Below, piece after piece: positions 1 to 64,000 of a stretch of 64,000 nt of DNA (positions are counted from its first letter, which is position 1; each line of letters starts with the position of its first letter). This DNA comes from Xanthomarina maritima. Lineage in GTDB: Bacteria; Bacteroidota; Bacteroidia; Flavobacteriales; Flavobacteriaceae. Location of the stretch: NCBI RefSeq assembly GCF_008084905.1, contig NZ_VSFC01000043.1, positions 1-64,000 on the forward strand, written 5' to 3'. The translations under genes were made by a program, and so were the position numbers. Below the pieces are notes generated by a model. That model did no database searches. It was given only the letters and a program-made list of their open reading frames with translations, and was not told the origin of the DNA.

Positions 1-1
1 T

Positions 2-637
2 CAAGATGTAGTTTATTCTGCAATTTTTAAAAATGTAAATAAAACGGCCAAAAGTTTAAATCATTATTTAAATACTTCAGGAGATACTCTTTTTCTAAAA
101 AGTACATTCAATTTAAATAAAATTGAAGTAATTGGCGCTTTTGGATTAAAAGAATATGCAGTAAACGATTCTTTAAAAAACATTATTATTCCGTTGAACG
201 ATTTACCACTTGGAGATTATACGATTGCTGTTGTCCATACTGAAGGTCATGATGACACCTATGTTTATAGAAAAACCATAATTTTTAAAATATCTAGACT
301 GTTACCAATAGATCTTGGAATGAATGATCTTGCATCTAATTATTCTAATAGTGAAATTCAGATTCCCATATTAGATTTAAGCGAAAATAAAATAATTAAA
401 GAGTTACCTGAGCCTTTAGATTTGGCAAGTAATTTAGAAATTAGTGGAACAACATTAATTTCAAATAGTGAAACTTTAGGGTCTATTAATGTATCTGAAA
501 ACGATATAATAAAAGAAAAACCTTTAAAACTTAAAGTATATAATCTCACAGATATTAGATATAGAAATCATAACATTCAATCAAGAGCTAATTATAGAAG
601 AAATAATTTAAGACCTAACGGAAAACGCTACGATTAA
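2..637 (+). CDS. Hypothetical protein, 5' end outside the window
   Basis: The frame is open from base 2 to the stop at 637 and gives 211 residues. No convincing start is visible, so the gene begins upstream of the window; a TTG at 194 is only an internal codon. The visible part is rich in Asn, Ile, Leu and Ser, shows no membrane segment, and ends in a basic Asn/Arg-rich tail (NNLRPNGKRYD). It runs tail to tail with namZ, with one base between the stops, so no separate terminator fits. I do not recognise a family. A secreted or surface role is possible, but the signal-peptide region is missing. Confidence 0.7.
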   Translation, partial: QDVVYSAIFKNVNKTAKSLNHYLNTSGDTLFLKSTFNLNKIEVIGAFGLKEYAVNDSLKNIIIPLNDLPLGDYTIAVVHTEGHDDTYVYRKTIIFKISRLLPIDLGMNDLASNYSNSEIQIPILDLSENKIIKELPEPLDLASNLEISGTTLISNSETLGSINVSENDIIKEKPLKLKVYNLTDIRYRNHNIQSRANYRRNNLRPNGKRYD

Positions 638-638
638 T

Positions 639-1919
639 CTAAGGATATAATAAATAGTTAGATCTAATTTTTCTGAAGGCTTCAAGGTCTTTTTGCCACG
701 TAGCTTTAATATCTTTTTCGCTTAAACCAGCTTCAATTTGTTGTTGTAATTTAGCTGTTCCAGCATGCTTGGTAAAATTAGCTGTATTGAATACTTTAGA
801 TTTATCTGTAGCATTTTGATAAGCTTTAATAATCCATTTTAAAGTCATCTCTCCATGAATAGTTTCATTACTTAAATCTTCACCATAGCAAAGAACATCT
901 TTATGTTTTGGAATTTTAGCTCCAAAATTGGATTCAGGAATATAAGTAAATGTCATTATTTCTGGATTAAGAAAAGGAGCTCCATAACGTTGAAACTGAA
1001 ATTCTGTGCCACGTCCAGCATTAATATCTGTTCCTTCAAAAAGACCTAAACTTGGATACAATTTAATGGCTTGATCGTTTGGTAAATTTGGTGATGGTCT
1101 TATTGGAACATGATAAAACGTGTTATGCGTGTAGTTCTCAACAGGAATGATTGTAATGTTGCATTGTGCTTTATTTTCTAGCCATTTTTCACCATTTAAC
1201 ATCTTAGCAAATTCACCAATAGTTAAACCATGAACTAATGGAATTAGATGCATGCCTAAAAAACTTTTATTCTCAATCTCTAGAGTTGGGCCATCTACAT
1301 AATGTCCATTGGGATTTGGTCTATCTAAAATTAGCAAAGGGATATTAGCTTCTGCACAAGATTCCATCATATAATGTAACGTAGATATATATGTGTAAAA
1401 ACGAACGCCAACATCTTGGATATCGAAAATCATGATATCTAAATCTTTTAAGTTTTCAATAGTCGCTTTTTTGTTTTTTCCATATAGTGAAACAATTGGC
1501 AGCCCTGTTTTTGTGTCTTTCCCACTTTCTACTAATTCTCCAGCATCTGAAGCACCTCTAAAACCATGTTCTGGCGAAAGTACTTTTATAACATCAATGT
1601 TTAATGCTAGTAATGAATCTACTAAATGTGTATAACTTGTTTGCTCAGGGTTTTTAAAAATAACACTTGTTAAATTTCCAACAATACCAACACGTTTTCC
1701 TTTTAAAAGTGGTAAATATTTTTCAGTTTGATTGGCACCTACAATAATTTTTTTAACCATTTTGTTGTTCGTGTCATTCTGAGCTTGTCGAAGAATCTCA
1801 CCATCATTTTGTTTAGCTAGTTTTTCACTTTTAGTATTCGAAAAGTTTCCACAAGAAAGGAGTATTAAAACAAATAATAAAACTGTATTTTTGAGCTGAA
1901 TAAATTTTAATTGCATCAT
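639..1919 (-). CDS. namZ: Exo-beta-N-acetylmuramidase NamZ-like lipoprotein (DUF1343)
   Basis: Family role: NamZ (DUF1343, GH171) removes terminal MurNAc from peptidoglycan fragments. The chosen start (ATG 1919, or the adjacent ATG 1916) gives 426 residues with a lipoprotein signal ending LILLSC, so Cys23 would be lipidated. Conserved family stretches follow, such as FDIQDVGVRFYTY and LDRPNPNGHYVDGP, and the Arg/Asn-rich GRGTEFQFQRYGAP segment. An in-frame upstream extension to 2075 exists, but it encodes only His/Asn/Ser-rich residues antisense to the permease and is rejected. The linker after the lipobox (EILRQAQND) is encoded by a dispersed genomic repeat at 1773-1800. The gene diverges from the FtsX-like permease with no spacer, so its promoter must lie inside that gene. 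Confidence 0.9.
   Translation of the reverse strand: MMQLKFIQLKNTVLLFVLILLSCGNFSNTKSEKLAKQNDGEILRQAQNDTNNKMVKKIIVGANQTEKYLPLLKGKRVGIVGNLTSVIFKNPEQTSYTHLVDSLLALNIDVIKVLSPEHGFRGASDAGELVESGKDTKTGLPIVSLYGKNKKATIENLKDLDIMIFDIQDVGVRFYTYISTLHYMMESCAEANIPLLILDRPNPNGHYVDGPTLEIENKSFLGMHLIPLVHGLTIGEFAKMLNGEKWLENKAQCNITIIPVENYTHNTFYHVPIRPSPNLPNDQAIKLYPSLGLFEGTDINAGRGTEFQFQRYGAPFLNPEIMTFTYIPESNFGAKIPKHKDVLCYGEDLSNETIHGEMTLKWIIKAYQNATDKSKVFNTANFTKHAGTAKLQQQIEAGLSEKDIKATWQKDLEAFRKIRSNYLLYP
1773..1800 (-). repeat. Dispersed flavobacterial repeat inserted in the namZ linker
   Basis: On the minus strand this 28-bp segment begins TGAGATTC and ends AGAATGAC, a type of short repeat I recall as dispersed in flavobacterial genomes. 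Here it is translated in frame as EILRQAQND between the lipobox and the catalytic domain of namZ. A shorter relative (CCTGAGCTTAGTCGAAG) is at 35281-35297. The GAGATTC border also occurs in the stem-loop repeats upstream of coaD and ddl. Confidence 0.55.
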
Positions 1920-3155
1920 TTGAAATTCGAATATTTTATAGCCAAACGCATAATTGATAGTAAAGCGTATAAAAGTAGTGTTTCGGCACCAATAATAAAA
2001 ATTGGTATTGCTGCAATTGCTATTGGAATTATTGTGATGATGATTGCTATTGCTACTGGAATAGGGCTTCAACAAAAAATTAGAGAAAAAGTAGTTGCTT
2101 TTAATGGCGATATTATAATTTCAAATTTCGATAGTAATAATTCACAGGAAAGTGGACGACCAGTATCACTAAATCAAGATTTTTATCCAGAGTTTAAATC
2201 GGTAGAAGGCATCAATCATATTCAAGCTGTGGCTTCTAAATTCGGAATTATTAGAACCGAAAGAGATTTTGAAGCCATCATTCTCAAAGGCGTTGGAGCA
2301 GATTATAATTGGATGTATTTTGAATCTTTTATGAAAGAAGGTAGAATGCCTGATTATTCTAAAGAGATGAACGATGAGGTTTTAATTTCTGAATATTTAG
2401 CAAATCGTTTAGGTTTCAAAATAAACGACAATTTTATTACTTTATTCAGAAAAGAAGATCCTAATAAACCACCATTTATGAGACCTAATAAAATAGTAGG
2501 TATTTATAATTCTGGTTTTAAAGATTTTGATGAAACTTATGTAATAGGAGATTTAAGACATTTGCAACGTTTAAATAAATGGGAAGAAGACCAAGCAGGA
2601 CATTTTGAAGTTTTTGTAAACGATTATCGTAAATTAAACGAAATTTATAATAATGTGTATAACAATACACCATCCATGTTAAACGTTACAACGGTTGAGC
2701 AAAAGTTTGGTTCTATTTTCGAATGGATTAAAATTTTCGACAAAAATATTTATGGTATTATTGGTATCATGATTCTAGTTGCTGGTATCAATATGATAAC
2801 TGCTTTATTAGTTTTAATATTAGAACGAACACAAATGATTGGTGTTTTAAAAGCACTTGGTTCTAATAATTGGACTATTAGAAAAATATTTTTATATAAT
2901 GCATCTTATTTAATAACATTAGGGTTGATCTGGGGAAATGCTTTAGGCTTAGGCTTATTGTTTGCGCAAAAATATTTCAGTCTCTTTCCATTAAATCCAG
3001 ATGTATATTATGTTACTGAAGCTCCAGTATATATTAGTATTAGTTATATTTTAGCATTAAATATTGGAACATTTATTCTATGTCTAATTATGCTTCTTTT
3101 GCCTTCTTACCTGATTACTAAAATTTCCCCTGTTAAAGCTATTAGATTTGAATAA
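1920..3155 (+). CDS. FtsX-like ABC transporter permease (LolC/E or MacB type)
   Basis: 411 residues. One N-terminal membrane helix (about 20-45) is followed by a periplasmic MacB-type domain (about 50-255) and three C-terminal helices, the FtsX/MacB_PCD plus FtsX layout; the last cytoplasmic motif is KISPVKAIRFE. Members couple ATP hydrolysis by a separate ATPase to lipoprotein release or efflux. No ATPase gene is adjacent. The start is taken as TTG 1920 (protein begins KFEYFIAKRI, typical of Bacteroidota homologues); TTG 1911 is the alternative. TAAATTTTAA lies just upstream, an A/T-rich initiation region. The start codon directly abuts the divergent namZ start. The family is clear; the substrate is not. 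Confidence 0.88.
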   Translation: MKFEYFIAKRIIDSKAYKSSVSAPIIKIGIAAIAIGIIVMMIAIATGIGLQQKIREKVVAFNGDIIISNFDSNNSQESGRPVSLNQDFYPEFKSVEGINHIQAVASKFGIIRTERDFEAIILKGVGADYNWMYFESFMKEGRMPDYSKEMNDEVLISEYLANRLGFKINDNFITLFRKEDPNKPPFMRPNKIVGIYNSGFKDFDETYVIGDLRHLQRLNKWEEDQAGHFEVFVNDYRKLNEIYNNVYNNTPSMLNVTTVEQKFGSIFEWIKIFDKNIYGIIGIMILVAGINMITALLVLILERTQMIGVLKALGSNNWTIRKIFLYNASYLITLGLIWGNALGLGLLFAQKYFSLFPLNPDVYYVTEAPVYISISYILALNIGTFILCLIMLLLPSYLITKISPVKAIRFE

Positions 3156-3206
3156 ATAGAATTTCAGAAACATAATAAATTAATTCGTGTATTCATGTCA
3201 AAAACA

Positions 3207-3214
3207 TAAATTTG
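3207..3214 (+). promoter_or_regulatory. Flavobacterial -7 element TAAATTTG for the PLP synthase gene
   Basis: TAAATTTG matches the Bacteroidota -7 consensus TAnnTTTG exactly and lies 18 bases before ATG 3233. The -33 region is weak (TTCG near 3184). The element overlaps the TTG at 3212, which argues against translation starting there. Confidence 0.5.
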
Positions 3215-3232
3215 CAACTGAAAAATTTTATA

Positions 3233-4213
3233 ATGGATTACTCAAAAAACATCTTAGAAACCATTGGAAACACACCTTTGGTAAAATTGAATAAATTAAC
3301 TGAAGACTTACCATGTTTGGTATTAGCAAAATACGAAACTTTTAATCCTGGAAATTCTGTAAAAGACAGAATGGCTCTAACCATGATTGAAGATGCCGAA
3401 GCAGATGGACGTTTGAAACCTGGAGGAACTATTATTGAAGGAACATCTGGAAATACAGGAATGGGATTAGCGTTAGCTGCTATTGTTAAAGGTTACAAAT
3501 GTATTTTTGTTATGGCAGACAAACAATCTAAAGAAAAAGTAGATATGTTAAGAGCAGTAGGAGCTGAGGTTGTTGTTTGTCCAACAGATGTGGAACCAAC
3601 AGATCCACGATCTTATTATTCAGTATCTAAACGTTTGGGTGAAGAAATACCAAATTCTTGGTACGTCAATCAATATGATAATTTAAGCAATACTAAAGCA
3701 CATTACCAAAGTACAGGTCCTGAAATCTGGAAACAAACAGAAGGAAAAATTACTCATTTTGTTGTTGGTGTTGGAACTGGTGGAACTATTTCTGGAGTTG
3801 GTAAATATTTAAAAGAACAAAACCCTAATATTAAAGTTTGGGGAATTGATACCTATGGCTCTGTGTTCAAAAAATATCACGAAACTGGAATTTTCGATGA
3901 AAAAGAAATTTATCCTTATGTAACCGAAGGTATTGGTGAAGACATTCTGCCAAAAAATGTGGATTTTGATATTATTGATGGATTTACAAAAGTAACCGAT
4001 AAAGATGCAGCTGTTTACACGCAATTGTTAGCAAAGCAGGAAGGTATGTTTTTAGGAAATTCTGCTGGAGCAGCTATAAAAGGTTTGTTACAGTTAAAAG
4101 AACACTTTACAAAAGACGATGTGGTTGTGGTATTGTTTCACGATCATGGAAGTAGATACGTTGGTAAAATGTTTAATAACGACTGGATGAAGAAAATGGG
4201 TTATATTGAATAA
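3233..4213 (+). CDS. PLP-dependent cysteine synthase / cystathionine beta-synthase family
   Basis: 326 residues, fold type II PLP enzyme. The PLP lysine is Lys44 in NPGNSVKDR, the phosphate-binding loop is GTGGTISGVG, and the substrate loop is TSGNTG. It probably condenses serine or O-acetylserine with sulfide or homocysteine in the cytoplasm. The length is that of a catalytic domain only; the C-terminal CBS regulatory domains of eukaryotic cystathionine beta-synthase are absent. The overall sequence (LPCLVLAKYETFNPG, FHDHGSRY) looks closer to the CBS branch than to CysK, so no symbol is assigned. ATG 3233 is preferred because the upstream TTG lies in the promoter -7 element. A strong terminator follows at 4255-4289. 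Confidence 0.9.
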   Translation: MDYSKNILETIGNTPLVKLNKLTEDLPCLVLAKYETFNPGNSVKDRMALTMIEDAEADGRLKPGGTIIEGTSGNTGMGLALAAIVKGYKCIFVMADKQSKEKVDMLRAVGAEVVVCPTDVEPTDPRSYYSVSKRLGEEIPNSWYVNQYDNLSNTKAHYQSTGPEIWKQTEGKITHFVVGVGTGGTISGVGKYLKEQNPNIKVWGIDTYGSVFKKYHETGIFDEKEIYPYVTEGIGEDILPKNVDFDIIDGFTKVTDKDAAVYTQLLAKQEGMFLGNSAGAAIKGLLQLKEHFTKDDVVVVLFHDHGSRYVGKMFNNDWMKKMGYIE

Positions 4214-4254
4214 CCTGTTATTCAGAACGAGTGAAACGACTGTAGAAATATATT

Positions 4255-4289
4255 AAAAAAAACCTGAGCGAAAGCTCAGGTTTTTTTAT
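4255..4289. terminator. Bidirectional intrinsic terminator
   Basis: AACCTGAGC, GAAA loop, GCTCAGGTT: a perfect 9-bp stem at 4261-4282 flanked by an A tract and a T tract. It works in both directions between the convergent PLP synthase and the lipoprotein gene. Confidence 0.92.
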
Positions 4290-4305
4290 GTGTTAATTTA
4301 AAATA

Positions 4306-4722
4306 TTATTTATTTAAAGGCGCACCAACTGGAATGGCACAATCGTGACCTGGTTGTCCGTGAGCTGGATTCATGCCTGGAGCAGTCTGAACAGGAGATG
4401 AATTACCCGAGTTAATTACAGGTGATGAACTTCCAGGGTTTACCATAGGTGATGAATTGTTTTTACTATTCAAAGGTGCACCAACAGGAATAGCACAATC
4501 ATGACCTGGTTGTCCATGAGCAGGATTCATGCCTGTAGCCGTTTGAGCAGGAATACTTAAAGCATTATTGGTATTATCTTCTGGGACATTTGTTGTTTGA
4601 TTTACTGGTGATTCTTGTGTAACAGTCTGATCTGTATTACTATCTGTTGTTTTGGATTTAGATTGATCACATCCTAAAAATAAAATGATACCGAAACATA
4701 TAATTCCTAAATAAGTCTTCAT
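4306..4722 (-). CDS. Small lipoprotein with a duplicated HGQPGHDC motif
   Basis: 138 residues with a lipobox (LFLGC, Cys18) and a Ser/Thr/Asn/Gln-rich linker. Two copies of a nearly identical block contain MNPAHGQPGHDCAIPVGAPL, one at about residues 64-84 and one at the C-terminus (about 117-137). Each copy holds two His and one Cys in fixed spacing. I recall this block from small flavobacterial lipoproteins without a characterised function. The His/Cys set could bind metal or haem or form a disulfide; this is inference. The leader at 4741-4772 can fold into a two-part stem (CCATTA/TAATGG, AACCA/TGGTT), and a TATCTTTG -7-like element lies at 4790-4797 (minus strand). Confidence 0.8.
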   Translation of the reverse strand: MKTYLGIICFGIILFLGCDQSKSKTTDSNTDQTVTQESPVNQTTNVPEDNTNNALSIPAQTATGMNPAHGQPGHDCAIPVGAPLNSKNNSSPMVNPGSSSPVINSGNSSPVQTAPGMNPAHGQPGHDCAIPVGAPLNK

Positions 4723-4918
4723 AGATATATGGTTTATACACCATTAAAACCAAATTATGGTTAAAATAATGGCTGATTATTAAAAGAAACAAAGATATAA
4801 CATTATAAACCTTTTTATGTATGATTTGAAGATTACTATTTTATAGGTTTTTTTCCTATTGTAGCTGTAAATCGTTTCAAATGGTCATTAAATAGTTTTG
4901 TTTTCATGAATTCAGCTA

Positions 4919-5674
4919 TTAAAAACTAAAGCCTAAACGCATTTCAGGACCAAAAGTGTCTATGTTATAGGCAAAATAATCAGATCCACTTCCAGTTTCG
5001 TAGTCGATACCAATGTATCTATAGCCAATCATTAAATGGAACAAATCTGAGAATTTATAACCAGCATCAACTTGTATTTGCCAAGTAAAATCGGAGCCTA
5101 TTCCAAAACCTCCAATATCTCCTTTTAAGTTTACTAGAAAATTGTCTTTAATAATATTATGAGAACGGATAACAATAATAGGGTCAACCCAAGTTTCTGT
5201 TATATCTGCACTTCTATCCTGGAAAACAAATGAAAAATTTGCGTCTGCACTAACACTTACCAATCTCATACCTAAACCAACTTCAAGCATTGGAAGAATA
5301 CGTCTGTAACCATCAAGTTCCCAAAGTGTTTCTTTTACCTCTAATTCGCCACTTTCTACTAAATTAGTTGGCGATACATCTTCACCAAGTTTCATGTAAA
5401 CAAAATCTGAAGTAATAGCCCAATTTTCATTTTTTGCTTCTAGATAAAGCATGGCTCCCATTTTAAGGTGGCTAAAAATATTTTCTATATCTGCATCTAC
5501 TCCAAGAGATGGAAGATTTTCACGTATTTGTGTGTCTCCTTTCATATTTGGAAACATTAAATAAGGTTCTACTGTAAAATTCCAGGAAGAGTTTTTAGTT
5601 TCAACAGTTTCATCTTGAGAAACAATAAATAGACTGCTTAATAAGAAACAAGCAAGAGTTATTTTTTTAATCAT
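4919..5674 (-). CDS. Outer-membrane beta-barrel protein
   Basis: 251 residues with a cleavable signal peptide (MIKKITLACFLLSSLFIVSQ) and then alternating amphipathic beta strands without helices. It ends in an aromatic residue (LGFSF), as barrel proteins recognised by BamA do. The repeated patterns AITSDFVYMKLG and VDAGYKFSDLFHLMIGYRYIG are typical barrel strands. I cannot assign a ligand. No close operon partner is present: the next gene on this strand is 197 bp downstream, and the plus-strand DUF2851 gene diverges 185 bp upstream. Confidence 0.78.
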   Translation of the reverse strand: MIKKITLACFLLSSLFIVSQDETVETKNSSWNFTVEPYLMFPNMKGDTQIRENLPSLGVDADIENIFSHLKMGAMLYLEAKNENWAITSDFVYMKLGEDVSPTNLVESGELEVKETLWELDGYRRILPMLEVGLGMRLVSVSADANFSFVFQDRSADITETWVDPIIVIRSHNIIKDNFLVNLKGDIGGFGIGSDFTWQIQVDAGYKFSDLFHLMIGYRYIGIDYETGSGSDYFAYNIDTFGPEMRLGFSF

Positions 5675-5859
5675 TTTTAAAGTTTTTTTTTAATATTTAA
5701 CGTGTTAAATATATTTTAAAATCAATAGTCAATATTAGGTTAAAGATATAATAATATATTTATTTTAATTAGTGATTATTACTGTATTTTAGTCTTATTA
5801 ATTGTGATTATTGATACATATTTGAATATTGAAATTTTGTATCTTGTACTTTTACTATT

Positions 5860-7131
5860 ATGCAAGAAGACTTTCTACATTATATCTGGCAACATAAAAA
5901 AATAAATGGGTTTCATTTAAAAACTACTCAGTATGAAAGTTTAGAAATACTTTCAGTAGGTAAGCATAATATTAATTCTGGACCAGATTTTTTTAATGCA
6001 CAACTAAAAATAGGAGATCAGCTTTGGGCAGGGAATGTTGAGATACATATAAAATCTAGCGATTGGTTTGTGCACAATCATGAAACAGATAAAGCTTATG
6101 ACAATGTAATTTTACATGTAGTATGGGAACATGATACTGAGATTTTTCGAAAAAACAATTCAATTATTCCAACCTTAGAGCTTAAACAGTACATAGATAA
6201 AGATGTATTGCAGAACTATAATAAATTGTTTGCTTCTAAAAACAAGTGGATTAATTGTGAAACAGATTTTGCTGATGTAGATAGTTTTATTCTTAATAAT
6301 TGGTTAGAACGTATTTATTTTGAGCGATTAGAAAGAAAGTCTAACACTATTGAAAAGCTTCTAGAGGTTTCAAAAAACAATTGGGAAGCAGTTTTATTCA
6401 AGATGCTAACCAAAAATTTCGGTTTAAAAGTTAATGGCGATTCTTTTTTTAGTTTAGCAAATTCAATTGATTATTCCATTGTAAGGAAATTACAAACTAA
6501 TAATCAAGCACTAGAATCTTTAATTTTTGGTCAAGCTGGTTTGCTTGAAGAAGATATTCAAGAACCCTATTTTTTAGAATTAAAAAAGGAATACCTGTTT
6601 TTAAAACAAAAGTTTAGTTTGAGTAATACTCAAGTGACACCAATTCAATTTTTTAGATTAAGACCACAAAATTTTCCGACTATTAGATTATCTCAATTAG
6701 CATCACTTTACCATGAACAACATAACTTGTTTTCAAAAATTATTGAAATTAAAAATATAAACGATTATTATAAGTTGTTTTCAGTTTCGACTTCAGAATT
6801 CTGGAAAACACATTACACATTTCAAAAAGTATCAAAATTAACTCAGAAAAAAATAGCGAAATCATTTGTAGATTTATTACTTATAAATACTATAATCCCA
6901 ATTAAATTTAGGTATGCAAAGCATATAAATGAAGATATAAATGACCTTATCATTAATTTACTTCAGCATATACCTTCAGAGAAAAATAGTATTGTTACTG
7001 CATTTAACAATTTAAAACAGGTTTCAAAATCAGCATTACAATCCCAGGCACTTATTCAGCTTAAGACTGAATATTGCGATAAAAATAAATGTTTACAATG
7101 TGCTGTAGGCAATGCATTAATCATCAAATAA
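5860..7131 (+). CDS. DUF2851 family protein
   Basis: 423 residues. The opening (MQEDFLHYIWQHKK), the segment SGPDFFNAQLKIG and the NVEIHIKSSDWFVHNHE block identify DUF2851, a Bacteroidota family of unknown function. The C-terminus carries a Cys motif (EYCDKNKCLQCAVG) that could bind zinc. No signal peptide or membrane span is seen, so it is probably cytoplasmic. The stop at 7131 is 16 bases before the PspC start; DUF2851, PspC and the K+ channel form one tightly packed unit. Confidence 0.88.
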   Translation: MQEDFLHYIWQHKKINGFHLKTTQYESLEILSVGKHNINSGPDFFNAQLKIGDQLWAGNVEIHIKSSDWFVHNHETDKAYDNVILHVVWEHDTEIFRKNNSIIPTLELKQYIDKDVLQNYNKLFASKNKWINCETDFADVDSFILNNWLERIYFERLERKSNTIEKLLEVSKNNWEAVLFKMLTKNFGLKVNGDSFFSLANSIDYSIVRKLQTNNQALESLIFGQAGLLEEDIQEPYFLELKKEYLFLKQKFSLSNTQVTPIQFFRLRPQNFPTIRLSQLASLYHEQHNLFSKIIEIKNINDYYKLFSVSTSEFWKTHYTFQKVSKLTQKKIAKSFVDLLLINTIIPIKFRYAKHINEDINDLIINLLQHIPSEKNSIVTAFNNLKQVSKSALQSQALIQLKTEYCDKNKCLQCAVGNALIIK

Positions 7132-7147
7132 TTTGTTAAATTGCAGC

Positions 7148-7375
7148 ATGAACATTTTTTATAAAATCTTACTTTATTTTCAAAAACACGGATACTATGT
7201 GTGTCAGCGAATAGCCGATAGATTAGGGATTAGAGCAAAAGTAGTACGAACATCATTTTTATATTTAACTTTTGTAACACTGGGTTTCGGATTTGCACTT
7301 TATCTTTTTATAGCATTTTGGATGCATATTAAAGATCTACTTTATACAAAGCGTTCTTCAGTTTTCGATTTATAA
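7148..7375 (+). CDS. PspC domain membrane protein
   Basis: 75 residues. The family core is present: a short amphipathic start, a Cys-containing GYYVCQRIADRLGIRAKVVR segment, and one membrane helix (about 38-62, LYLTFVTLGFGFALYLFIAFW). PspC proteins sit in the inner membrane and are linked to the phage-shock envelope response, but this stand-alone short form has no pspA nearby. ATG 7148 is chosen over an upstream TTG at 7133 that adds five poorly conserved residues. The K+ channel starts 9 bases after the stop. Confidence 0.85.
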   Translation: MNIFYKILLYFQKHGYYVCQRIADRLGIRAKVVRTSFLYLTFVTLGFGFALYLFIAFWMHIKDLLYTKRSSVFDL

Positions 7376-7383
7376 AAATAAAA

Positions 7384-8409
7384 ATGAACAATCCATTAAT
7401 AAAACTTTTTAGATCTAAAATTTATACTGCCATACTCTTGTTAGCTATTTTGTTAGCAGCAGGAGTTATTGGTTTTAAAGTGTTATCTCAACTTACCTGG
7501 ATAGATGCTTTTTACATGACAGTAATAACTATTACAACTGTTGGTTTTGGAGAAGTACAACCACTAGATCAATCTTCCAAAATTTTTACTATATTTTTAA
7601 TATTAACAAGTGTTGTTGTAGTAGGATACGCAATTAGTATTATTACAGAATATATTTTGAGTAAAAATAATTTAGAAGGATTAAAACAAAGAAAGATGCA
7701 AAAAAAGATTGATAGTCTTAAAAACCATATTATAATTTGTGGTTATGGTAGAAATGGCAAACAAGCTGCTACAAAACTATTAGCTTATGAGAAACCATTT
7801 GTTATTATTGAAAAAGATAAAGAAGTTGCAGAAAAATTTCAAAGTGATTTGGTGCCTTTTGTAGTTGGTAATGCCAATGAAGATGAAATACTTTTACAAG
7901 CTGGAATAGATAGAGCAAGTACTTTAATTTCTGCTTTGCCAAACGATGCAGATAATTTGTTTGTTGTACTTTCTTCTAGACAGATTAATAAGAATATGAA
8001 CATTATTAGTCGTGCCTCTCAAGAAACATCCTATAAAAAACTTAAACTGGCAGGAGCAAATAATGTGATTTTACCAGATAAAATAGGTGGCGACCATATG
8101 GCTTCTTTAGTAGTAGTACCAGGTTTATTGGAGTTTATAGATAACCTATCAATTGTTGGAAAATCTAATATCAATATAGAAGAAATATCTGTTGAGCAAT
8201 TATATGATACTTCAGAAATTAAAACTATAAGAGATTTAGATCTTCGTAAAAAAACGGGTTGTAGTATTATAGGTTATAAGGATGCTAATGGTGAATATTT
8301 AATAAATCCAGAAGCGGAATTGAAGCTAGTACCTAATTCTAAAATCATTGTTTTAGGTAGACCAGAACAAATACATACATTAAATTCTGTATATAATATT
8401 CATCAATAA
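7384..8409 (+). CDS. Potassium channel with RCK (TrkA-N/TrkA-C) domains
   Basis: 341 residues. Two N-terminal membrane helices flank the selectivity filter TVGFGE (about residues 55-60). A Rossmann RCK domain follows with the nucleotide-binding motif IICGYGRNGKQAA near residue 117, and a TrkA-C-like domain occupies the last 80 residues. The layout is that of MthK/Kch-type ligand-gated K+ channels, which assemble as tetramers in the inner membrane. It shares an operon with DUF2851 and PspC. The filter has Phe in place of the usual Tyr (GFG), a normal variant in prokaryotic channels. Confidence 0.92.
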   Translation: MNNPLIKLFRSKIYTAILLLAILLAAGVIGFKVLSQLTWIDAFYMTVITITTVGFGEVQPLDQSSKIFTIFLILTSVVVVGYAISIITEYILSKNNLEGLKQRKMQKKIDSLKNHIIICGYGRNGKQAATKLLAYEKPFVIIEKDKEVAEKFQSDLVPFVVGNANEDEILLQAGIDRASTLISALPNDADNLFVVLSSRQINKNMNIISRASQETSYKKLKLAGANNVILPDKIGGDHMASLVVVPGLLEFIDNLSIVGKSNINIEEISVEQLYDTSEIKTIRDLDLRKKTGCSIIGYKDANGEYLINPEAELKLVPNSKIIVLGRPEQIHTLNSVYNIHQ

Positions 8410-8500
8410 GTACTTATTTTAACGAGAGATGTTTTAAAAAATCATTTTTTTTTAGCATCTTGTCACACTTATAAATAAAACTAACTAATTAATAATTCTT

Positions 8501-10219
8501 ATGAAGAAATATCTTCTTTCAATTTTAACCTTAATCATACCATTTATCACCTTCTCACAAGAGGAGGAAGTGGGTCTTGACCAACAAATTGATGCAGCTT
8601 TTGCTCCAATTGCAGATTTTTTTACCAATGTAATATTTTTCCCAGTTTATCAAGATGATGTTTATACAATTCCTTTTGTGTTAGTACTTCTTGTAGGTAG
8701 TGCCTTATTTTTTACTATTTATTTTGGTTTTCCTAATATCAGATATTTCTGGACAGCTATCAATACTGTTAGAGGAAAATATGAAGATATAGAAAAGCAT
8801 GGGGCAGCAGAACTATATGGTGAAGATGGTATTGCTCAAGGCCAAGATTTGACAAAAGTTGATATCGATGAACATTTAGATAAAGTTGAAGAAAAATTAG
8901 CAGCCAATGAAGATTTGGCAATAGATGGAGATATTGTAGATACTATTCGTGATGAAAGCTCAGATGGAGAAGTGTCTCACTTCCAAGCATTAGCTACTGC
9001 CGTTTCAGGTACTGTAGGTAATGGAAATATAGCTGGTGTAGCATTAGCGATTGCTTTAGGTGGTCCAGGAGCTACATTTTGGATGATTGTTTGTGGTTTA
9101 TTAGGTATGTCTACCAAATTTGTTGAATGTACTTTAGGTGTACAATTTCGTGATGTTGGAGAAGATGGAACTGTTTATGGTGGACCTATGTACTATATAA
9201 GTAAAGGACTTAAAGCAAAAGGGTTTAAAACTTTAGGAAAAGTAGCTGCAGGATTATTTGCAGTTTTCTGTATTGGAGGTTCTTTTGGTGGTGGAAATGC
9301 AGCACAATCAAATCAAGCAACCATTGTAATTAAAGAATTATTTAATTGGGAGAGTACTGCAGCTGGCGCTATTGTTGGAGTTGTATTAGCTATATTGGTA
9401 GGTGTTATCATTATTGGAGGAATTAAGCGTATCGCATCTGTTACAGAAAAAGTAGTTCCATTTATGGCAATTATGTATATTCTAGCTTGTTTATATATCA
9501 TCTTTAGTAATTTCGCTTTAATTGATGACGCTATTGCACTAATAGTTAGAGAAGCATTTAACCCAACAGCATTTGGTGTTGGTTCACTAATTGGTGTATT
9601 ATTAGTTGGATTTCAACGTGCAGCCTTTTCAAATGAAGCTGGAGCAGGTTCTGCTTCCATTGCTCACTCGGCAGTAAGAACAAAATATTCAGCGTCTGAA
9701 GGTCTTGTAGCTTTATTAGAACCTTTTATTGATACAGTTGTAATATGTACTATGACTGCTTTAGTAATCGTTATATTTAACTTTGGAGGTTTCTTTGAAT
9801 ATGGTGGAGATGGTTCAGGTGTTGTTTTTATAGATGGTATGCCTTTTGAAGGAGCTGGAATCACATCGAAAGCATTTGCAGAATATATTCCTTATTCTAG
9901 TATATTTTTAACAGTTGCTGTAGTTTTATTTGCTGTATCTACCATGATTTCATGGTCTTATTACGGTTTACAATCCTGGAAATTTTTATTCGGAAGAGGA
10001 AAAACAGCAGATTTAGTTTATAAATTATTGTTTTTAACATTTGTGGTAATTGGTGCAGCAGCAAGTATGGGATCTATTTGGTCTTTCTCTGATGCCATGA
10101 TTTTTGCTATGATCTTCCCAAATATGGTTGGATTATTTTTCTTATTCCCAGTTGTTAAAAAACAATTAAATAGGTATCTTGATGCTATCAAGCTAAAATC
10201 TGATGCTATAGAAGATTAA
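8501..10219 (+). CDS. Alanine/glycine:cation symporter (AGCS family)
   Basis: 572 residues. AGCS signatures include SHFQALATAVSGTVGNGNIAGVA, GGPGATFWM and FSNEAGAGSA, and about ten membrane helices are seen. It imports small neutral amino acids with Na+ (or H+). Two features differ from classical members: a hydrophobic N-terminal segment resembling a signal peptide (MKKYLLSILTLIIPFITFSQ), and an acidic insert of roughly 70 residues (about 90-155) between the first helices and the family core. The gene stands 91 bp after the K+ channel, and the HhH gene follows 17 bp downstream. Confidence 0.92.
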   Translation: MKKYLLSILTLIIPFITFSQEEEVGLDQQIDAAFAPIADFFTNVIFFPVYQDDVYTIPFVLVLLVGSALFFTIYFGFPNIRYFWTAINTVRGKYEDIEKHGAAELYGEDGIAQGQDLTKVDIDEHLDKVEEKLAANEDLAIDGDIVDTIRDESSDGEVSHFQALATAVSGTVGNGNIAGVALAIALGGPGATFWMIVCGLLGMSTKFVECTLGVQFRDVGEDGTVYGGPMYYISKGLKAKGFKTLGKVAAGLFAVFCIGGSFGGGNAAQSNQATIVIKELFNWESTAAGAIVGVVLAILVGVIIIGGIKRIASVTEKVVPFMAIMYILACLYIIFSNFALIDDAIALIVREAFNPTAFGVGSLIGVLLVGFQRAAFSNEAGAGSASIAHSAVRTKYSASEGLVALLEPFIDTVVICTMTALVIVIFNFGGFFEYGGDGSGVVFIDGMPFEGAGITSKAFAEYIPYSSIFLTVAVVLFAVSTMISWSYYGLQSWKFLFGRGKTADLVYKLLFLTFVVIGAAASMGSIWSFSDAMIFAMIFPNMVGLFFLFPVVKKQLNRYLDAIKLKSDAIED

Positions 10220-10236
10220 CATTTAAATTAAAATAT

Positions 10237-11103
10237 ATGAAATCCCATTTCACGTTTTCTAAAAAACAAAGGAATGGGATTTTTTTATTATTACTTATCA
10301 TAATCGTTTTGCAATGCGTTTATTATTTTGTTGATTTTTCTTCTGAAGAATTTGTTGTTGAAAACAATGAGTTAATTCAATATCGATCTGAAATAGATTC
10401 CCTTCGGTTGGTTGAAATTGAAAACAGAAAACCAAAAATCTATCCATTCAATCCTAATTTTATCACAGATTATAAAGGCTATACACTTGGTATGTCCAAC
10501 GAAGAGATAGATAGATTATTAAAGTTTAGGTCTCAAGATAAATGGGTGAATTCTACTGAAGAATTTCAGCAGGTCACTAAAGTTTCAGATTCATTACTGT
10601 CAATAATTTCACCATTTTTTAAATTCCCTGAATGGGTAACCAATCCGAAACCCAAACCTAATTATTCATTTCAATATAGCAATCAACCAAAAACTTTTGA
10701 ACAAAAACAGGATTTGAATAAAGCTTCGGCTTCACAGTTGCAGAGAATAAATGGAATTGGAGAAGGTTACTCTAAAAGAATTGTTGAATATAGAGAGAAA
10801 TATGGAGGATTTATTGCAGATGTTCAATTGCTGGAAGTCTATGGTTTGTCACCAGAAGTTATTGAACGGATTACTGAACAATTTACTGTGAAGACTCCAA
10901 GACAGATTGAAAAAATAAGCTTAAACAATGCAACCATAGAAGAATTAGTAACCATTAAATATATAGATTACGAAATTGCACACAATATTATTGAACAAAG
11001 AACTTTAAGAGAAGGATATAAGTCTTTAGATGACTTATTAAAAGTTAAAAGCTTTCCAATTAACAAAATCGATATAATTAAATTATATTTGAAGCTCAAT
11101 TAA
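10237..11103 (+). CDS. ComEA-like helix-hairpin-helix protein
   Basis: 288 residues. It has an N-terminal membrane anchor (about 14-33) and two to three helix-hairpin-helix units, the clearest being DLNKASASQLQRINGIGEGY (about 159-180), plus a second at ISLNNATIEELVTIKYI. ComEA-type domains bind DNA non-specifically, in some species for uptake. The anchored layout would put the domains in the periplasm. No other competence gene is close, so a role in transformation is only a possibility. It is packed between the AGCS gene and the acyl-CoA dehydrogenase gene with gaps under 20 bp. Confidence 0.85.
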   Translation: MKSHFTFSKKQRNGIFLLLLIIIVLQCVYYFVDFSSEEFVVENNELIQYRSEIDSLRLVEIENRKPKIYPFNPNFITDYKGYTLGMSNEEIDRLLKFRSQDKWVNSTEEFQQVTKVSDSLLSIISPFFKFPEWVTNPKPKPNYSFQYSNQPKTFEQKQDLNKASASQLQRINGIGEGYSKRIVEYREKYGGFIADVQLLEVYGLSPEVIERITEQFTVKTPRQIEKISLNNATIEELVTIKYIDYEIAHNIIEQRTLREGYKSLDDLLKVKSFPINKIDIIKLYLKLN

Positions 11104-11115
11104 TAAAGAAAAAAT

Positions 11116-12282
11116 ATGAATGGTATGTACTTCACAGAAGAACATCAAATGTTTAGAGAAAGTCTAAAAGATTTTTTGCAGAAAGAAGTGGTTCCACACA
11201 TTGAAAAATGGGAGAAAACGGGAACAGTTGAACGTTTCATTTGGAAAAAATTTGGCGACATGGGATTTTTTGGTTTGGTCTATCCGGAAGAATATGGAGG
11301 ATTAAATCTCGATTTGTTTTATACAGTTATCTTCTTAGAAGAACTTCAGAAAGTAAATTCAGGAGGATTTGCTGCAAACATGTGGGCACATGCTTATTTA
11401 GCTATGACACATGTAAACAAAGAAGGAAACCATGAAATAAAACAAAAATATCTAACACCAAGTATTACTGGAGATAAGATAGGATGTTTATGTATTACAG
11501 AACCTTTTGGAGGTAGCGATGTAGCTGGCATGAGAACGACTGCAATAAAAAAGGGAGACACTTATGTTATAAACGGATCTAAAACATTCATTACTAATGG
11601 GGTTTATAGCGATTATTTGGTGGTTGCAGCTAAAACTAGTCCAGAATTAGGAAACAAAGGAATAAGCATTTTTATTATAGATAGAGAAACTCCAGGAATT
11701 TCTTCAACTAAACTAGACAAATTAGGTTGGAGAGCAAGTGATACTGCCGAAATTGCTTTCGATAATGTAGTTATTCCTGCTGGCAATTTAATGGGTGAAG
11801 AGAATAAAGGCTTTCCATACATCATGCAGCATTTTGCTTTAGAAAGATTAATTATGGCTGTAAATGCGCATGCTAGAGCAGAATTTGCTTTAGATTATGC
11901 TAAGCAATACATGAGCGAACGTACAGCTTTTGGTAAAACAATTAATAAATTTCAAGCTTTAAGACATCGTTATGCAGATGCGTATGCAGATATGGAAATT
12001 TGCCGCGAGTTTAATTATTCTGTTGCATATAGATTAAATAAAGGTGAGTATGTAGTAAAACAAGCTACCATGTCTAAATTGAAATCGACTAAAATGGCAG
12101 ATGAAGTTATTAATGAATGTTTGCAGTTTTTAGGAGGTTATGGCTATATGGAAGAATATCCTATGGCAAGATTATTGCGTGATAGTAGGTTAGGCCCAAT
12201 TGGTGGAGGAACTTCAGAGATTCTTCGTGAAATCTTAGCAAAAATGATTCTTGACGATAAGAATTATAAACCTGCTACTTAA
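11116..12282 (+). CDS. Acyl-CoA dehydrogenase
   Basis: 388 residues with the full ACAD fold: an N-terminal helical domain, the FAD/substrate loop CLCITEPFGGSDVAGMRTTA, the middle beta domain, and the C-terminal helical domain with RTAFGKTI and LQFLGGYGYMEEYP. It oxidises an acyl-CoA to the 2-enoyl-CoA. At the position where short- and medium-chain enzymes carry the catalytic Glu (YEGT), this protein reads GGGTSEI. A Glu at residue 243 (ALERL) lies where isovaleryl- and long-chain-type enzymes keep the base, so a branched or long-chain substrate is more likely. ATG 11116 is used; Met4 is an alternative. Confidence 0.9.
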   Translation: MNGMYFTEEHQMFRESLKDFLQKEVVPHIEKWEKTGTVERFIWKKFGDMGFFGLVYPEEYGGLNLDLFYTVIFLEELQKVNSGGFAANMWAHAYLAMTHVNKEGNHEIKQKYLTPSITGDKIGCLCITEPFGGSDVAGMRTTAIKKGDTYVINGSKTFITNGVYSDYLVVAAKTSPELGNKGISIFIIDRETPGISSTKLDKLGWRASDTAEIAFDNVVIPAGNLMGEENKGFPYIMQHFALERLIMAVNAHARAEFALDYAKQYMSERTAFGKTINKFQALRHRYADAYADMEICREFNYSVAYRLNKGEYVVKQATMSKLKSTKMADEVINECLQFLGGYGYMEEYPMARLLRDSRLGPIGGGTSEILREILAKMILDDKNYKPAT

Positions 12283-12301
12283 ACTTTAAGTCTATAATAA
12301 T

Positions 12302-13726
12302 ATGAAACCTCAATTTTTCAAACATATTTTAGGGATCATTGTTTTTATAACTTATATCTCTGCATTTTCACAAACGGAATTAAAAAATTCTGTGTTAGAT
12401 GCCGAAACATTTTTACCATTAGAAAGTGCTAGTGTGTATGTAAAGAATACAACTATTGGTACTATAACAAATGTAGATGGAAAATTTATTTTAGTTGTTC
12501 CAGAAAGATATCAAAGCGATACATTGGTTATATCATCCATTGGTTTTAAAAGTTATAAGATTCCAGTGAATGAATTCGATAGCACTTTTGATGTTTATTT
12601 AGAACCAGATGTTGCCTCTTTAGATGAGGTTCTTCTTGTGGCTGAAACCAGACCTAAAACAGGAAATGATATTATGCTTCGTGCACTAGAAAGATTACCA
12701 GAAAACCTTCCAGATTCATCTTATTTGCAAAAAGGATTTTTAAGACATAAAGAACGAAACAAAAAAGAATTTAAATGGCTTATTGAAAGCGCTATAACAC
12801 TTTACGATTCTAGTTCAGCAGTATCAGATGAATACCTTAAAATAAATGTCGATCAAGTTAGAAAAAGTTACGATTTACGAGATGTAGATAGTTTACTAGC
12901 TTATACTTCCTATTTAAAAAATCAAGCAAAGAACATCAAGCTTCAATCTAGAAATTTAAAACGTGATACCATAGAAACTGCTTCATTAATTAAGGCAATT
13001 AAGTGGAATGATAATCGTATTAATGGGTTAGAAACGTTATTTCATGGAAAATTGAATTTAGTTAGAAACTATGCTAGTGCAAAGGCATTATTTGGAGAAA
13101 ATGTGTTGAATTTGCATCAATTTAAGTTAGATACAATTTTGGTTGAAAACGAAAGAAAGATATATAAAATAAAAATTTCTAAAAGTTTCGATTTTATAAA
13201 TTTAGAAACAAAAGGAATATATAATGATGGTTATCAAGCAAATGGATGGATTTATATTTATTGGGACTCTTATGCAATAAAAAGAATTGAGTATGAATTA
13301 GTCGCAGCATCATCTGCTCAAAAAAGTAGAAGTAAAACACTTTATGATACAGATATTAACCATAAGTTAGTTATATCATATAAAGAATACCAAGACAAAA
13401 TGTATTTAAACTATGTGTATTATGAAACACCAAAACTGGTAAATGTAGGTGTTGCAATTGATGATCCAAAAACAGAAATAGATGAATCTACTGTAAATAA
13501 AGACGAAAGGTATTACTATACTGTTCAAGAAATATTATTTACTGAAATTATTACAAACCCAGATGATATAGCAAGAGCAATAGAAAATGGTTGGGATGCT
13601 GATTTGTTTTCACCTAAGCCATACAACAAAGATTTCTGGAAAAATTATAACACCTTATTAGAAAGTAAAGAGGAAGAAAAGCTAATTCAAGACCTAACCA
13701 AAAGATATTCATTATTTAAAGAATAA
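12302..13726 (+). CDS. Secreted carboxypeptidase-regulatory-like domain protein
   Basis: 474 residues with a signal peptide (to about residue 24, AFSQ). A CarboxypepD_reg-like beta-sandwich follows (about 26-115, LPLESASVYVKNTTIGTITN and DTLVISSIGFKSYKI), of the kind found at the start of TonB-dependent receptors. The remaining 350 residues have no recognisable plug or barrel and no membrane helix, so this is not a receptor itself. Such proteins are common in Bacteroidota and probably act in the periplasm or at the outer membrane. It ends 82 bp before rpsU, which has its own promoter. Confidence 0.8.
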   Translation: MKPQFFKHILGIIVFITYISAFSQTELKNSVLDAETFLPLESASVYVKNTTIGTITNVDGKFILVVPERYQSDTLVISSIGFKSYKIPVNEFDSTFDVYLEPDVASLDEVLLVAETRPKTGNDIMLRALERLPENLPDSSYLQKGFLRHKERNKKEFKWLIESAITLYDSSSAVSDEYLKINVDQVRKSYDLRDVDSLLAYTSYLKNQAKNIKLQSRNLKRDTIETASLIKAIKWNDNRINGLETLFHGKLNLVRNYASAKALFGENVLNLHQFKLDTILVENERKIYKIKISKSFDFINLETKGIYNDGYQANGWIYIYWDSYAIKRIEYELVAASSAQKSRSKTLYDTDINHKLVISYKEYQDKMYLNYVYYETPKLVNVGVAIDDPKTEIDESTVNKDERYYYTVQEILFTEIITNPDDIARAIENGWDADLFSPKPYNKDFWKNYNTLLESKEEEKLIQDLTKRYSLFKE

Positions 13727-13741
13727 TTTTAAAAAAAATGA

Positions 13742-13771
13742 TTGCCAGTTCTAAATTAGTTTTTATATTTG
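13742..13771 (+). promoter_or_regulatory. Promoter of rpsU
   Basis: TTG at 13742-13744 and TATATTTG at 13764-13771, with 19 bp between, fit the Bacteroidota -33/-7 consensus exactly. The predicted start near 13776 gives a leader of about 33 nt carrying the Shine-Dalgarno. Confidence 0.7.
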
Positions 13772-13792
13772 CGCACTGAAATTTTAAAAGAG

Positions 13793-13799
13793 AGGAGGT
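13793..13799 (+). promoter_or_regulatory. Perfect Shine-Dalgarno of rpsU
   Basis: AGGAGGT, complementary to the seven core anti-SD bases, lies 9 bases before ATG 13809. Nearly all other genes in the window lack any SD, as is usual in Bacteroidota, where bS21, bS18 and bS6 hide the 16S tail. Confidence 0.85.
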
Positions 13800-13808
13800 T
13801 AAGACACT

Positions 13809-14003
13809 ATGTTAATAATACCAATTAAAGAAGGAGAAAATATAGATAGAGCGTTAAAGCGTTATAAGAGAAAGTTTGATAAAACTGGAACGAAACGTGC
13901 TTTACAAAGCCGTAAACAGTTTAACAAGCCATCTGTAGTACGTAGAGCTCAAATTCAAAAAGCGCAATACATCCAACATTTAAGAGACCAAGAAAATATC
14001 TAA
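13809..14003 (+). CDS. rpsU: 30S ribosomal protein bS21
   Basis: 64 residues, typical bS21 with the core ENIDRALKRYKRKFDKTG and a basic tail. It belongs to the 30S platform beside the 16S 3' end. In Flavobacterium johnsoniae bS21 helps sequester the anti-SD, and rpsU itself keeps a strong SD that gives autoregulation; the SD here fits that scheme. It is followed by its own terminator at 14028-14053 and then by the xer and hpf genes, a conserved flavobacterial order. Confidence 0.97.
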   Translation: MLIIPIKEGENIDRALKRYKRKFDKTGTKRALQSRKQFNKPSVVRRAQIQKAQYIQHLRDQENI

Positions 14004-14027
14004 TCTCTAAATTTGTTAAATCCATAT

Positions 14028-14056
14028 AAAAATCCTGCTATAGCAGGATTTTTTGT
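14028..14056 (+). terminator. Intrinsic terminator after rpsU
   Basis: AAAAATCCTGC, TATA loop, GCAGGATTTTT: an 11-bp stem with a T tract. The core stem AATCCTGC/GCAGGATT is also used by the rpoC terminator at 28591-28618. Confidence 0.88.
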
Positions 14057-14118
14057 TTTAGACCTTTCCCTTCATTATTAATTATTATATTTACTATGAT
14101 ACTTACAAACTCTACACA

Positions 14119-15009
14119 ATGTCCTATAATTCATTTATAGATTATTTATTACTTGAGAAAAAATACTCAAAATTAACTATAAATGCGTATCAAAAAGATT
14201 TAAACGAATTTTTAGATTTTATAAAAATAGAATTTGAATCAGATTCAATAGATACAATTAATTATTCACAAATAAGAAGTTGGATTGTGAGTTTGGTCGA
14301 AAAAGATATTTCCAACAGAAGTATAAATAGGAAAATTTCATCTTTAAATTCTTATTATAAGTTTTTATTGAAAATAGAAGCTATCCAAACAAATCCATTG
14401 TCTAAACATAAAGCTTTAAAAACTAGCAAAAAAATTCAAGTACCTTTTTCTGAAACAGAAATAGCAACAGTATTAGACCAGCTGCATTTTGAAGATAGTT
14501 TTGAAGGAATAAGAAATAAACTCATAATAGAATTATTCTATTCAACCGGAATTCGTAGAATTGAATTAGTAGAACTTAAATTAAAAGATGTTGATTATTC
14601 TAATAAAACGTTAAAAGTGTTAGGTAAAAGAAATAAGGAAAGAATTATTCCGTTATTAGATTCAGTAATCCAAACTTTATTAACTTATTTAGAGTCAAGA
14701 ATTAAACTAATTAATATAAAGGATAAAGACTATCTTTTTTTAACAAAAAAAGGAGTTAAAATTTATGAAACACTTGTTTACCGAATAATTAATGAGTATT
14801 TTAGTTTAGCATCAAGTAAGGTAAAAAAGAGTCCGCATATTTTAAGACATTCATTCGCAACTCATTTACTTAACCAAGGTGCAGATTTAAATGCTGTTAA
14901 AGAACTTCTAGGACATTCAAGTTTAGCTGCTACTCAAGTATATACACATAATAGTATAGCAGAATTAAAAAAAGTGTATCTAAATACGCATCCAAGAAGT
15001 AAAAAATAA
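14119..15009 (+). CDS. xerC: Tyrosine recombinase, XerC/XerD type
   Basis: 296 residues, the length of XerC/D. An N-terminal SAM-like core-binding domain (about 1-85) precedes the catalytic domain. All active residues are present: Arg146 (GIRRIEL), Lys170 (VLGKRNKER), His240 and Arg243 (HILRH), His266 (LLGHSS) and the nucleophile Tyr275 (QVYTHNS). Xer enzymes resolve chromosome dimers at dif. The stable position between rpsU and hpf argues for a housekeeping recombinase rather than an integrase of a mobile element. XerC versus XerD cannot be settled from the sequence alone; no dif site is seen in the window. Confidence 0.88.
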   Translation: MSYNSFIDYLLLEKKYSKLTINAYQKDLNEFLDFIKIEFESDSIDTINYSQIRSWIVSLVEKDISNRSINRKISSLNSYYKFLLKIEAIQTNPLSKHKALKTSKKIQVPFSETEIATVLDQLHFEDSFEGIRNKLIIELFYSTGIRRIELVELKLKDVDYSNKTLKVLGKRNKERIIPLLDSVIQTLLTYLESRIKLINIKDKDYLFLTKKGVKIYETLVYRIINEYFSLASSKVKKSPHILRHSFATHLLNQGADLNAVKELLGHSSLAATQVYTHNSIAELKKVYLNTHPRSKK

Positions 15010-15047
15010 TTTATTTAAACTATTGTCTAACCAAAAACAAAAGAAGT

Positions 15048-15350
15048 ATGAAAGTAAACACGCAATCCGTCAATTTTAATGCAGACAAAAAATTGATAGA
15101 CTTTATTCAAAAGCGTATGGATAAGTTAGATTTATTTTATGACAAAGTAATAAGTTCAGACGTTTTTTTAAAAGTAGAAAATACAAGCGATAAAGAAAAT
15201 AAAATTTTCGAAGCACGAGTAAGTGTGCCTGGAGATAGTTTTGTTGTAAAAAAACAATGTAAAACATTTGAAGAAGGAACAGATATGGCAATTGCGTCCT
15301 TAGAAAGACAACTTAAAAAACGAAAAGAAAAATTAAGAGCACATTTATAA
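15048..15350 (+). CDS. hpf: Ribosome hibernation promoting factor (short form)
   Basis: 100 residues of the HPF/RaiA (S30AE) family. The core has the beta-alpha-beta pattern with a basic helix near the C-terminus (ASLERQLKKRKEKLRAHL). It binds the decoding region of the 30S subunit and silences or dimerises ribosomes at low growth. The long-form C-terminal dimerisation domain is absent. It lies 38 bp after xer and 100 bp before the tRNA cluster. Confidence 0.92.
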   Translation: MKVNTQSVNFNADKKLIDFIQKRMDKLDLFYDKVISSDVFLKVENTSDKENKIFEARVSVPGDSFVVKKQCKTFEEGTDMAIASLERQLKKRKEKLRAHL

Positions 15351-15370
15351 TAAAATTTTTCAAAAAATGT

Positions 15371-15400
15371 TTTGAATACGAAAATAAATATTTACATTTG
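15371..15400 (+). promoter_or_regulatory. Promoter of the tRNA-tuf cluster
   Basis: TTTG at 15371-15374 and TACATTTG at 15393-15400 with 18 bp between match the Bacteroidota consensus. The predicted start (about 15404-15406) coincides with the 5' arm of the hairpin at 15403-15422. Confidence 0.65.
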
Positions 15401-15402
15401 CA

Positions 15403-15430
15403 GTCCGTTAGAAATAGCGGGCTTTTTTTT
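15403..15430 (+). terminator. Hairpin plus T8 directly after a promoter-like element
   Basis: GTCCGTTA, GAAA loop, TAGCGGGC (8 bp with two G-U pairs) followed by eight T. It has the form of an intrinsic terminator and may end hpf transcripts. Because it begins at the predicted start of the tRNA cluster transcript, it may also act as a 5' leader stem or attenuator. Confidence 0.7.
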
Positions 15431-15450
15431 ATATAAAAAAGAGTTTAAAA

Positions 15451-15524
15451 GCCGATGTAGCTCAGCTGGCTAGAGCAGCTGATTTGTAATCAGCAGGTCG
15501 TGGGTTCGAGTCCCTCCATCGGCT
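15451..15524 (+). tRNA. tRNA-Thr (anticodon TGT)
   Basis: 74 nt. Acceptor GCCGATG/CATCGGC, discriminator T, anticodon loop TTTGTAA between GCTGA and TCAGC, T-loop GGGTTCGAGTCCC. CCA is not encoded. The sequence is identical to the copy at 35124-35197. First of four tRNAs ahead of tuf. Confidence 0.97.
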
Positions 15525-15604
15525 CTAAAACATCAAAATTACTATATAGACTGCAAGGTTTGGTAAAATTGATAACGTTCTTTTAAAGAGTGAAAATTTT
15601 AATT

Positions 15605-15686
<82 letters not shown>

Positions 15687-15714
15687 CTTTTAAAATTTAG
15701 GATATTAAATTATT

Positions 15715-15787
15715 GCGAGAGTAGCTCAGTTGGTAGAGCGTCAGCCTTCCAAGCTGAATGTCGCCGGTTCGAACCCGGTCTCTCGCT
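15715..15787 (+). tRNA. tRNA-Gly (anticodon TCC)
   Basis: 73 nt. Acceptor GCGAGAG/CTCTCGC, discriminator T, anticodon loop CTTCCAA between TCAGC and GCTGA, T-arm CCGGTTCGAACCCGG. Confidence 0.97.
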
Positions 15788-15796
15788 CTTTTTTAA

Positions 15797-15868
15797 GCCG
15801 GTGTAGCTCAGGGGTAGAGCGTTTCCTTGGTAAGGAAGAGGTCACGGGTTCAATTCCCGTCATTGGCT
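15797..15868 (+). tRNA. tRNA-Thr (anticodon GGT)
   Basis: 72 nt. Acceptor GCCGGTG/CATTGGC (one G-T pair), anticodon loop TTGGTAA between TTTCC and GGAAG, T-arm CGGGTTCAATTCCCG. Last tRNA before tuf, 69 bp upstream of its start. Confidence 0.96.
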
Positions 15869-15937
15869 CTATATAAAGAATTTTTTAAATTAGAATACAC
15901 TAATATTATTATATAACTAAGATTAAATTATTAAAAC

Positions 15938-17125
15938 ATGGCAAAGGCAACTTTCGATCGTTCAAAACCACACTTAAACATTGGTACAATTGGACACGTA
16001 GATCACGGTAAAACAACTTTAACTGCTGCTATTACTAAAGTATTAGCTGATGCAGGTTTCTCAGAAGCAAGATCATTTGATCAAATTGATAATGCACCAG
16101 AAGAAAAAGAAAGAGGTATTACAATTAATACTTCACACGTAGAATATGCAACTGCAAAACGTCACTATGCTCACGTTGACTGTCCAGGTCACGCGGATTA
16201 CGTAAAGAACATGGTAACTGGAGCTGCTCAAATGGATGGTGCTATCTTAGTAGTTGCTGCTACTGATGGTCCAATGCCACAAACTAGAGAGCATATCTTA
16301 TTAGGTCGTCAAGTAGGTATTCCTCGTATCGTTGTATTCATGAATAAAGTGGATATGGTTGATGATGAAGAGTTAATCGAATTAGTAGATATGGAAGTTA
16401 GAGATCTATTATCTTTCTATGAGTATGATGGAGATAATGGACCTGTAATTGCTGGTTCTGCATTAGGAGCTTTAAATGGTGAGCAAAAATGGGTAGATAC
16501 AGTTTTAGAATTAATGGAAGCTGTTGATAACTGGATTGAAGAGCCTTTAAGAGAAGTTGATAAGCCTTTCTTAATGCCTATCGAAGACGTATTCTCTATT
16601 ACTGGTCGTGGTACTGTAGCAACTGGTCGTATTGAAACTGGTATTGCTAATACAGGAGATCCTGTTGAAATTATTGGTATGGGAGCTGAGAAATTAACTT
16701 CTACAATTACAGGAATTGAAATGTTCCGTCAAATCCTTGATAGAGGTGAGGCTGGAGATAATGCAGGTATCTTATTAAGAGGTATTGAGAAAACTCAAAT
16801 TTCTAGAGGAATGGTAATTTGTAAACCAGGTTCTGTAACACCTCATGCTAAATTTAAAGCTGAGGTTTATATCCTTAAAAAAGAAGAAGGTGGACGTCAC
16901 ACTCCATTCCATAATAACTACCGTCCTCAATTTTACGTTCGTACAACTGACGTAACTGGAAATATTGCACTTCCAGAAGGAGTTGAGATGGTAATGCCTG
17001 GAGATAACTTAACAATTCACGTTGAGTTAATTCAACCAATAGCAATGAATGTTGGTCTTCGTTTCGCTATCCGTGAAGGAGGAAGAACAGTTGGTGCTGG
17101 TCAGGTTACTGAAATTTTAGACTAA
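15938..17125 (+). CDS. tuf: Elongation factor Tu
   Basis: 395 residues. GTPase motifs are GHVDHGKT (about 19-26), the [10 protein letters not shown]3 loop and NKVD; the effector region reads [13 protein letters not shown]. Domains II and III complete the standard length. It delivers aminoacyl-tRNA to the ribosome. There is no SD before the ATG, in contrast to rpsU. It sits in the usual Bacteroidota order Thr-Tyr-Gly-Thr tRNAs, tuf, tRNA-Trp, secE, nusG and is probably partly co-transcribed with them. Confidence 0.99.
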
Positions 17126-17148
17126 TTAAGTTTAATAAATATTAAGTT

Positions 17149-17176
17149 AAGGTATTCCAGAATTCTGGAATGCCTT
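17149..17176 (+). other. Stem-loop between tuf and tRNA-Trp
   Basis: AAGGTATTCCAG, AATT loop, CTGGAATGCCTT: a 12-bp stem with one G-U pair and no T tract after it. It may be a processing site or a partial terminator ahead of tRNA-Trp (11 bp downstream). Confidence 0.6.
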
Positions 17177-17187
17177 GACTTGTATTT

Positions 17188-17260
17188 ACGGGTTTAGCTC
17201 AGTTGGTAGAGCACTGGTCTCCAAAACCAGGTGTCGGGAGTTCGAGTCTCTCAACCCGTG
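17188..17260 (+). tRNA. tRNA-Trp (anticodon CCA)
   Basis: 73 nt. Acceptor ACGGGTT/AACCCGT, discriminator G, anticodon loop CTCCAAA between CTGGT and ACCAG. It lies 17 bp before secE. Confidence 0.97.
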
Positions 17261-17276
17261 CAAATAAAATAATATA

Positions 17277-17474
17277 ATGGCTGGATTTATAAATTATATA
17301 AAAGAATCATTTGAAGAATTGAAAAACAATGTGACTTGGCCAACATGGGCTGAAGCACAAAGTTTAACAGTTTTAGTAGCTGTATTCTCTATCATTTTCT
17401 CATTAGCAATTTGGGGAGTGGATACAGTTTTTAGTAAAGTGGTAGGGTTCTATTTTAAATTCATTAACGGTTAA
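17277..17474 (+). CDS. secE: Protein translocase subunit SecE
   Basis: 65 residues, the short single-span SecE. An amphipathic helix (FINYIKESFEELKNNVTWPT) with the conserved WPT turn precedes one membrane helix (about 30-60). It clamps SecY in the SecYEG channel. nusG follows 12 bp downstream, the standard arrangement. Confidence 0.95.
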   Translation: MAGFINYIKESFEELKNNVTWPTWAEAQSLTVLVAVFSIIFSLAIWGVDTVFSKVVGFYFKFING

Positions 17475-17485
17475 AATTAGAATTT

Positions 17486-18040
17486 ATGTCTGAAGGGAAT
17501 GAAAAAAAATGGTACGTGGTTCGTGCTGTAAGTGGTCAAGAAAACAAAATTAAAACTTATATCGAAACAGAAATAGCTCGATTAGGTTTACAAGATTATG
17601 TTGACCAAGTTTTAGTTCCAACTGAAAAAGTAATTCAAATCCGTAACGGTAAGAAAGTAAATAAAGAAAAAGTTTATTTTCCAGGTTACATAATGATTAA
17701 AGCAAATTTAACTGGAGAAATACCTCATATTATTAAATCTGTTACAAATGTAATAGGCTTTTTAGGTGAAACAAAAGGCGGAGATCCAGTACCATTAAGA
17801 CAGTCTGAAGTAAACAGAATGCTAGGTAAAGTAGATGAATTGACTGTAGATACCGACGCAAATGTTGCAATACCATTTAAAGTAGGAGAGACTGTTAAAG
17901 TAATCGATGGACCTTTCAATGGATTTGATGGGACAATCGAAAAAATAAATGAAGAAAAGCGTAAACTTGAAGTTATGGTGAAAATTTTCGGAAGAAAAAC
18001 ACCATTAGAATTAAGTTATATGCAAGTTGAAAAAGTATAA
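17486..18040 (+). CDS. nusG: Transcription antitermination factor NusG
   Basis: 184 residues: an N-terminal NGN domain (KKWYVVRAVSGQENKIKTYI onward) and a C-terminal KOW domain (VKVIDGPFNGFDGTIEKINEEK). It binds RNA polymerase and couples it to the ribosome or to Rho. The length is standard, with no Bacteroidota-type insert. It is followed by a 74-bp gap containing a stem-loop before rplK. Confidence 0.97.
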   Translation: MSEGNEKKWYVVRAVSGQENKIKTYIETEIARLGLQDYVDQVLVPTEKVIQIRNGKKVNKEKVYFPGYIMIKANLTGEIPHIIKSVTNVIGFLGETKGGDPVPLRQSEVNRMLGKVDELTVDTDANVAIPFKVGETVKVIDGPFNGFDGTIEKINEEKRKLEVMVKIFGRKTPLELSYMQVEKV

Positions 18041-18062
18041 TAATTGTTACATATATAAAAAG

Positions 18063-18093
18063 GCAATCTTAAGCTTCTAAATTTAAGAATTGC
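18063..18093 (+). promoter_or_regulatory. Leader stem-loop before rplK
   Basis: GCAATCTTAA pairs with TTAAGAATTGC (one bulged A) over a 10-base loop, ending 21 bases before the rplK ATG. In many bacteria L1 represses rplKA by binding a leader RNA here. The position fits, but I cannot confirm the L1 site itself. Confidence 0.4.
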
Positions 18094-18114
18094 TAAAAAA
18101 CTAAATTATTAAAA

Positions 18115-18555
18115 ATGGCAAAAGAGTTAAGTAAAGTAGTTAAACTACAAGTTAGGGGAGGTGCAGCGAATCCGTCGCCACCGGTTGGACCCGCTTTAGG
18201 TGCCGCTGGAGTAAATATCATGGAGTTCTGTAAGCAATTTAATGCTAGAACCCAAGATAAACCAGGTAAAGTTTTACCTGTGGTAATTTCTGTTTTCAAA
18301 GACAAATCATTTGACTTTGTAATCAAAACACCACCTGCAGCTGTACAATTATTAGAAGCGGCCAAAGTAAAAAAAGGTTCAGGAGAACCACATATTAAGA
18401 AAATAGCAAAAGTTTCTTGGGATCAGGTTAGAACCATCGCAGAAGACAAAATGCAAGATTTAAATGCATTTACAATTGATTCTGCTATGAAAATGGTAGC
18501 AGGTACTGCTAGATCAATGGGTATAACTGTTAAAGGTGGCGAAGCCCCTAATTAA
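18115..18555 (+). CDS. rplK: 50S ribosomal protein uL11
   Basis: 146 residues. The proline-rich start [20 protein letters not shown] is diagnostic, and the C-terminal RNA-binding domain carries GTARSMGI. It binds the GTPase-associated centre of 23S rRNA. rplA follows 17 bp downstream. There is no SD; the gene sits behind the leader stem-loop at 18063-18093. Confidence 0.98.
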
Positions 18556-18572
18556 TCTAAAAAATTTTTAAA

Positions 18573-19262
18573 ATGGCAAGATTAACAAGAAAACAAAAAG
18601 AAGCTTTAGCTAAAATAGAAAAAGGAAAAATATATTCTATTACTGAAGCATCAGCATTAGTGAAAGAAATTACCAATACTAAATTTGACGCATCTGTTGA
18701 TTTAGCAGTTCGTTTAGGCGTAGATCCTAGAAAAGCAAATCAAATGGTAAGAGGGGTTGTAACATTACCTCATGGTACTGGTAAAGACGTGAAAGTTTTA
18801 GCATTAGTAACACCAGATAAAGAAGCAGAAGCAAAAGAAGCTGGTGCAGATTACGTTGGTTTGGACGAATACCTAGACAAAATCAAAGGTGGTTGGACAG
18901 ATGTTGACGTGATTGTAACTATGCCGAGTGTTATGGGTAAATTAGGTCCATTAGGACGTGTATTAGGTCCTCGTGGTTTAATGCCTAACCCAAAAACAGG
19001 TACAGTTACTATGGATGTAGCTAAAGCTGTAAGCGATGTTAAAGCAGGTAAAATTGACTTTAAAGTTGATAAAACTGGTATCGTTCATGCTTCAATTGGA
19101 AAAGCATCTTTTAGTGCTGATAAAATTGTAGATAACGCAAACGAATTATTACAAACATTAATGAAACTTAAACCAACTGCAGCTAAAGGAACTTACGTAA
19201 AAAGCATTTATATGTCTTCTACTATGAGTCCAAGTGTAGCTGTTGATCCTAAAATCGGTTAA
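18573..19262 (+). CDS. rplA: 50S ribosomal protein uL1
   Basis: 229 residues of standard L1 with the signature [20 protein letters not shown]. It forms the L1 stalk that moves deacylated tRNA out of the E site, and it represses its own operon in other bacteria. rplJ begins 19 bp after the stop. Confidence 0.98.
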
Positions 19263-19281
19263 GTAGTTTAAAACTTTAATT

Positions 19282-19803
19282 ATGACAAGAGAAGAAAAAT
19301 CACAAGTAATCGAAGAATTAACTGCACAATTAGCTGATAATACAATTATCTATTTAACAGATATTTCTGGATTAGACGCAGCTAATACTTCAAACTTACG
19401 TCGTGCTTGTTTTAAAGCAAACGTAAAATTAGCAGTTGTTAAAAATACATTGTTGTCAAAAGCAATGGAAGCATCAGATAAAGAATTTGGAGCACTTCCT
19501 GAAACATTAAAAGGAAATACTTCAGTTATGTATTCTGAAACGGGTAATGCTCCAGCAAAAATAATCCAAACATTTCGTAAAAAATCAAACAGACCACTTT
19601 TAAAAGGTGCGTTTATTGAAGAAGCGATTTATATTGGAGATGCTCAACTTGACGCTTTAGTTGATATTAAATCTAAGGAAGAAGTTATTGGAGATATTAT
19701 TGGATTATTACAATCTCCAGCTAAAAATGTTATTTCTGCACTTAAATCAAGTGGTGGAAAACTAGCTGGAATTATGAAAACATTATCCGAAAAAGAAGGA
19801 TAA
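19282..19803 (+). CDS. rplJ: 50S ribosomal protein uL10
   Basis: 173 residues. The N-terminal rRNA-binding part includes the conserved Leu-Arg-Arg and VVKNTLL segments, and the C-terminal helix carries the L7/L12 dimers. Only 19 bp separate it from rplA, which leaves no room for a classical L10 leader upstream of the start. Confidence 0.98.
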   Translation: MTREEKSQVIEELTAQLADNTIIYLTDISGLDAANTSNLRRACFKANVKLAVVKNTLLSKAMEASDKEFGALPETLKGNTSVMYSETGNAPAKIIQTFRKKSNRPLLKGAFIEEAIYIGDAQLDALVDIKSKEEVIGDIIGLLQSPAKNVISALKSSGGKLAGIMKTLSEKEG

Positions 19804-19864
19804 TAAAAATGTGTACGCACTTAAACAAATTATATTTTATTAAAATTATTAAAACGGTAGAAAA

Positions 19865-20239
19865 ATGGCAGATTTAAAAGATTTCGCAGAACAATTAGTT
19901 AACTTAACTGTAAAAGAAGTAAACGAATTAGCAACTATATTAAAAGATGAGTATGGTATTGAGCCTGCAGCTGCTGCTGTAGCTATGGCTGGTCCTGTTG
20001 CTGGTGGTGGAGACGCTGCAGAAGAGCAATCAGAATTTGATGTAATGCTTAAAGCGGCTGGTGCTTCTAAATTAGCAGTTGTTAAATTAGTTAAAGAATT
20101 AACTGGTTTAGGATTAAAAGAAGCTAAAGAATTAGTTGATGGTGCACCAAGTGCTATCAAAGAAGGAGTTTCTAAAGATGAAGCTGAAGCTTTAAAAGCT
20201 TCTTTAGAAGAGGCTGGAGCAGAGGTTGAGCTTAAGTAA
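19865..20239 (+). CDS. rplL: 50S ribosomal protein bL12 (L7/L12)
   Basis: 124 residues: an N-terminal dimerisation helix, an Ala/Gly-rich hinge (about 38-52) and the C-terminal domain with [20 protein letters not shown]. It forms the stalk that recruits translational GTPases. It is followed by the 124-bp rplL-rpoB spacer with two stem-loops. Confidence 0.98.
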
Positions 20240-20265
20240 GCTTAACAACCAAAATTAACAAAGGT

Positions 20266-20327
20266 TTAGGTCTGGAGAATACTCTCTAAGACCTAGACCA
20301 TTTGTCGTATATAGCCAGGAGGCTATA
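20266..20327 (+). promoter_or_regulatory. Two stem-loops in the rplL-rpoB spacer
   Basis: Stem 1 is TAGGTCT (20267-20273) with AGACCTA (20289-20295), continued inside by GGAGA/TCTCT. Stem 2 is TATAGCC, AGGA loop, GGCTATA (20310-20327), perfect 7 bp, and is followed by a T-rich stretch before the ATG at 20364. In E. coli the same spacer holds an attenuator and an RNase III site; an equivalent is plausible. Confidence 0.55.
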
Positions 20328-20363
20328 AACAAACATTTTTTTTAATCAAAATTTCGTCCATTG

Positions 20364-23300
20364 ATGTTAGTAACACAAGCTGAAAGATTAAATTTCTCAT
20401 CTATTATAAATAGAACAGAATACCCAGATTTTATGGATATTCAGATTAAATCCTTCCAGGATTTTTTCCAATTAGAAACTAAATCAGAAGAAAGAGGTAC
20501 TGAAGGTTTATACAACACCTTCATGGAAAACTTCCCAATAACAGACACTCGTAATCAATTTGTTTTAGAATTTTTAGATTACTTTATTGATCCACCTAGA
20601 TATACAATTGAAGAATGTATTGAAAGAGGACTTACTTATAGCGTTCCGTTAAAAGCAAGGTTAAAATTGTATTGTACAGACCCTGAACATGAGGACTTCG
20701 AGACCATTGTTCAAGATGTGTATTTAGGTACAATTCCTTACATGACGCCAAGTGGTACATTTTGTATCAATGGTGCAGAGCGTGTTGTAGTTTCTCAATT
20801 ACATCGTTCTCCTGGTGTCTTTTTTGGACAATCATTTCATGCAAATGGTACGAAACTTTATTCGGCTAGAGTAATTCCTTTTAAAGGTTCTTGGATTGAG
20901 TTTGCAACAGATATTAATTCTGTAATGTATGCATATATCGATCGTAAGAAAAAATTACCTGTAACTACTTTATTTAGAGCTATTGGTTTTGAACGTGATA
21001 AAGACATTCTTGAAATTTTTGATCTTGCTGAAGAAGTAAAAGTTTCTAAAGCTGGATTAAAAAAAGTATTAGGACGAAAACTTGCTGCTCGTGTTCTTAA
21101 CACTTGGCATGAAGATTTTGTAGATGAAGATACTGGTGAAGTAGTATCTATTGAACGTAACGAAATTATTTTAGATCGTGACACTGTTCTTGATAAAGAT
21201 AATATTGAAGAAATTCTTGAAACAAGCGTAAAAACTATTCTTTTACACAAAGAAAGTGCGCAACAAGGAGATTACGCAATTATTCACAATACCTTACAAA
21301 AAGATCCAACAAACTCTGAAAAAGAAGCTGTAGAACATATCTATAGACAACTTCGTAATGCTGAGCCACCAGATGAGGAAACAGCACGTGGTATAATAGA
21401 TAAATTATTCTTTAGTGACCAACGTTATTCTTTAGGAGAAGTAGGTCGTTATAGAATGAACAAGAAATTAGGTCTTGATATTGGAATGGATAAGCAAGTG
21501 CTTACAAAGGAAGATATCATTACTATTATTAAATATTTAATCGAGCTTATCAACTCTAAAGCAGAGATTGATGATATTGATCACTTATCTAACCGTCGTG
21601 TACGTACAGTTGGTGAACAATTATCACAACAATTTGGTGTTGGTCTAGCACGTATGGCTCGTACTATTCGTGAACGTATGAACGTTCGTGATAACGAAGT
21701 ATTTACTCCAATAGATTTAATTAATGCGAAGACATTATCTTCAGTTATTAATTCATTCTTCGGAACAAATCAACTTTCTCAATTTATGGATCAAACCAAT
21801 CCACTTGCTGAAATTACGCATAAGCGTCGTTTATCAGCTCTTGGACCTGGAGGTTTATCTCGTGAAAGAGCAGGTTTCGAAGTGCGTGACGTTCATTATA
21901 CGCACTACGGAAGACTTTGTCCAATTGAAACTCCTGAGGGTCCAAACATTGGTCTTATTTCTTCACTTTCTGTATTTGCTAAAGTAAATTCAATGGGATT
22001 CATTGAAACGCCTTATAGAAAAGTAACTGATGGTGTTGTAGATATTAAAGGAGCTCCAATTTATTTAAGTGCTGAAGAAGAAGAAGAACAAATGATAGCT
22101 CAAGCAACTGTAAAAGTTGATGATAAAGGAGCAATTCTTCATGATAAGGTAATTGCTAGAATGGAAGGTGACTTCCCTGTTGTTGAACCAACTCAAGTTC
22201 ATTACACAGATGTAGCACCTAACCAAATCGCTTCAATTTCAGCTTCTTTAATACCTTTCTTAGAGCATGATGATGCGAATAGAGCTTTAATGGGATCGAA
22301 CATGATGCGTCAAGCTGTCCCTTTATTACGTCCTCAAGCTCCTATTGTAGGAACAGGATTAGAAAGACAAGTTGCATCAGATTCTCGTGTTTTAATTAAT
22401 GCTGAAGGAAATGGTGTTGTTGAGTATGTAGATGCAAATGAAATTACTATCAAATACGATAGAACAGAAGACGAAGCAAAAGTTAGCTTTGATAGTGATG
22501 TTAAAACATACCAATTAGTAAAATTTAGAAAAACTAATCAAGGAACATCTATTAACTTAAAACCTATTGTTGAAAAAGGTGATAAAGTTGTAAAAGGTCA
22601 AGTTCTTTGTGAAGGATATGCAACTCAAAAAGGAGAGCTAGCTTTAGGTAGAAATATGAAAGTAGCCTTTATGCCTTGGAAAGGGTATAACTTTGAGGAT
22701 GCGATTGTTATTTCTGAAGAAGTAGTTAGAAATGATGTTTTCACTTCTATTCATATAGATGAGTATTCACTTGAGGTTAGAGATACTAAATTAGGTAACG
22801 AGGAGTTAACTAACGATATTCCTAACGTTTCAGAAGAAGCTACTAAAGACCTTGATGAAAACGGAATGATTCGCGTTGGTGCCGAAGTAAAACCTGGAGA
22901 TATCTTAATTGGAAAAATTACGCCTAAAGGAGAAAGTGATCCAACACCTGAAGAAAAATTATTACGTGCTATTTTTGGTGATAAAGCTGGAGACGTAAAA
23001 GATGCATCTTTAAAAGCCTCACCTTCATTAAATGGAGTAGTAATTGATAAAAAACTTTTTGCTCGTGCAGTTAAAGATAAGCGTAAACGTGCAAAAGATA
23101 AAGAAGATATTGCACAATTAGAAGGTATTTACGACAAGAAATTTGACGATTTAAAAGATATTTTAGTTGAAAAACTATTTGCTATTATTAATGGTAAAAC
23201 TGCGCAAGGTGTCTTTAATGATTTAGGTGAAGAAGTATTACCAAAAGGTAAAAAATATACACTTAAAATGTTAAATGCTGTTGATGATTATACGCACTTA

Positions 23301-24176
23301 ACTAGTGGTACTTGGACAACAGATGATTATACAAACAAACTTGTTGCAGATTTAATTCATAATTACAAGATTAAAGAAAACGACTTACAAGGTTCTTTAC
23401 GTCGTGAGAAGTTTACAATTTCTGTAGGAGATGAATTACCAGCAGGGATTATCAAATTAGCTAAGGTTTACATTGCTAAAAAACGTAAACTAAAAGTTGG
23501 TGATAAAATGGCAGGACGTCACGGTAATAAAGGTATTGTTGCTCGTATCGTTCGTCAAGAAGATATGCCTTTCTTAGAAGATGGAACACCTGTTGATATT
23601 GTATTAAATCCACTTGGTGTACCTTCTCGTATGAATATTGGTCAGATTTATGAAACTGTTTTAGGATGGGCTGGGCAAAAATTAGGACGTACGTATGCAA
23701 CTCCAATTTTTGATGGTGCAACACTAGATCAAATTAACGGATTTACAGATGAAGCTGGAATTCCAAGATTTGGACATACTTATCTTTATGATGGTGGTAC
23801 TGGAGATCGTTTTGACCAACCAGCAACTGTTGGAGTTATCTATATGTTAAAATTAGGACATATGGTTGACGATAAAATGCATGCTCGTTCAATTGGACCA
23901 TACTCATTAATTACACAACAACCTCTTGGTGGAAAAGCACAATTTGGAGGTCAACGTTTTGGAGAGATGGAAGTTTGGGCTCTTGAAGCGTATGGAGCAT
24001 CTGCAACATTAAGAGAAATATTGACCGTTAAATCTGATGATGTTATTGGTAGAGCTAAAACTTACGAAAGTATTGTAAAAGGCGAGCCAATGCCAGAACC
24101 TGGATTACCAGAATCTTTCAACGTACTTATGCACGAATTGAAAGGGTTAGGACTAGACATTAGATTAGAAGAATAA
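20364..24176 (+). CDS. rpoB: RNA polymerase beta subunit
   Basis: 1270 residues from ATG 20364; a TTG directly before it is ignored. Landmarks are the rifampicin pocket ([15 protein letters not shown], then [12 protein letters not shown], all wild-type-like residues), [12 protein letters not shown], and the C-terminal [20 protein letters not shown]. It forms the catalytic core with beta'. There is no SD; an AGGAGG at 20317 is too far away (about 41 bases) to serve. Confidence 0.99.
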
Positions 24177-24188
24177 AAAAATAGTATA

Positions 24189-24237
24189 CAGTCATAGTAT
24201 TCAGTTAATAATATCACAAAACTGAATGCTGAGACTG
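24189..24237 (+). other. Two-part stem-loop in the rpoB-rpoC spacer
   Basis: CAGTC, two bases, AGTATTCAGTT pairs with AACTGAATGCT, two bases, GACTG: 5 plus 11 bp with one G-U pair and a 13-base loop. There is no T tract. It fills most of the 81-bp spacer and resembles short dispersed flavobacterial stem-loops; it may be an mRNA processing site. Confidence 0.55.
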
Positions 24238-24257
24238 AGACTAAATACTAAAAGAAA

Positions 24258-27200
24258 ATGGCAAGAAAACAAGATAAGAATACAGTACAGAGATTTAATA
24301 AAATCTCCATTGGTTTAGCATCACCAGAATCTATTTTAGCAGAATCTAGAGGTGAAGTTTTAAAGCCAGAAACTATCAATTATCGAACTCATAAACCAGA
24401 ACGTGATGGTTTATTCTGTGAGCGTATTTTTGGTCCTGTAAAGGATTACGAATGTGCTTGTGGTAAATATAAAAGAATTCGTTACAAAGGTATTATTTGC
24501 GACCGTTGTGGAGTAGAAGTAACAGAAAAGAAAGTACGTAGAGATAGAGTAGGACACATTAATTTAGTTGTTCCTGTAGCTCATATTTGGTATTTCCGTT
24601 CGTTACCAAACAAAATTGGTTACCTTTTAGGATTACCTTCTAAGAAATTAGATATGATTATTTACTACGAACGTTATGTAGTAATTCAGCCAGGTATTGC
24701 AAATAATGCAGAAGGTGAACCAGTTCAAAAAATGGATTTCTTAACTGAAGAAGAATATTTAAATATTCTAGAAACACTTCCTAAAGAAAATCTATATTTA
24801 GAAGATTCTGACCCTAATAAGTTTATAGCTAAAATGGGAGCTGAATGTTTAATTGATTTATTAGCTAGAATTGATTTAGATGCTTTGTCTTTTGAATTAC
24901 GTCATAAAGCAAACACAGAAACGTCTAAACAACGTAAAACTGAAGCTCTAAAACGCTTACAAGTTGTAGAATCTTTACGTGAGTCTAATGAGAATAGAGA
25001 AAATCGTCCTGAATGGATGATTATGAAAGTTATTCCAATTATTCCACCAGAATTACGTCCATTAGTACCACTAGATGGAGGACGTTTTGCAACGTCAGAT
25101 TTAAACGATCTTTATCGTCGTGTTATTATCCGTAATAACCGTCTTAAAAGATTAGTTGAAATTAAAGCACCAGAAGTAATTTTACGTAATGAAAAACGTA
25201 TGTTACAAGAGTCTGTAGATTCGTTATTCGATAACACTCGTAAGTCTTCTGCTGTAAAAACAGATTCTAACAGACCTTTAAAATCTTTATCAGATTCATT
25301 AAAAGGGAAGCAAGGACGTTTCCGTCAAAACTTACTTGGTAAACGTGTTGATTATTCAGCTCGTTCGGTAATTGTTGTTGGGCCAGAATTAAAATTATTC
25401 GAATGTGGATTGCCAAAAAATATGGCTGCTGAACTATACAAACCTTTCGTAATTAGAAAATTAATTGAAAGAGGTATTGTAAAAACAGTAAAATCTGCTA
25501 AGAAAATTATAGATAGAAGAGAACCTGTTGTTTGGGATATTTTAGAGAATGTTTTAAAAGGGCATCCAGTTCTTTTAAATCGTGCTCCTACATTGCACAG
25601 ACTAGGTATTCAAGCTTTTCAACCTAAATTAATTGAAGGAAAAGCAATTCAGTTACATCCACTTGTAACAACTGCCTTTAATGCTGATTTTGATGGTGAC
25701 CAAATGGCTGTACATTTACCTTTAGGACCAGAAGCTATTTTAGAGTCGCAATTATTAATGTTAGCGTCTCATAATATTTTAAATCCAGCAAATGGTTCTC
25801 CAGTAGCTGTACCTTCTCAAGATATGGTACTTGGCTTATATTATATGACTAAGGAACGTAAATCTACTAAAGATGTAAAAATAACAGGTGAAGGATTAAC
25901 TTTCTATTCACCAGAAGAGGTTGTTATAGCTTATAATGAAAAAAGAGTTGAATTAAATGCTTCAATTAAAGTTAGAACTTATGATTTTAATGAAGCAGGA
26001 GAATTAACACTACAAATAATACCTACAACTGTTGGACGTGTTTTATTTAATCAAAACGTTCCTCATGCTGCTGGATATATAAATGAAGTACTTACTAAAA
26101 AATCATTAAGAAATATTATTGGAGATATTTTAAAAGTAACATCTGTTCCAGAAACGGCTGAGTTTCTTGATGAAATAAAAAGTTTAGGATATAACTTCGC
26201 TTTTAAAGGAGGTTTATCATTCAGTTTAGGAGATATTATTATTCCACCAGAAAAACAAAGTATGATTGACAAAGCTAATGGCTTAGTTGATGGTATTATG
26301 GGTAATTATAACATGGGTCTTATTACTAATAACGAACGTTATAACCAAGTTATTGATATCTGGACTTCAACCAATGCTGAGTTAACTGAGTTATCAATGA
26401 AACGTATTCGTGAAGACCAACAAGGATTCAACTCTGTGTATATGATGCTTGATTCTGGAGCTCGTGGATCTAAAGAGCAGATTCGTCAGCTTACAGGTAT
26501 GCGTGGATTAATGGCGAAACCTAAAAAATCTAATGCAGGTGGAGGAGAAATTATTGAAAATCCAATTCTTTCAAACTTTAAAGAAGGTCTATCCATTTTA
26601 GAATACTTTATCTCAACGCATGGTGCTCGTAAAGGTCTTGCCGATACAGCTCTTAAAACGGCAGATGCTGGTTACTTAACTCGTCGTTTAGTAGATGTTT
26701 CTCAAGATGTTATTGTTAATAGCGAAGATTGTGGAACTTTAAGAGGTGTTGAAGTAACTCCATTAAAGAAAAATGATGAAGTAGTAGAATCTTTACAAGA
26801 TAGAATAGTTGGTAGAATTTCTTTAAATGATGTTTATGATCCTTTAAGTGATGATTTATTTGTTGCTTCAGGAGAATTAATTGATGAAAATGTTGCTAAA
26901 GCAATAGAGAATTCACCTTTAGAAGCTGTTGAAGTTCGTTCTCCATTAACTTGTGAAGCAAAACAAGGAATTTGTGCTAAATGTTACGGACGTAACTTAG
27001 CAACAAATAAAATGGTTCAACGTGGCGAAGCAGTAGGAGTTGTGGCAGCACAATCTATTGGTGAACCAGGTACACAGTTAACATTACGTACATTCCACGT
27101 AGGTGGTATTGCAGGAAACATTTCAGAAGAAAATAAATTAGCTGTTAAGTTTGATGGTATTGCTGAGATAGATGATCTTAAAACAGTTAAAGGAGAAGAT

Positions 27201-28559
27201 GGTGAAGGAAATCCAATTAACATTGTAATTTCTCGAACTTCTGAACTTAAACTTATAGATAAGAAAACAGGAATTACGCTAAGTACTAATAATATTCCTT
27301 ATGGTTCTACTGTTTTTGTTAAAAATGGAGATACTCTTAAAAAAGGAGACGTTGTATGTTCTTGGGATCCATATAATGGTGTTATTATTTCAGAATTTGC
27401 TGGAAAAGTTAGTTACGAAAATATTGAACAAGGTATTACTTATCAAGTTGAAATAGATGAGCAAACTGGTTTCCAAGAAAAAGTAATTTCTGAATCTAGA
27501 AATAAAAAGTTAATTCCAACCCTTCATATTGAAGATTCTAAAGGAGAAACAATACGTTCTTACAACTTACCAGTTGGAGCTCACTTAATGATTGACGATG
27601 GAGATAAAATTAAAGTTGGAAAAGTTTTAGTTAAAATTCCACGTAAGTCAGCTAAGTCTGGAGATATTACAGGAGGTTTACCTCGTGTAACCGAGTTATT
27701 TGAAGCTCGTAACCCTTCCAATCCAGCTGTAGTTAGTGCTATTGATGGTGTTATTTCATTCGGTAAGATTAAAAGAGGAAATAGAGAGATTATTGTAGAA
27801 TCTAAGTTAGGAGAAATTAAGAAATACCTAGTTAAATTATCAAATCAAATTCTAGTTCAAGAAAATGATTTTATTAAAGCAGGTATGCCATTATCTGATG
27901 GCTCTATAACTCCAAATGATATTTTAGATATTAAAGGGCCTTCTGCAGTACAACAATACTTAGTAAATGAAGTACAAGAAGTATACCGTTTACAAGGTGT
28001 GAAAATTAATGATAAACACTTTGAAGTTGTTGTAAGACAAATGATGCGTAAAGTTAGAATTATTGATTCTGGCGATACAACGTTCTTAGAAGATCAATTA
28101 GTTCATAAATCTGACTTTATTGAAGAAAACGATGAAGTATTTGGAATGAAAGTAATTGAAGATGCAGGAGAATCTGCAACTTTTAAAGCAGGACAGATAG
28201 TTACACCTCGTGAATTACGAGATGAGAATTCGATTCTTCGTAGAGAAGATAAGAAACTTGTTGTTGCAAGAGATGCACAACCAGCTACAGCAACTCCAAT
28301 TTTACAAGGTATTACTAGAGCTTCATTACAAACTAAATCGTTTATTTCTGCAGCATCGTTCCAAGAAACAACTAAAGTTCTTAACGAAGCAGCTGTAAAT
28401 GGTAAAGTTGATGATTTAGAAGGACTAAAAGAAAATGTTATTGTAGGTCATAGAATTCCAGCTGGAACTGGTATGAGAACTTATGAGAATATTATAGTTG
28501 GTTCTAAAGAAGAATTCGATGAAATGATGCAAGCAAAACAAGAAGTTAATTATAACTAA
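24258..28559 (+). CDS. rpoC: RNA polymerase beta' subunit
   Basis: 1433 residues. The N-terminal zinc ribbon (CACGKYK, then CDRCGVEV), the catalytic NADFDGD with Asp477, Asp479 and Asp481 binding Mg2+, the second zinc site ([13 protein letters not shown]) and the trigger-loop region are all present. The length is normal for Bacteroidota. It closes the secE-rpoC cluster and is followed by a strong terminator. Confidence 0.99.
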
Positions 28560-28590
28560 TTTTGACTGTTTCATTCAATATAAATAATTA

Positions 28591-28618
28591 AAAGAATCCT
28601 GCACAAGCAGGATTCTTT
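28591..28618 (+). terminator. Terminator of the ribosomal protein-rpoBC operon
   Basis: AAAGAATCCTGC, ACAA loop, GCAGGATTCTTT: a perfect 12-bp stem. The T run is short (TTTG). It lies between rpoC and the DUF3467 ATG at 28638, so DUF3467 depends on read-through or a promoter hidden here. Confidence 0.85.
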
Positions 28619-28637
28619 GTTTAAAAATTTTAAAATA

Positions 28638-28955
28638 ATGTCAGACGAAAAAAACAAAAAAAAACCCGGACAAATTAATATAGAGTTAGATGAGAAAGTT
28701 GCTGAAGGAACATATTCTAATTTAGCAATCATAAACCATTCTGTTTCAGAATTCGTGATAGATTTTGTAAGTATCATGCCTGGAACGCCTAAAAGCAAAG
28801 TTAAATCAAGAATTATATTAACTCCACAACATGCTAAAAGATTATTTAAAGCATTAGGTGATAATGTTCATAAATTTGAAAATGCTCATGGCGAAATTAA
28901 AGATTATGAGCAACCTCCAATTCCTCTTAATTTTGGGCCAACAGGAGAAGCTTAA
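28638..28955 (+). CDS. DUF3467 protein
   Basis: 105 residues. The family pattern is clear: GQINIELDEKVAEGTYSNLA, then a beta strand with FVIDFVSIMPG, KSRIILTPQHAKRL and a helix. DUF3467 proteins are small cytoplasmic proteins of unknown function, found after rpoC in Bacteroidota. The ATG at 28638 is preferred to a TTG at 28617 that overlaps the terminator stem. The last codons (PLNFGPTGEA) are repeated in degenerate form 67 bp downstream. Confidence 0.9.
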   Translation: MSDEKNKKKPGQINIELDEKVAEGTYSNLAIINHSVSEFVIDFVSIMPGTPKSKVKSRIILTPQHAKRLFKALGDNVHKFENAHGEIKDYEQPPIPLNFGPTGEA

Positions 28956-28983
28956 AATATTTTATTGCGAGATTTAAAAACCA

Positions 28984-29025
28984 CGAATTTTATTTAAGTT
29001 TGGACCAACTGGTGAAGCTTTATAA
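28984..29025 (+). pseudogene. Degenerate duplicate of the DUF3467 C-terminal codons
   Basis: The frame reads RILFKFGPTGEAL and stops; the intact gene ends PIPLNFGPTGEA. Over FGPTGEA the two DNA copies differ at only three bases, all at third codon positions, while the upstream part is more diverged. This looks like the 3' remnant of a second DUF3467 gene whose body was deleted. It has no start of its own. Confidence 0.65.
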
Positions 29026-29063
29026 ACAAAAAAACCAAAGATTATTTTCTATGGTTTTTTTGT
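29026..29063. terminator. Bidirectional terminator between DUF3467 and the ASST gene
   Basis: ACAAAAAAACCA (29026-29037) pairs perfectly with TGGTTTTTTTGT (29052-29063) over a 14-base loop. A and T tracts on both sides suit convergent genes. Confidence 0.82.
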
Positions 29064-29078
29064 TTATTTAACACCTAT

Positions 29079-30701
29079 TTATTGAACTATTATTTTGAAA
29101 ATATCTTGATTAAATGCATTATCATTTTCTATTTTCACAAAATACAAACCAGTTTTAAGATTAGATACTTCTATCTGGTTGCCATTTAAATTAGATGAAT
29201 TAAAAATTTGTTGTCCAGATATGTTATAAATTGAAACTGAAGCATTATTAAGAACAGAGTTAAATTGTAATATATTATTTAAAACAGGATTTTTAATTCT
29301 AATCTTGTTAGAAATAGTATGACTATTAATAGATAAATTTTCAAAACAAGTAGTAGAATTGTCATTAACATCCTCAATTATAGAACCAGGAGTTAAATCT
29401 TTACCATCAAATGCAGGATGATTTTTTGGGTATTTTTCACCTCTAAATAGACTATTATTACTAACAATCTCTAAATTTGTTGCAAACTGATTGAAAACAA
29501 CAGTTCCTGAAGGATTTCTATAAATCCATACAATATTCCCATTTACATCAATTTCTGTTAACCTTCCTAATGAGGTTTCACATAATATCATGTTTCCATT
29601 TGGAAGTGATTGTACTCCAGATTTTTTTAGTTCTAGAACAGTTTCACCTAAAATATCTCCACTCCAAGACCAAAAATAATCAGAAGGTAGAAAGGTGTTA
29701 TTAGTTATTTGATATTCATTATTAGAATTTAATTCAGGTGTTAATAAATGAATAGAACTATGAGTTTGAGTACCACCTTGATCGTTATTAAAAACGGAAA
29801 TCTTACCTTCATTTAAATACCCATTGGTAACCCATTTGGCATCATGTTGTTCAAAAAGTTTTCTGTCTGATGGTGTACCTTGTCTATATACTTCAGGATT
29901 TCCCCAACGCCAAAGAAAATCGCCTCCTTTGCCAGAATTTCCACCTGTATGACCAGCAGCTTCAGTAGTTGTTGTGCTATGGTCTATAATATAAATTTCT
30001 CCCATACTTTTTGCAGACAATATAATATGATCTAAATCTGCATTATAATCTATACTATTCATATGTAACCAATCTGAATGATTCATATTATAGTCTTCAT
30101 AGTTAAAGTCTACGAGTTCAGGATGACTAGCAACATCACCAAAATTTGGTGCATTAGAATCGAAATCTTGAATTAAATGATCTACAAATCGCCATTCCCA
30201 AACAATGTTTATTTGATCAATTCCGATAGGTTGGAACTCAATGATTTTTTCAGATCTAAAATTTCCATTTAGTAAAGTAGGATCTTTTCCTAATAGAATT
30301 TGATCAGCTTCAGTAATTATTTCCTTGACTAGGCATAATATATTTCCATTTGGTAAAGGTTCTATATCATGATGTTGATTTAATTCAAGGTTATCTAAAT
30401 TGTATTGCCAAATTAAATTACTATTCCAATCTCTAATTTCAAGACTTTGTTGTCCTGCTCTTAATAGATTTCCATTCTCTAATAAATAGCATGTTAACCC
30501 TGGGTTTTCAGAAAATGTCCAAGTATTGATTACATTTCCACAATTATTTATTAAGTAAACAGTGTTGTTTTTTTCAGGTGAAAATAAAGTATATCCATCA
30601 TAAGAACTGATGTCGTGATGTAATAAACCAATAGTTTCTTGACAATATATTACAGTCGAGAAGTTTAAGAAAAAAAATAAGTAAAGTAGTTTTAGTTTCA
30701 T
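29079..30701 (-). CDS. Arylsulfotransferase (ASST)-like protein with T9SS sorting domain
   Basis: 540 residues. A signal peptide (to about residue 20, VIYCQ) precedes a beta-propeller-like body with the repeated NGN(I/L)L and HHDIEPLPNGN motifs of ASST-family proteins (HHDIE about 111; WLHMNSIDYN; EQHDAKW; LPNGNMILCE). The last 75 residues are a type A T9SS sorting domain (SVSIYNISGQQIFNSS, then LKTGLYFVKI). The protein should therefore be secreted or anchored at the surface. True ASSTs transfer sulfate between phenols; activity here is unproven. The start codon lies inside a perfect 21-bp inverted repeat. Confidence 0.88.
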   Translation of the reverse strand: MKLKLLYLFFFLNFSTVIYCQETIGLLHHDISSYDGYTLFSPEKNNTVYLINNCGNVINTWTFSENPGLTCYLLENGNLLRAGQQSLEIRDWNSNLIWQYNLDNLELNQHHDIEPLPNGNILCLVKEIITEADQILLGKDPTLLNGNFRSEKIIEFQPIGIDQINIVWEWRFVDHLIQDFDSNAPNFGDVASHPELVDFNYEDYNMNHSDWLHMNSIDYNADLDHIILSAKSMGEIYIIDHSTTTTEAAGHTGGNSGKGGDFLWRWGNPEVYRQGTPSDRKLFEQHDAKWVTNGYLNEGKISVFNNDQGGTQTHSSIHLLTPELNSNNEYQITNNTFLPSDYFWSWSGDILGETVLELKKSGVQSLPNGNMILCETSLGRLTEIDVNGNIVWIYRNPSGTVVFNQFATNLEIVSNNSLFRGEKYPKNHPAFDGKDLTPGSIIEDVNDNSTTCFENLSINSHTISNKIRIKNPVLNNILQFNSVLNNASVSIYNISGQQIFNSSNLNGNQIEVSNLKTGLYFVKIENDNAFNQDIFKIIVQ

Positions 30702-30756
30702 GTTTTATTTAAAAAGTGAAATTACAATTTAAAGCTAAAACATGAAACTAAAACTA
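30687..30756 (-). repeat. Perfect 21-bp inverted repeat over the ASST start codon
   Basis: The arms are 30687-30707 and 30736-30756, with 28 bases between; both carry CATGAAACTAAAACTA on opposite strands. In the mRNA the downstream arm contains the ATG and the first codons, so the stem would hide the start site. Confidence 0.9.
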
Positions 30757-30771
30757 GGTTAAAATTTAATT

Positions 30772-31005
30772 TTAACAAGCTTCTTTTTTATTTAAACAAT
30801 AATCTAATGCTCCAGAAGGGCATTTTTTAATTTGATTAATAATTTTTTTGGTTGAAGCTCCATCTAAGTCTATCCAAGGAATAACAGAGTCTCTAAAGAC
30901 ATTTGAAAGTTCTCTTGCACAACGTTCAGCATGAATACAAACATGAGGTTTGTAGGTTACAGTAATCTCGTTATTACTGAAAACATTTGGGTTATTTGTT
31001 TCCAT
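30772..31005 (-). CDS. YjdI-type divergent 4Fe-4S mono-cluster protein (Fer4_19)
   Basis: 77 residues. The Fer4_19 signature is visible: ITVTYKPHVCIHAERCAREL, then KCPSGALDYC. Four Cys (CIHAERC, KCPSGALDYC) could ligate an iron-sulfur cluster, and a further Cys ends the protein. It is small and cytoplasmic, probably an electron carrier; E. coli YjdI is the nearest named relative and is uncharacterised. Three ATCGAAT-type repeats and a TTTG-N18-TACATTTA promoter lie upstream. The ASST gene is 70 bp downstream behind the 21-bp inverted repeat. Confidence 0.85.
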   Translation of the reverse strand: METNNPNVFSNNEITVTYKPHVCIHAERCARELSNVFRDSVIPWIDLDGASTKKIINQIKKCPSGALDYCLNKKEAC

Positions 31006-31038
31006 AAGTAGATCATTATTTGGGGTTATAATCTAAAT

Positions 31039-31068
31039 TAAATGTAAAAAAATGATAATTTGAACAAA
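31039..31068 (-). promoter_or_regulatory. Promoter of the Fer4_19 gene
   Basis: On the minus strand TTTG (31068-31065) and TACATTTA (31046-31039), spaced by 18 bp, fit the Bacteroidota consensus apart from the last base. The repeat array begins 5 bp upstream of the -33 element, which suits an activator. Confidence 0.5.
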
Positions 31069-31070
31069 TT

Positions 31071-31140
31071 AAAATTCGATTAAATGTATTAAAAATTCGA
31101 TAAAAAACAATAAAATTGATTTTTATTCGATGAAATACAT
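31071..31140 (-). promoter_or_regulatory. Array of three TTTnATCGAAT repeats (candidate LytTR operator)
   Basis: ATTCGAT occurs on the plus strand at 31074, 31095 and 31125, steps of 21 and 30 bp. Read toward the Fer4_19 gene the sites are TTTCATCGAAT, TTTTATCGAAT and TTTAATCGAAT. The outermost contains GTATTTCATCGA, shared exactly with the array at 41090-41152. Spacing of 21 bp is what LytTR dimers need on direct repeats. Confidence 0.6.
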
Positions 31141-31147
31141 AGTGTTT

Positions 31148-32737
31148 TTATTGAAACTCTGAAGTAAAATGGAATTTAATGTTAGGATATTTTTGTTGAG
31201 TCATCTGTAGTGAAAAAGGTGAATCTGCTAAGAACACCAATTGATTTTGTTTGTCTTTAGCTAAAAAACGTTGTTTCACTCTTAAAAATTCTTTGTATTC
31301 TTCACTTTTAGGATCTTTGGTTTCAACCCAACAAGCTTTATGTACATTTAGATTTTCGTAGGTACATTTTGCACCATATTCATGCTCAAGTCTATATTGA
31401 ATAACTTCATATTGTAAAGCTCCAACGGTTCCAATAACTTTTCTTCCGTTTAATTCTAAGGTAAATAATTGTGCAACACCTTCGTCCATTAATTGGTCGA
31501 TACCTTTGTATAGCTGTTTGGATTTTAATGGATCTGCATTGTTAATATATCTAAAATGTTCAGGAGAAAAACTTGGAACACCTTTATAATTTATAATTTC
31601 TCCTTCTGTTAATGTATCTCCAATTTTAAAATTTCCAGTATCGTGTAAACCTACAATATCTCCAGGGTATGATACATCTACAATTTCTTTCTTTTCAGCA
31701 AAAAAAGCATTCGGACTAGAAAATTTTAGGTTCTTTCCATGTCTAACATGTAAATAAGGAGTGTTACGTTTAAATTTTCCTGATACAATTTTTATAAAAG
31801 CCAAACGGTCTCTGTGATTAGGATCCATATTGGCATGAATTTTAAATACAAAACCAGTAAATTTATCTTCATCAGGTTTAACTAATCTTTCTTCACTTTG
31901 TTTTGGTCTTGGTTCTGGAGCAATATCTACAAAGCAATCTAGCAGTTCTCTAACACCAAAATTATTTAAAGCAGATCCAAAAAAGACTGGCTGTTGTTGT
32001 CCACTTAAATATTCATCTTTATCAAAAGTTGGATAAATTCCTTCAACCAATTCTATTTCTTCACGTAATGTATTTGAAGCCTTATCGCCAACTAATTTGT
32101 TTAATTCTGGAGATTGTAAATCGGAAATTTCAATGGTTTCTTCAATGTTTTTTCTACTATCTCCACTAAATAGGTTGATGTTGTTTTCCCAAAGGTTATA
32201 AATTCCTTTAAAGTCGTAACCCATTCCAATTGGAAAACTTAAAGGCACTACATGCAACCCAAGTTTTTGTTCAATTTCATCCAACAAATCAAAAGCATCT
32301 TTTCCTTCACGATCCATTTTATTGATAAAAACAATCATTGGAATATTTCGCATTCTACAAACCTCAACTAGTTTTTCGGTTTGCTCTTCAACACCTTTTG
32401 CAACGTCAATAACAACAATAACACTATCTACAGCAGTTAAAGTCCTAAAGGTGTCTTCAGCAAAATCTTTATGTCCAGGTGTATCTAAAATATTAATTTT
32501 CACACCATCATATTCAAAAGCAAGTACAGAAGTTGCTACCGAAATTCCACGCTGACGCTCAATTTCCATAAAATCACTAGTTGCTCCTTTTTTAATTTTA
32601 TTACTTTTTACAGCTCCAGCTTCTTGAATAGCTCCTCCAAAAAGTAGTAATTTTTCTGTTAAAGTTGTTTTTCCAGCATCAGGATGCGAAATAATACCAA
32701 AGGTTCTTCGTCTGTTAATTTCCTTTATAAAACTCAT
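31148..32737 (-). CDS. prfC: Peptide chain release factor 3
   Basis: 529 residues from ATG 32737 ([20 protein letters not shown]); an in-frame ATG 45 bases further up adds 15 unconserved residues. GTPase motifs are HPDAGKTTL (G1), [12 protein letters not shown] (G2), DTPGHKDF (G3) and NKMDRE (G4), with the RF3-specific [10 protein letters not shown] loop. It recycles RF1/RF2 after termination. TATCTTTG at 32766-32759 (minus) matches the -7 consensus; no good -33 is seen. Confidence 0.97.
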
Positions 32738-32863
32738 AATATTCTTGCAAATGGGTTGCAAAGATACTATTATTAAACACAATTTGAATGATTGTTTTGT
32801 TAGCTTTTTAATTTTATGAAAAGTTTGACGTATTTTTAATATTTTGATTGGTATTTTTACACA

Positions 32864-33406
32864 ATGATTGAAGAACTGGTAATTTTAGTTAATGAAAATA
32901 ATGAGCAAATTGGCTTAATGCCCAAATTAGAAGCTCATGAAAAAGCCTTATTACATCGTGCTTTTTCTGTATTTATTTTTAATGACAAAAATGAATTAAT
33001 GATGCAACAAAGGGCTGCAGATAAATATCATTCTCCAAAATTATGGACTAATACATGTTGTAGTCATCAACGAAATGGAGAATCAAATATTGAAGCAGGA
33101 AAACGTCGATTGAATGAAGAGATGGGATTTGAAACTGAATTAACAGAATCAATTTCTTTTATTTATAAAGCACCTTTTGATAACGGTTTGACAGAACACG
33201 AATACGATCATATTTTAAAAGGAAAGTATAACAATGCTCCAAATATAAATCATGACGAAGTGTTAGACTGGAAATGGATGTCTTTAGATGCTATAAATAA
33301 TGATATAAAATTACATCCTGAAATTTATACAGAGTGGTTTAAAATAATTTTTGATAAATTCTACGAACATATAAATATTACTGAAAATGGAAGTAACTGT
33401 AAGTAG
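32864..33406 (+). CDS. idi: Isopentenyl-diphosphate delta-isomerase type 1
   Basis: 180 residues. The Nudix-fold isomerase has the catalytic Cys in WTNTCCSHQ and the acidic site in GLTEHEYDH; the Nudix helix reads [13 protein letters not shown]. It interconverts IPP and DMAPP in isoprenoid synthesis. The 3' end overlaps queD by 20 bases, and manA follows 2 bases after queD, so the three genes form one unit despite unrelated pathways. Confidence 0.96.
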
Positions 33407-33797
33407 AAAGGCACATTTTAATGCTGCACACAGATTATATAGAAAAGATTGGAGCAATGAAAAAAATGAAGCGGTTTTTGGAAAGTGTAATAACCCTAAT
33501 TATCATGGACATAATTATGAATTGATTGTAAGTGTTACTGGCAAAATTGATAAGGAAACGGGTTATGTAATTGACATGAAAATATTGAAAGATATTATTA
33601 AGGAGGAAGTTGAAGATGCATTTGATCATAAAAATTTAAATGAAGATGTTGCAATTTTTAAAAACTTAAATCCAACTGCCGAAAATATTGTGGTAGTTAT
33701 TTATAATAAATTAAAACCTAAATTAAAATCAGATTTAAAACTTGAGGTAACACTATTCGAAACACCTCGTAATTATGTAAGTTATTCAGGTAATTAA
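33387..33797 (+). CDS. queD: 6-carboxytetrahydropterin synthase / PTPS family
   Basis: 136 residues. The zinc ligands are His in FNAAHR and the pair in YHGHNY; the catalytic Cys is in FGKCNNPNYHGH. The later His of FDHKNLNED and the C-terminal Glu of LFETPRNY complete the active site. QueD makes 6-carboxytetrahydropterin for queuosine. Other PTPS types make 6-pyruvoyl-tetrahydropterin, so the exact reaction is inferred. No other que gene is in the window. The start overlaps the idi end by 20 bases. Confidence 0.9.
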   Translation: MEVTVSRKAHFNAAHRLYRKDWSNEKNEAVFGKCNNPNYHGHNYELIVSVTGKIDKETGYVIDMKILKDIIKEEVEDAFDHKNLNEDVAIFKNLNPTAENIVVVIYNKLKPKLKSDLKLEVTLFETPRNYVSYSGN

Positions 33798-33799
33798 GT

Positions 33800-34771
33800 A
33801 TGACAAATTCATTATATCCATTAAAGTTTAAACCAATTTTAAAAGAAAAAATTTGGGGAGGACAAAAATTAAATACACTACTAAATAAAAATAGTCAATC
33901 TCCAAATATTGGAGAAAGTTGGGAAATTAGCGATGTGGAAGGCAATACTTCAATTGTAGCTAATGGTAAATTAATAGGGTTATCATTAAAACAACTTTTA
34001 GAAATCTATAAAGCAGAGTTAATTGGCACAAAAAACTATAAAAAGTTTGGTCATACTTTTCCATTACTAATCAAGTTTATAGATGCAAAAGCAGATTTAT
34101 CCATTCAACTGCATCCTAATGATGAAATAGCTTCTAGAAGACATAACTCTTTTGGAAAAACAGAAATGTGGTATGTAATGCAAACAAATCCTAATTCAAA
34201 TTTAATTATTGGATTTAATCAAGAAATGACACCTGAAAAGTACTTAAATCATCTTCACAATAAGACTTTAACTGAAATATTGAATTATGAGCGTGTTAAA
34301 TCTGGTGATACTTTTCTTATAAAAGAAGGTAAAGTGCATTCGATAGGTTCTGGAGTAATGCTGGCAGAAATTCAGCAAACAAGTGATGTTACATATCGAA
34401 TTTACGATTGGGATAGAAGGGATGATTTAGGAGAACAAAGAGAACTTCACACAGAATTAGCGCTAGAAGCTATAAACTTTAGCTTAAAGAATGATTTTAA
34501 AGTAGAATATAAAAAAGAGGAAAACAAACCGAATAAAATGGTTTGTAGTCCATATTTTACAACTAATTATTTAAAAATCAATCAATCAATTAAAATAAAT
34601 AATACATACGATTCTTTTATTATTTACTTATGTGTTGAAGGTGGAGCTAATATTTCAACTTCTAACTCTAAAGAACATATTAAAAAAGGTGAAACAATTT
34701 TAATTCCAGCAAATATTTTAGAATTTGAAATTACTTCTAAAAATGCAACACTATTAGAAGTTTATGTTTAA
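33800..34771 (+). CDS. manA: Mannose-6-phosphate isomerase, class I
   Basis: 323 residues of the short class I form. Zinc-site motifs are IQLHPND, GKTEMWYV and KEGKVHSIGSGVMLAEIQQ with a cupin fold. It interconverts fructose-6-P and mannose-6-P for GDP-sugar synthesis or mannose use. It starts 3 bases after the queD stop, and a small conserved gene follows after 25 bp. Confidence 0.94.
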   Translation: MTNSLYPLKFKPILKEKIWGGQKLNTLLNKNSQSPNIGESWEISDVEGNTSIVANGKLIGLSLKQLLEIYKAELIGTKNYKKFGHTFPLLIKFIDAKADLSIQLHPNDEIASRRHNSFGKTEMWYVMQTNPNSNLIIGFNQEMTPEKYLNHLHNKTLTEILNYERVKSGDTFLIKEGKVHSIGSGVMLAEIQQTSDVTYRIYDWDRRDDLGEQRELHTELALEAINFSLKNDFKVEYKKEENKPNKMVCSPYFTTNYLKINQSIKINNTYDSFIIYLCVEGGANISTSNSKEHIKKGETILIPANILEFEITSKNATLLEVYV

Positions 34772-34796
34772 TTTTGCATTTAAATAAAATAATAAA

Positions 34797-35066
34797 ATGG
34801 CAAATAAAAGAGATTTAAAAAAGGATATCAATTATGTTTTAGGAGACATTATTGAAGCAGTATATGTTTGGGAATATTCAAACACAGAAAAAGACACTAA
34901 AAAAAGTGAAGCAATAATAGATGAAGCCATATCAACTTTTGATGAGTTAATTACAAAAGTTAATGATAAAAATGTTGAAAACAAAAAAGCACATTTTAAG
35001 GCCATTAACAACGAATTAGAAACTAAAGGAAGAGCATTAATTGAAAAAATTAATAAACTAGGATAA
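34797..35066 (+). CDS. Small helical hypothetical protein
   Basis: 89 residues, highly charged and predicted nearly all helical (KRDLKKDINYVLGDIIEAVY, then heptad-like ENKKAHFKAINNELETKG). I recall similar small proteins in other flavobacteria but no function. No signal or membrane segment. It has a consistent A-rich leader (AATAAAATAAT) without SD, like its neighbours. Its stop is 57 bp before the tRNA-Thr gene. Confidence 0.75.
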   Translation: MANKRDLKKDINYVLGDIIEAVYVWEYSNTEKDTKKSEAIIDEAISTFDELITKVNDKNVENKKAHFKAINNELETKGRALIEKINKLG

Positions 35067-35081
35067 AAACAGAAAAAAATA

Positions 35082-35112
35082 TTTGCAAATATTATTTTCA
35101 AGATTATATTTG
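35082..35112 (+). promoter_or_regulatory. Promoter of the second tRNA-Thr
   Basis: TTTG (35082-35085) and TATATTTG (35105-35112) with 19 bp between match the consensus. The tRNA begins 11 bp later, with no hairpin between, unlike the first copy. Confidence 0.7.
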
Positions 35113-35123
35113 CATCCTGTTTT

Positions 35124-35197
35124 GCCGATGTAGCTCAGCTGGCTAGAGCAGCTGATTTGTAATCAGCAGGTCGTGGGTTCGAGTCCCTCCATCGGCT
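35124..35197 (+). tRNA. tRNA-Thr (anticodon TGT), second identical copy
   Basis: 74 nt, identical over its whole length to 15451-15524. It has its own promoter and the terminator at 35205-35231. The last 17 bases recur downstream at 35299. Confidence 0.97.
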
Positions 35198-35204
35198 CAA
35201 AATA

Positions 35205-35231
35205 AGTTCAGTAGAAATACTGGACTTTTTG
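35205..35231 (+). terminator. Terminator of tRNA-Thr
   Basis: AGTTCAGTA, GAAA loop, TACTGGACT (9 bp, one G-U pair) then T5. Confidence 0.85.
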
Positions 35232-35298
35232 CGTTTTATAGATTTGTATTAATTAAAAAAAGGAGGGAAGAGAAGTTTATCCTGAGCTTAGTCGAAGT

Positions 35299-35320
35299 GA
35301 GTCCCTCCATCGGCTCAAAA
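35299..35320 (+). repeat. 22-bp repeat of the tRNA-Thr 3' end (att-like)
   Basis: GAGTCCCTCCATCGGCTC plus AAAA is an exact copy of 35181-35202, covering the tRNA 3' end and flank. The 96 bp between hold the tRNA terminator and, next to the repeat, the dispersed-repeat fragment CCTGAGCTTAGTCGAAG. It looks like the far end of an excised tRNA-targeted insertion. Confidence 0.7.
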
Positions 35321-35321
35321 A

Positions 35322-35348
35322 AAGCCTCTCAATTTGAGAGGCTTTTTT
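35322..35348. terminator. Bidirectional terminator
   Basis: GCCTCTC, AATTT loop, GAGAGGC between A and T tracts. It serves the minus-strand lipoprotein gene ending at 35353 and any plus-strand transcript from the tRNA. Confidence 0.88.
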
Positions 35349-35352
35349 AGTT

Positions 35353-36051
35353 TTAATTTTCAGATTTTCTAATTTTTATATAGCCTTCTAAAGATTTACC
35401 ATATTTAGATTCTTTAACCTTAGGAGTTAAAGATTGATTGATAGTATCAAGCCATTTAGTTTGAGCATCATAAATTTCTGTTAGTGCTAAATAAGGAGCT
35501 ACTTCGCTATTGTTATTTGTTACTGCAAAATTAACTGTATATAAATATTTACTTTTTACTAAACTGTTTAGTGCATCATTATTAGTGCTAATTCTTAATG
35601 AATCTTTAGTTTTTTTGGCTTCAAAACTTTCTTTAATTAAGTCTAAATTTTTATCGTCATACCTAGCAATAACTTTTAAGTATTCTTCATAAATTTTTTG
35701 TTGTTCAGAGCCAGTTATTTTTGCATCAGAAACAAAGTTTTTTAATGTAGTATTAATTTCAGTAATACCTTTATCTGCAAAAAACACAATTCTAGTATTA
35801 GTCTCATGACTGTTTTTTTTGTCTAAACGTAAATAGAATGCTTCAGGAGACTCTAATTGACTTTTTAATTCAAATTCTGAAGAACCATTTAGAAATATGG
35901 AATCAACAATAATTATGGATGAATCTTTTTCTTTTTCAAGATAGATAGTTCCTTTTTTTAATCCTTTAACCTGACCTTTTACTATTAAATCTGGATCTTT
36001 ACCACAAGAAACAATCAATATAAGCGCAAATAAAACGGTTAATTTTTTCAT
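35353..36051 (-). CDS. DUF4369 lipoprotein
   Basis: 232 residues from ATG 36051, chosen because it places a lipobox (LILIVSC, Cys17) correctly; an in-frame extension to 36138 is antisense to the DUF819 gene end. The N-terminal DUF4369 domain (about 25-115: VKGQVKGLKKGTIYLEKEKD) is the module often found before thioredoxin domains in Bacteroidota, but no thioredoxin CxxC follows here. The rest is helical. It is probably anchored in the periplasm. It lies 50 bp after DUF819. Confidence 0.83.
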   Translation of the reverse strand: MKKLTVLFALILIVSCGKDPDLIVKGQVKGLKKGTIYLEKEKDSSIIIVDSIFLNGSSEFELKSQLESPEAFYLRLDKKNSHETNTRIVFFADKGITEINTTLKNFVSDAKITGSEQQKIYEEYLKVIARYDDKNLDLIKESFEAKKTKDSLRISTNNDALNSLVKSKYLYTVNFAVTNNNSEVAPYLALTEIYDAQTKWLDTINQSLTPKVKESKYGKSLEGYIKIRKSEN

Positions 36052-36101
36052 AGATATTTTAATTTTTGGAGCGCAAATATCACATAAAAATATTTTAAAT
36101 A

Positions 36102-37412
36102 CTAACCTCCAGCTGCTATTTTCATTAAAATTGTACAACCAATGGCAGCAATGGTTCCTATAGCGTATCCAAAGACAGCTAGTAGTACACCAACTGTTGC
36201 TAAAGAAGGATGAAACGCTGAAGCTACTATAGGAGCAGAAGCTGCTCCACCAACGTTTGCTTGGCTTCCAACTGCTAAAAAGAAATAAGGTGCTTTAATT
36301 ATTTTTGCTACAAATATTAGTAAAATGGCATGAATACTTATCCAAATTAATCCAACTGCTATTAACCCTGGATTATCGAAAATTGACATTAAATCTATTT
36401 TCATTCCTATAGAAGCTACTAGAATATAAATAAATACGCTTCCAAATTTACTAGCTCCTGCACCTTCATAATTTTTTGCTTTTGTAAATGATAATAGAAT
36501 AGCTACAAGAGTTGCTATACTTATCATCCAAAAGAATTGTGAGTCTAAAAATGTAAATGTGTTTCTTAGGGTAGGAGACTCAATACTTTTAACGATACTA
36601 CTAAAATATGGTGCTAAAAAATTTGCACAAATATGAGAAAAACTAACTGTCCCAAAAGCAATAGCAACAATAATCATAATATCTGTTAAAGAAGGATTTC
36701 GCTTCACACTTTTTGCAAATGTTGTTACTTTTTCTTTTAATGCTTCAATTGCTGAATTATCTGCTCCTAGCCATTTGTCTATAACTTTGGATCGACCAAT
36801 TCCTATAAGTATAATAGCCATCCAAATATTAGCAACTACTATATCTACAAAAACCATTTTACCATATTCGGATTGATTATATTCAAAAATCTCAAGCATA
36901 GCTGTTTGATTGGCTCCACCACCAATCCAACTACCAGCTAATGTAGAAAGTCCTCTCCATACAGCATCTGGTCCAACTCCTCCAACTGTATCTGGAGAGA
37001 TCATGGAAATTAATAAAATGGCAATAGGTCCACCAATTACAATTCCAAGAGTTCCTGTTAAAAACATGACTAATGCTTTCCACCCTAAGTTGAAAACAGC
37101 TTTTAAGTCTATACTTAAAGTCATTAAAACTAATGCTGCAGGTAATAAATAACGACTTGATACATAATATAAACTTGTACTATGTTCTACAATTTCTCCA
37201 GACTCTGAAACTGTTTGCCATTCTGGAGCTATAAGCCCTAAGGTTGTTAAAACAGCAGGAAGCATATAAGCCATAAACAAACCTGGCACAATTCTATAAA
37301 ATTTAGGCCAAAAACCTGTTTTTATAGATTCGGTATAAAAAATAAACCCTAATGTAAGCATTAGGAGTCCAAATACAATAGTATCGTCTGTAAAAATAGG
37401 TGCTTGTTGCAT
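36102..37412 (-). CDS. DUF819 family membrane protein (YjcL-like)
   Basis: 436 residues with 11-13 membrane helices. DUF819 signatures include GSWIGGGANQTAMLEIF, and the end has NVGGAASAPIVASAFHPS. The family is related to transporters of the CPA/BASS fold and is uncharacterised. No signal peptide. It stands 64 bp after the Arc gene, beyond a terminator-like hairpin, and 50 bp before the DUF4369 lipoprotein. Confidence 0.9.
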   Translation of the reverse strand: MQQAPIFTDDTIVFGLLMLTLGFIFYTESIKTGFWPKFYRIVPGLFMAYMLPAVLTTLGLIAPEWQTVSESGEIVEHSTSLYYVSSRYLLPAALVLMTLSIDLKAVFNLGWKALVMFLTGTLGIVIGGPIAILLISMISPDTVGGVGPDAVWRGLSTLAGSWIGGGANQTAMLEIFEYNQSEYGKMVFVDIVVANIWMAIILIGIGRSKVIDKWLGADNSAIEALKEKVTTFAKSVKRNPSLTDIMIIVAIAFGTVSFSHICANFLAPYFSSIVKSIESPTLRNTFTFLDSQFFWMISIATLVAILLSFTKAKNYEGAGASKFGSVFIYILVASIGMKIDLMSIFDNPGLIAVGLIWISIHAILLIFVAKIIKAPYFFLAVGSQANVGGAASAPIVASAFHPSLATVGVLLAVFGYAIGTIAAIGCTILMKIAAGG

Positions 37413-37447
37413 GTTTTAAATTTTGAAGCTGCAAAATACCAAAATAA

Positions 37448-37479
37448 TGACTATAAAAAAAGTAACTTTTTTATAGTCA
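37448..37479 (-). terminator. Hairpin after the Arc-type gene
   Basis: TGACTATAAAAAA, AGTAAC loop, TTTTTTATAGTCA: a 13-bp stem overlapping the stop codon of the small regulator gene. AT-rich, so moderate strength. Confidence 0.65.
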
Positions 37480-37644
37480 CTTTTTATCTGTTTTTTTTGG
37501 GTCTCTATTATGTTCTTTAAGGTATTGCATAAGCATCCATTCTATTTGTCCATTGGTACTCCTAAACTCGTCTGAAGCCCATTTTTCAATAGCTTTAAGC
37601 ATGTCTTCATTGATTCTTAATGCAAAGGCTTTCTTTTTTGACAT
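37477..37644 (-). CDS. Arc-family ribbon-helix-helix DNA-binding protein
   Basis: 55 residues. The sequence KKKAFALRINEDMLKAIEKW gives the beta strand and first helix, and STNGQIEWMLMQYLKEH the second helix of an RHH (Arc/CopG) fold. Such proteins bind DNA as dimers of dimers through the strand, here AFALRI. It is the last gene of the SPFH operon, one base after the hydrolase stop. Arc-type proteins often repress their own operon; three tandem GATAT boxes upstream of the first gene are a candidate target. Confidence 0.85.
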   Translation of the reverse strand: MSKKKAFALRINEDMLKAIEKWASDEFRSTNGQIEWMLMQYLKEHNRDPKKTDKK

Positions 37645-37645
37645 A

Positions 37646-38581
37646 TTATTTTTTTATAAAAACTTCAATCGTATTAATTAATTCTTCAGATAATGGAAAT
37701 TCAGGAGTATAATATGATTTTATATTGTCTTCATCTTTTTCAATAGTTTTTAAAACATGATTCATATTTTCTATAATCATTAATTCTGAATCTGATTTAG
37801 CTTCATGTAACAGATTTGCTTCTTCAACTTTTACTTGAAGATCTTTTGTACCGTTAAGAATAAGTACTGGAATTTGTAATTTTTTAATTTCTTCTGAAGG
37901 ATTATAAGCCATCCACGATATAAAAAATGGTTGATTAGCTTTACTAAACAGATGCGCTAAGGCTGGATTAACTGTTTCAATGGTTCCAGTTTCTTTAAGT
38001 TCGTTAATTTGTTCTTTTGCTATGTTTGACATCTCATCACTTACTTGTTTGTAGCTATTAATGATAAATTCTCCCATATCTTCACTAATTCCAGCCAGAG
38101 AAATATATTTATCTACATTTTCAATTGAAGCTAGCATAGCTACTAAAGAGCCTTGGCTATGTCCAATTAAAATAATGCTGGTAAATCGTTTGTCATCTTT
38201 AAATTTATTTATAGCAAGTTTTGCATCGTCAACAAAACGATAAAAATCTAAATCGTCCATCATGAATTTTAAATTTTCTTCTGTAGAACTACGCTTATCA
38301 TATCTATAGAAAGCAATTCCCTTAACATTTAAACTATCAGCTAATTGTTTTATATAGTTCGCTTTAATATTAACTCCAGCTTGATTTCCATTTCTATCAA
38401 CATTTCCTGAACCATGAATAAAGATAACTAATGGCTGACTTTTTAATTCTTTGTTATAAGTTAAAGTACCAGGAAGTTTGATACTCTCATTCATTAATAG
38501 GAAATTTTCTGAAGCAATTTGTACTTGAGAAAACCCAAAGTTTAAGCTTATTAATAATATTACGTATAATATAGATTTCAT
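37646..38581 (-). CDS. Secreted alpha/beta hydrolase (intact triad)
   Basis: 311 residues with a signal peptide (to about residue 18, GFSQ). The oxyanion motif is FIHGSGNVDRNG, the nucleophile elbow GHSQGS with Ser142, the acid in ILNGTKDLQV, and the base His in ENMNHVLK. Likely an esterase or peptidase of the periplasm; the substrate is unknown. It follows the DUF4177 stop with no gap, inside the SPFH operon. A clear paralogue at 40044-40970 has lost the serine. Confidence 0.88.
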   Translation of the reverse strand: MKSILYVILLISLNFGFSQVQIASENFLLMNESIKLPGTLTYNKELKSQPLVIFIHGSGNVDRNGNQAGVNIKANYIKQLADSLNVKGIAFYRYDKRSSTEENLKFMMDDLDFYRFVDDAKLAINKFKDDKRFTSIILIGHSQGSLVAMLASIENVDKYISLAGISEDMGEFIINSYKQVSDEMSNIAKEQINELKETGTIETVNPALAHLFSKANQPFFISWMAYNPSEEIKKLQIPVLILNGTKDLQVKVEEANLLHEAKSDSELMIIENMNHVLKTIEKDEDNIKSYYTPEFPLSEELINTIEVFIKK

Positions 38582-38740
38582 TTATCTGTTTTTATCACGT
38601 TCTAAAACAATTCTTGTAGAATGCTCTGAAATATGAACTAATCTCCATCCAGAAACGGCATGCTGGTTAAGAGTTTCTTCTAAACGTTCGTTATTATTGG
38701 TAAAACTCATTTTCCATGATATTACTTTATATTCTTTCAT
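38582..38740 (-). CDS. Small DUF4177-like protein
   Basis: 52 residues. The pattern MKEYKVISWKM, RLEETLNQHAVSGWRLVHIS and RIVLERDK is the DUF4177 layout (strand, helix ending in GWRLV, two strands). Function unknown. It lies 6 bp after the glycine-zipper gene and its stop abuts the hydrolase ATG, so translational coupling is likely. Confidence 0.85.
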   Translation of the reverse strand: MKEYKVISWKMSFTNNNERLEETLNQHAVSGWRLVHISEHSTRIVLERDKNR

Positions 38741-38746
38741 AAGTTT

Positions 38747-38929
38747 TTATGGTTTATTGTTTTCATTTTTAAAATAAGTAATGGCAAGTATGATACCAAT
38801 AAAAGTTCCAATCATTGAACCATAAACTATTCCCATAGCTACATTACCTATTACTGCTCCAACAGTAGTTCCAATACTTGAACCTAGCGCAACTCCAATA
38901 GCAATGCTGTAAGTTTGGTTTTTAGTCAT
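38747..38929 (-). CDS. Small glycine-zipper membrane protein
   Basis: 60 residues, almost entirely two membrane helices with small-residue repeats (IAIGVALGSSIGTTVGAVIG and GMIGTFIG-like spacing), ending in a charged tail. Glycine-zipper proteins often oligomerise. It starts one base after the SPFH stop, so it is probably made with SPFH and may act with it in the same membrane domain. Confidence 0.78.
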   Translation of the reverse strand: MTKNQTYSIAIGVALGSSIGTTVGAVIGNVAMGIVYGSMIGTFIGIILAITYFKNENNKP

Positions 38930-38930
38930 C

Positions 38931-39791
38931 TTAATGGTTTAAAGTTCCTGTGTTTAACACTGGTGAAGCATCTTTATCACCACATAAAATAACCATTAGG
39001 TTACTTACCATAGCTGCTTTGCGTTCTTCATCTAAATCTACTATTTGCTTTTTGCCTAATTCGTGTAAAGCCATTTCTACCATACTAACTGCGCCTTCAA
39101 CAATCTTATGTCTTGCTGCAACAATAGCAGTTGCTTGCTGACGTTTCAACATGGCATTTGCAATTTCTTGGGCATAAGCTAAATAGCCAATTCTAGCTTC
39201 AAGAACTTCTATTCCAGCAATCGATAAGCGTTCGTCTATTTCTTTTTCTAAAGCTTCACTTACTTCGTTTACACTAGATCGAAGTGTGATATCTTCGGCA
39301 AGGCCTTCATCTGCAAAATTATCGTAAGGATACATACTTGCCAGTTTTCTTACTGCAGCATCTGTTTGTACACGTACAAAGTTTTCATAATTATCAACAT
39401 CGAAAGCTGCTTTATATGTATTTTGAACTCTCCATACAAGTATGGTACTTATCATTACTGGATTACCTAGTTTGTCGTTCACTTTCAATCGTTCGCTATC
39501 GAAGTTACTTGCGCGAAGTGATATTTTCTTTTTTGTATAAAATGGATTAGTCCAATAAAAACCATTTCTTTTAATACTACCAACATACTTTCCAAATAAT
39601 AATAAAACCCTAGAATTATTAGGTTGAACCATAATAAACCCTAATGCTATAAATAATGCAGATACTATGGAAACTACAAACCAAGGGTTTTTACTAGCAA
39701 TAACGGATGCAATGCCTCCAAAAAATAATACTAAAAAAACAAATAGCATTAAATAACCGTTTGCTGGGACAATAATTTTTTCTTCTTTCAT
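38931..39791 (-). CDS. SPFH (Band 7) domain protein
   Basis: 286 residues. Two N-terminal membrane helices (about 12-52) precede the SPFH domain (about 55-240), with conserved GFYWTNPFYTKKKISLR and IAGIEVLEARIGYLAYAQEIA; the helix before the end is rich in Ala/Arg/Gln (AMLKRQQATAIVAARHKIVEGA). SPFH proteins form large membrane rings or microdomains and protect or regulate proteases. First gene of a five-gene operon with gaps of 0-6 bp. Confidence 0.93.
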   Translation of the reverse strand: MKEEKIIVPANGYLMLFVFLVLFFGGIASVIASKNPWFVVSIVSALFIALGFIMVQPNNSRVLLLFGKYVGSIKRNGFYWTNPFYTKKKISLRASNFDSERLKVNDKLGNPVMISTILVWRVQNTYKAAFDVDNYENFVRVQTDAAVRKLASMYPYDNFADEGLAEDITLRSSVNEVSEALEKEIDERLSIAGIEVLEARIGYLAYAQEIANAMLKRQQATAIVAARHKIVEGAVSMVEMALHELGKKQIVDLDEERKAAMVSNLMVILCGDKDASPVLNTGTLNH

Positions 39792-39823
39792 GTGTTTAAA
39801 TTTAAATTATAGTATTTTAATAT

Positions 39824-39856
39824 GATATTATAATGATATCATAAAGATATGTATAA
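39824..39856. promoter_or_regulatory. Three tandem 11-mers (GATAT boxes) upstream of the SPFH operon
   Basis: GATATTATAAT, GATATCATAAA and GATATGTATAA follow each other without gaps, so GATAT recurs at 39824, 39835 and 39846. The array ends 33 bp before the SPFH start. The one-turn period suits a protein binding one DNA face, such as the Arc-type regulator encoded at the end of the operon. Confidence 0.6.
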
Positions 39857-39879
39857 TTTATTTAACTGCAAAATTAAGT

Positions 39880-39896
39880 TTGGCACGAAGATTGGA
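39880..39896 (+). promoter_or_regulatory. Sigma-54-like promoter
   Basis: TTGGCACG, four bases, TTGGA: the -24 element is perfect and the -12 element differs by one base from TTGCA, at exact spacing. The predicted start is about 39907 on the plus strand, pointing at a gene-free region that ends in a terminator. Confidence 0.6.
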
Positions 39897-39906
39897 CTAT
39901 ATATAA

Positions 39907-40026
39907 TACAAAAATTTGCTACACAAGACTTTTTATAGAGTGTGGTTACTTTTTAAAAAGGTAGTAATTCATATTTTTGGTTGGTTAGTTAGGAAAAGCA
40001 TCTCGAACGAGGTGCTTTTCTTTTTT
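39907..40026 (+). ncRNA. Candidate small RNA from a sigma-54-like promoter
   Basis: About 120 nt between the sigma-54-like site and the hairpin GAAAAGCATCTCG/CGAGGTGCTTTTC with T6 (39993-40026). Internal pairings are possible: CTACAC with GTGTGG, and GTTACT with AGTAAT. No credible reading frame is present. It runs toward the 3' end of the minus-strand hydrolase at 40044. No homologue is known to me. Confidence 0.45.
39993..40026 (+). terminator. Terminator of the plus-strand RNA candidate
   Basis: A 12-13-bp stem with one G-U pair and a loop of GAAC, then T6 on the plus strand only. On the minus strand no T tract follows, so it is not primarily a terminator for the hydrolase at 40044. Confidence 0.8.
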
Positions 40027-40043
40027 ATAACTAAAATGAAATG

Positions 40044-40970
40044 CTATTTTAAGAAATCTACAATTGCAGGAATAAGCTCTGGACTTAATTGTCTAAAAGA
40101 TTCGTTATAAGATTTTGAATTTTCTAAATCATCTCCAAGAATAGGAAATAAAACATGATTCATATTTTCAATAATCAAGAGACTTCCATTTTGCGATGCT
40201 TCTTTTAATAAATTAGCTTCTTCGACAGGAACTTGTAAGTCTTTTGTTCCATTTATAATTAAAGAAGGTATGTTTAGTTCAGCAATTCTAGTTTGAGGAT
40301 TGTATTGCATCCAACTTCTTATAAAGTTTTGGTTTTCTAAACTGAATATAGATTCAAGAGCAGGAGGATAGTTTGTTGTGGTTCTTCCTTCTTTTAAAGT
40401 TTGAAAAGCCACTTTAGATTCTGCTAATAGTCCAGGAACTGTTTGTTCAATTTGTTCAAGAATAACTTCGTCAATAGATTTTCCAGAACCACCAATAGAA
40501 ATAAAACCTGTTACATGTTCTTTAGATGCAAGCATTCCTACTAGACTTCCTTGTCCATGACCTAGTATATATATGTTATTAAATGTATTTTTTTCATTAA
40601 AGTAATTAACTATAGAAGTAGCATCAGTTACAAAATCTGTAAACATGATGTTTTTATCTACTTTCCCTTTTCTAATTTGTTTTACTATACGTTTATCATA
40701 TCTGTATGTAGCTAAACCATTATTTACTAACCCTTCTGCTAGTTTTTTTAAGTTATTATTTTTTTGAAAGTTCTGATTTCCATTTCTATCTATTGGGCCA
40801 GAATCGCCAATTAAAATTATTAATGGTGGATTTTCTATATTATTTGGAATGAGTAATGTACCATCTACAAACTGATTTATAGAAAGTTCTTCTGCTTTAA
40901 ATACATTTTCCTGTGAAGTAATTTTAGAGAAATGGCATATTAATAAAACAATTAGAACATTTAGTTTCAT
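40044..40970 (-). CDS. Alpha/beta hydrolase paralogue lacking the nucleophile serine
   Basis: 308 residues with a signal peptide (to about residue 19, ITSQ). It aligns along its length with the hydrolase at 37646-38581 (shared DRNGN, YRYDKR, NGTKDLQV, EEANLL, IIENMNHVL). The elbow reads GHGQGS, so position 139 is Gly (codon GGA) where the paralogue has Ser142. The acid and His positions remain. The protein is either catalytically dead, perhaps a binding protein, or uses another residue. It is alone in its transcription unit. Confidence 0.85.
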   Translation of the reverse strand: MKLNVLIVLLICHFSKITSQENVFKAEELSINQFVDGTLLIPNNIENPPLIILIGDSGPIDRNGNQNFQKNNNLKKLAEGLVNNGLATYRYDKRIVKQIRKGKVDKNIMFTDFVTDATSIVNYFNEKNTFNNIYILGHGQGSLVGMLASKEHVTGFISIGGSGKSIDEVILEQIEQTVPGLLAESKVAFQTLKEGRTTTNYPPALESIFSLENQNFIRSWMQYNPQTRIAELNIPSLIINGTKDLQVPVEEANLLKEASQNGSLLIIENMNHVLFPILGDDLENSKSYNESFRQLSPELIPAIVDFLK

Positions 40971-41089
40971 AGAATTTAATTTTAAATAGTGTAATACTTA
41001 GGAATTTAGATGCCACTATAACGTAAAATTACTTTAAAATTATCTTTTAATAAGATTTATTTTACAAGATTTTTAGTTAATCAAGTAGT

Positions 41090-41153
41090 GTATTTCATCG
41101 ATTATTTGTGATATTTCACCTTCAAATGTTAAAAAAAAGCGTATTTCATCGAA
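41090..41153 (+). promoter_or_regulatory. Array of three TATTTCATCGA-type repeats (candidate LytTR operator)
   Basis: GTATTTCATCGA occurs exactly at 41090-41101 and 41141-41152, and a diverged copy (TATTTCACC) starts at 41112. Steps are 21 and 30 bp, as in the array at 31071-31140. The sites point to the promoter at 41172-41199. Confidence 0.6.
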
Positions 41154-41171
41154 AATAATAGCTTTTAAACG

Positions 41172-41199
41172 TTGAAATTCAAAATTAATTTTACATTTG
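41172..41199 (+). promoter_or_regulatory. Promoter of the second small RNA candidate
   Basis: TTG (41172-41174) and TACATTTG (41192-41199) with 17 bp between fit the Bacteroidota consensus. The nearest repeat ends 19 bp upstream. No plus-strand gene starts before 41975. Confidence 0.6.
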
Positions 41200-41204
41200 A
41201 AGTG

Positions 41205-41346
41205 TACTAAAATATTACTTTTTAGTTCAATGGATTAATTAATTAATATTTGCATTATGTTGTTGATACTAGAGACCCTAAATCTGACTACATAATAAAG
41301 ATGCAAATTAAATTAAACCGAGGTTGAGGGACCTCGGTTTTTTTTG
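41205..41346 (+). ncRNA. Candidate regulated small RNA, antisense to the alkB-like 3' end
   Basis: About 140 nt from the predicted start to the T8 of the terminator. TTTGCAT (41249-41255) can pair with ATGCAAA (41301-41307), and TATGT (41256-41260) with ACATA (41290-41294), giving a long-range stem with one bulge. The only reading frame is a 12-codon one at 41257-41295. The last 60 bases are antisense to the end of the alkB-like gene. Confidence 0.45.
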
Positions 41347-41941
41347 TTATAAACCGAAAAGTTAAATTAATTCGTTTTCCTACTTCGTTTTTAGTTTTTG
41401 GTATTTGGTGTAACCAATAGTGTTGCATTTCTCCTTTCATTATTAATAAACTTCCATGTTCTAATTCCAATTTATGATTTTCGGATTTAAGTGTTCGATG
41501 TTTATATTTAAAACTTCGTCTAGCTCCAAAACTTACAGAGGTAATTACTGGATTAACACCCAATTCCTTTTCATTGTCTGCATGCCATCCGTTGCTATCA
41601 TTACCATCTCTATATAAATTTAAAAGAACAGAATTAAACTTGTGTTTTGTTGCTACCTCTACTTGCTCTTTAATTTTTAGTAGCAATTTGTTAAAAGGTT
41701 GAGGATTCATAGTAATTCCAGAATAGGTATAAGGTGTATTACTTTCAGCGTATAACGCAGTTAACCTTGGTTGTTTATGTGCTTTTCCAAAAAGAGTAAT
41801 ATTATCTTGTTGCCATAAAATGTCTTTTAATAAACTTTCAAAAATTATATTAGCTTCAGTTTGGCTATAAAATTGAGATATATAAATAAGTTCTGCTTGA
41901 GGCAAATTAAATTTGGTTTTTTCTGAAGGAAACAAATTCAT
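41288..41941 (-). CDS. AlkB-like 2-oxoglutarate/Fe(II) dioxygenase
   Basis: 217 residues from ATG 41941 (MNLFPSEKTKFNLP), preferred to ATG 41968, which would leave 6 bp to the divergent gene. Iron ligands are His/Asp in WHADNEKELG and the later His in MQHYWLHQIPK; the 2OG-binding Arg residues are in GKRINLTFR. The family repairs alkylated nucleic acids. The typical family end (INLTFRFI) is followed by 20 extra residues encoded by a terminator hairpin on the opposite strand. Confidence 0.88.
   Translation of the reverse strand: MNLFPSEKTKFNLPQAELIYISQFYSQTEANIIFESLLKDILWQQDNITLFGKAHKQPRLTALYAESNTPYTYSGITMNPQPFNKLLLKIKEQVEVATKHKFNSVLLNLYRDGNDSNGWHADNEKELGVNPVITSVSFGARRSFKYKHRTLKSENHKLELEHGSLLIMKGEMQHYWLHQIPKTKNEVGKRINLTFRFITKKTEVPQPRFNLICIFIM
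41315..41346 (+). terminator. Intrinsic terminator inside the alkB-like 3' end
   Basis: AAACCGAGGT, TGAGGG loop, ACCTCGGTTT (10 bp) followed by T8 on the plus strand. On the minus strand the stem is translated as part of the dioxygenase tail. Confidence 0.88.
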
Positions 41942-41974
41942 CAGGTATTTTTTTTCTAAATTAGCCATAACTCT

Positions 41975-42655
41975 ATGAAAATAAAAATTGCCATAATAGT
42001 TTCTCTTTTTTTTATTCTTGTTTCTTTTAAACAGGAAAAAAATAAGTTGCCCGAAGGTTTTGTTTATGCAAATTCCATCATTCCAGATTTAGAAGTTGAA
42101 TTGCGTTATTATTCAATAAATAATTTTATAGGTGATACTATAACAGGATATTTATCTAATAAATTAATTATTACAAAACAAACAGCTGAAGCTTTAAAAA
42201 TGGTTCAGGAAGAATTGCTTAAACAAAATTTATGTTTAAAAGTATATGATGGTTACAGACCACAACAAGCTGTAAATCATTTTATGACTTGGGCAAGAAA
42301 TTTAAAAGATACCATAAACAAGCAACAATTTTATCCTGATGTTAAAAAGAAACATTTGTTTCGGGAAGGATATATTGCTTCTCAATCTGGACATAGTCGA
42401 GGAAGTACTTTAGACTTAACAATTATTAATGCAGATTCTCATGAAGCTTTGGATATGGGAAGCCCTTACGATTTTTTTGGTGAAATTTCTTGGGTAGATT
42501 ATCATGAAATTTCTAAAGAACAAAAAGCAAATAGACAGCTTTTACAGAAAGTGATGTTAAAATATGGTTTTAGAAATTACCCAAAAGAATGGTGGCATTT
42601 TACATTGAGAAATGAACCATTTCCTGATACTTATTTTAATTTTCCTATTGAGTAA
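41975..42655 (+). CDS. D-Ala-D-Ala dipeptidase, VanX/DdpX (M15D) family
   Basis: 226 residues with an N-terminal hydrophobic export signal (about 4-18). Zinc and catalytic residues are in SGHSRGSTLDLT (His, Asp) and EWWHFT (Glu, His); the arginine of YDGYRPQQA is the conserved substrate contact. It would cleave D-Ala-D-Ala in the periplasm. No VanR/S or ligase of a resistance cluster is nearby, so a role in wall-peptide recycling is more likely than glycopeptide resistance. The ddl gene is 14 kb away. Confidence 0.9.
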   Translation: MKIKIAIIVSLFFILVSFKQEKNKLPEGFVYANSIIPDLEVELRYYSINNFIGDTITGYLSNKLIITKQTAEALKMVQEELLKQNLCLKVYDGYRPQQAVNHFMTWARNLKDTINKQQFYPDVKKKHLFREGYIASQSGHSRGSTLDLTIINADSHEALDMGSPYDFFGEISWVDYHEISKEQKANRQLLQKVMLKYGFRNYPKEWWHFTLRNEPFPDTYFNFPIE

Positions 42656-42689
42656 TAGAATTTGAATTGAGCCTTTAGAGTAATGGATC

Positions 42690-44894
42690 TCATTTATTTA
42701 GAATATTATATATTGAGATAATTAAGTCTTCGGGTTTATAAGGCTTTGGAATATAGTCATCCATGCCAGCAGCTAAACATTTGTCAATTTCAGATTTAAT
42801 AATGTTAGCTGTCATTGCCAAAATAGGTATTCTTTTTTCATTGTTTTCAAGTTCTCTAATTATTTCTGTTGCATCAATCCCATTCATAATTGGCATGTGC
42901 ATATCCATTAAAATAATATCAAAAGAATGTTGCTTGAATAAATCTATGGCTTCTTGACCGTTAGTAGCTACTTGTAATGTTACATTTTTTAAATAGTAAT
43001 TCAAATCGTCTTTTACGACCATAATATTAAATTCGTCATCATCAACAATAAGAATGTTTAAATCTTTTATAGTTTCTTTGATGTGCTCTAAATTGGTTTG
43101 CTGATAATTCTTATTGATTATTTTTTTTGATAATTCTGTTTGCATTGGTAATTGAAAATAGAATGTACTTCCTTTGTCAACTACACTTTCTGCCCATATT
43201 TTACCATTCTGTAATTCAATTAATTTTTTAGAAATGCTTAACCCTAAACCTGTGCCACCATAAATTTGTGATCGTGACCGTTCACCTTGTTCAAAATTTT
43301 TAAAAATAGTATTTATTTTATCTGGTTCTACACCCATTCCTGTATCGGATATCTCAAATTGAATGGCATTATCTACTTGACATAATTTAATTGTAATGTT
43401 TCCTGAATGTGTGAATTTTATGGCGTTACCAACCAAATTGATTAGAATTTGTGTTAATCGTTGAGCATCTCCAATTATCTGTTCTGGAAAATTTTCTTCA
43501 ATATTAGTTTTGAGTATTAACTCTTTTTCTTCCGCTTTATATTTGAGCATTTGTACAATGTCTTTTACAACCTGTATAGGATTAAAAATCTCCTGCTTAA
43601 TTTCTAGTTTACCAGAATCTATCTTTGATAAATCCAAAATATCATTCAACAAAACCAATAAATTATCAGAACTAGTTTTCATAGCCTCCAGATAGGGACT
43701 TTGATTACTGTAATGCCTGTTTCTTAATAGCGTATTAGTCATCCCTGAAATGGCGTGCATGGGAGTTCTAATTTCATGACTCATATTAGCCAAAAATTGT
43801 TCTTTGTGCTTTTCAGATTGTTCAGCTCTAGCTTTTTCTTGTTGTATGATTACATTTTGTTTTCTAATAAACTTTAAACGATTAAAAATATACAGAATGC
43901 CTGAAAACAAGATAAATAAGGCAAATACATTAATCCAAATTACAATTCGTTGATTAGTGATCCTTTCGGAAGTAAGTTGTTCTTGCAATTTTATTTTATC
44001 TTCAAGTATTTCATTGTTAATTTTTACCAGTTCCATACCTGATTTAAAAGAACCAGATTTTATTGAAATTTCTTCAAACTTCAAAGTGTGTTTCATGGCA
44101 TTCTCATAATCTTTAAGTGCCAAATAAATTTCTTTTAATTGAACATGTGCGTTTGACTGTGTTTGTTTTATATTATTTAATTCTGCAATTTTTAGACCTT
44201 TTTGTGTGTATGCTAAAGCGCTATCATATTGTTTAACTGTAAAATAGGCAGTACCAATATTAATACTCCTAAACGCTTTTTCACTAACTGTAGGACCTGG
44301 TTTACTTAATTTTATATGTTTTAGTGCTTCTTTGTAGTTGTTATCTTCATTATTTAGTAAATAATAAAGGTAATGGGCTCTAGAAATTAATAAATCAATA
44401 TCTTTTGTTTTTGCTACTTTCATTAATGAATCTGCAATATCATGGGCTTCTTTTTCTTTGCCTAATAGATGTGAATAGAATGCAATGGAGCTTTTTGATT
44501 CAAAAACTAAATCATTTAAATTTTGATCATTTGCTTTTTCAATGGCCTTATTAAGATAGTTTATGCTTTTTTCATATTGTACTAATGCACTAAATAACCA
44601 ACCCATTCTCTTGTAAAAATGAGGGGCAATTTTTATAGCTGAATCATTGGTTTTATTAGCTAATAGTTGTTCTTCTAATACAATACTATTTATGTATGCT
44701 TGGTTGTAATCAACTTGGTTAAGATTAGCTAAAAATATTTGATACATTATTGAAATTTCAGAACTTTTATCTCCACTTTTCTTGACAGTTACTAATGCAG
44801 ATTGTAAACTGTCTATTATATGGTTTTGGCTTGTGGGTTGTGAATAACAAGACAAGTGAATCATTAAACTTATTATTATGCAGGTAGATTTCAT
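42690..44894 (-). CDS. TPR hybrid sensor histidine kinase
   Basis: 734 residues: signal peptide, about six TPR-like repeats in the periplasmic part (about 60-300), one membrane helix (about 322-342), a coiled coil, HisKA with His373 (NMSHEIRTPMHAIS), HATPase (ILINLVGNAIKFTHSG and GGTGLGLSISKKL), and a C-terminal receiver with Asp664 (LMDMHMPIMNG). It should autophosphorylate and pass phosphate to its receiver. The start overlaps the LytTR gene stop by one base. The ligand is unknown; TPR input suggests a protein or peptide. Confidence 0.94.
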   Translation of the reverse strand: MKSTCIIISLMIHLSCYSQPTSQNHIIDSLQSALVTVKKSGDKSSEISIMYQIFLANLNQVDYNQAYINSIVLEEQLLANKTNDSAIKIAPHFYKRMGWLFSALVQYEKSINYLNKAIEKANDQNLNDLVFESKSSIAFYSHLLGKEKEAHDIADSLMKVAKTKDIDLLISRAHYLYYLLNNEDNNYKEALKHIKLSKPGPTVSEKAFRSINIGTAYFTVKQYDSALAYTQKGLKIAELNNIKQTQSNAHVQLKEIYLALKDYENAMKHTLKFEEISIKSGSFKSGMELVKINNEILEDKIKLQEQLTSERITNQRIVIWINVFALFILFSGILYIFNRLKFIRKQNVIIQQEKARAEQSEKHKEQFLANMSHEIRTPMHAISGMTNTLLRNRHYSNQSPYLEAMKTSSDNLLVLLNDILDLSKIDSGKLEIKQEIFNPIQVVKDIVQMLKYKAEEKELILKTNIEENFPEQIIGDAQRLTQILINLVGNAIKFTHSGNITIKLCQVDNAIQFEISDTGMGVEPDKINTIFKNFEQGERSRSQIYGGTGLGLSISKKLIELQNGKIWAESVVDKGSTFYFQLPMQTELSKKIINKNYQQTNLEHIKETIKDLNILIVDDDEFNIMVVKDDLNYYLKNVTLQVATNGQEAIDLFKQHSFDIILMDMHMPIMNGIDATEIIRELENNEKRIPILAMTANIIKSEIDKCLAAGMDDYIPKPYKPEDLIISIYNILNK

Positions 44895-45670
44895 TAATGA
44901 TTGCTTTTAATTAACCAGCCTTGAAAAGCTTCTTTTTTACGTCTTGAAATAGGAATTTTCATCCCATTAGAAAGTAAAATGTTAAAACTATTAGTTAACT
45001 CTACAATATGATTTTTACTTATTAAATGAGACTTATGGCATCTAAAAAAACCTTTGTTCGATAATAAATCTTCTAAATCACTTAAGGTTTTAGAAACCAG
45101 TTCTTTTCTGTTTCCAGTTAGATAAATGTTGCTGTAATTTCTATCACCTTCAATTGAAATAATATCTTTTAATACTAAATGTAAATCGCCTTGTTGCGTT
45201 TTTAAAGATAATACTTGGTCTGATATGTTTTTGGTTTTAATGTTGTTTAATGCAATGTCAACTTTATAACTAGAACCAATGGCATTATAATTGTTTTTAA
45301 ACCTTTTTATAGCATTTTTTAATTCCTCTAAATCAAAAGGTTTTAACAAATAATCTAAAGCATTAAACCTAATGGCTTTAATTGCATAGTGTTTATAAGA
45401 GGTAATAAAAATGGTTTTAAAATTTATGGATGCCAGTCGTGACAGCATTTCAAATCCAGTCATGTCTGTCATTTCTACATCAAGAAACACCAAATCAGGT
45501 TTTAAAACTATAATTTTTTCAATACCTTCTTTTCCATCATTACCTAAACCAACAATATTAATTTCTGGGAAATATTGGTTAAGTTTGTCCTTTAATAACT
45601 CTTGTATAAATGGATCGTCGTCGACAATAACACATGTTATAGTATTGGATGTAGATTTTAAATTATTCAA
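44894..45670 (-). CDS. LytTR-family response regulator
   Basis: 258 residues. Receiver domain with Asp64 (LVFLDVEMTDMTG) and the switch Thr/Lys (FITSYKHY and LLKPF), then a LytTR DNA-binding domain (about 150-250: VLKDIISIEGDRNYSNIYL, GFFRCHKSHLISKNHI, PISRRKKEAF). LytTR proteins bind direct repeats about 21 bp apart. The gene overlaps the Hpt gene by 8 bases and the kinase by one, so the three are one phosphorelay unit. Arrays at 31071 and 41090 are possible targets. Confidence 0.94.
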   Translation of the reverse strand: MNNLKSTSNTITCVIVDDDPFIQELLKDKLNQYFPEINIVGLGNDGKEGIEKIIVLKPDLVFLDVEMTDMTGFEMLSRLASINFKTIFITSYKHYAIKAIRFNALDYLLKPFDLEELKNAIKRFKNNYNAIGSSYKVDIALNNIKTKNISDQVLSLKTQQGDLHLVLKDIISIEGDRNYSNIYLTGNRKELVSKTLSDLEDLLSNKGFFRCHKSHLISKNHIVELTNSFNILLSNGMKIPISRRKKEAFQGWLIKSNH

Positions 45671-46028
45671 ATTGTGTTTGTATAGTTTTAGTTACTTCAG
45701 AAATAGCTCCTTCTAATTTATAAATTAAATCATTAACTAAGACGTTTAATTCGAATAACGGCATCGATTCATATTCCATTTCTAAACGTTGAATGGGGTT
45801 AACAACATCTTGAATGCCAAAAAACTGTAATTGCGGACTCATTTTATGTAGAATTTGTCGTATTTGTCTTCGGTCATTTTCTGCTAATGCATCTTTTAGT
45901 TGTTCTAATCGTTCTGGAATTAATTCTTGAAACTGTTTTAAATATTTCAACATTCTACCTGAATCGCCTCTAGAAATGGAGACTATATTTTTAAGATTTA
46001 TAAAGGTTTTGTGTCGTTCGGCATTCAT
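45663..46028 (-). CDS. Hpt phosphotransfer protein
   Basis: 121 residues, all helical. His61 in QILHKMSPQLQFFG is the phosphoacceptor; the usual HxxKG is replaced by HKMSP, a variant I associate with Bacteroidota Hpt domains. It would carry phosphate from the receiver of the hybrid kinase to the LytTR regulator. First gene of the three-gene operon. The upstream 251-bp region holds a 14-bp inverted repeat. Confidence 0.85.
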   Translation of the reverse strand: MNAERHKTFINLKNIVSISRGDSGRMLKYLKQFQELIPERLEQLKDALAENDRRQIRQILHKMSPQLQFFGIQDVVNPIQRLEMEYESMPLFELNVLVNDLIYKLEGAISEVTKTIQTQFE

Positions 46029-46105
46029 GGCTATTAATTTCTATACTGGAATAAAGCTTAAAGATACTTTAATTTATTAATACATTGATTGTCAATTAAT
46101 CGATA

Positions 46106-46140
46106 GGCTTATCAAACGGTTTATTGCCGTTTGATAAGCC
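46106..46140. repeat. Perfect 14-bp inverted repeat
   Basis: GGCTTATCAAACGG, TTTATTG loop, CCGTTTGATAAGCC, between the divergent Hpt and lipoprotein genes. There is no T tract on either strand, so it is not a standard terminator; it may be a protein-binding palindrome or a mobile remnant. Confidence 0.85.
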
Positions 46141-46279
46141 ATTTGTACAATAGTTATATCACAGGATAAAAACGTTTAGGTTTCAGGGAATTCATGTTCT
46201 AATATTGGTCACAGATTTAGAAATGTAAATGCTAAATCAATAAAAACATATTAATCTATTAATCCTAACACAAACAATT

Positions 46280-46981
46280 ATGAAAAATTCAATTTTAATT
46301 ATTTTCGTGCTAGCTCTTCTATTATCAGGGTGTAGTAAAGAAGATGTATCAGAAGTACAAGAAGTAAATACGTTTAATAAAGCGGTAGAACTTAATAAAC
46401 TAATAGAAAAAACCTTTCAAAGTGAAGCGTTTAGAAGTGCAATTGGAATGGATAAAAATGGGCAATTCCGTAACAACGAAAATAGTAATGGGGTTGTGGT
46501 AGTTGAAGATGGAACTTTTTTTATTATGGGTATTTTCGAAGGTACAACACTTTATCTTTTTGCAGAAGACTGGAGTGATGATTTTGTAGCATTAATGCCA
46601 AATGGTAATGCAAGATTTTTTGCGCATTCTAATAATCCGATAGCAGCGGTTTTAGATTTATCTGGAGTAAACCCTCCATTAAATAATAGTTGTATAGAAG
46701 GAAGAATTGGAAGGCTCAATGCTAATTTAGTGGCTTCTTCGTATGATGTTACAGAACTTCCTTCCGGTACTATTTATACAATAAATGAAGCCAGTTCTGC
46801 AAGCGTATTGGTAGGACATAGTGAAGTGTCAAATGCGCAATTATTTACACCACCTGGAGAAGACCCTTATTGTACTGATGCAACCGTGTATAAAACACTT
46901 CATGGTCGTGTTATTTATAGAAATAATAACAATGGTAACGGTCAAAGCTCTGAACCTATAATTAGTTTTACATTGCGATAA
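46280..46981 (+). CDS. Hypothetical lipoprotein
   Basis: 233 residues with a lipobox (LALLLSGC, Cys18). The mature part is mixed, with Gly/Asn-rich turns and a Cys pair (NNSCIEG, DPYCTDA) that may form a disulfide. The end (HGRVIYRNNNNGNGQSS, then a strand) resembles secreted surface lipoproteins. I do not recognise a domain. It is monocistronic, divergent from the phosphorelay operon, and ends at a shared terminator. Confidence 0.8.
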   Translation: MKNSILIIFVLALLLSGCSKEDVSEVQEVNTFNKAVELNKLIEKTFQSEAFRSAIGMDKNGQFRNNENSNGVVVVEDGTFFIMGIFEGTTLYLFAEDWSDDFVALMPNGNARFFAHSNNPIAAVLDLSGVNPPLNNSCIEGRIGRLNANLVASSYDVTELPSGTIYTINEASSASVLVGHSEVSNAQLFTPPGEDPYCTDATVYKTLHGRVIYRNNNNGNGQSSEPIISFTLR

Positions 46982-47012
46982 GTAATTTAACCAACCAGTT
47001 TTAGTTAAGTGC

Positions 47013-47043
47013 AAACACCTCAAAGGTTCTTATTGAGGTGTTT
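47013..47043. terminator. Bidirectional terminator
   Basis: AAACACCTCAA pairs with TTGAGGTGTTT over a 9-base loop, between the convergent lipoprotein gene and the amidohydrolase gene. Confidence 0.85.
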
Positions 47044-47044
47044 T

Positions 47045-47731
47045 CTATTGGTTTATAATAGTTTTTAAAACTGAATATAAATCTTGCTTTAATTGGACAT
47101 CTATTATCTCATCTTTTGTGAATTTCTGATTGATTTCAAGCTCAATGCCTATATAATTTTTTGGGAACTGTTTTCTTAAATAGGTTGTAAAACCATCAGC
47201 TTTTCCTAAATAAGGGTAATTAAATCTCACACGATATTTGGTTTTTTCTTTAGCTAAATATTCTTTAAAGGTTTTACTGAATTGTTTTTCTGAAGGTTTT
47301 CTAGAATCAAACAGCAATCCTATATCACAATTTCTGGATTCAGAATTTAAAACTGGAGTAAACGAGTGAACTGAAATATGAAGAACTGTTTCTTCAGCAT
47401 TAATAAACTGCTTGATTTTATTTTCAACCGTATTTCTGTATACTAAATAATATGATTGGATGAGGTGTTCTTTTTCTTCTATTGAAAGGGTTTTTGAAAA
47501 TTCAGAAAATAGCTTATTGTGGTGTAAAGACCTATTTAGCTCAATAAGCAAACGACTTGTTTCACTTGCAAGAAAAAAATTTGAAAGAGGCTTTAAAGTT
47601 TCAAATAAATCTAAAGAACCTAAATCGTAACCTTTATGTGAGTTTAAAACAGTTTGATGTTCTTTAAATAAAAAAGCAAATTCTTTTGGAATTGTATTTC
47701 CTCCATGCTCACAGGTTAGAACAAGTTTCAT
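47045..47731 (-). CDS. N-formylglutamate amidohydrolase family protein
   Basis: 228 residues. The opening LVLTCEHGGNTIPKEF, the middle LLIELNRSLHH and the HISVHSFTP strand are the zinc and substrate motifs of the family. Named members release formate from N-formyl-L-Glu in histidine breakdown, but no hut gene is near. Here it overlaps the GCS2 ligase gene by 4 bases (ATGA), so it probably hydrolyses an amide or acyl product of the cluster. No signal peptide. Confidence 0.88.
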   Translation of the reverse strand: MKLVLTCEHGGNTIPKEFAFLFKEHQTVLNSHKGYDLGSLDLFETLKPLSNFFLASETSRLLIELNRSLHHNKLFSEFSKTLSIEEKEHLIQSYYLVYRNTVENKIKQFINAEETVLHISVHSFTPVLNSESRNCDIGLLFDSRKPSEKQFSKTFKEYLAKEKTKYRVRFNYPYLGKADGFTTYLRKQFPKNYIGIELEINQKFTKDEIIDVQLKQDLYSVLKTIINQ

Positions 47732-48954
47732 GAAAGAAATAGTTTATTTTCTTGTAAACAAACAGCTAGTTTAGAGTAAACAACTTTAATGTTTTTTTCA
47801 GAATAATCGTCACCTACAGCTTTTAAAATTCTAGTAGCTAAAGTGCCTTCATTTAAAATTATTTCTATTGTGTTATGATGTGATTCATGAATGTTTTCTT
47901 TAACTAGGTTATATAAGTGTTTCCAAAGATTTTTTACTGAAATTGTTTCTTTAATTTGAAACATATTTAAATATTCCACATTAAAAATGGTATAGTTCTC
48001 TGCGTCTTTAATAATCGGATTTAAAATATCGAAAAGCTCTTGTTTTAACCATTTTTTTTGTTGCTGAAGTGTCGCTAGTTTTTTATCAACTAAAAGTTTT
48101 AAAACTTCAATAATCAGAACACAAATGGCAATATCAGCTTTCGGACATTCTTGAATATCAACCAATCTTATTTCAATGGCATTTCTGTCAAATCGAGCTA
48201 TAGCACCACGAGAATTTAAAAAATGATGATCTAAAATATTCTTAATATCGTGAGGTCTAATCGCTCTTTTTATGGGTTCAAAAATAGTAGTATAATAATC
48301 TTCTTTTGTAAAAACACGTTCCGGAATTACTAAACCTGTTAATTCTGGAATTTTTTTCTGGTTGGTTTTATAATACTCTAATCGTGCATCTTTAAAACCC
48401 GTGTTTTTTCCTTCTAAGATAGGTGAACTAGCACATAATCCAGGAATTAATGGTAGGATGATTCTAATTGCTGCATGTAATTTTTCAAACTCTTTATCAT
48501 CGAAAAAAGGTAAATTAATGTGTGTGCTTTGTACGTTAGACCAACCATGGCCATGACAATCGAAAATCCTGTTATATAATTCGTAAACCTCGCTATAGCT
48601 ATGTTTCCAAAGCTCAGTATCTTTTAATGGATTTAATAATGGATGTGCAGCAGTAGGTAACAAATTTGCTTCTAATGGTTTTAATAGCGCGTTAATTTCA
48701 AGAACGTCTTTATGAAATAAATCTGATAATCCATTTAAGTTATTAGTTGGACCATTGGTTTTTAATTCCACAACATGTGCCACAAGCTCATTACTCCAAG
48801 CTATGTTTCCATTTTCAACATCTGAAGTTAGTTTTCCAGCCTTTTTAGTTAATAATTTATCAACTATTGGAGCAGATTTAAAACTTTTGCTATATACCAA
48901 CATATATTCCAACTCTATACCGTAAACTTCGAATAAATGATATTTTTTACTCAT
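47728..48954 (-). CDS. GCS2-family carboxylate-amine ligase
   Basis: 408 residues of the glutamate-cysteine ligase 2 family. Metal and ATP motifs are YGIELEYMLV, ELKTNGP, STHINLPF and RGAIARFDRNAIEIRLVDIQ. Members couple a carboxylate, often the gamma-carboxyl of Glu, to an amine at the cost of ATP. It is placed one base after the RimK-type gene, with no gshB. Products of such pairs are mostly unknown. Confidence 0.9.
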   Translation of the reverse strand: MSKKYHLFEVYGIELEYMLVYSKSFKSAPIVDKLLTKKAGKLTSDVENGNIAWSNELVAHVVELKTNGPTNNLNGLSDLFHKDVLEINALLKPLEANLLPTAAHPLLNPLKDTELWKHSYSEVYELYNRIFDCHGHGWSNVQSTHINLPFFDDKEFEKLHAAIRIILPLIPGLCASSPILEGKNTGFKDARLEYYKTNQKKIPELTGLVIPERVFTKEDYYTTIFEPIKRAIRPHDIKNILDHHFLNSRGAIARFDRNAIEIRLVDIQECPKADIAICVLIIEVLKLLVDKKLATLQQQKKWLKQELFDILNPIIKDAENYTIFNVEYLNMFQIKETISVKNLWKHLYNLVKENIHESHHNTIEIILNEGTLATRILKAVGDDYSEKNIKVVYSKLAVCLQENKLFLS

Positions 48955-48955
48955 G

Positions 48956-50401
48956 TTAATCTAATCTGTTTTTTAATGCTGAAAGTATTTCGGTGTAAAC
49001 AAGGTCTCCGTAATATTCGTCTTCAACACCATTATCAATATTAGGATTATCGTTTATTTCAATTACCATAGGTTTGTTGTTAATTACTTTTATATCAATT
49101 CCATATAATCCTTTTCCCATTAATTTGGCTGATTTTAAAGCCATATCTAAAACATTTTTAGGAACTTTTTCTATAGGTAAACAATCGGCATTTCCATCTT
49201 GATCATCTTTTTTCTTCGCATTCCAATTATAGATTTGCCAATGGCCTTTTGCCATATAATATTTACATGCAAAAAAAGGTTTATCGTCTATAATACCTAT
49301 TCGCCAATCGTAATCTGAAGGGCAAAATTCTTGGGCAATAATTAAATCGGATTCTTTTAACATACTAGATACTAAGTTCTGGTATTCTGTTTCTGTTTTA
49401 GCTTTTTTTACACCAAAAGAAAAAGTAGAGTCAGGTGCTTTTAAAACACATGGTAATCCAACTTCATTTAAAACATCATTTTTATTGTTTTTATGAACTA
49501 TAACTGTTTTAGGTGTTGCAATATTGGCATTATTTAAAGCTTCAGCCATATAAACCTTATTGCAGCATTTTAAAATAGCATCAGGATAATCTATAATAGC
49601 AATTCCATCTTGTTGTGCTTTTCTAGCAAAAGCATAAGCTTCGTTATTCACTTCAGTACTTTGACGAATAAATAAGGCATCAAAAGAAGATAAGCGCGAC
49701 AAATCTTTTGGTTCAATAATTTCAGCATAAATATTCATCTTTTCAGCTATATCAATAAACTTTTTTAAGGCTTTCTGATTGCTAGGTGGAGCAGGATCGT
49801 TAGGGTTTACTAATATAGCTAAATCGAAATCTGAAGTTGTAAGTTTGGGTGTGTCATAACGTTTTTTAGAAAAATACTGATTTGCAAAAACATGCACACT
49901 TTCCATATGTTCTAGAGGAATTTCAGATTCTGAAATAGCTCTTACACTTTGCACATTCCATTTCGTAGTATGATTGAATTTAACACGCAAAAAAGGTACT
50001 TGAAAATGCTTATAAAAGAGCGAACTCAATTCTTTATATTTTTGAGCCACATTTTGTCCAAAATAAATGCTTAAAGTAAATTCTTGAGATTTGATGTTTT
50101 TTAAACTCTGCTGAATAACATCATCAAACTCATCAGATACTATTCGTACTAATTTTAATGCTTTTAAATCGACAATATTCTTAACTGTTGGAATAGCTAA
50201 ATGTCCTCTAGCTTCAGCTAAAAGTGATACGTAGTAACCTTTAGATTGATAAGAATAATCTTTACAAAGATTAAAGATTCTGGCGTTTTTTAATAAAGAA
50301 TAATTTGGATTTGTAAGGTAATCTTGAGAGGAAATAACACTAATATTTTCAATGGAAAAATTCCATTTATCAGGTTGATTAACAACGATGTATTTTTTCA
50401 T
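48956..50401 (-). CDS. RimK-type ATP-grasp ligase with N-terminal RLAN domain
   Basis: 481 residues. The N-terminal part (about 1-150) matches the RimK-like ATP-grasp N-terminal (RLAN) region. The ATP-grasp domain (about 270-480) shows VGLPCVLKAPDSTFSFGV, the DYDWRIGIID strand and the metal site VIEINDNPNID. RimK enzymes ligate amino acids to protein or small-molecule carboxylates. It leads a RimK-GCS2-amidohydrolase unit with gaps of 1 and -4 bases and has a promoter at 50433-50465. Confidence 0.9.
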   Translation of the reverse strand: MKKYIVVNQPDKWNFSIENISVISSQDYLTNPNYSLLKNARIFNLCKDYSYQSKGYYVSLLAEARGHLAIPTVKNIVDLKALKLVRIVSDEFDDVIQQSLKNIKSQEFTLSIYFGQNVAQKYKELSSLFYKHFQVPFLRVKFNHTTKWNVQSVRAISESEIPLEHMESVHVFANQYFSKKRYDTPKLTTSDFDLAILVNPNDPAPPSNQKALKKFIDIAEKMNIYAEIIEPKDLSRLSSFDALFIRQSTEVNNEAYAFARKAQQDGIAIIDYPDAILKCCNKVYMAEALNNANIATPKTVIVHKNNKNDVLNEVGLPCVLKAPDSTFSFGVKKAKTETEYQNLVSSMLKESDLIIAQEFCPSDYDWRIGIIDDKPFFACKYYMAKGHWQIYNWNAKKKDDQDGNADCLPIEKVPKNVLDMALKSAKLMGKGLYGIDIKVINNKPMVIEINDNPNIDNGVEDEYYGDLVYTEILSALKNRLD

Positions 50402-50432
50402 GTAAAGCGTAAATCGCTATATTTATTTAAAG

Positions 50433-50465
50433 CAAAATTATAGTATTTTTTAATTGCTTTTACAA
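50433..50465 (-). promoter_or_regulatory. Promoter of the RimK-GCS2-amidohydrolase unit
   Basis: On the minus strand TTG (50465-50463) and TAATTTTG (50440-50433), spaced 22 bp, fit the consensus. The leader to the RimK ATG is about 27 nt. Confidence 0.5.
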
Positions 50466-50509
50466 AAGTACAAAAATATTTTAAGCAGTTATAATTGAAG
50501 TGTTTAAAG

Positions 50510-50746
50510 TTAAATTTTGTAATGTTTAAATAACAATATAATGGACACTATGGTCCAAATTCCTTCTAGAATAATAAATGGTAAATATTTTAATAAAATG
50601 GATGCTGTACATGCAAGTACAGCTCCAATTAAATTTAGTAAAATAAAAGATAAATCTGTATGTTTTAATTTATTGGTTACGTTTAAAAAGTAGGCTAATA
50701 AAATTTGAAAAACACCGATAAAACCTATCCAGTCTATATAACTCAT
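50510..50746 (-). CDS. Small membrane protein, CBU_0592-like
   Basis: 78 residues with three membrane helices (about 5-23, 32-50, 55-73) and the family pattern WIGFIGVFQILLAYFLNV. Function unknown. The ATG overlaps the stop of the GNAT-nitrilase gene as ATGA, so the two are translationally coupled. It may anchor or export for that enzyme. A 108-bp gap with a promoter separates it from RimK. Confidence 0.82.
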   Translation of the reverse strand: MSYIDWIGFIGVFQILLAYFLNVTNKLKHTDLSFILLNLIGAVLACTASILLKYLPFIILEGIWTIVSIILLFKHYKI

Positions 50747-52272
50747 TTCTTACGAAGTTCGAAAATATCTGTTCGTCTATCTCTTAAATTTCTTACAGAC
50801 CCAAATTGGTTTAACTCTCGCAATAAATCAATATCAACATCTGCAATTAAAATCATTTCTGTATTGGTAGTAGCTTCAGCTTTAATTCCGTTTGCAGGAA
50901 AAGAAAAATCGCATGGTGTAAAAACCATTGATTGTGCAAATTGAATATCCATATTATGCACTTTAGGTAAATTCCCTACACTTCCAGCAATAGCAACATA
51001 GCATTCGTTTTCTATAGCTCTGGCTTGTGCACAATGTCTAACTCTGGAATAGCCATTTTGAGTATCTGTTAAAAAAGGAATGAATAAAATATCCATACCT
51101 TCATCTGCTAAAATTCTGCTTAATTCTGGAAATTCAGAATCGTAACAAATTAAAATGCCAATTTTACCACAATCTGTATCAAAAGCTTTTAATTGAGATC
51201 CACCTTGTAATCCCCAAACTTTTGCTTCGTCTGGAGTTACATGAAGTTTTTCATAACGTTCAATAGAACCATCTCTTCGACATAAATAACCAGCATTGTA
51301 CAATAAATCGTTTTTAACTTCTGGCATACTACCAGTAATTATATTGATATTATAAGTAATTGCAAATTCAGAAAATTTTTGAACAATAGATTTTGTGTGT
51401 TTTGCTAATTCACGAATGGCTTCAGATTCTGATAAATGATTATTTTCAGCCATTAATGGCGCATTAAAAAACTCTGGAAATAACGCGAAATCAGAACGAT
51501 AACCTGATACTGCATCAATAAAATATTCTGCTTGTTGCATCAACTCTTCCAAATCTTTATACAAACGCATTTGCCATTGAATAAGACCTAAACGGACAAT
51601 TTTCTTCATGGTAGCAGCTTTTTTCGTTGGCTTTTCGTAATAAATATTATCCCATTCCAGCAATACAGCATATTCTCCAGAAGATTCATCTCCTTCTAAA
51701 TATCCTTTTAAAATACGAACAGGATGGAAGTCGTTTGAAATTTGAAAATTTAAAACTGGATCATGAATTTCTTTTCTTCTTACTTTATCAATATATTCTT
51801 TAGGTGTCATCTCTGTAGAATATTTGTGATAGTTTGGTATTCTTCCACCAAAAGCGATGCCTCGTAAATTTAATTTTTCACAAACTTCTTTTCTATAATC
51901 ATATAATCGTCTTCCTAATCGTAAGCCACGAAATTCTGGTTTTATAAACACTTCAATGCCATATAAAGCATCACCTTTTGCAGCATCGTGAGTATCGAAA
52001 GTATAATTTCCTGTAATATCTTCATAGGTATGAATATCATCAATACTGTCGTAATCCACTATTATAGAAAGTGCACAACCAGCAATTTGATTATTAATCT
52101 TAATAACCACTTGACCTTCTGGGAATTTATCAATAAGTGTTTTTATTTGTTTTTCTCTCCAAAATAATTCTGGCATAGAGCTATATGCTTGTTGCATAGC
52201 GCCTTTTAATTCTTGATAGTCATCTAAAGTTAGATATTGTAATTCAATATTCTCAATGTCTTGTGGTTTCAT
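50743..52272 (-). CDS. GNAT acetyltransferase-nitrilase fusion
   Basis: 509 residues. An N-terminal GNAT domain (about 10-160; acetyl-CoA loop in FRGLRLGRRLYDYRK) is followed by a carbon-nitrogen hydrolase domain (about 222-505) with the Glu-Lys-Cys triad: Glu in FPEFFNAP, Lys in YEKLHVTPDE and Cys376 in LICYDSE. The combination suggests acylation and amide hydrolysis of the same small molecule. It is a recurrent neighbour of ATP-grasp and GCS2 amidoligases. No signal peptide. Confidence 0.92.
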   Translation of the reverse strand: MKPQDIENIELQYLTLDDYQELKGAMQQAYSSMPELFWREKQIKTLIDKFPEGQVVIKINNQIAGCALSIIVDYDSIDDIHTYEDITGNYTFDTHDAAKGDALYGIEVFIKPEFRGLRLGRRLYDYRKEVCEKLNLRGIAFGGRIPNYHKYSTEMTPKEYIDKVRRKEIHDPVLNFQISNDFHPVRILKGYLEGDESSGEYAVLLEWDNIYYEKPTKKAATMKKIVRLGLIQWQMRLYKDLEELMQQAEYFIDAVSGYRSDFALFPEFFNAPLMAENNHLSESEAIRELAKHTKSIVQKFSEFAITYNINIITGSMPEVKNDLLYNAGYLCRRDGSIERYEKLHVTPDEAKVWGLQGGSQLKAFDTDCGKIGILICYDSEFPELSRILADEGMDILFIPFLTDTQNGYSRVRHCAQARAIENECYVAIAGSVGNLPKVHNMDIQFAQSMVFTPCDFSFPANGIKAEATTNTEMILIADVDIDLLRELNQFGSVRNLRDRRTDIFELRKK

Positions 52273-52335
52273 ATTATATGAATGATTTTTACAAATGTAG
52301 TCGAATTTATTTCAGAATATTCACTCTTATTTTAA

Positions 52336-54069
52336 TTAATTCAATCTATAAATTGGATATTGCATATAAGCTTTTTCAGCATGATTGGATTGCTCATACA
52401 ACCAATTTAATTGCGCAAACCAATTGGCAGAAAAACTAGTGTCACTTGCTTTTTTTTCTTCAAATGCTGCATTTAACTCAGGATTATTTTCAAGCATATT
52501 TTTAGCAGTATCTTCAAAGACATAAGGTGAAAAACCTTCTTTTTGTTGCAAAATAGTATCGAAAAAATTCCAGTTAAAAAAAGAATCTGGAGCTTGTGGT
52601 TCTAATGTTTCTAATAAATAGCGTTTAGCAGGTTGATTTGTTGAAATATAATAATCTCCTTTTCTAAAACTTACTTTTTCTTCTGAAGACTTAACAGTTG
52701 TATTATAATGTGGATAATGGCCTTCATAAGCAGATTTTTTGGTTTCAAATGAAGCTATTTTATAAGATAAAACAGTAATTGTAGTGTCTTTTTTAAACCG
52801 TGTCATTTGTACTTGATTCAGTTTTAGTAAATCAATCACATCATGCCAGCCTTGAGGAATAACGAATGCTTCTGGAATTGTAACTTCAGCTGAAGGTTTA
52901 AAGTAATTTTTGTAAACAATATCTTTTGTAAACGGTTTGTCTCTGTTGTATTTTAAACGTTGAGAATCTGTAACATCGCTGGTTATCATGTCTCCTTCAA
53001 AGCCTTTAAAGTTTAGGGTTGTCGATTTTGTCTCGTCTATGTTCCAATCTAATGGATAACTTGTGCCTTCTTTAAAATTTGAAAACGAAGCTTCTCTCAA
53101 TAATGCGATTTCTTCATGGTTTTCTTCTATAATTTCAATCATACTAATCATAAGTTCATATGTGCCTTCAACACGTTGTTTATAAGGTTTAAGCATATGT
53201 GTTTCCACCATCATGCCTAATACATTCCATAAAGTCGTATAACCTGTTGAATATCTAGGATAATCTATAAACTGACTAAACCCAATTTCAGGCACCTGAT
53301 TAAATACATTGACATAAGGTGTAATATCCCAATCTTTTTCGGCTAGTTTTTCTTCTAAGTCTGGCATCATTTCTGTATTTAGATACTCGCCTAAAGAACC
53401 ACCTAATTTATTGTGTTGTGTAAATAAATGAGTCAAAGTATATTGATAATCTGCACCATTACTTACATGATTGTCTATAAATACATCTGGTTGCACCAAA
53501 TGAAAAATTTTGGCAAAACTTTTGGCATTTTCGGTATCACATTTAATAAAATCCCGATTCAAATCGAAGTTTCTGGCATTCCCTCTAAAACCGTAGGCTT
53601 TGGGACCATTTTGGTTGGCTCTTGAACCCGTATTTCGGTTTAAACTGCCTCCAATATTGTAAACTGGAATAGTAACCAAAACGGTATTTTCAGGCACTTT
53701 TATTTTTCCTTGAGCTAAATCTCGATAGAGCATCATGGTAGCATCAATGCCATCAGATTCTCCTGGATGGATGCCATTGTTGATTAATAATATGCGCTTG
53801 TTTTTACTTATTTCTGAAAAATCGAATTGCTTATCTGGATTGTAAGTTATGATATGTAAAGGTTCGCCAGAATCGGTTTTACCCATTTCTTGAATTGAAA
53901 TTTCCGGGAATGTTTCACTTAAATTTTTATAAAAATGAACGACTTCAGGATAAGTTGCAGTTTCTGTGCCTCCACTTTTTTCGAACGTTGTAATAAATTG
54001 TTGAGTTGTTTGAGAAGATAAAAAATTGAATGACAAACAAATAAAGAATAGAACAATGGTTTTTTTCAT
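52336..54069 (-). CDS. M14 zinc carboxypeptidase
   Basis: 577 residues with a signal peptide (to about residue 19, FLSSQ). Zinc ligands are in IHPGESDG (His, Glu) and the later His of FIDNHVSNG; NARNFDLNRDFIK is the Arg-rich substrate loop, and the Glu of MVETHML is the likely catalytic Glu. The C-terminal 200 residues form an extra beta-rich domain. It removes C-terminal residues from peptides in the periplasm or outside. It is 63 bp upstream of the GNAT-nitrilase gene on the same strand. Confidence 0.92.
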   Translation of the reverse strand: MKKTIVLFFICLSFNFLSSQTTQQFITTFEKSGGTETATYPEVVHFYKNLSETFPEISIQEMGKTDSGEPLHIITYNPDKQFDFSEISKNKRILLINNGIHPGESDGIDATMMLYRDLAQGKIKVPENTVLVTIPVYNIGGSLNRNTGSRANQNGPKAYGFRGNARNFDLNRDFIKCDTENAKSFAKIFHLVQPDVFIDNHVSNGADYQYTLTHLFTQHNKLGGSLGEYLNTEMMPDLEEKLAEKDWDITPYVNVFNQVPEIGFSQFIDYPRYSTGYTTLWNVLGMMVETHMLKPYKQRVEGTYELMISMIEIIEENHEEIALLREASFSNFKEGTSYPLDWNIDETKSTTLNFKGFEGDMITSDVTDSQRLKYNRDKPFTKDIVYKNYFKPSAEVTIPEAFVIPQGWHDVIDLLKLNQVQMTRFKKDTTITVLSYKIASFETKKSAYEGHYPHYNTTVKSSEEKVSFRKGDYYISTNQPAKRYLLETLEPQAPDSFFNWNFFDTILQQKEGFSPYVFEDTAKNMLENNPELNAAFEEKKASDTSFSANWFAQLNWLYEQSNHAEKAYMQYPIYRLN

Positions 54070-54117
54070 AAGTTGAAGATTAAAGTATAAAACTAAACAA
54101 TTTAAAAGAATATAACC

Positions 54118-54147
54118 TTGTGTTTAACCATATTAAGTCTATTTTTG
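54118..54147 (+). promoter_or_regulatory. Promoter of the SulP gene
   Basis: TTG (54118-54120) and TATTTTTG (54140-54147) with 19 bp between. Predicted leader of about 18 nt before ATG 54170. Confidence 0.7.
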
Positions 54148-54169
54148 CACCTCCAAAAAAAACACGAAT

Positions 54170-55792
54170 ATGACCGATTTTATAAGAAAGCGAGCAGCTA
54201 ATGCTAAAAATGATATCTTATCAGGATTAACAGTTGCTCTAGCTTTGGTGCCAGAAGCTGTTGCATTTGCTTTTGTCGCTGGTGTAGATCCATTAGTAGG
54301 TTTGTATGCTGCTTTTATGATAGGTTTAATTACTTCTATTTTTGGTGGACGACCAGGAATGATAAGTGGAGCCACAGGCGCATTAGCAGTAGTTATGGTA
54401 AGTTTGGTTGCTGAAGGAAATGCTATGGGAGCAGCCGGAGAGCAGTTAGGATTATATTATCTATTCGCTACGGTTATTTTAATGGGAATGATACAAATGC
54501 TGGCTGGTGTTTTTAAATTAGGGAAGTTTGTTCGTCTTATTCCTCATCCAGTAATGATGGGGTTTGTAAACGGTTTAGCCATTGTTATATTCTTGTCTCA
54601 ACTAGGCATGTTTATGACTGTTGAAAATGGCCAAGAAACTTGGTTACAAGGTTCACAATTATGGATTATGATTGGTTTGGTAACTTTAACTATGGGAATC
54701 ATGTTTGGATTACCTAAACTCACTAAAAAATTACCTGAAGCTTTAATAGCTATCTTAGTGGTTTCTGCTATTGTAATTTTTGGAAATTTAGATGTAGCTA
54801 CTGTTGGAAGTTTTATTCGTGATGGAGGTGGAGAAGGTTTAAAAGGAGGTTTGCCAACTTTTCAAACAGATATTTTCTCTAAAGTACCTTTTACATGGGA
54901 AACTTTAATGTTTATTTTTCCTTATGCGTTAATCCTTGCTGCCATTGGTTTGATAGAATCTTTAATGACTTTAAATTTAATTGATGAACTAACCGAAACC
55001 AGAGGAAATTCTAATCGTGAGTGTTTGGCTCAAGGTGGAGCAAACATTGTTACAGGACTTTTTGGAGGAATGGGTGGATGCGCCATGATTGGTCAATCTA
55101 TTATAAATATTAAAGGTGGAGGACGTGGTAGATTATCAGGTATTGTTGCAGCTCTAGCCTTATTAGGATTTATTTTATTTGCTTCTGGACTTATTGAACA
55201 AGTGCCTATTGCAGCTTTGGTAGGCGTTATGTTTATGGTAGTTTTTGGAACCTTTGCTTGGTCTAGTTTTAGAATTATGAATAAGATTCCAAAGACTGAT
55301 TTATTCGTCCTTATTTTAGTGTCTGGACTAACGGTTCTATTCGATTTAGCTATAGCAGTTATAGCTGGTGTTATTGTGAGTGCTCTGGTATTTTCTTGGG
55401 AAAATGCCAAACGAATTCGTGCCAGAAAACGTATTAAAGAAGATGGTACAAAAATTTATGAAATTTGGGGACCTTTATTCTTTGGTTCTATTAAAGCATT
55501 TAACGATAAGTTTGATGTTAAAAACGATCCTGATAAGGTGGAGATTGACTTTATAGAATCTCGTGTAAGCGATCATTCTGCTTTGGAAGCTATTTCTAAT
55601 TTAGTTGAAAGGTATAAAGCTGAAGGAAAACATATCAAACTAAAACATTTAAGTAAAGATTGTAAAGCCTTACTTTATAAAGCAAATCCGAAGTTTAGAG
55701 AAGTGATAGAAGAAGATATAGACGATCCAAGGTATCATTTAGCTGCCAATCCTGAAGATTTCCCGAAGCCACTTTCTCATTATAAACTTTAG
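54170..55792 (+). CDS. SulP-family anion transporter with STAS domain
   Basis: 540 residues. About 12-14 membrane helices carry the SulP signatures DILSGLTVALALVPEAVAFA and GGMGGCAMIGQS. A C-terminal STAS domain (about 430-525; DFIESRVSDHSALEAI) is cytoplasmic. The family moves sulfate, bicarbonate or related anions. The convergent coaD gene ends 5 bp after its stop, with no clear terminator hairpin between. Confidence 0.93.
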   Translation: MTDFIRKRAANAKNDILSGLTVALALVPEAVAFAFVAGVDPLVGLYAAFMIGLITSIFGGRPGMISGATGALAVVMVSLVAEGNAMGAAGEQLGLYYLFATVILMGMIQMLAGVFKLGKFVRLIPHPVMMGFVNGLAIVIFLSQLGMFMTVENGQETWLQGSQLWIMIGLVTLTMGIMFGLPKLTKKLPEALIAILVVSAIVIFGNLDVATVGSFIRDGGGEGLKGGLPTFQTDIFSKVPFTWETLMFIFPYALILAAIGLIESLMTLNLIDELTETRGNSNRECLAQGGANIVTGLFGGMGGCAMIGQSIINIKGGGRGRLSGIVAALALLGFILFASGLIEQVPIAALVGVMFMVVFGTFAWSSFRIMNKIPKTDLFVLILVSGLTVLFDLAIAVIAGVIVSALVFSWENAKRIRARKRIKEDGTKIYEIWGPLFFGSIKAFNDKFDVKNDPDKVEIDFIESRVSDHSALEAISNLVERYKAEGKHIKLKHLSKDCKALLYKANPKFREVIEEDIDDPRYHLAANPEDFPKPLSHYKL

Positions 55793-55797
55793 TTACA

Positions 55798-56253
55798 TTA
55801 TTTCACTCTTACACTATCAGGAACCAAAACGGTATAGTCACCTTTGTTTCTAATTACATCGCGAACAATACTAGAACTGATATAAGAAGTGCTAGCAGCA
55901 GTTAATAAAAAGATGGTTTCTATTTTAGAAAGCATTCTGTTGGTATGAGCAATTGCTTTTTCAAATTCAAAATCAGCAGGATTTCTTAAACCACGTAAAA
56001 TAAATTCGGCATCTATTTCCTTGCAAAAATCGATGGTCATCCCTTTGTAAGTAACAATTTTCACTTTAGGTTCATCCTTAAAAGCTTCTTCAATAAATTT
56101 TTTACGCTCGTCTAGTGAAAACATGTATTTTTTATCAGCATTGATACCAATAGCAATAACAACTTCATCAAAAAGATGCACACCACGTTTTATAATATCG
56201 TAATGACCTAAAGTAAGTGGATCAAAAGATCCTGGAAAAAGTGCTCGTTTCAT
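55798..56253 (-). CDS. coaD: Phosphopantetheine adenylyltransferase
   Basis: 151 residues. The nucleotidyltransferase TxGH motif (LTLGHYD) and the C-terminal SSSIVRDV motif are intact. It makes dephospho-CoA from phosphopantetheine and ATP. A stem-loop (56260-56277) lies 6 bases before the ATG, and TATATTTG (56301-56294, minus) is a matching -7 element, so the stem is in the leader. ddl lies 56 bp upstream on the same strand. Confidence 0.96.
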   Translation of the reverse strand: MKRALFPGSFDPLTLGHYDIIKRGVHLFDEVVIAIGINADKKYMFSLDERKKFIEEAFKDEPKVKIVTYKGMTIDFCKEIDAEFILRGLRNPADFEFEKAIAHTNRMLSKIETIFLLTAASTSYISSSIVRDVIRNKGDYTVLVPDSVRVK

Positions 56254-56259
56254 ATTTAT

Positions 56260-56277
56260 TTCCCACGAAAGTGGGAA
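56260..56277 (-). repeat. Dispersed stem-loop, copy upstream of coaD
   Basis: On the minus strand AGAGAT is followed by TTCCCAC, TTTC loop, GTGGGAA, then ATAAAT and the ATG. Same family as 57291-57308, 60682-60699 and 61893-61910. Confidence 0.8.
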
Positions 56278-56309
56278 TCTCTTTAATTTATATCAAATAT
56301 AAACAATAA

Positions 56310-57284
56310 TTATTTTAGGCTTTCCTCAATGGCATTCTCAAACAATTCAGACAAACTAATTCCAGCAGCTGCAGCTTGTTGAGGTAAGATGCTAGCTTTT
56401 GTTAAACCTGGAACTGTATTCACTTCCAGTAAATGTGGTTCTCCATCTTTAAAAATATATTCACTTCGGCTAAAACCTGTCATTTTTAAAATCTCATAGA
56501 CTTTTTTTGCTACATTATTTACTTTTTCTTCTTGTTCTTTCGTTATTCTAGCTGGTGTAATTTCTTTAGATTCACCTAAATACTTGGCTTTATAATCGAA
56601 GAAATCGTTATCGCTAACTATTTCAGTTATGGGTAAGACTTTTGTTTCTCCTTTGTATTTAATAACGCCAACAGACACCTCAGTGCCATCTAAAAAAGAT
56701 TCGATAATAATTTCGTCGTCTTCTTTAAAAGCCACTTCAATAGCGTTTTGCAAGTCTTCAGTTTTATAAACTTTAGTAATGCCAAAACTACTTCCAGCTT
56801 TATTGGCTTTCACAAAACAAGGCAATCCCACTTTATTTACAATTGCTTGTTCATATATTTTATCTCCTAAATTCACATAAAAACTTTCTGCAGTTTTTAT
56901 TCCGTAAGGTTTTAAAACACTCAAGCAATCACGTTTGTTAAAAGTAAGTGCTGCTTGATACATACCACAACTGGTTTGAGGTATATTTAAAAGCTTAAAA
57001 TAAGCTTGCATGTAGCCATCTTCGCCAGGAGTTCCATGAATGGCGTTAAAAACACAGTCAAATTTAATCTTTGAGTTGTTTATAGTGATGGAAAAATCGT
57101 TTCTATCTACAGGGAATTCTTGGTCTTCATCATCGACATAAACCCATTTATTTTTAAAGATATGAATTCTATAAGCTGCATATTTTTCGTTGTTAAGTGT
57201 CTGGTAAACAACGTTTCCACTTTTTAATGAGATTTCGTATTCGCTGGAGAAACCTCCCATAATAATGGCAATGTTTTTTTTCAT
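56310..57284 (-). CDS. ddl: D-alanine-D-alanine ligase
   Basis: 324 residues with the ATP-grasp layout: N-terminal IAIIMGGFSSEYEISLKSG, the VFNAIHGTPGEDG loop, Lys-containing CFVKANKAGSSFG, and EVNTVPGL near the end. It makes the D-Ala-D-Ala of peptidoglycan. A stem-loop of the coaD type (57291-57308) lies 6 bases before the ATG. It diverges from the PASTA gene. Confidence 0.96.
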   Translation of the reverse strand: MKKNIAIIMGGFSSEYEISLKSGNVVYQTLNNEKYAAYRIHIFKNKWVYVDDEDQEFPVDRNDFSITINNSKIKFDCVFNAIHGTPGEDGYMQAYFKLLNIPQTSCGMYQAALTFNKRDCLSVLKPYGIKTAESFYVNLGDKIYEQAIVNKVGLPCFVKANKAGSSFGITKVYKTEDLQNAIEVAFKEDDEIIIESFLDGTEVSVGVIKYKGETKVLPITEIVSDNDFFDYKAKYLGESKEITPARITKEQEEKVNNVAKKVYEILKMTGFSRSEYIFKDGEPHLLEVNTVPGLTKASILPQQAAAAGISLSELFENAIEESLK

Positions 57285-57290
57285 ATGTAT

Positions 57291-57308
57291 TTCCCAAGAA
57301 AATGGGAA
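57291..57308 (-). repeat. Dispersed stem-loop, copy upstream of ddl
   Basis: On the minus strand TTCCCA, a six-base loop, TGGGAA after AGAGA; a 6-bp stem, 6 bases before the ddl ATG. Confidence 0.75.
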
Positions 57309-57407
57309 TCTCTTTAATTATTAACTAAATTTACAATAAAACCTTTAGTTTATCAGTTAAGCTAAAATATCACAATAAAAGCAAAAGAAAAAACAGTTCT
57401 GTTTTTA

Positions 57408-57415
57408 TATCTTTG
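57408..57415 (+). promoter_or_regulatory. -7 element of the PASTA-rluD unit
   Basis: TATCTTTG matches TAnnTTTG; ATG 57434 is 18 bases downstream. The -33 element is poorly defined. Confidence 0.5.
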
Positions 57416-57433
57416 TTTCACAAATAAATCTAA

Positions 57434-57997
57434 ATGAGCTTTATAAACTTTATAAAAAGTAAAACCTTTTTAAAACAAATAGTATTGGCTGTTGTAGCTA
57501 TATTTATATTGACCTTTATCATGTTGAAATGGTTGAAAGTATCTACTAATCATGGTGAATTTGAAACAGTTCCAGAACTAAAAGGAAAATCTATTAAAGT
57601 TGCAGACATAGAACTAAAAGAAAATAATTTGGTGATGGAAATTTTGGATTCATCCAACTATAATCCAGATTATCCGAAGTTTTCAGTAATAGATCAAGAC
57701 CCAATTGCTGGCGAAAAAGTAAAAGAAAACCGAAAAATATATTTAACTCTAAATCCTTCTGGTTATAGAAAAGTATTAGTTCCAGACTTAAAGGAACGAA
57801 CCTTTAGACAAGCAAAACCTACCCTTGAAGCCTTAGGCTTTGAAGTTGGAAAACTAACTTATATAGATAACATTGCAAAAGATATGGTTTTGGATATGAG
57901 TTTTCAAGGTGAAAACATTAAACCTGGAGATATGCTTCCAAAAACCTCTAAAATCGATTTGGTTTTAGGAAATGGTACCAGACCAACTTCAGAATAG
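57434..57997 (+). CDS. PASTA-domain membrane protein
   Basis: 187 residues. A cytoplasmic start, one membrane helix (about 15-34) and two PASTA domains (about 45-112 and 113-182; FETVPELKGKSIKVADIELK and VLVPDLKERTFRQAKPTLEA). PASTA domains bind muropeptides or beta-lactams. There is no kinase or penicillin-binding domain. Its position beside ddl supports a wall role. rluD begins 1 base after its stop. Confidence 0.9.
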   Translation: MSFINFIKSKTFLKQIVLAVVAIFILTFIMLKWLKVSTNHGEFETVPELKGKSIKVADIELKENNLVMEILDSSNYNPDYPKFSVIDQDPIAGEKVKENRKIYLTLNPSGYRKVLVPDLKERTFRQAKPTLEALGFEVGKLTYIDNIAKDMVLDMSFQGENIKPGDMLPKTSKIDLVLGNGTRPTSE

Positions 57998-57998
57998 T

Positions 57999-59036
57999 AT
58001 GACAGATTATACGCCAGAACAGGAAGGTGACGATGAATTATATGAACATTACACATTTACTGTTGAAAAAGGCCAGAAACCTTTAAGAATTGATAAATAT
58101 TTAATGAATTTTATTGAAAACGCGACGCGTAATAAAATTCAAGCTGCAGCTAAAAATGGCAGCATTTATGTAAACGATGTTCCTGTAAAATCTAATTACA
58201 AGGTAAAACCTTTTGATGTAATTCGAGTACTTTTAGAGCATCCTCCATATGAAAATTTGCTTACTCCAGAGAACATTCCTTTAAACATTGTTTATGAAGA
58301 CAACGATTTACTGGTTGTAAATAAAGAGGCTGGCATGGTTGTGCATCCTGGACATGGCAACTATACAGGAACTTTAATAAACGCCTTGATTTATCATTTT
58401 GATAATCTGCCAAATAATTCGAGCAATCGTCCTGGATTGGTACATAGAATTGATAAAGACACCAGTGGACTTCTAGTAATCGCTAAAAACGAAGAGACCA
58501 TGACACATCTAGCCAAACAGTTTTTCGACAAAACAAGTGAGCGTGAATATGTAGCTATTGTTTGGGGAAATATGGAAGAGGACGAAGGCATCATTGAAGG
58601 CAATATTGGTCGTCATCCAAAAAACAGATTACAAAATACGGTCTTTTTTGGTGACGATGAGGACAAAGGCAAGCCAGCAGTTACTCATTATAAAGTTATA
58701 GAACGATTAGGTTATGTTACTTTGGTGTCTTGTAAGTTAGAAACAGGTAGAACACACCAAATTCGTGTGCACATGAAACATATTGGTCATACCTTGTTTA
58801 ATGATGAACGTTATGGAGGAGAACGTATTTTAAAAGGAACCACCTTTACCAAATACAAGCAGTTTGTAGATAACTGTTTTAAAGTCTTACCAAGACAAGC
58901 GCTTCATGCAAAAACTTTAGGGTTTGTACATCCAAAAACTAAAAAGTTTATGAGTTTCGATACGAAAATACCTGAAGATATGCAGCAATGTATTGAAAAG
59001 TGGAGACACTATGTGAAGCATCAGGAAACGGAGTAA
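57999..59036 (+). CDS. rluD: RluD-type 23S rRNA pseudouridine synthase
   Basis: 345 residues from ATG 57999; an upstream in-frame start inside the PASTA gene is rejected. An S4 domain (about 20-80; PLRIDKYLMNFIENATRNKI) precedes the RluA/D catalytic domain with Asp152 in HRIDKDTSG. It pseudouridylates helix 69 or another 23S site. It forms a two-gene unit with the PASTA gene. Confidence 0.93.
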   Translation: MTDYTPEQEGDDELYEHYTFTVEKGQKPLRIDKYLMNFIENATRNKIQAAAKNGSIYVNDVPVKSNYKVKPFDVIRVLLEHPPYENLLTPENIPLNIVYEDNDLLVVNKEAGMVVHPGHGNYTGTLINALIYHFDNLPNNSSNRPGLVHRIDKDTSGLLVIAKNEETMTHLAKQFFDKTSEREYVAIVWGNMEEDEGIIEGNIGRHPKNRLQNTVFFGDDEDKGKPAVTHYKVIERLGYVTLVSCKLETGRTHQIRVHMKHIGHTLFNDERYGGERILKGTTFTKYKQFVDNCFKVLPRQALHAKTLGFVHPKTKKFMSFDTKIPEDMQQCIEKWRHYVKHQETE

Positions 59037-59095
59037 GTTTTTATATAATTCAACAATAATTAAACATATAAAAAGTTGAAAAATTTTTAGAAAAG

Positions 59096-59130
59096 TTGGT
59101 TATATATATATATATATATATATATATTGC
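59096..59130 (+). promoter_or_regulatory. (TA)13 tract between promoter-like elements
   Basis: The dinucleotide tract covers 59101-59126. TTG at 59096-59098 and TATATTG at 59123-59129 flank it as possible -33 and -7 elements, 24 bases apart, slightly above the usual 17-23. Slippage in steps of 2 would shift this spacer. Confidence 0.6.
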
Positions 59131-59149
59131 ACTAACTTAAACCTACAAG

Positions 59150-60058
59150 ATGATGAAAAACAACCTTTTTTACTTAGCAATATTCATCTCATTATTAACA
59201 AATTTTAGTTGTAGTCATGATGATGACTCAGGCGAACAAGTTGTTGAACCTAGTGACAACTTTTATATTGAAAGTTATCACGGATTTTATGCTCAATACA
59301 ACACCCATTTGTCTACATTTTTTAATTATAGTAATATAATTTCTTTTGAGTATGATGATTCCAACAGAATCTCAAAAAGACATGGAGATATACTATATAC
59401 TGGCTCTGGCAGTGGAGGTGGAGGTTATTTGCACGATTCTCTCTATACAGATTTAGTCTATACAAATAATAAAATACATCTTGAAAGAAAAGTTCTTCCA
59501 TTTATGGGTTATGAAATTCCAGAAAATGAAACCATTATCGAGTTAGATGCTCATAATAGAATGATTAAGAAAATAAGGTTTCAAGAAAATGATTATCCAG
59601 AAAGAGATACTACAAACTACACATATAGCAATGGGAAATTAATGTCATTTGTTAAAACCTCAAATAGAGTTTCAACTATTGGAGATTGGTCTGTACGTTA
59701 TTATCAAGAATCTAATCTGTATTATACCAATGATAATTTAGATAGTATTGTAACCATTTATTCGGGCAAAGAAAGTTCTGTACCATATACGATACTTTCA
59801 AAGAAAGAAACCAAGTATTTCAGTGGTTACGATACTGCTGAAAACCCATTTAGAAAACTTCAAATTTTTGAAGAAACATTCAATAGATCCTTATCTAAAA
59901 ATAATTTCACGGAATATAGAAAAACTTCCAATTCTTACCACTATCCAAATGATGATTATTATCAAACACCAATTTTATACCCAACTCAAGAAGAAGCTTT
60001 TCAAAACTGGAGTTTTGCCTATGATGAAGATGGTGAATGGATTTATAATCAATTTTAA
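59150..60058 (+). CDS. Hypothetical lipoprotein downstream of the (TA)13 tract
   Basis: 302 residues from ATG 59150 (or 59153) with a lipobox (LTNFSC) and then Asp-rich HDDDSGEQ. The body has repeated beta strands with Tyr/Asn/Ser, including YDDSNRISKR and LDAHNRMIKKIRF, which recall single YD-type repeats. No domain is certain. It probably sits at the cell surface. A second lipoprotein follows 22 bp downstream. Confidence 0.82.
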   Translation: MMKNNLFYLAIFISLLTNFSCSHDDDSGEQVVEPSDNFYIESYHGFYAQYNTHLSTFFNYSNIISFEYDDSNRISKRHGDILYTGSGSGGGGYLHDSLYTDLVYTNNKIHLERKVLPFMGYEIPENETIIELDAHNRMIKKIRFQENDYPERDTTNYTYSNGKLMSFVKTSNRVSTIGDWSVRYYQESNLYYTNDNLDSIVTIYSGKESSVPYTILSKKETKYFSGYDTAENPFRKLQIFEETFNRSLSKNNFTEYRKTSNSYHYPNDDYYQTPILYPTQEEAFQNWSFAYDEDGEWIYNQF

Positions 60059-60080
60059 TTTTTATTAAAACCCAAATCTT

Positions 60081-60512
60081 ATGAAAACCTCTATTAAATT
60101 AATTGCATTCATTGCGTTTTTAATTTTAGCCATGTTCCAAACATCATGTAAAAGTGATGATGATAGTGGAGATGAATGCGAGGGTGTTGCTTGCCCAACA
60201 GATGCTCCAGGTCTTTATGTTTATATCATTGATGAAAACCAAGATCCAGTTGCTTTAGATGCTTATGAAGTCATTAATATTGCAACTGGAGAAGTTTTAA
60301 CAACGCTAATTCCACCAGTTATATTTGAGCAATATCAGCAAGCAGGCGAATATCCATTATCTACTGGTCCTTTGGAAATAGGTCAAGAAAGAGATGTTTT
60401 ATTTAAAGGGTTTATTAATGACATAGAAGTCATTAGCAGTAATTATAGGGTAGGAAGAGGCTGTTGTTATTTAGGTGTAGTTTCTGGAGATGTAAATTTG
60501 GTACTTGAATAA
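60081..60512 (+). CDS. Small lipoprotein
   Basis: 143 residues, lipobox MFQTSC followed by KSDDDSGDECEGVACP, close in style to the preceding lipoprotein. Four more Cys (CEGVAC, GCCY) may form disulfides. The remaining part looks like a small beta domain. It has no separate promoter in the 22-bp gap, so it is likely co-transcribed and would follow any switching at the (TA) tract. Confidence 0.82.
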   Translation: MKTSIKLIAFIAFLILAMFQTSCKSDDDSGDECEGVACPTDAPGLYVYIIDENQDPVALDAYEVINIATGEVLTTLIPPVIFEQYQQAGEYPLSTGPLEIGQERDVLFKGFINDIEVISSNYRVGRGCCYLGVVSGDVNLVLE

Positions 60513-60551
60513 AGAAACCACATAAAATAAACACAAAATTACCTAAATTAT

Positions 60552-60606
60552 TAACTTTGCTATAACAGTTTCCATTCGTTAGTTTATAGATTTATATGTA
60601 ACTTTG
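60552..60606 (+). promoter_or_regulatory. Two TAACTTTG elements upstream of yaaA
   Basis: TAACTTTG occurs at 60552-60559 and 60599-60606, both exact -7 consensus matches, without clear -33 partners. Either could start a transcript for yaaA with a leader holding the stem-loop at 60682-60699. Confidence 0.4.
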
Positions 60607-60681
60607 AATCTATAATTAGAGACTTTTAATATCTGTAATTTTTCGTCTTTAATTGAAGTTATTTATTAATCTATAATGAGA

Positions 60682-60699
60682 TACCCACTTTCGTGGGTA
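60682..60699 (+). repeat. Dispersed stem-loop, copy upstream of yaaA
   Basis: TACCCAC, TTTC loop, GTGGGTA, preceded by TGAGA and ending 6 bases before ATG 60706. Base changes on both arms (T-A for the A-T end pair) keep the stem, in contrast to the coaD copy. Confidence 0.8.
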
Positions 60700-60705
60700 A
60701 TAAAT

Positions 60706-61464
60706 ATGAAGCTTGTATTATCACCAGCAAAATCACTCGATTTTGAAAGTAAATTACCAACAACAAAAACATCTGAAGCTCAATTTCTTTCAGATTCAGA
60801 GCGCATTAATAAAGTGTTAAAAAAGAAATCAGCTAAGAGTTTATCGAAGTTGATGAGTATATCTAAAGATTTGTCAGAATTAAACTATCAACGCAATCAA
60901 GACTGGCAATTACCTTTTACAAAAGAGAATGCCAGACCAGCAGTGTATGCCTTTAATGGCGATGTGTATAGAGGCTTGGATGTGTATACTTTAGATACAA
61001 AAAACATTGATAAATTACAGGATACCGTAAGGATCCTTTCTGGCTTATACGGCGTTTTAAAACCATTGGATTTAATGCAAGCCTACAGATTGGAAATGGG
61101 AACGAAACTTTCAATAGGAAGAAATAAAAACCTCTATGAATTCTGGAAAAAGAAAGTCACCAAAGCTTTAAACGACGAGCTAGAAGATAATGAACTTTTT
61201 TTAAATCTGGCAAGTAATGAGTATTTTAAAGCTATTGATGCCAAAGCACTAAAAGTTCCAGTAATAAACATTGATTTTAAAGAACTTAAAAATGGCGACT
61301 ATAAAACCATTGGCATTTTTGCAAAATTAGCAAGAGGCTTAATGGCACGATATATTCTAGAGACCAATGCCAAAACTTTAGAAGATATCAAAGGTTTTAA
61401 TTTAGAAAACTACAGATTTCATGAGCAACTCTCCAAAGAAAACAGTTTGGTCTTTACAAGATAA
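60706..61464 (+). CDS. yaaA: YaaA/DUF328 peroxide-response protein
   Basis: 252 residues from ATG 60706 (MKLVLSPAKSLDFESKLP), chosen because homologues begin so; an upstream ATG at 60676 would read through the stem-loop. The conserved segments PAVYAFNGDVYRGLD and YRLEMGTKLS are present. YaaA binds DNA and lowers free iron damage under H2O2 in E. coli. The last 44 bases overlap the next gene in another frame. Confidence 0.94.
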   Translation: MKLVLSPAKSLDFESKLPTTKTSEAQFLSDSERINKVLKKKSAKSLSKLMSISKDLSELNYQRNQDWQLPFTKENARPAVYAFNGDVYRGLDVYTLDTKNIDKLQDTVRILSGLYGVLKPLDLMQAYRLEMGTKLSIGRNKNLYEFWKKKVTKALNDELEDNELFLNLASNEYFKAIDAKALKVPVINIDFKELKNGDYKTIGIFAKLARGLMARYILETNAKTLEDIKGFNLENYRFHEQLSKENSLVFTR

Positions 61465-61759
61465 TAAACGTACAGAAGAACAACGAGAAGCTTTTAAACC
61501 TACAGGTAAAAAACCGAGAAACAAAACGCTTCAATATATTTTAGTTTTTATTTTAGTTCTTTTAGTGATGAGTTTTTTGCTAATTCAAATCTATGAAGAA
61601 ACTCTAGAAACTTGCATTGTAGATACTTTTTGTATTAACTCTAACGATAACATATTACTTTATACACTCTATGTTTTTGTAAATATGAGTATGGTTATAT
61701 TAGCGATAGCTGGAGCTTATGTTATTGGTAAAAAATTAGGAAATTACTTTAAGGTTTAG
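61421..61759 (+). CDS. Small two-helix membrane protein
   Basis: 112 residues. A basic N-terminus (about 1-38) is followed by two membrane helices (about 39-58 and 80-103) with a short loop holding two Cys (ETCIVDTFC). Function unknown. It overlaps yaaA by 44 bases at its start and the convergent bTHX gene by 11 bases at its end. A short form starting at an internal Met would lose the basic tail, so the overlap is probably real. Confidence 0.7.
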   Translation: MSNSPKKTVWSLQDNKRTEEQREAFKPTGKKPRNKTLQYILVFILVLLVMSFLLIQIYEETLETCIVDTFCINSNDNILLYTLYVFVNMSMVILAIAGAYVIGKKLGNYFKV

Positions 61760-61886
61760 GATTTACTTTTTTATTAACGTTTAATTGATCTTCTAATCTT
61801 TGTTTTTTTTTAATTCGTGGTCGTCTAGCACCAAAAGTACCACGATGAATTTTTCCTCTTTTGGTTTTTTTGTCTCCTTTTCCCAT
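61749..61886 (-). CDS. 30S ribosomal protein bTHX
   Basis: 45 residues, strongly basic: MGKGDKKTKRGKIHRGTFGA then RRPRIKKKQ. This matches the small THX protein that fills a cavity in the 30S head. It is longer than the Thermus peptide, as in other Bacteroidota. An in-frame extension to 61997 lacks conservation. A stem-loop of the coaD family precedes the start by 6 bases. Confidence 0.88.
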   Translation of the reverse strand: MGKGDKKTKRGKIHRGTFGARRPRIKKKQRLEDQLNVNKKVNPKP

Positions 61887-61892
61887 AATAAT

Positions 61893-61910
61893 TCCCCACG
61901 TAAGTGGGAG
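61893..61910 (-). repeat. Dispersed stem-loop, copy upstream of the bTHX gene
   Basis: On the minus strand CTCCCAC, TTAC loop, GTGGGGA after AAGAGA. The outer pairs are imperfect; the core 5-bp stem is kept. Confidence 0.7.
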
Positions 61911-61979
61911 TCTCTTTTTAATTAAACTTACTTTTGTGGTTATAAAATACAATTTTTTGACCTTAAAAACAAGAAAGTT

Positions 61980-62639
61980 TTGTTCAAACACCAGCATCCA
62001 TACAAACCATTTATTCCAAAAAACACTACAAAATTAATAGTTGGTACGTTGCCTCCTCCAAGATTTACAATTGGTAAGTTAAAACCAGAAGATGTTAATT
62101 TTTGTTATGGAAGTAGCGATGGACAATTATGGAAAATTTTAGATGAATTGTTTCAGCTAAACTTAAAGTATGAAACCACAGATGAAGCCATCCATCAACG
62201 TAAACAATTTTTAATTGATAGGAATATTGGAATTTGCGATATCGTTGAATCTGCTGAACGTGAGAAGATTGATGCTTCAGATTTAGGCATGCAAAATGTG
62301 GTATTTAGAGATTTGATAGGTTACTTAAAAGTTTATCCAAAAGTGGAAACCTTATTATTTACAGGAGGTAACAGTAAAAATGGACCTGAATATTTTTTTA
62401 GAAAACATTTAAAAGAATACAATTTAAAACTGGAATTGGTTTCTAAGGAAGTTCCTAGAATTCATCAATTTGAGCTTTTTAATTCAGAACGTATAATCAA
62501 AACAGTTTCTTTAACAGCACCTTCAGGAGCAGCTAATAGAGCAGTTGGTAGTATGCCATTATACAAGCAGCTCAAACAAAAAAATCCAGAATTTAATACT
62601 CTGGATTTTAGAATGATGCAATATCGTGAGTTTTTCTAA
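61980..62639 (+). CDS. Uracil-DNA glycosylase-family protein
   Basis: 219 residues from a TTG at 61980; no ATG or GTG is available before an in-frame stop at 61923. The motif KLIVGTLPPPRF resembles the first catalytic loop of UDG-fold proteins, and SLTAPSGAANRAVGSMP lies where the second loop is expected. A base-excision or mismatch-repair role is inferred. The convergent X-Pro peptidase gene ends directly after its stop. Confidence 0.75.
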   Translation: MFKHQHPYKPFIPKNTTKLIVGTLPPPRFTIGKLKPEDVNFCYGSSDGQLWKILDELFQLNLKYETTDEAIHQRKQFLIDRNIGICDIVESAEREKIDASDLGMQNVVFRDLIGYLKVYPKVETLLFTGGNSKNGPEYFFRKHLKEYNLKLELVSKEVPRIHQFELFNSERIIKTVSLTAPSGAANRAVGSMPLYKQLKQKNPEFNTLDFRMMQYREFF

Positions 62640-64000
62640 TTAGTTTTTAATAGCATTATTTAATGCATTTTCTCCTCCAACAATTGGCAATCTAATAAGC
62701 GTGCCATTTAAATCGACAGTCAATTTAGTTCCAGGTTCTGGTAATAAGGTGTATTGATTATCGCTAGAGAATATCATCAAACCAATTTGTTGTCCTTTTG
62801 GAATCACTTGATCGTCTGGTTGCATATCAAACGTCATGTTATAAAATCTTCCTGGCTCAAGTGGTTCACTTTCCGTTAGCGATTTATAATTTTGTAAATC
62901 TGCCCAACCACGAGTAATAATATTATCAGTTATTTTAGCTTTTTCATCAGCATTCCAAGGCAGTGATACTAACCAAACAGATAGATTAGCTGCTGGTTTA
63001 CTGCTTGCTATGTTTACTGTAATTTTAGCCAAACCAGAAATATGTAAATCTTCGGTAAGTATAGGAGTAACGTATAATAATCGGTTTTCAGAACTTTCAG
63101 CTTGCGCTAATTCATTTCCAGAAATATTATGGTCATCTATTAATGTTTCTTTTACTTCAGCTATTGGTTTTTCTGTAGATAAAGCACCTGTTTTTAATCC
63201 TCCAGACTTTAAATGTAATGTTACTAGTGAAGCATCTGGATTTGGATAATCTTTATAAGTCGTAGGACTTTCTGGAGAATCATTCTCTCTAACAATCCAA
63301 GCTCTAGCATCGTTTTCAACACCATTATCAATGCCATATAAATAGTGAGTAAACCATCTATTCATCATGACCATTGGAGGAGGTCCGCCATGTCCATTTT
63401 GATGATAATAAATTTGAGAAGGAATGCCTTGTTTTTTTGCCTGTTCGTAAATTCTATAACTGTGTTCTGGCATCACGTTCCAGTCGTTAAACCCATGAGA
63501 CATCAATAAGGCTGCTTTCATAGGTTTCATATCGTTTAAATAATCTCGTCCAGCCCAGAATTCGTTATAATCTCCAGTCAGTCTATCTAAACCATTTTTC
63601 ATTTCGGTATCTCTAACTGTTTTATTACTAAATTCTCTTTTAGTAATGAGTTTTTTAGAATCATTACCATCTAAAGCTTTAGAATCGTTATTAAGAGTAA
63701 TATATTCTTCTCCGCCACTATGAATAAAATCGTATAACACATCAATATCTTCTCCTAAATAACCACCTGGAGACCTAACCAAACCATTCGATCTGTAATA
63801 ATGGTAATAAGATGTATTTGGAGCAATAGGAATAATAGCCTCTAAGCCTTCAACTCCTGTTGTTGCAGCAGCTAAGGGAATGGTTCCATTATAAGATGTT
63901 CCAGTCATACCCACTTTTCCAGTAGACCAATAAGCTTTTACTTCTTCATTACTATCTTTTTCAGTGTATCCTTTTGCACGACCACATAACCAGTCTATAA
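62640..64000 (-). CDS. X-Pro dipeptidyl-peptidase, S15/CocE family (5' end outside window)
   Basis: The frame is open to base 63998, so the start lies outside; 452 residues are visible. The segment IDWLCGRAKGYTEKD and the nucleophile motif GMTGTSYNG (Ser) mark the family; Asp in GFNDWNV and His in QNGHGGPP complete the triad. A C-terminal jelly-roll (about the last 200 residues, PAANLSVWLVSLPW) is typical of S15. It releases X-Pro dipeptides. A GTG at 63914 is internal. Confidence 0.93.
   Translation of the reverse strand, partial: IDWLCGRAKGYTEKDSNEEVKAYWSTGKVGMTGTSYNGTIPLAAATTGVEGLEAIIPIAPNTSYYHYYRSNGLVRSPGGYLGEDIDVLYDFIHSGGEEYITLNNDSKALDGNDSKKLITKREFSNKTVRDTEMKNGLDRLTGDYNEFWAGRDYLNDMKPMKAALLMSHGFNDWNVMPEHSYRIYEQAKKQGIPSQIYYHQNGHGGPPPMVMMNRWFTHYLYGIDNGVENDARAWIVRENDSPESPTTYKDYPNPDASLVTLHLKSGGLKTGALSTEKPIAEVKETLIDDHNISGNELAQAESSENRLLYVTPILTEDLHISGLAKITVNIASSKPAANLSVWLVSLPWNADEKAKITDNIITRGWADLQNYKSLTESEPLEPGRFYNMTFDMQPDDQVIPKGQQIGLMIFSSDNQYTLLPEPGTKLTVDLNGTLIRLPIVGGENALNNAIKN

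Follow-up and report, generated by a model that had tools for sequence, protein, structure and literature searches.

Positions 41090 to 41346 of the window, the whole 64,000-nucleotide stretch of Xanthomarina maritima DNA that we analyzed, almost certainly hold a conserved structured RNA gene. Judged by sequence, an array of operator sites, a -7 promoter box, a predicted RNA of ~143 nt and a terminator are one conserved unit. Comparison of genomes gave us this unit, the structure of the RNA, its operator and a leader element that it shares with other genes. We favor, at a probability of about 0.55, the explanation that the product is a trans-acting small RNA (sRNA) that belongs to an envelope regulon and may pair with the mRNA of an LRR protein.

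Distribution of the RNA gene

A covariance model of the RNA matched 122 of 397 genomes of the family, in 79 of 237 genera, and 119 of the 122 had a single match. This search had been proposed along with the original prediction, which expected the array and hairpins to be kept in related genomes, as they are. In a class-wide sample that took in a few family members and was searched with strict filters, the window's own genome alone matched, and none of the 294 others did. When 60 relatives were searched at the DNA level, 18 gave long matches with E below 1e-30; all 18 belong to the same family. The exact core pattern was present in at least 118 named records, and the titles among the 80 matches listed placed them in the Flavobacteriaceae or were those of MAGs titled Bacteroidia or Bacteroidetes. 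Searching all 4227 Rfam families, which presumably include 6S-Flavo and Flavo-1, gave no gathering-level match at 41090-41346 and weak sub-threshold matches alone. Two records (L133:1502-1965 and G350:C21:164192-164649) carry the RNA gene as tandem duplicates and are possibly one organism seen twice.

Promoter and structure of the predicted RNA

The promoter box, the RNA and its structural elements lie as follows.

41192..41199, + strand: -7 box TACATTTG, of the Bacteroidetes sigma-A type TAnnTTTG, with a predicted start at ~41204
41204..41346, + strand: predicted small RNA of ~143 nt, ending in the T-run
41206..41226, + strand: 5' hairpin P1, ACTAAAA (41206-41212) paired with TTTTAGT (41220-41226)
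41230..41247, + strand: constant unpaired stretch AUGGAUUAAUUAAUUAAU, a candidate seed
41248..41308, + strand: long-range stem P2, 41248-41254 with 41302-41308, around variable inner helices
41270..41286, + strand: inner hairpin P4, carrying CCCTAAATCT at 41276-41285
41315..41345, + strand: intrinsic terminator, stem 41315-41323/41332-41340, loop UUGAGGGA at 41324-41331, then the T-run

The sigma-A -7 box is described at positions -12 to -5 (PMC9723704). TAnnTTTG was found in 132 of 133 copies chosen by the core pattern and in 13 of 19 weak model matches. A promoter of the form TTG-N17-TACATTTG had been predicted here, and both elements are present (TTG at 41172-41174, the box at 41192-41199); the box is conserved, but the TTG is hardly so.

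None of 200 shuffled versions reached the folding score of the predicted RNA (z -3.67). We judged the structure on 88 copies, made up of 85 representatives of 150 unique copies together with the window, L221 and L222. In these, the proposed structure had 88.0% of its cells paired, versus 31-52% when it was slid along the alignment, and 119 cells were changed on both sides, versus 39 in shuffles, with the terminator supplying much of this signal. The terminator stem was paired in 99.7% of cells, and eight of its nine pairs had changes on both sides, while its loop UUGAGGGA was nearly constant. In the window, the terminator-like site at 41315-41340 has 11 pairs and is followed by the T-run, so the terminator expected downstream of the promoter was found. 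The six outer pairs of P1 were paired in 98.4% of cells and varied little; the hairpin is therefore compatible with the alignment but little tested by it. P2 was paired in 86.5% of cells, with the innermost pair formed in 18 of the 88 copies; one copy (L226) replaces a GC pair with AU, and three others (L225, L227 and L228) use other registers. A long-range stem had been foreseen at 41249-41260/41290-41307; the one proposed here joins 41248-41254 and 41302-41308. Helix P3 was paired in 62.4% of cells, a low value due in part to its formation in other registers in some species, as seen in their folds. P4 was paired in 83.6% of cells, and its CCCTAAATCT element was present in 17 of 19 unselected copies.

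The constancy of the seed, the terminator loop and the 5' arm of P2 is partly built in, because the choice of copies required the core pattern or also the loop, and it is best judged on copies that were not picked by pattern. All 19 copies from the first search, which were unselected, contain both GGATTAATT and TTGAGGGA. Among 20 mostly weak model matches, GGATTAATT was kept in 18, TTGAGGG[AG] in 18 of the 19 that include that region and CC.AAATC in 13.

A conserved ORF inside the RNA interval does not agree with the relatives, which carry indels there that are not multiples of three. Conservation thus supports an untranslated RNA of ~140 nt behind a regulated-looking promoter, as had been predicted, and the conserved combination of a promoter of its own and an intrinsic terminator with no conserved ORF is as expected of a trans-encoded sRNA. 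As a separate observation, positions 41230-41238 spell AUG-GAU-UAA, a two-codon frame that is present in 18 of the 20 model matches, which were not picked by it, and that is possibly due to chance.

The operator array

Upstream of the -7 box, we distinguished four operator sites and one further box.

41090..41101, + strand: operator site 1, GTATTTCATCGA (TGYATTTCATCGAT in relatives), conserved block -55..-42 in 131 aligned copies
41113..41120, + strand: operator site 2, degenerate ATTTCACC, site 1 + 21 bp, TTTYRTC block -30..-24
41127..41133, + strand: TGTTAAA box, ending 7 bp ahead of site 3
41141..41152, + strand: operator site 3, GTATTTCATCGA, site 2 + 30 bp
41163..41171, + strand: operator site 4, degenerate TTTTAAACG, site 3 + 20 bp, TTTWRWCG block +20..+27

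The TTT of sites 1, 2 and 3 falls at 41093, 41114 and 41144, so that the repeated 12-mer with a degenerate middle copy at steps of 21 and 30 bp is present as originally claimed. Exact copies of GTATTTCATCGA occur three times in the window, at 41090-41101 (+), 41141-41152 (+) and 31127-31138 (-), versus a mean of 0.01 in 100 shuffles, none of which reached three; the argument that three exact copies are unlikely by chance therefore held. With up to two mismatches allowed, the excess was less striking (14 versus 7.1). Across the genome, the exact 12-mer was found eight times, versus once for the reversed word, and the 9-mer TTTCATCGA by itself showed no enrichment (50 versus 83 for the reversed word). 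At two loci of this genome (L003 near 2074 and L005 near 2199), GTATTTCATCGA lies between palindromes resembling ACGTAA/TTACGT ahead of lipoprotein-like genes, another setting of the same 12-mer.

Column information over 131 copies (leaving out one without a -7 box and one with three mismatches at site 3) picked out site 1, site 2 (+21), AAATGTTAAAA, site 3 (+30) and site 4 (+20), the last of which the original prediction did not describe. Every base of the TGTTAAA box was 97-100% conserved in these copies. The exact 9-mer TTTCATCGA of site 3 stood at -48/-49 from the TA of the -7 box in 92 of 132 copies, and that of site 1 at -99/-100 in 47 of 132. No conserved -33 hexamer was detected in the 131 aligned copies, and site 4 sits where this element is expected, which suggests that the promoter may depend on an activator.

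A related array lies elsewhere in the window, ahead of the gene for a small 4Fe-4S protein.

31076..31138, - strand: related array of three sites (31127-31138, 31097-31108 and 31076-31087) at steps of 30 and 21, without TGTTAAA
30772..31005, - strand: 77-aa Fer4_19 (divergent 4Fe-4S mono-cluster) protein, with CCCCAAAT in its leader

The site at 31127-31138 is the third exact 12-mer of the window, and the two further sites read ATCGA. Of 12 such loci, 8 could be aligned; among the 7 relatives in this alignment, the first site TTTCATCGA was kept in L300, L302 and L303 and had one mismatch in L301.

A regulon sharing the operator

The composite TGTTAAA-N6-TGYATTTCATCGA, with no more than one mismatch, was present in 132 of 249 family genomes, compared to one for a reversed control. 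The TGTTAAA box of the array is part of this composite. The operator was found in 80 of 83 RNA-bearing genomes versus 52 of 166 without a detected RNA; the first of these counts is partly circular because the operator of the RNA itself is included. We examined six sites in this genome, 20 operator loci from others and 20 further regions. By inspection, the genes that recur behind the operator encode a microprotein of 29-42 aa, an LRR protein and further proteins that look exported, a description that reflects our reading of their N termini. We hold it very likely that the RNA gene and this regulon have the operator in common, and the kinds of genes that share it place the RNA in what appears to be an envelope or surface regulon of the Flavobacteriaceae.

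The microprotein gene lies between CoA-transferase and ABC ATPase genes in 12 of 14 loci viewed by eye, the exceptions being L190 and L199. In this genome, it is at G000:C27 ~167635-167763 (L212:1136-1264) behind an operator with one mismatch, and its product MNFASNLPEQPTSYESKLYKSLQSTGRFIKSLLYLTKKIFML has no Pfam match. The microprotein leader contains repeated CCCCAAATCTAYC-like stretches in several genomes. In three genomes without a detected RNA (L195, L197 and L200), the apparent 3' end of the microprotein transcript consists of CCCCAAATCTG with a hairpin resembling a terminator, and it may be analogous to the 3' half of the RNA. The LRR protein has ~274 aa and Pfam LRR matches. In this genome, its gene occupies 994-1797 of contig C24, where the operator has four mismatches and has lost TGTTAAA; the leader contains ATTAATCCC. 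An Rfam search over 16 regulon loci returned two tRNAs and one S16 leader.

The element CCC(C/U)AAA was present in 40 of 60 distinct leaders driven by the operator, excluding those of the RNA, versus one in antisense and one upstream; these counts are not independent, because the motif was chosen after some leaders had been seen and many of the leaders are orthologues. The RNA displays the same element as CCCTAAATCT in P4. Over 910 kb around 118 copies of the RNA gene, all 94 occurrences of CCC[CT]AAATCTA were inside the RNA (the tandem copy in L133 being counted). Leaders with CCC(C/U)AAA were also found in genomes without a detected RNA.

How the RNA might act

The GGAUUAAUU part of the unpaired stretch is complementary to AAUUAAUCC, which lies close to where the LRR mRNA is predicted to start. 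We compared LRR leaders at the best 30 loci of 74 genomes with matches. Of 29 RNA-bearing genomes, 19 have TTAATCC in this leader and 10 lack it; the background frequency is 0.0032 per 30 nt. Counting by script yielded 20 of 29, one of which (L269) falls in operator site 4 and was removed. In genomes without a detected RNA, LRR homologues had the site in one of 30 rows (the L320 row starts at the wrong ORF), a confounded contrast that proves little because these homologues are mostly distant and have no operator. L256, the sole close LRR homologue from a genome without a detected RNA, carries the mismatched form AATTAATACC of the site. The duplex with the seed piece scored -9.2 kcal/mol in all four LRR leaders scored, a weak signal compared with mononucleotide shuffles (z -1.2 to -1.4). 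For the seed piece and 11 microprotein leaders, z ranged from -1.9 to 1.6, with eight above 0.0, and duplexes of the whole RNA with 15 leaders showed no signal (z -1.1 to 1.7). Overall, we consider it somewhat less than an even chance that the RNA acts on the LRR mRNA through pairing.

These observations fit a model in which an activator would bind the composite operator, made up of TGTTAAA, TTTCATCGA and, 20 bp farther on, a degenerate repeat, with an extra pair of sites upstream in the array studied here. Bound there, it would switch on the ~143-nt RNA at a -7 box that has no conserved -33 element. The RNA would most likely work in trans on co-regulated mRNAs: its unpaired GGAUUAAUU may pair with AAUUAAUCC, about 15-25 nt 5' of the LRR AUG, and the terminator loop UUGAGGGA may touch the CCC of the leader element. 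Operator and pairing together would form a feed-forward loop. Transcription, activation, pairing and the sign of regulation are the steps of this model that we infer.

The shared leader element suggests a different role. CsrB acts as a decoy for CsrA, and the RNA might similarly show CCCUAAAUCU in P4 and titrate a factor, either an RNA-binding protein or a different RNA, whose targets are leaders with CCC(C/U)AAA. The frequency of the element in operator-driven leaders, its confinement to the RNA around the RNA gene and its retention in leaders of genomes without a detected RNA would all agree with such a decoy, and like CsrB and RsmZ, the RNA bears a motif of regulated mRNA leaders. However, it carries one copy where those RNAs have many, and the motif is CCCYAAAUCU here and GGA there. 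The element is also missing in 7 of the 20 weak model matches, most of which keep the seed and the loop, and titration does not explain why the unpaired stretch and the terminator loop are constant. We put the chance that the RNA is a decoy at roughly one in four.

The two roles could also be combined, a proposal that we regard as still a little less probable than the decoy. The regulon would then have two layers, with one DNA operator and with leaders in which CCC(C/U)AAAU(CUA) precedes the start codon, and the sRNA would display that element. Equally speculative is the further part of this proposal, that the sRNA also holds possible anti-elements in GGAUUAAUU and in the GAGGGA terminator loop. 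If true, a switch between self-bound and leader-bound sRNA would tune translation of the whole regulon, the microprotein included.

Relation to known sRNAs

Like trans-encoded base-pairing sRNAs generally, this RNA has its own promoter, an intrinsic terminator, a constant unpaired stretch and a candidate target in the same regulon; unlike them, it also bears the leader element of co-regulated mRNAs. When we ran a second RNA model against 41 genomes of a large genus of the same family, which we take to be Flavobacterium, nothing was detected at E <= 0.001, and the best match (E 0.0038) resembled a gene end with a terminator.

The closest described case is Rfp18 of Flavobacterium psychrophilum, an sRNA reported to be required for normal protease mRNA levels (PMC9723704). 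As described there, Rfp18 is likewise an intergenic flavobacterial sRNA with a strong predicted structure and cross-species conservation, and it is similarly predicted to act by a stem-loop, the third, on mRNAs of exported proteins (PMC9723704). This likeness would allow the RNA to be a divergent homologue of Rfp18, which we think very unlikely: the second model found nothing in those 41 genomes. Rfp18 is called widely conserved in its genus, and the description compared here mentions no operator (PMC9723704). The sRNA candidates of Flavobacterium columnare ATCC 49512 are likewise flavobacterial and without an Rfam match, to go by their description alone (PMC5395568).

Neighboring genes and the regulator

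An alkB-like ORF lies 3' of the RNA in 16 of 18 relatives, and a hydrolase gene lies 5' in 14 of 18. This placement would suit a nonfunctional RNA in a stretch that serves as regulatory DNA of the divergent hydrolase gene or as a shared terminator for the convergent alkB-like gene. However, the RNA and array persist without the adjoining hydrolase gene (L021 and L023) or alkB-like ORF (L015 and L020), the terminator stem changes in pairs around a constant loop, and the TAnnTTTG box points toward the RNA. We therefore judge this reading of the stretch very unlikely, slightly more so than homology to Rfp18.

The RNA had been described as antisense to the 3' end of the alkB-like gene. An overlap does exist here, but in none of the 16 relatives with the ORF does it reach into the RNA beyond the terminator end; in 16 of 18 relatives, the stop codon is at the terminator end or just past it, and among 17 genomes with the ORF that were compared, this one alone has it reaching into the RNA. 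A conserved overlap with the gene, as in cis-antisense RNAs, was thus not found in these relatives, and an antisense role toward alkB in general was rejected, with the overlap seen in one genome and with L015 and L020 keeping the RNA in the absence of an alkB-like ORF. In the window, the alkB-like ORF (41288-41968) crosses the terminator of the RNA, which may reflect a lost stop codon or a point of the assembly.

A LytTR response regulator (44894-45670) is encoded near the RNA gene and had been named as the regulator of the array. Across a search of 36 other genomes, of which 13 carry the RNA, its best relatives were 37% identical, and six RNA-bearing genomes of the same genus had no relative above 35%. 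The region 42690-46028, with genes for a hybrid histidine kinase, the LytTR regulator and Hpt, lies between genes that adjoin each other in these six loci, where the cluster is missing. This protein was therefore rejected as a conserved regulator, no orthologue having been found in the RNA-bearing genomes among those 36. That it binds the array while the RNA is antisense to the alkB-like mRNA is highly improbable, its proximity and the 20-21 bp steps notwithstanding, given the 37% identity of its relatives and the confinement of the alkB overlap to this genome among those compared. Steps of this size suit direct-repeat binders in general, and it is possible that some LytTR-type protein binds the array. 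LytTR/AgrA-type operators likewise lie 5' of a promoter and consist of direct repeats spaced by roughly two turns of the helix; the likeness is one of spacing, and no orthologous regulator was found for this array. A TPR histidine kinase was rejected as an autoregulator, because the operator-like site before it (L206) has three mismatches and is too weak.

Significance

To our knowledge, targets or regulators are known for few Flavobacteriaceae sRNAs. Conserved sRNAs that belong to a regulon are a known kind of system; no description of this RNA family, its operator or the shared leader element was found in the open-licence literature searched. The RNA is present in about one-third of the sampled family genomes, together with an operator, co-regulated genes and candidate pairing sites, and it therefore offers a directly testable sRNA circuit. 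It also opens a way into an envelope regulon that has no name yet and includes a microprotein without a Pfam match.
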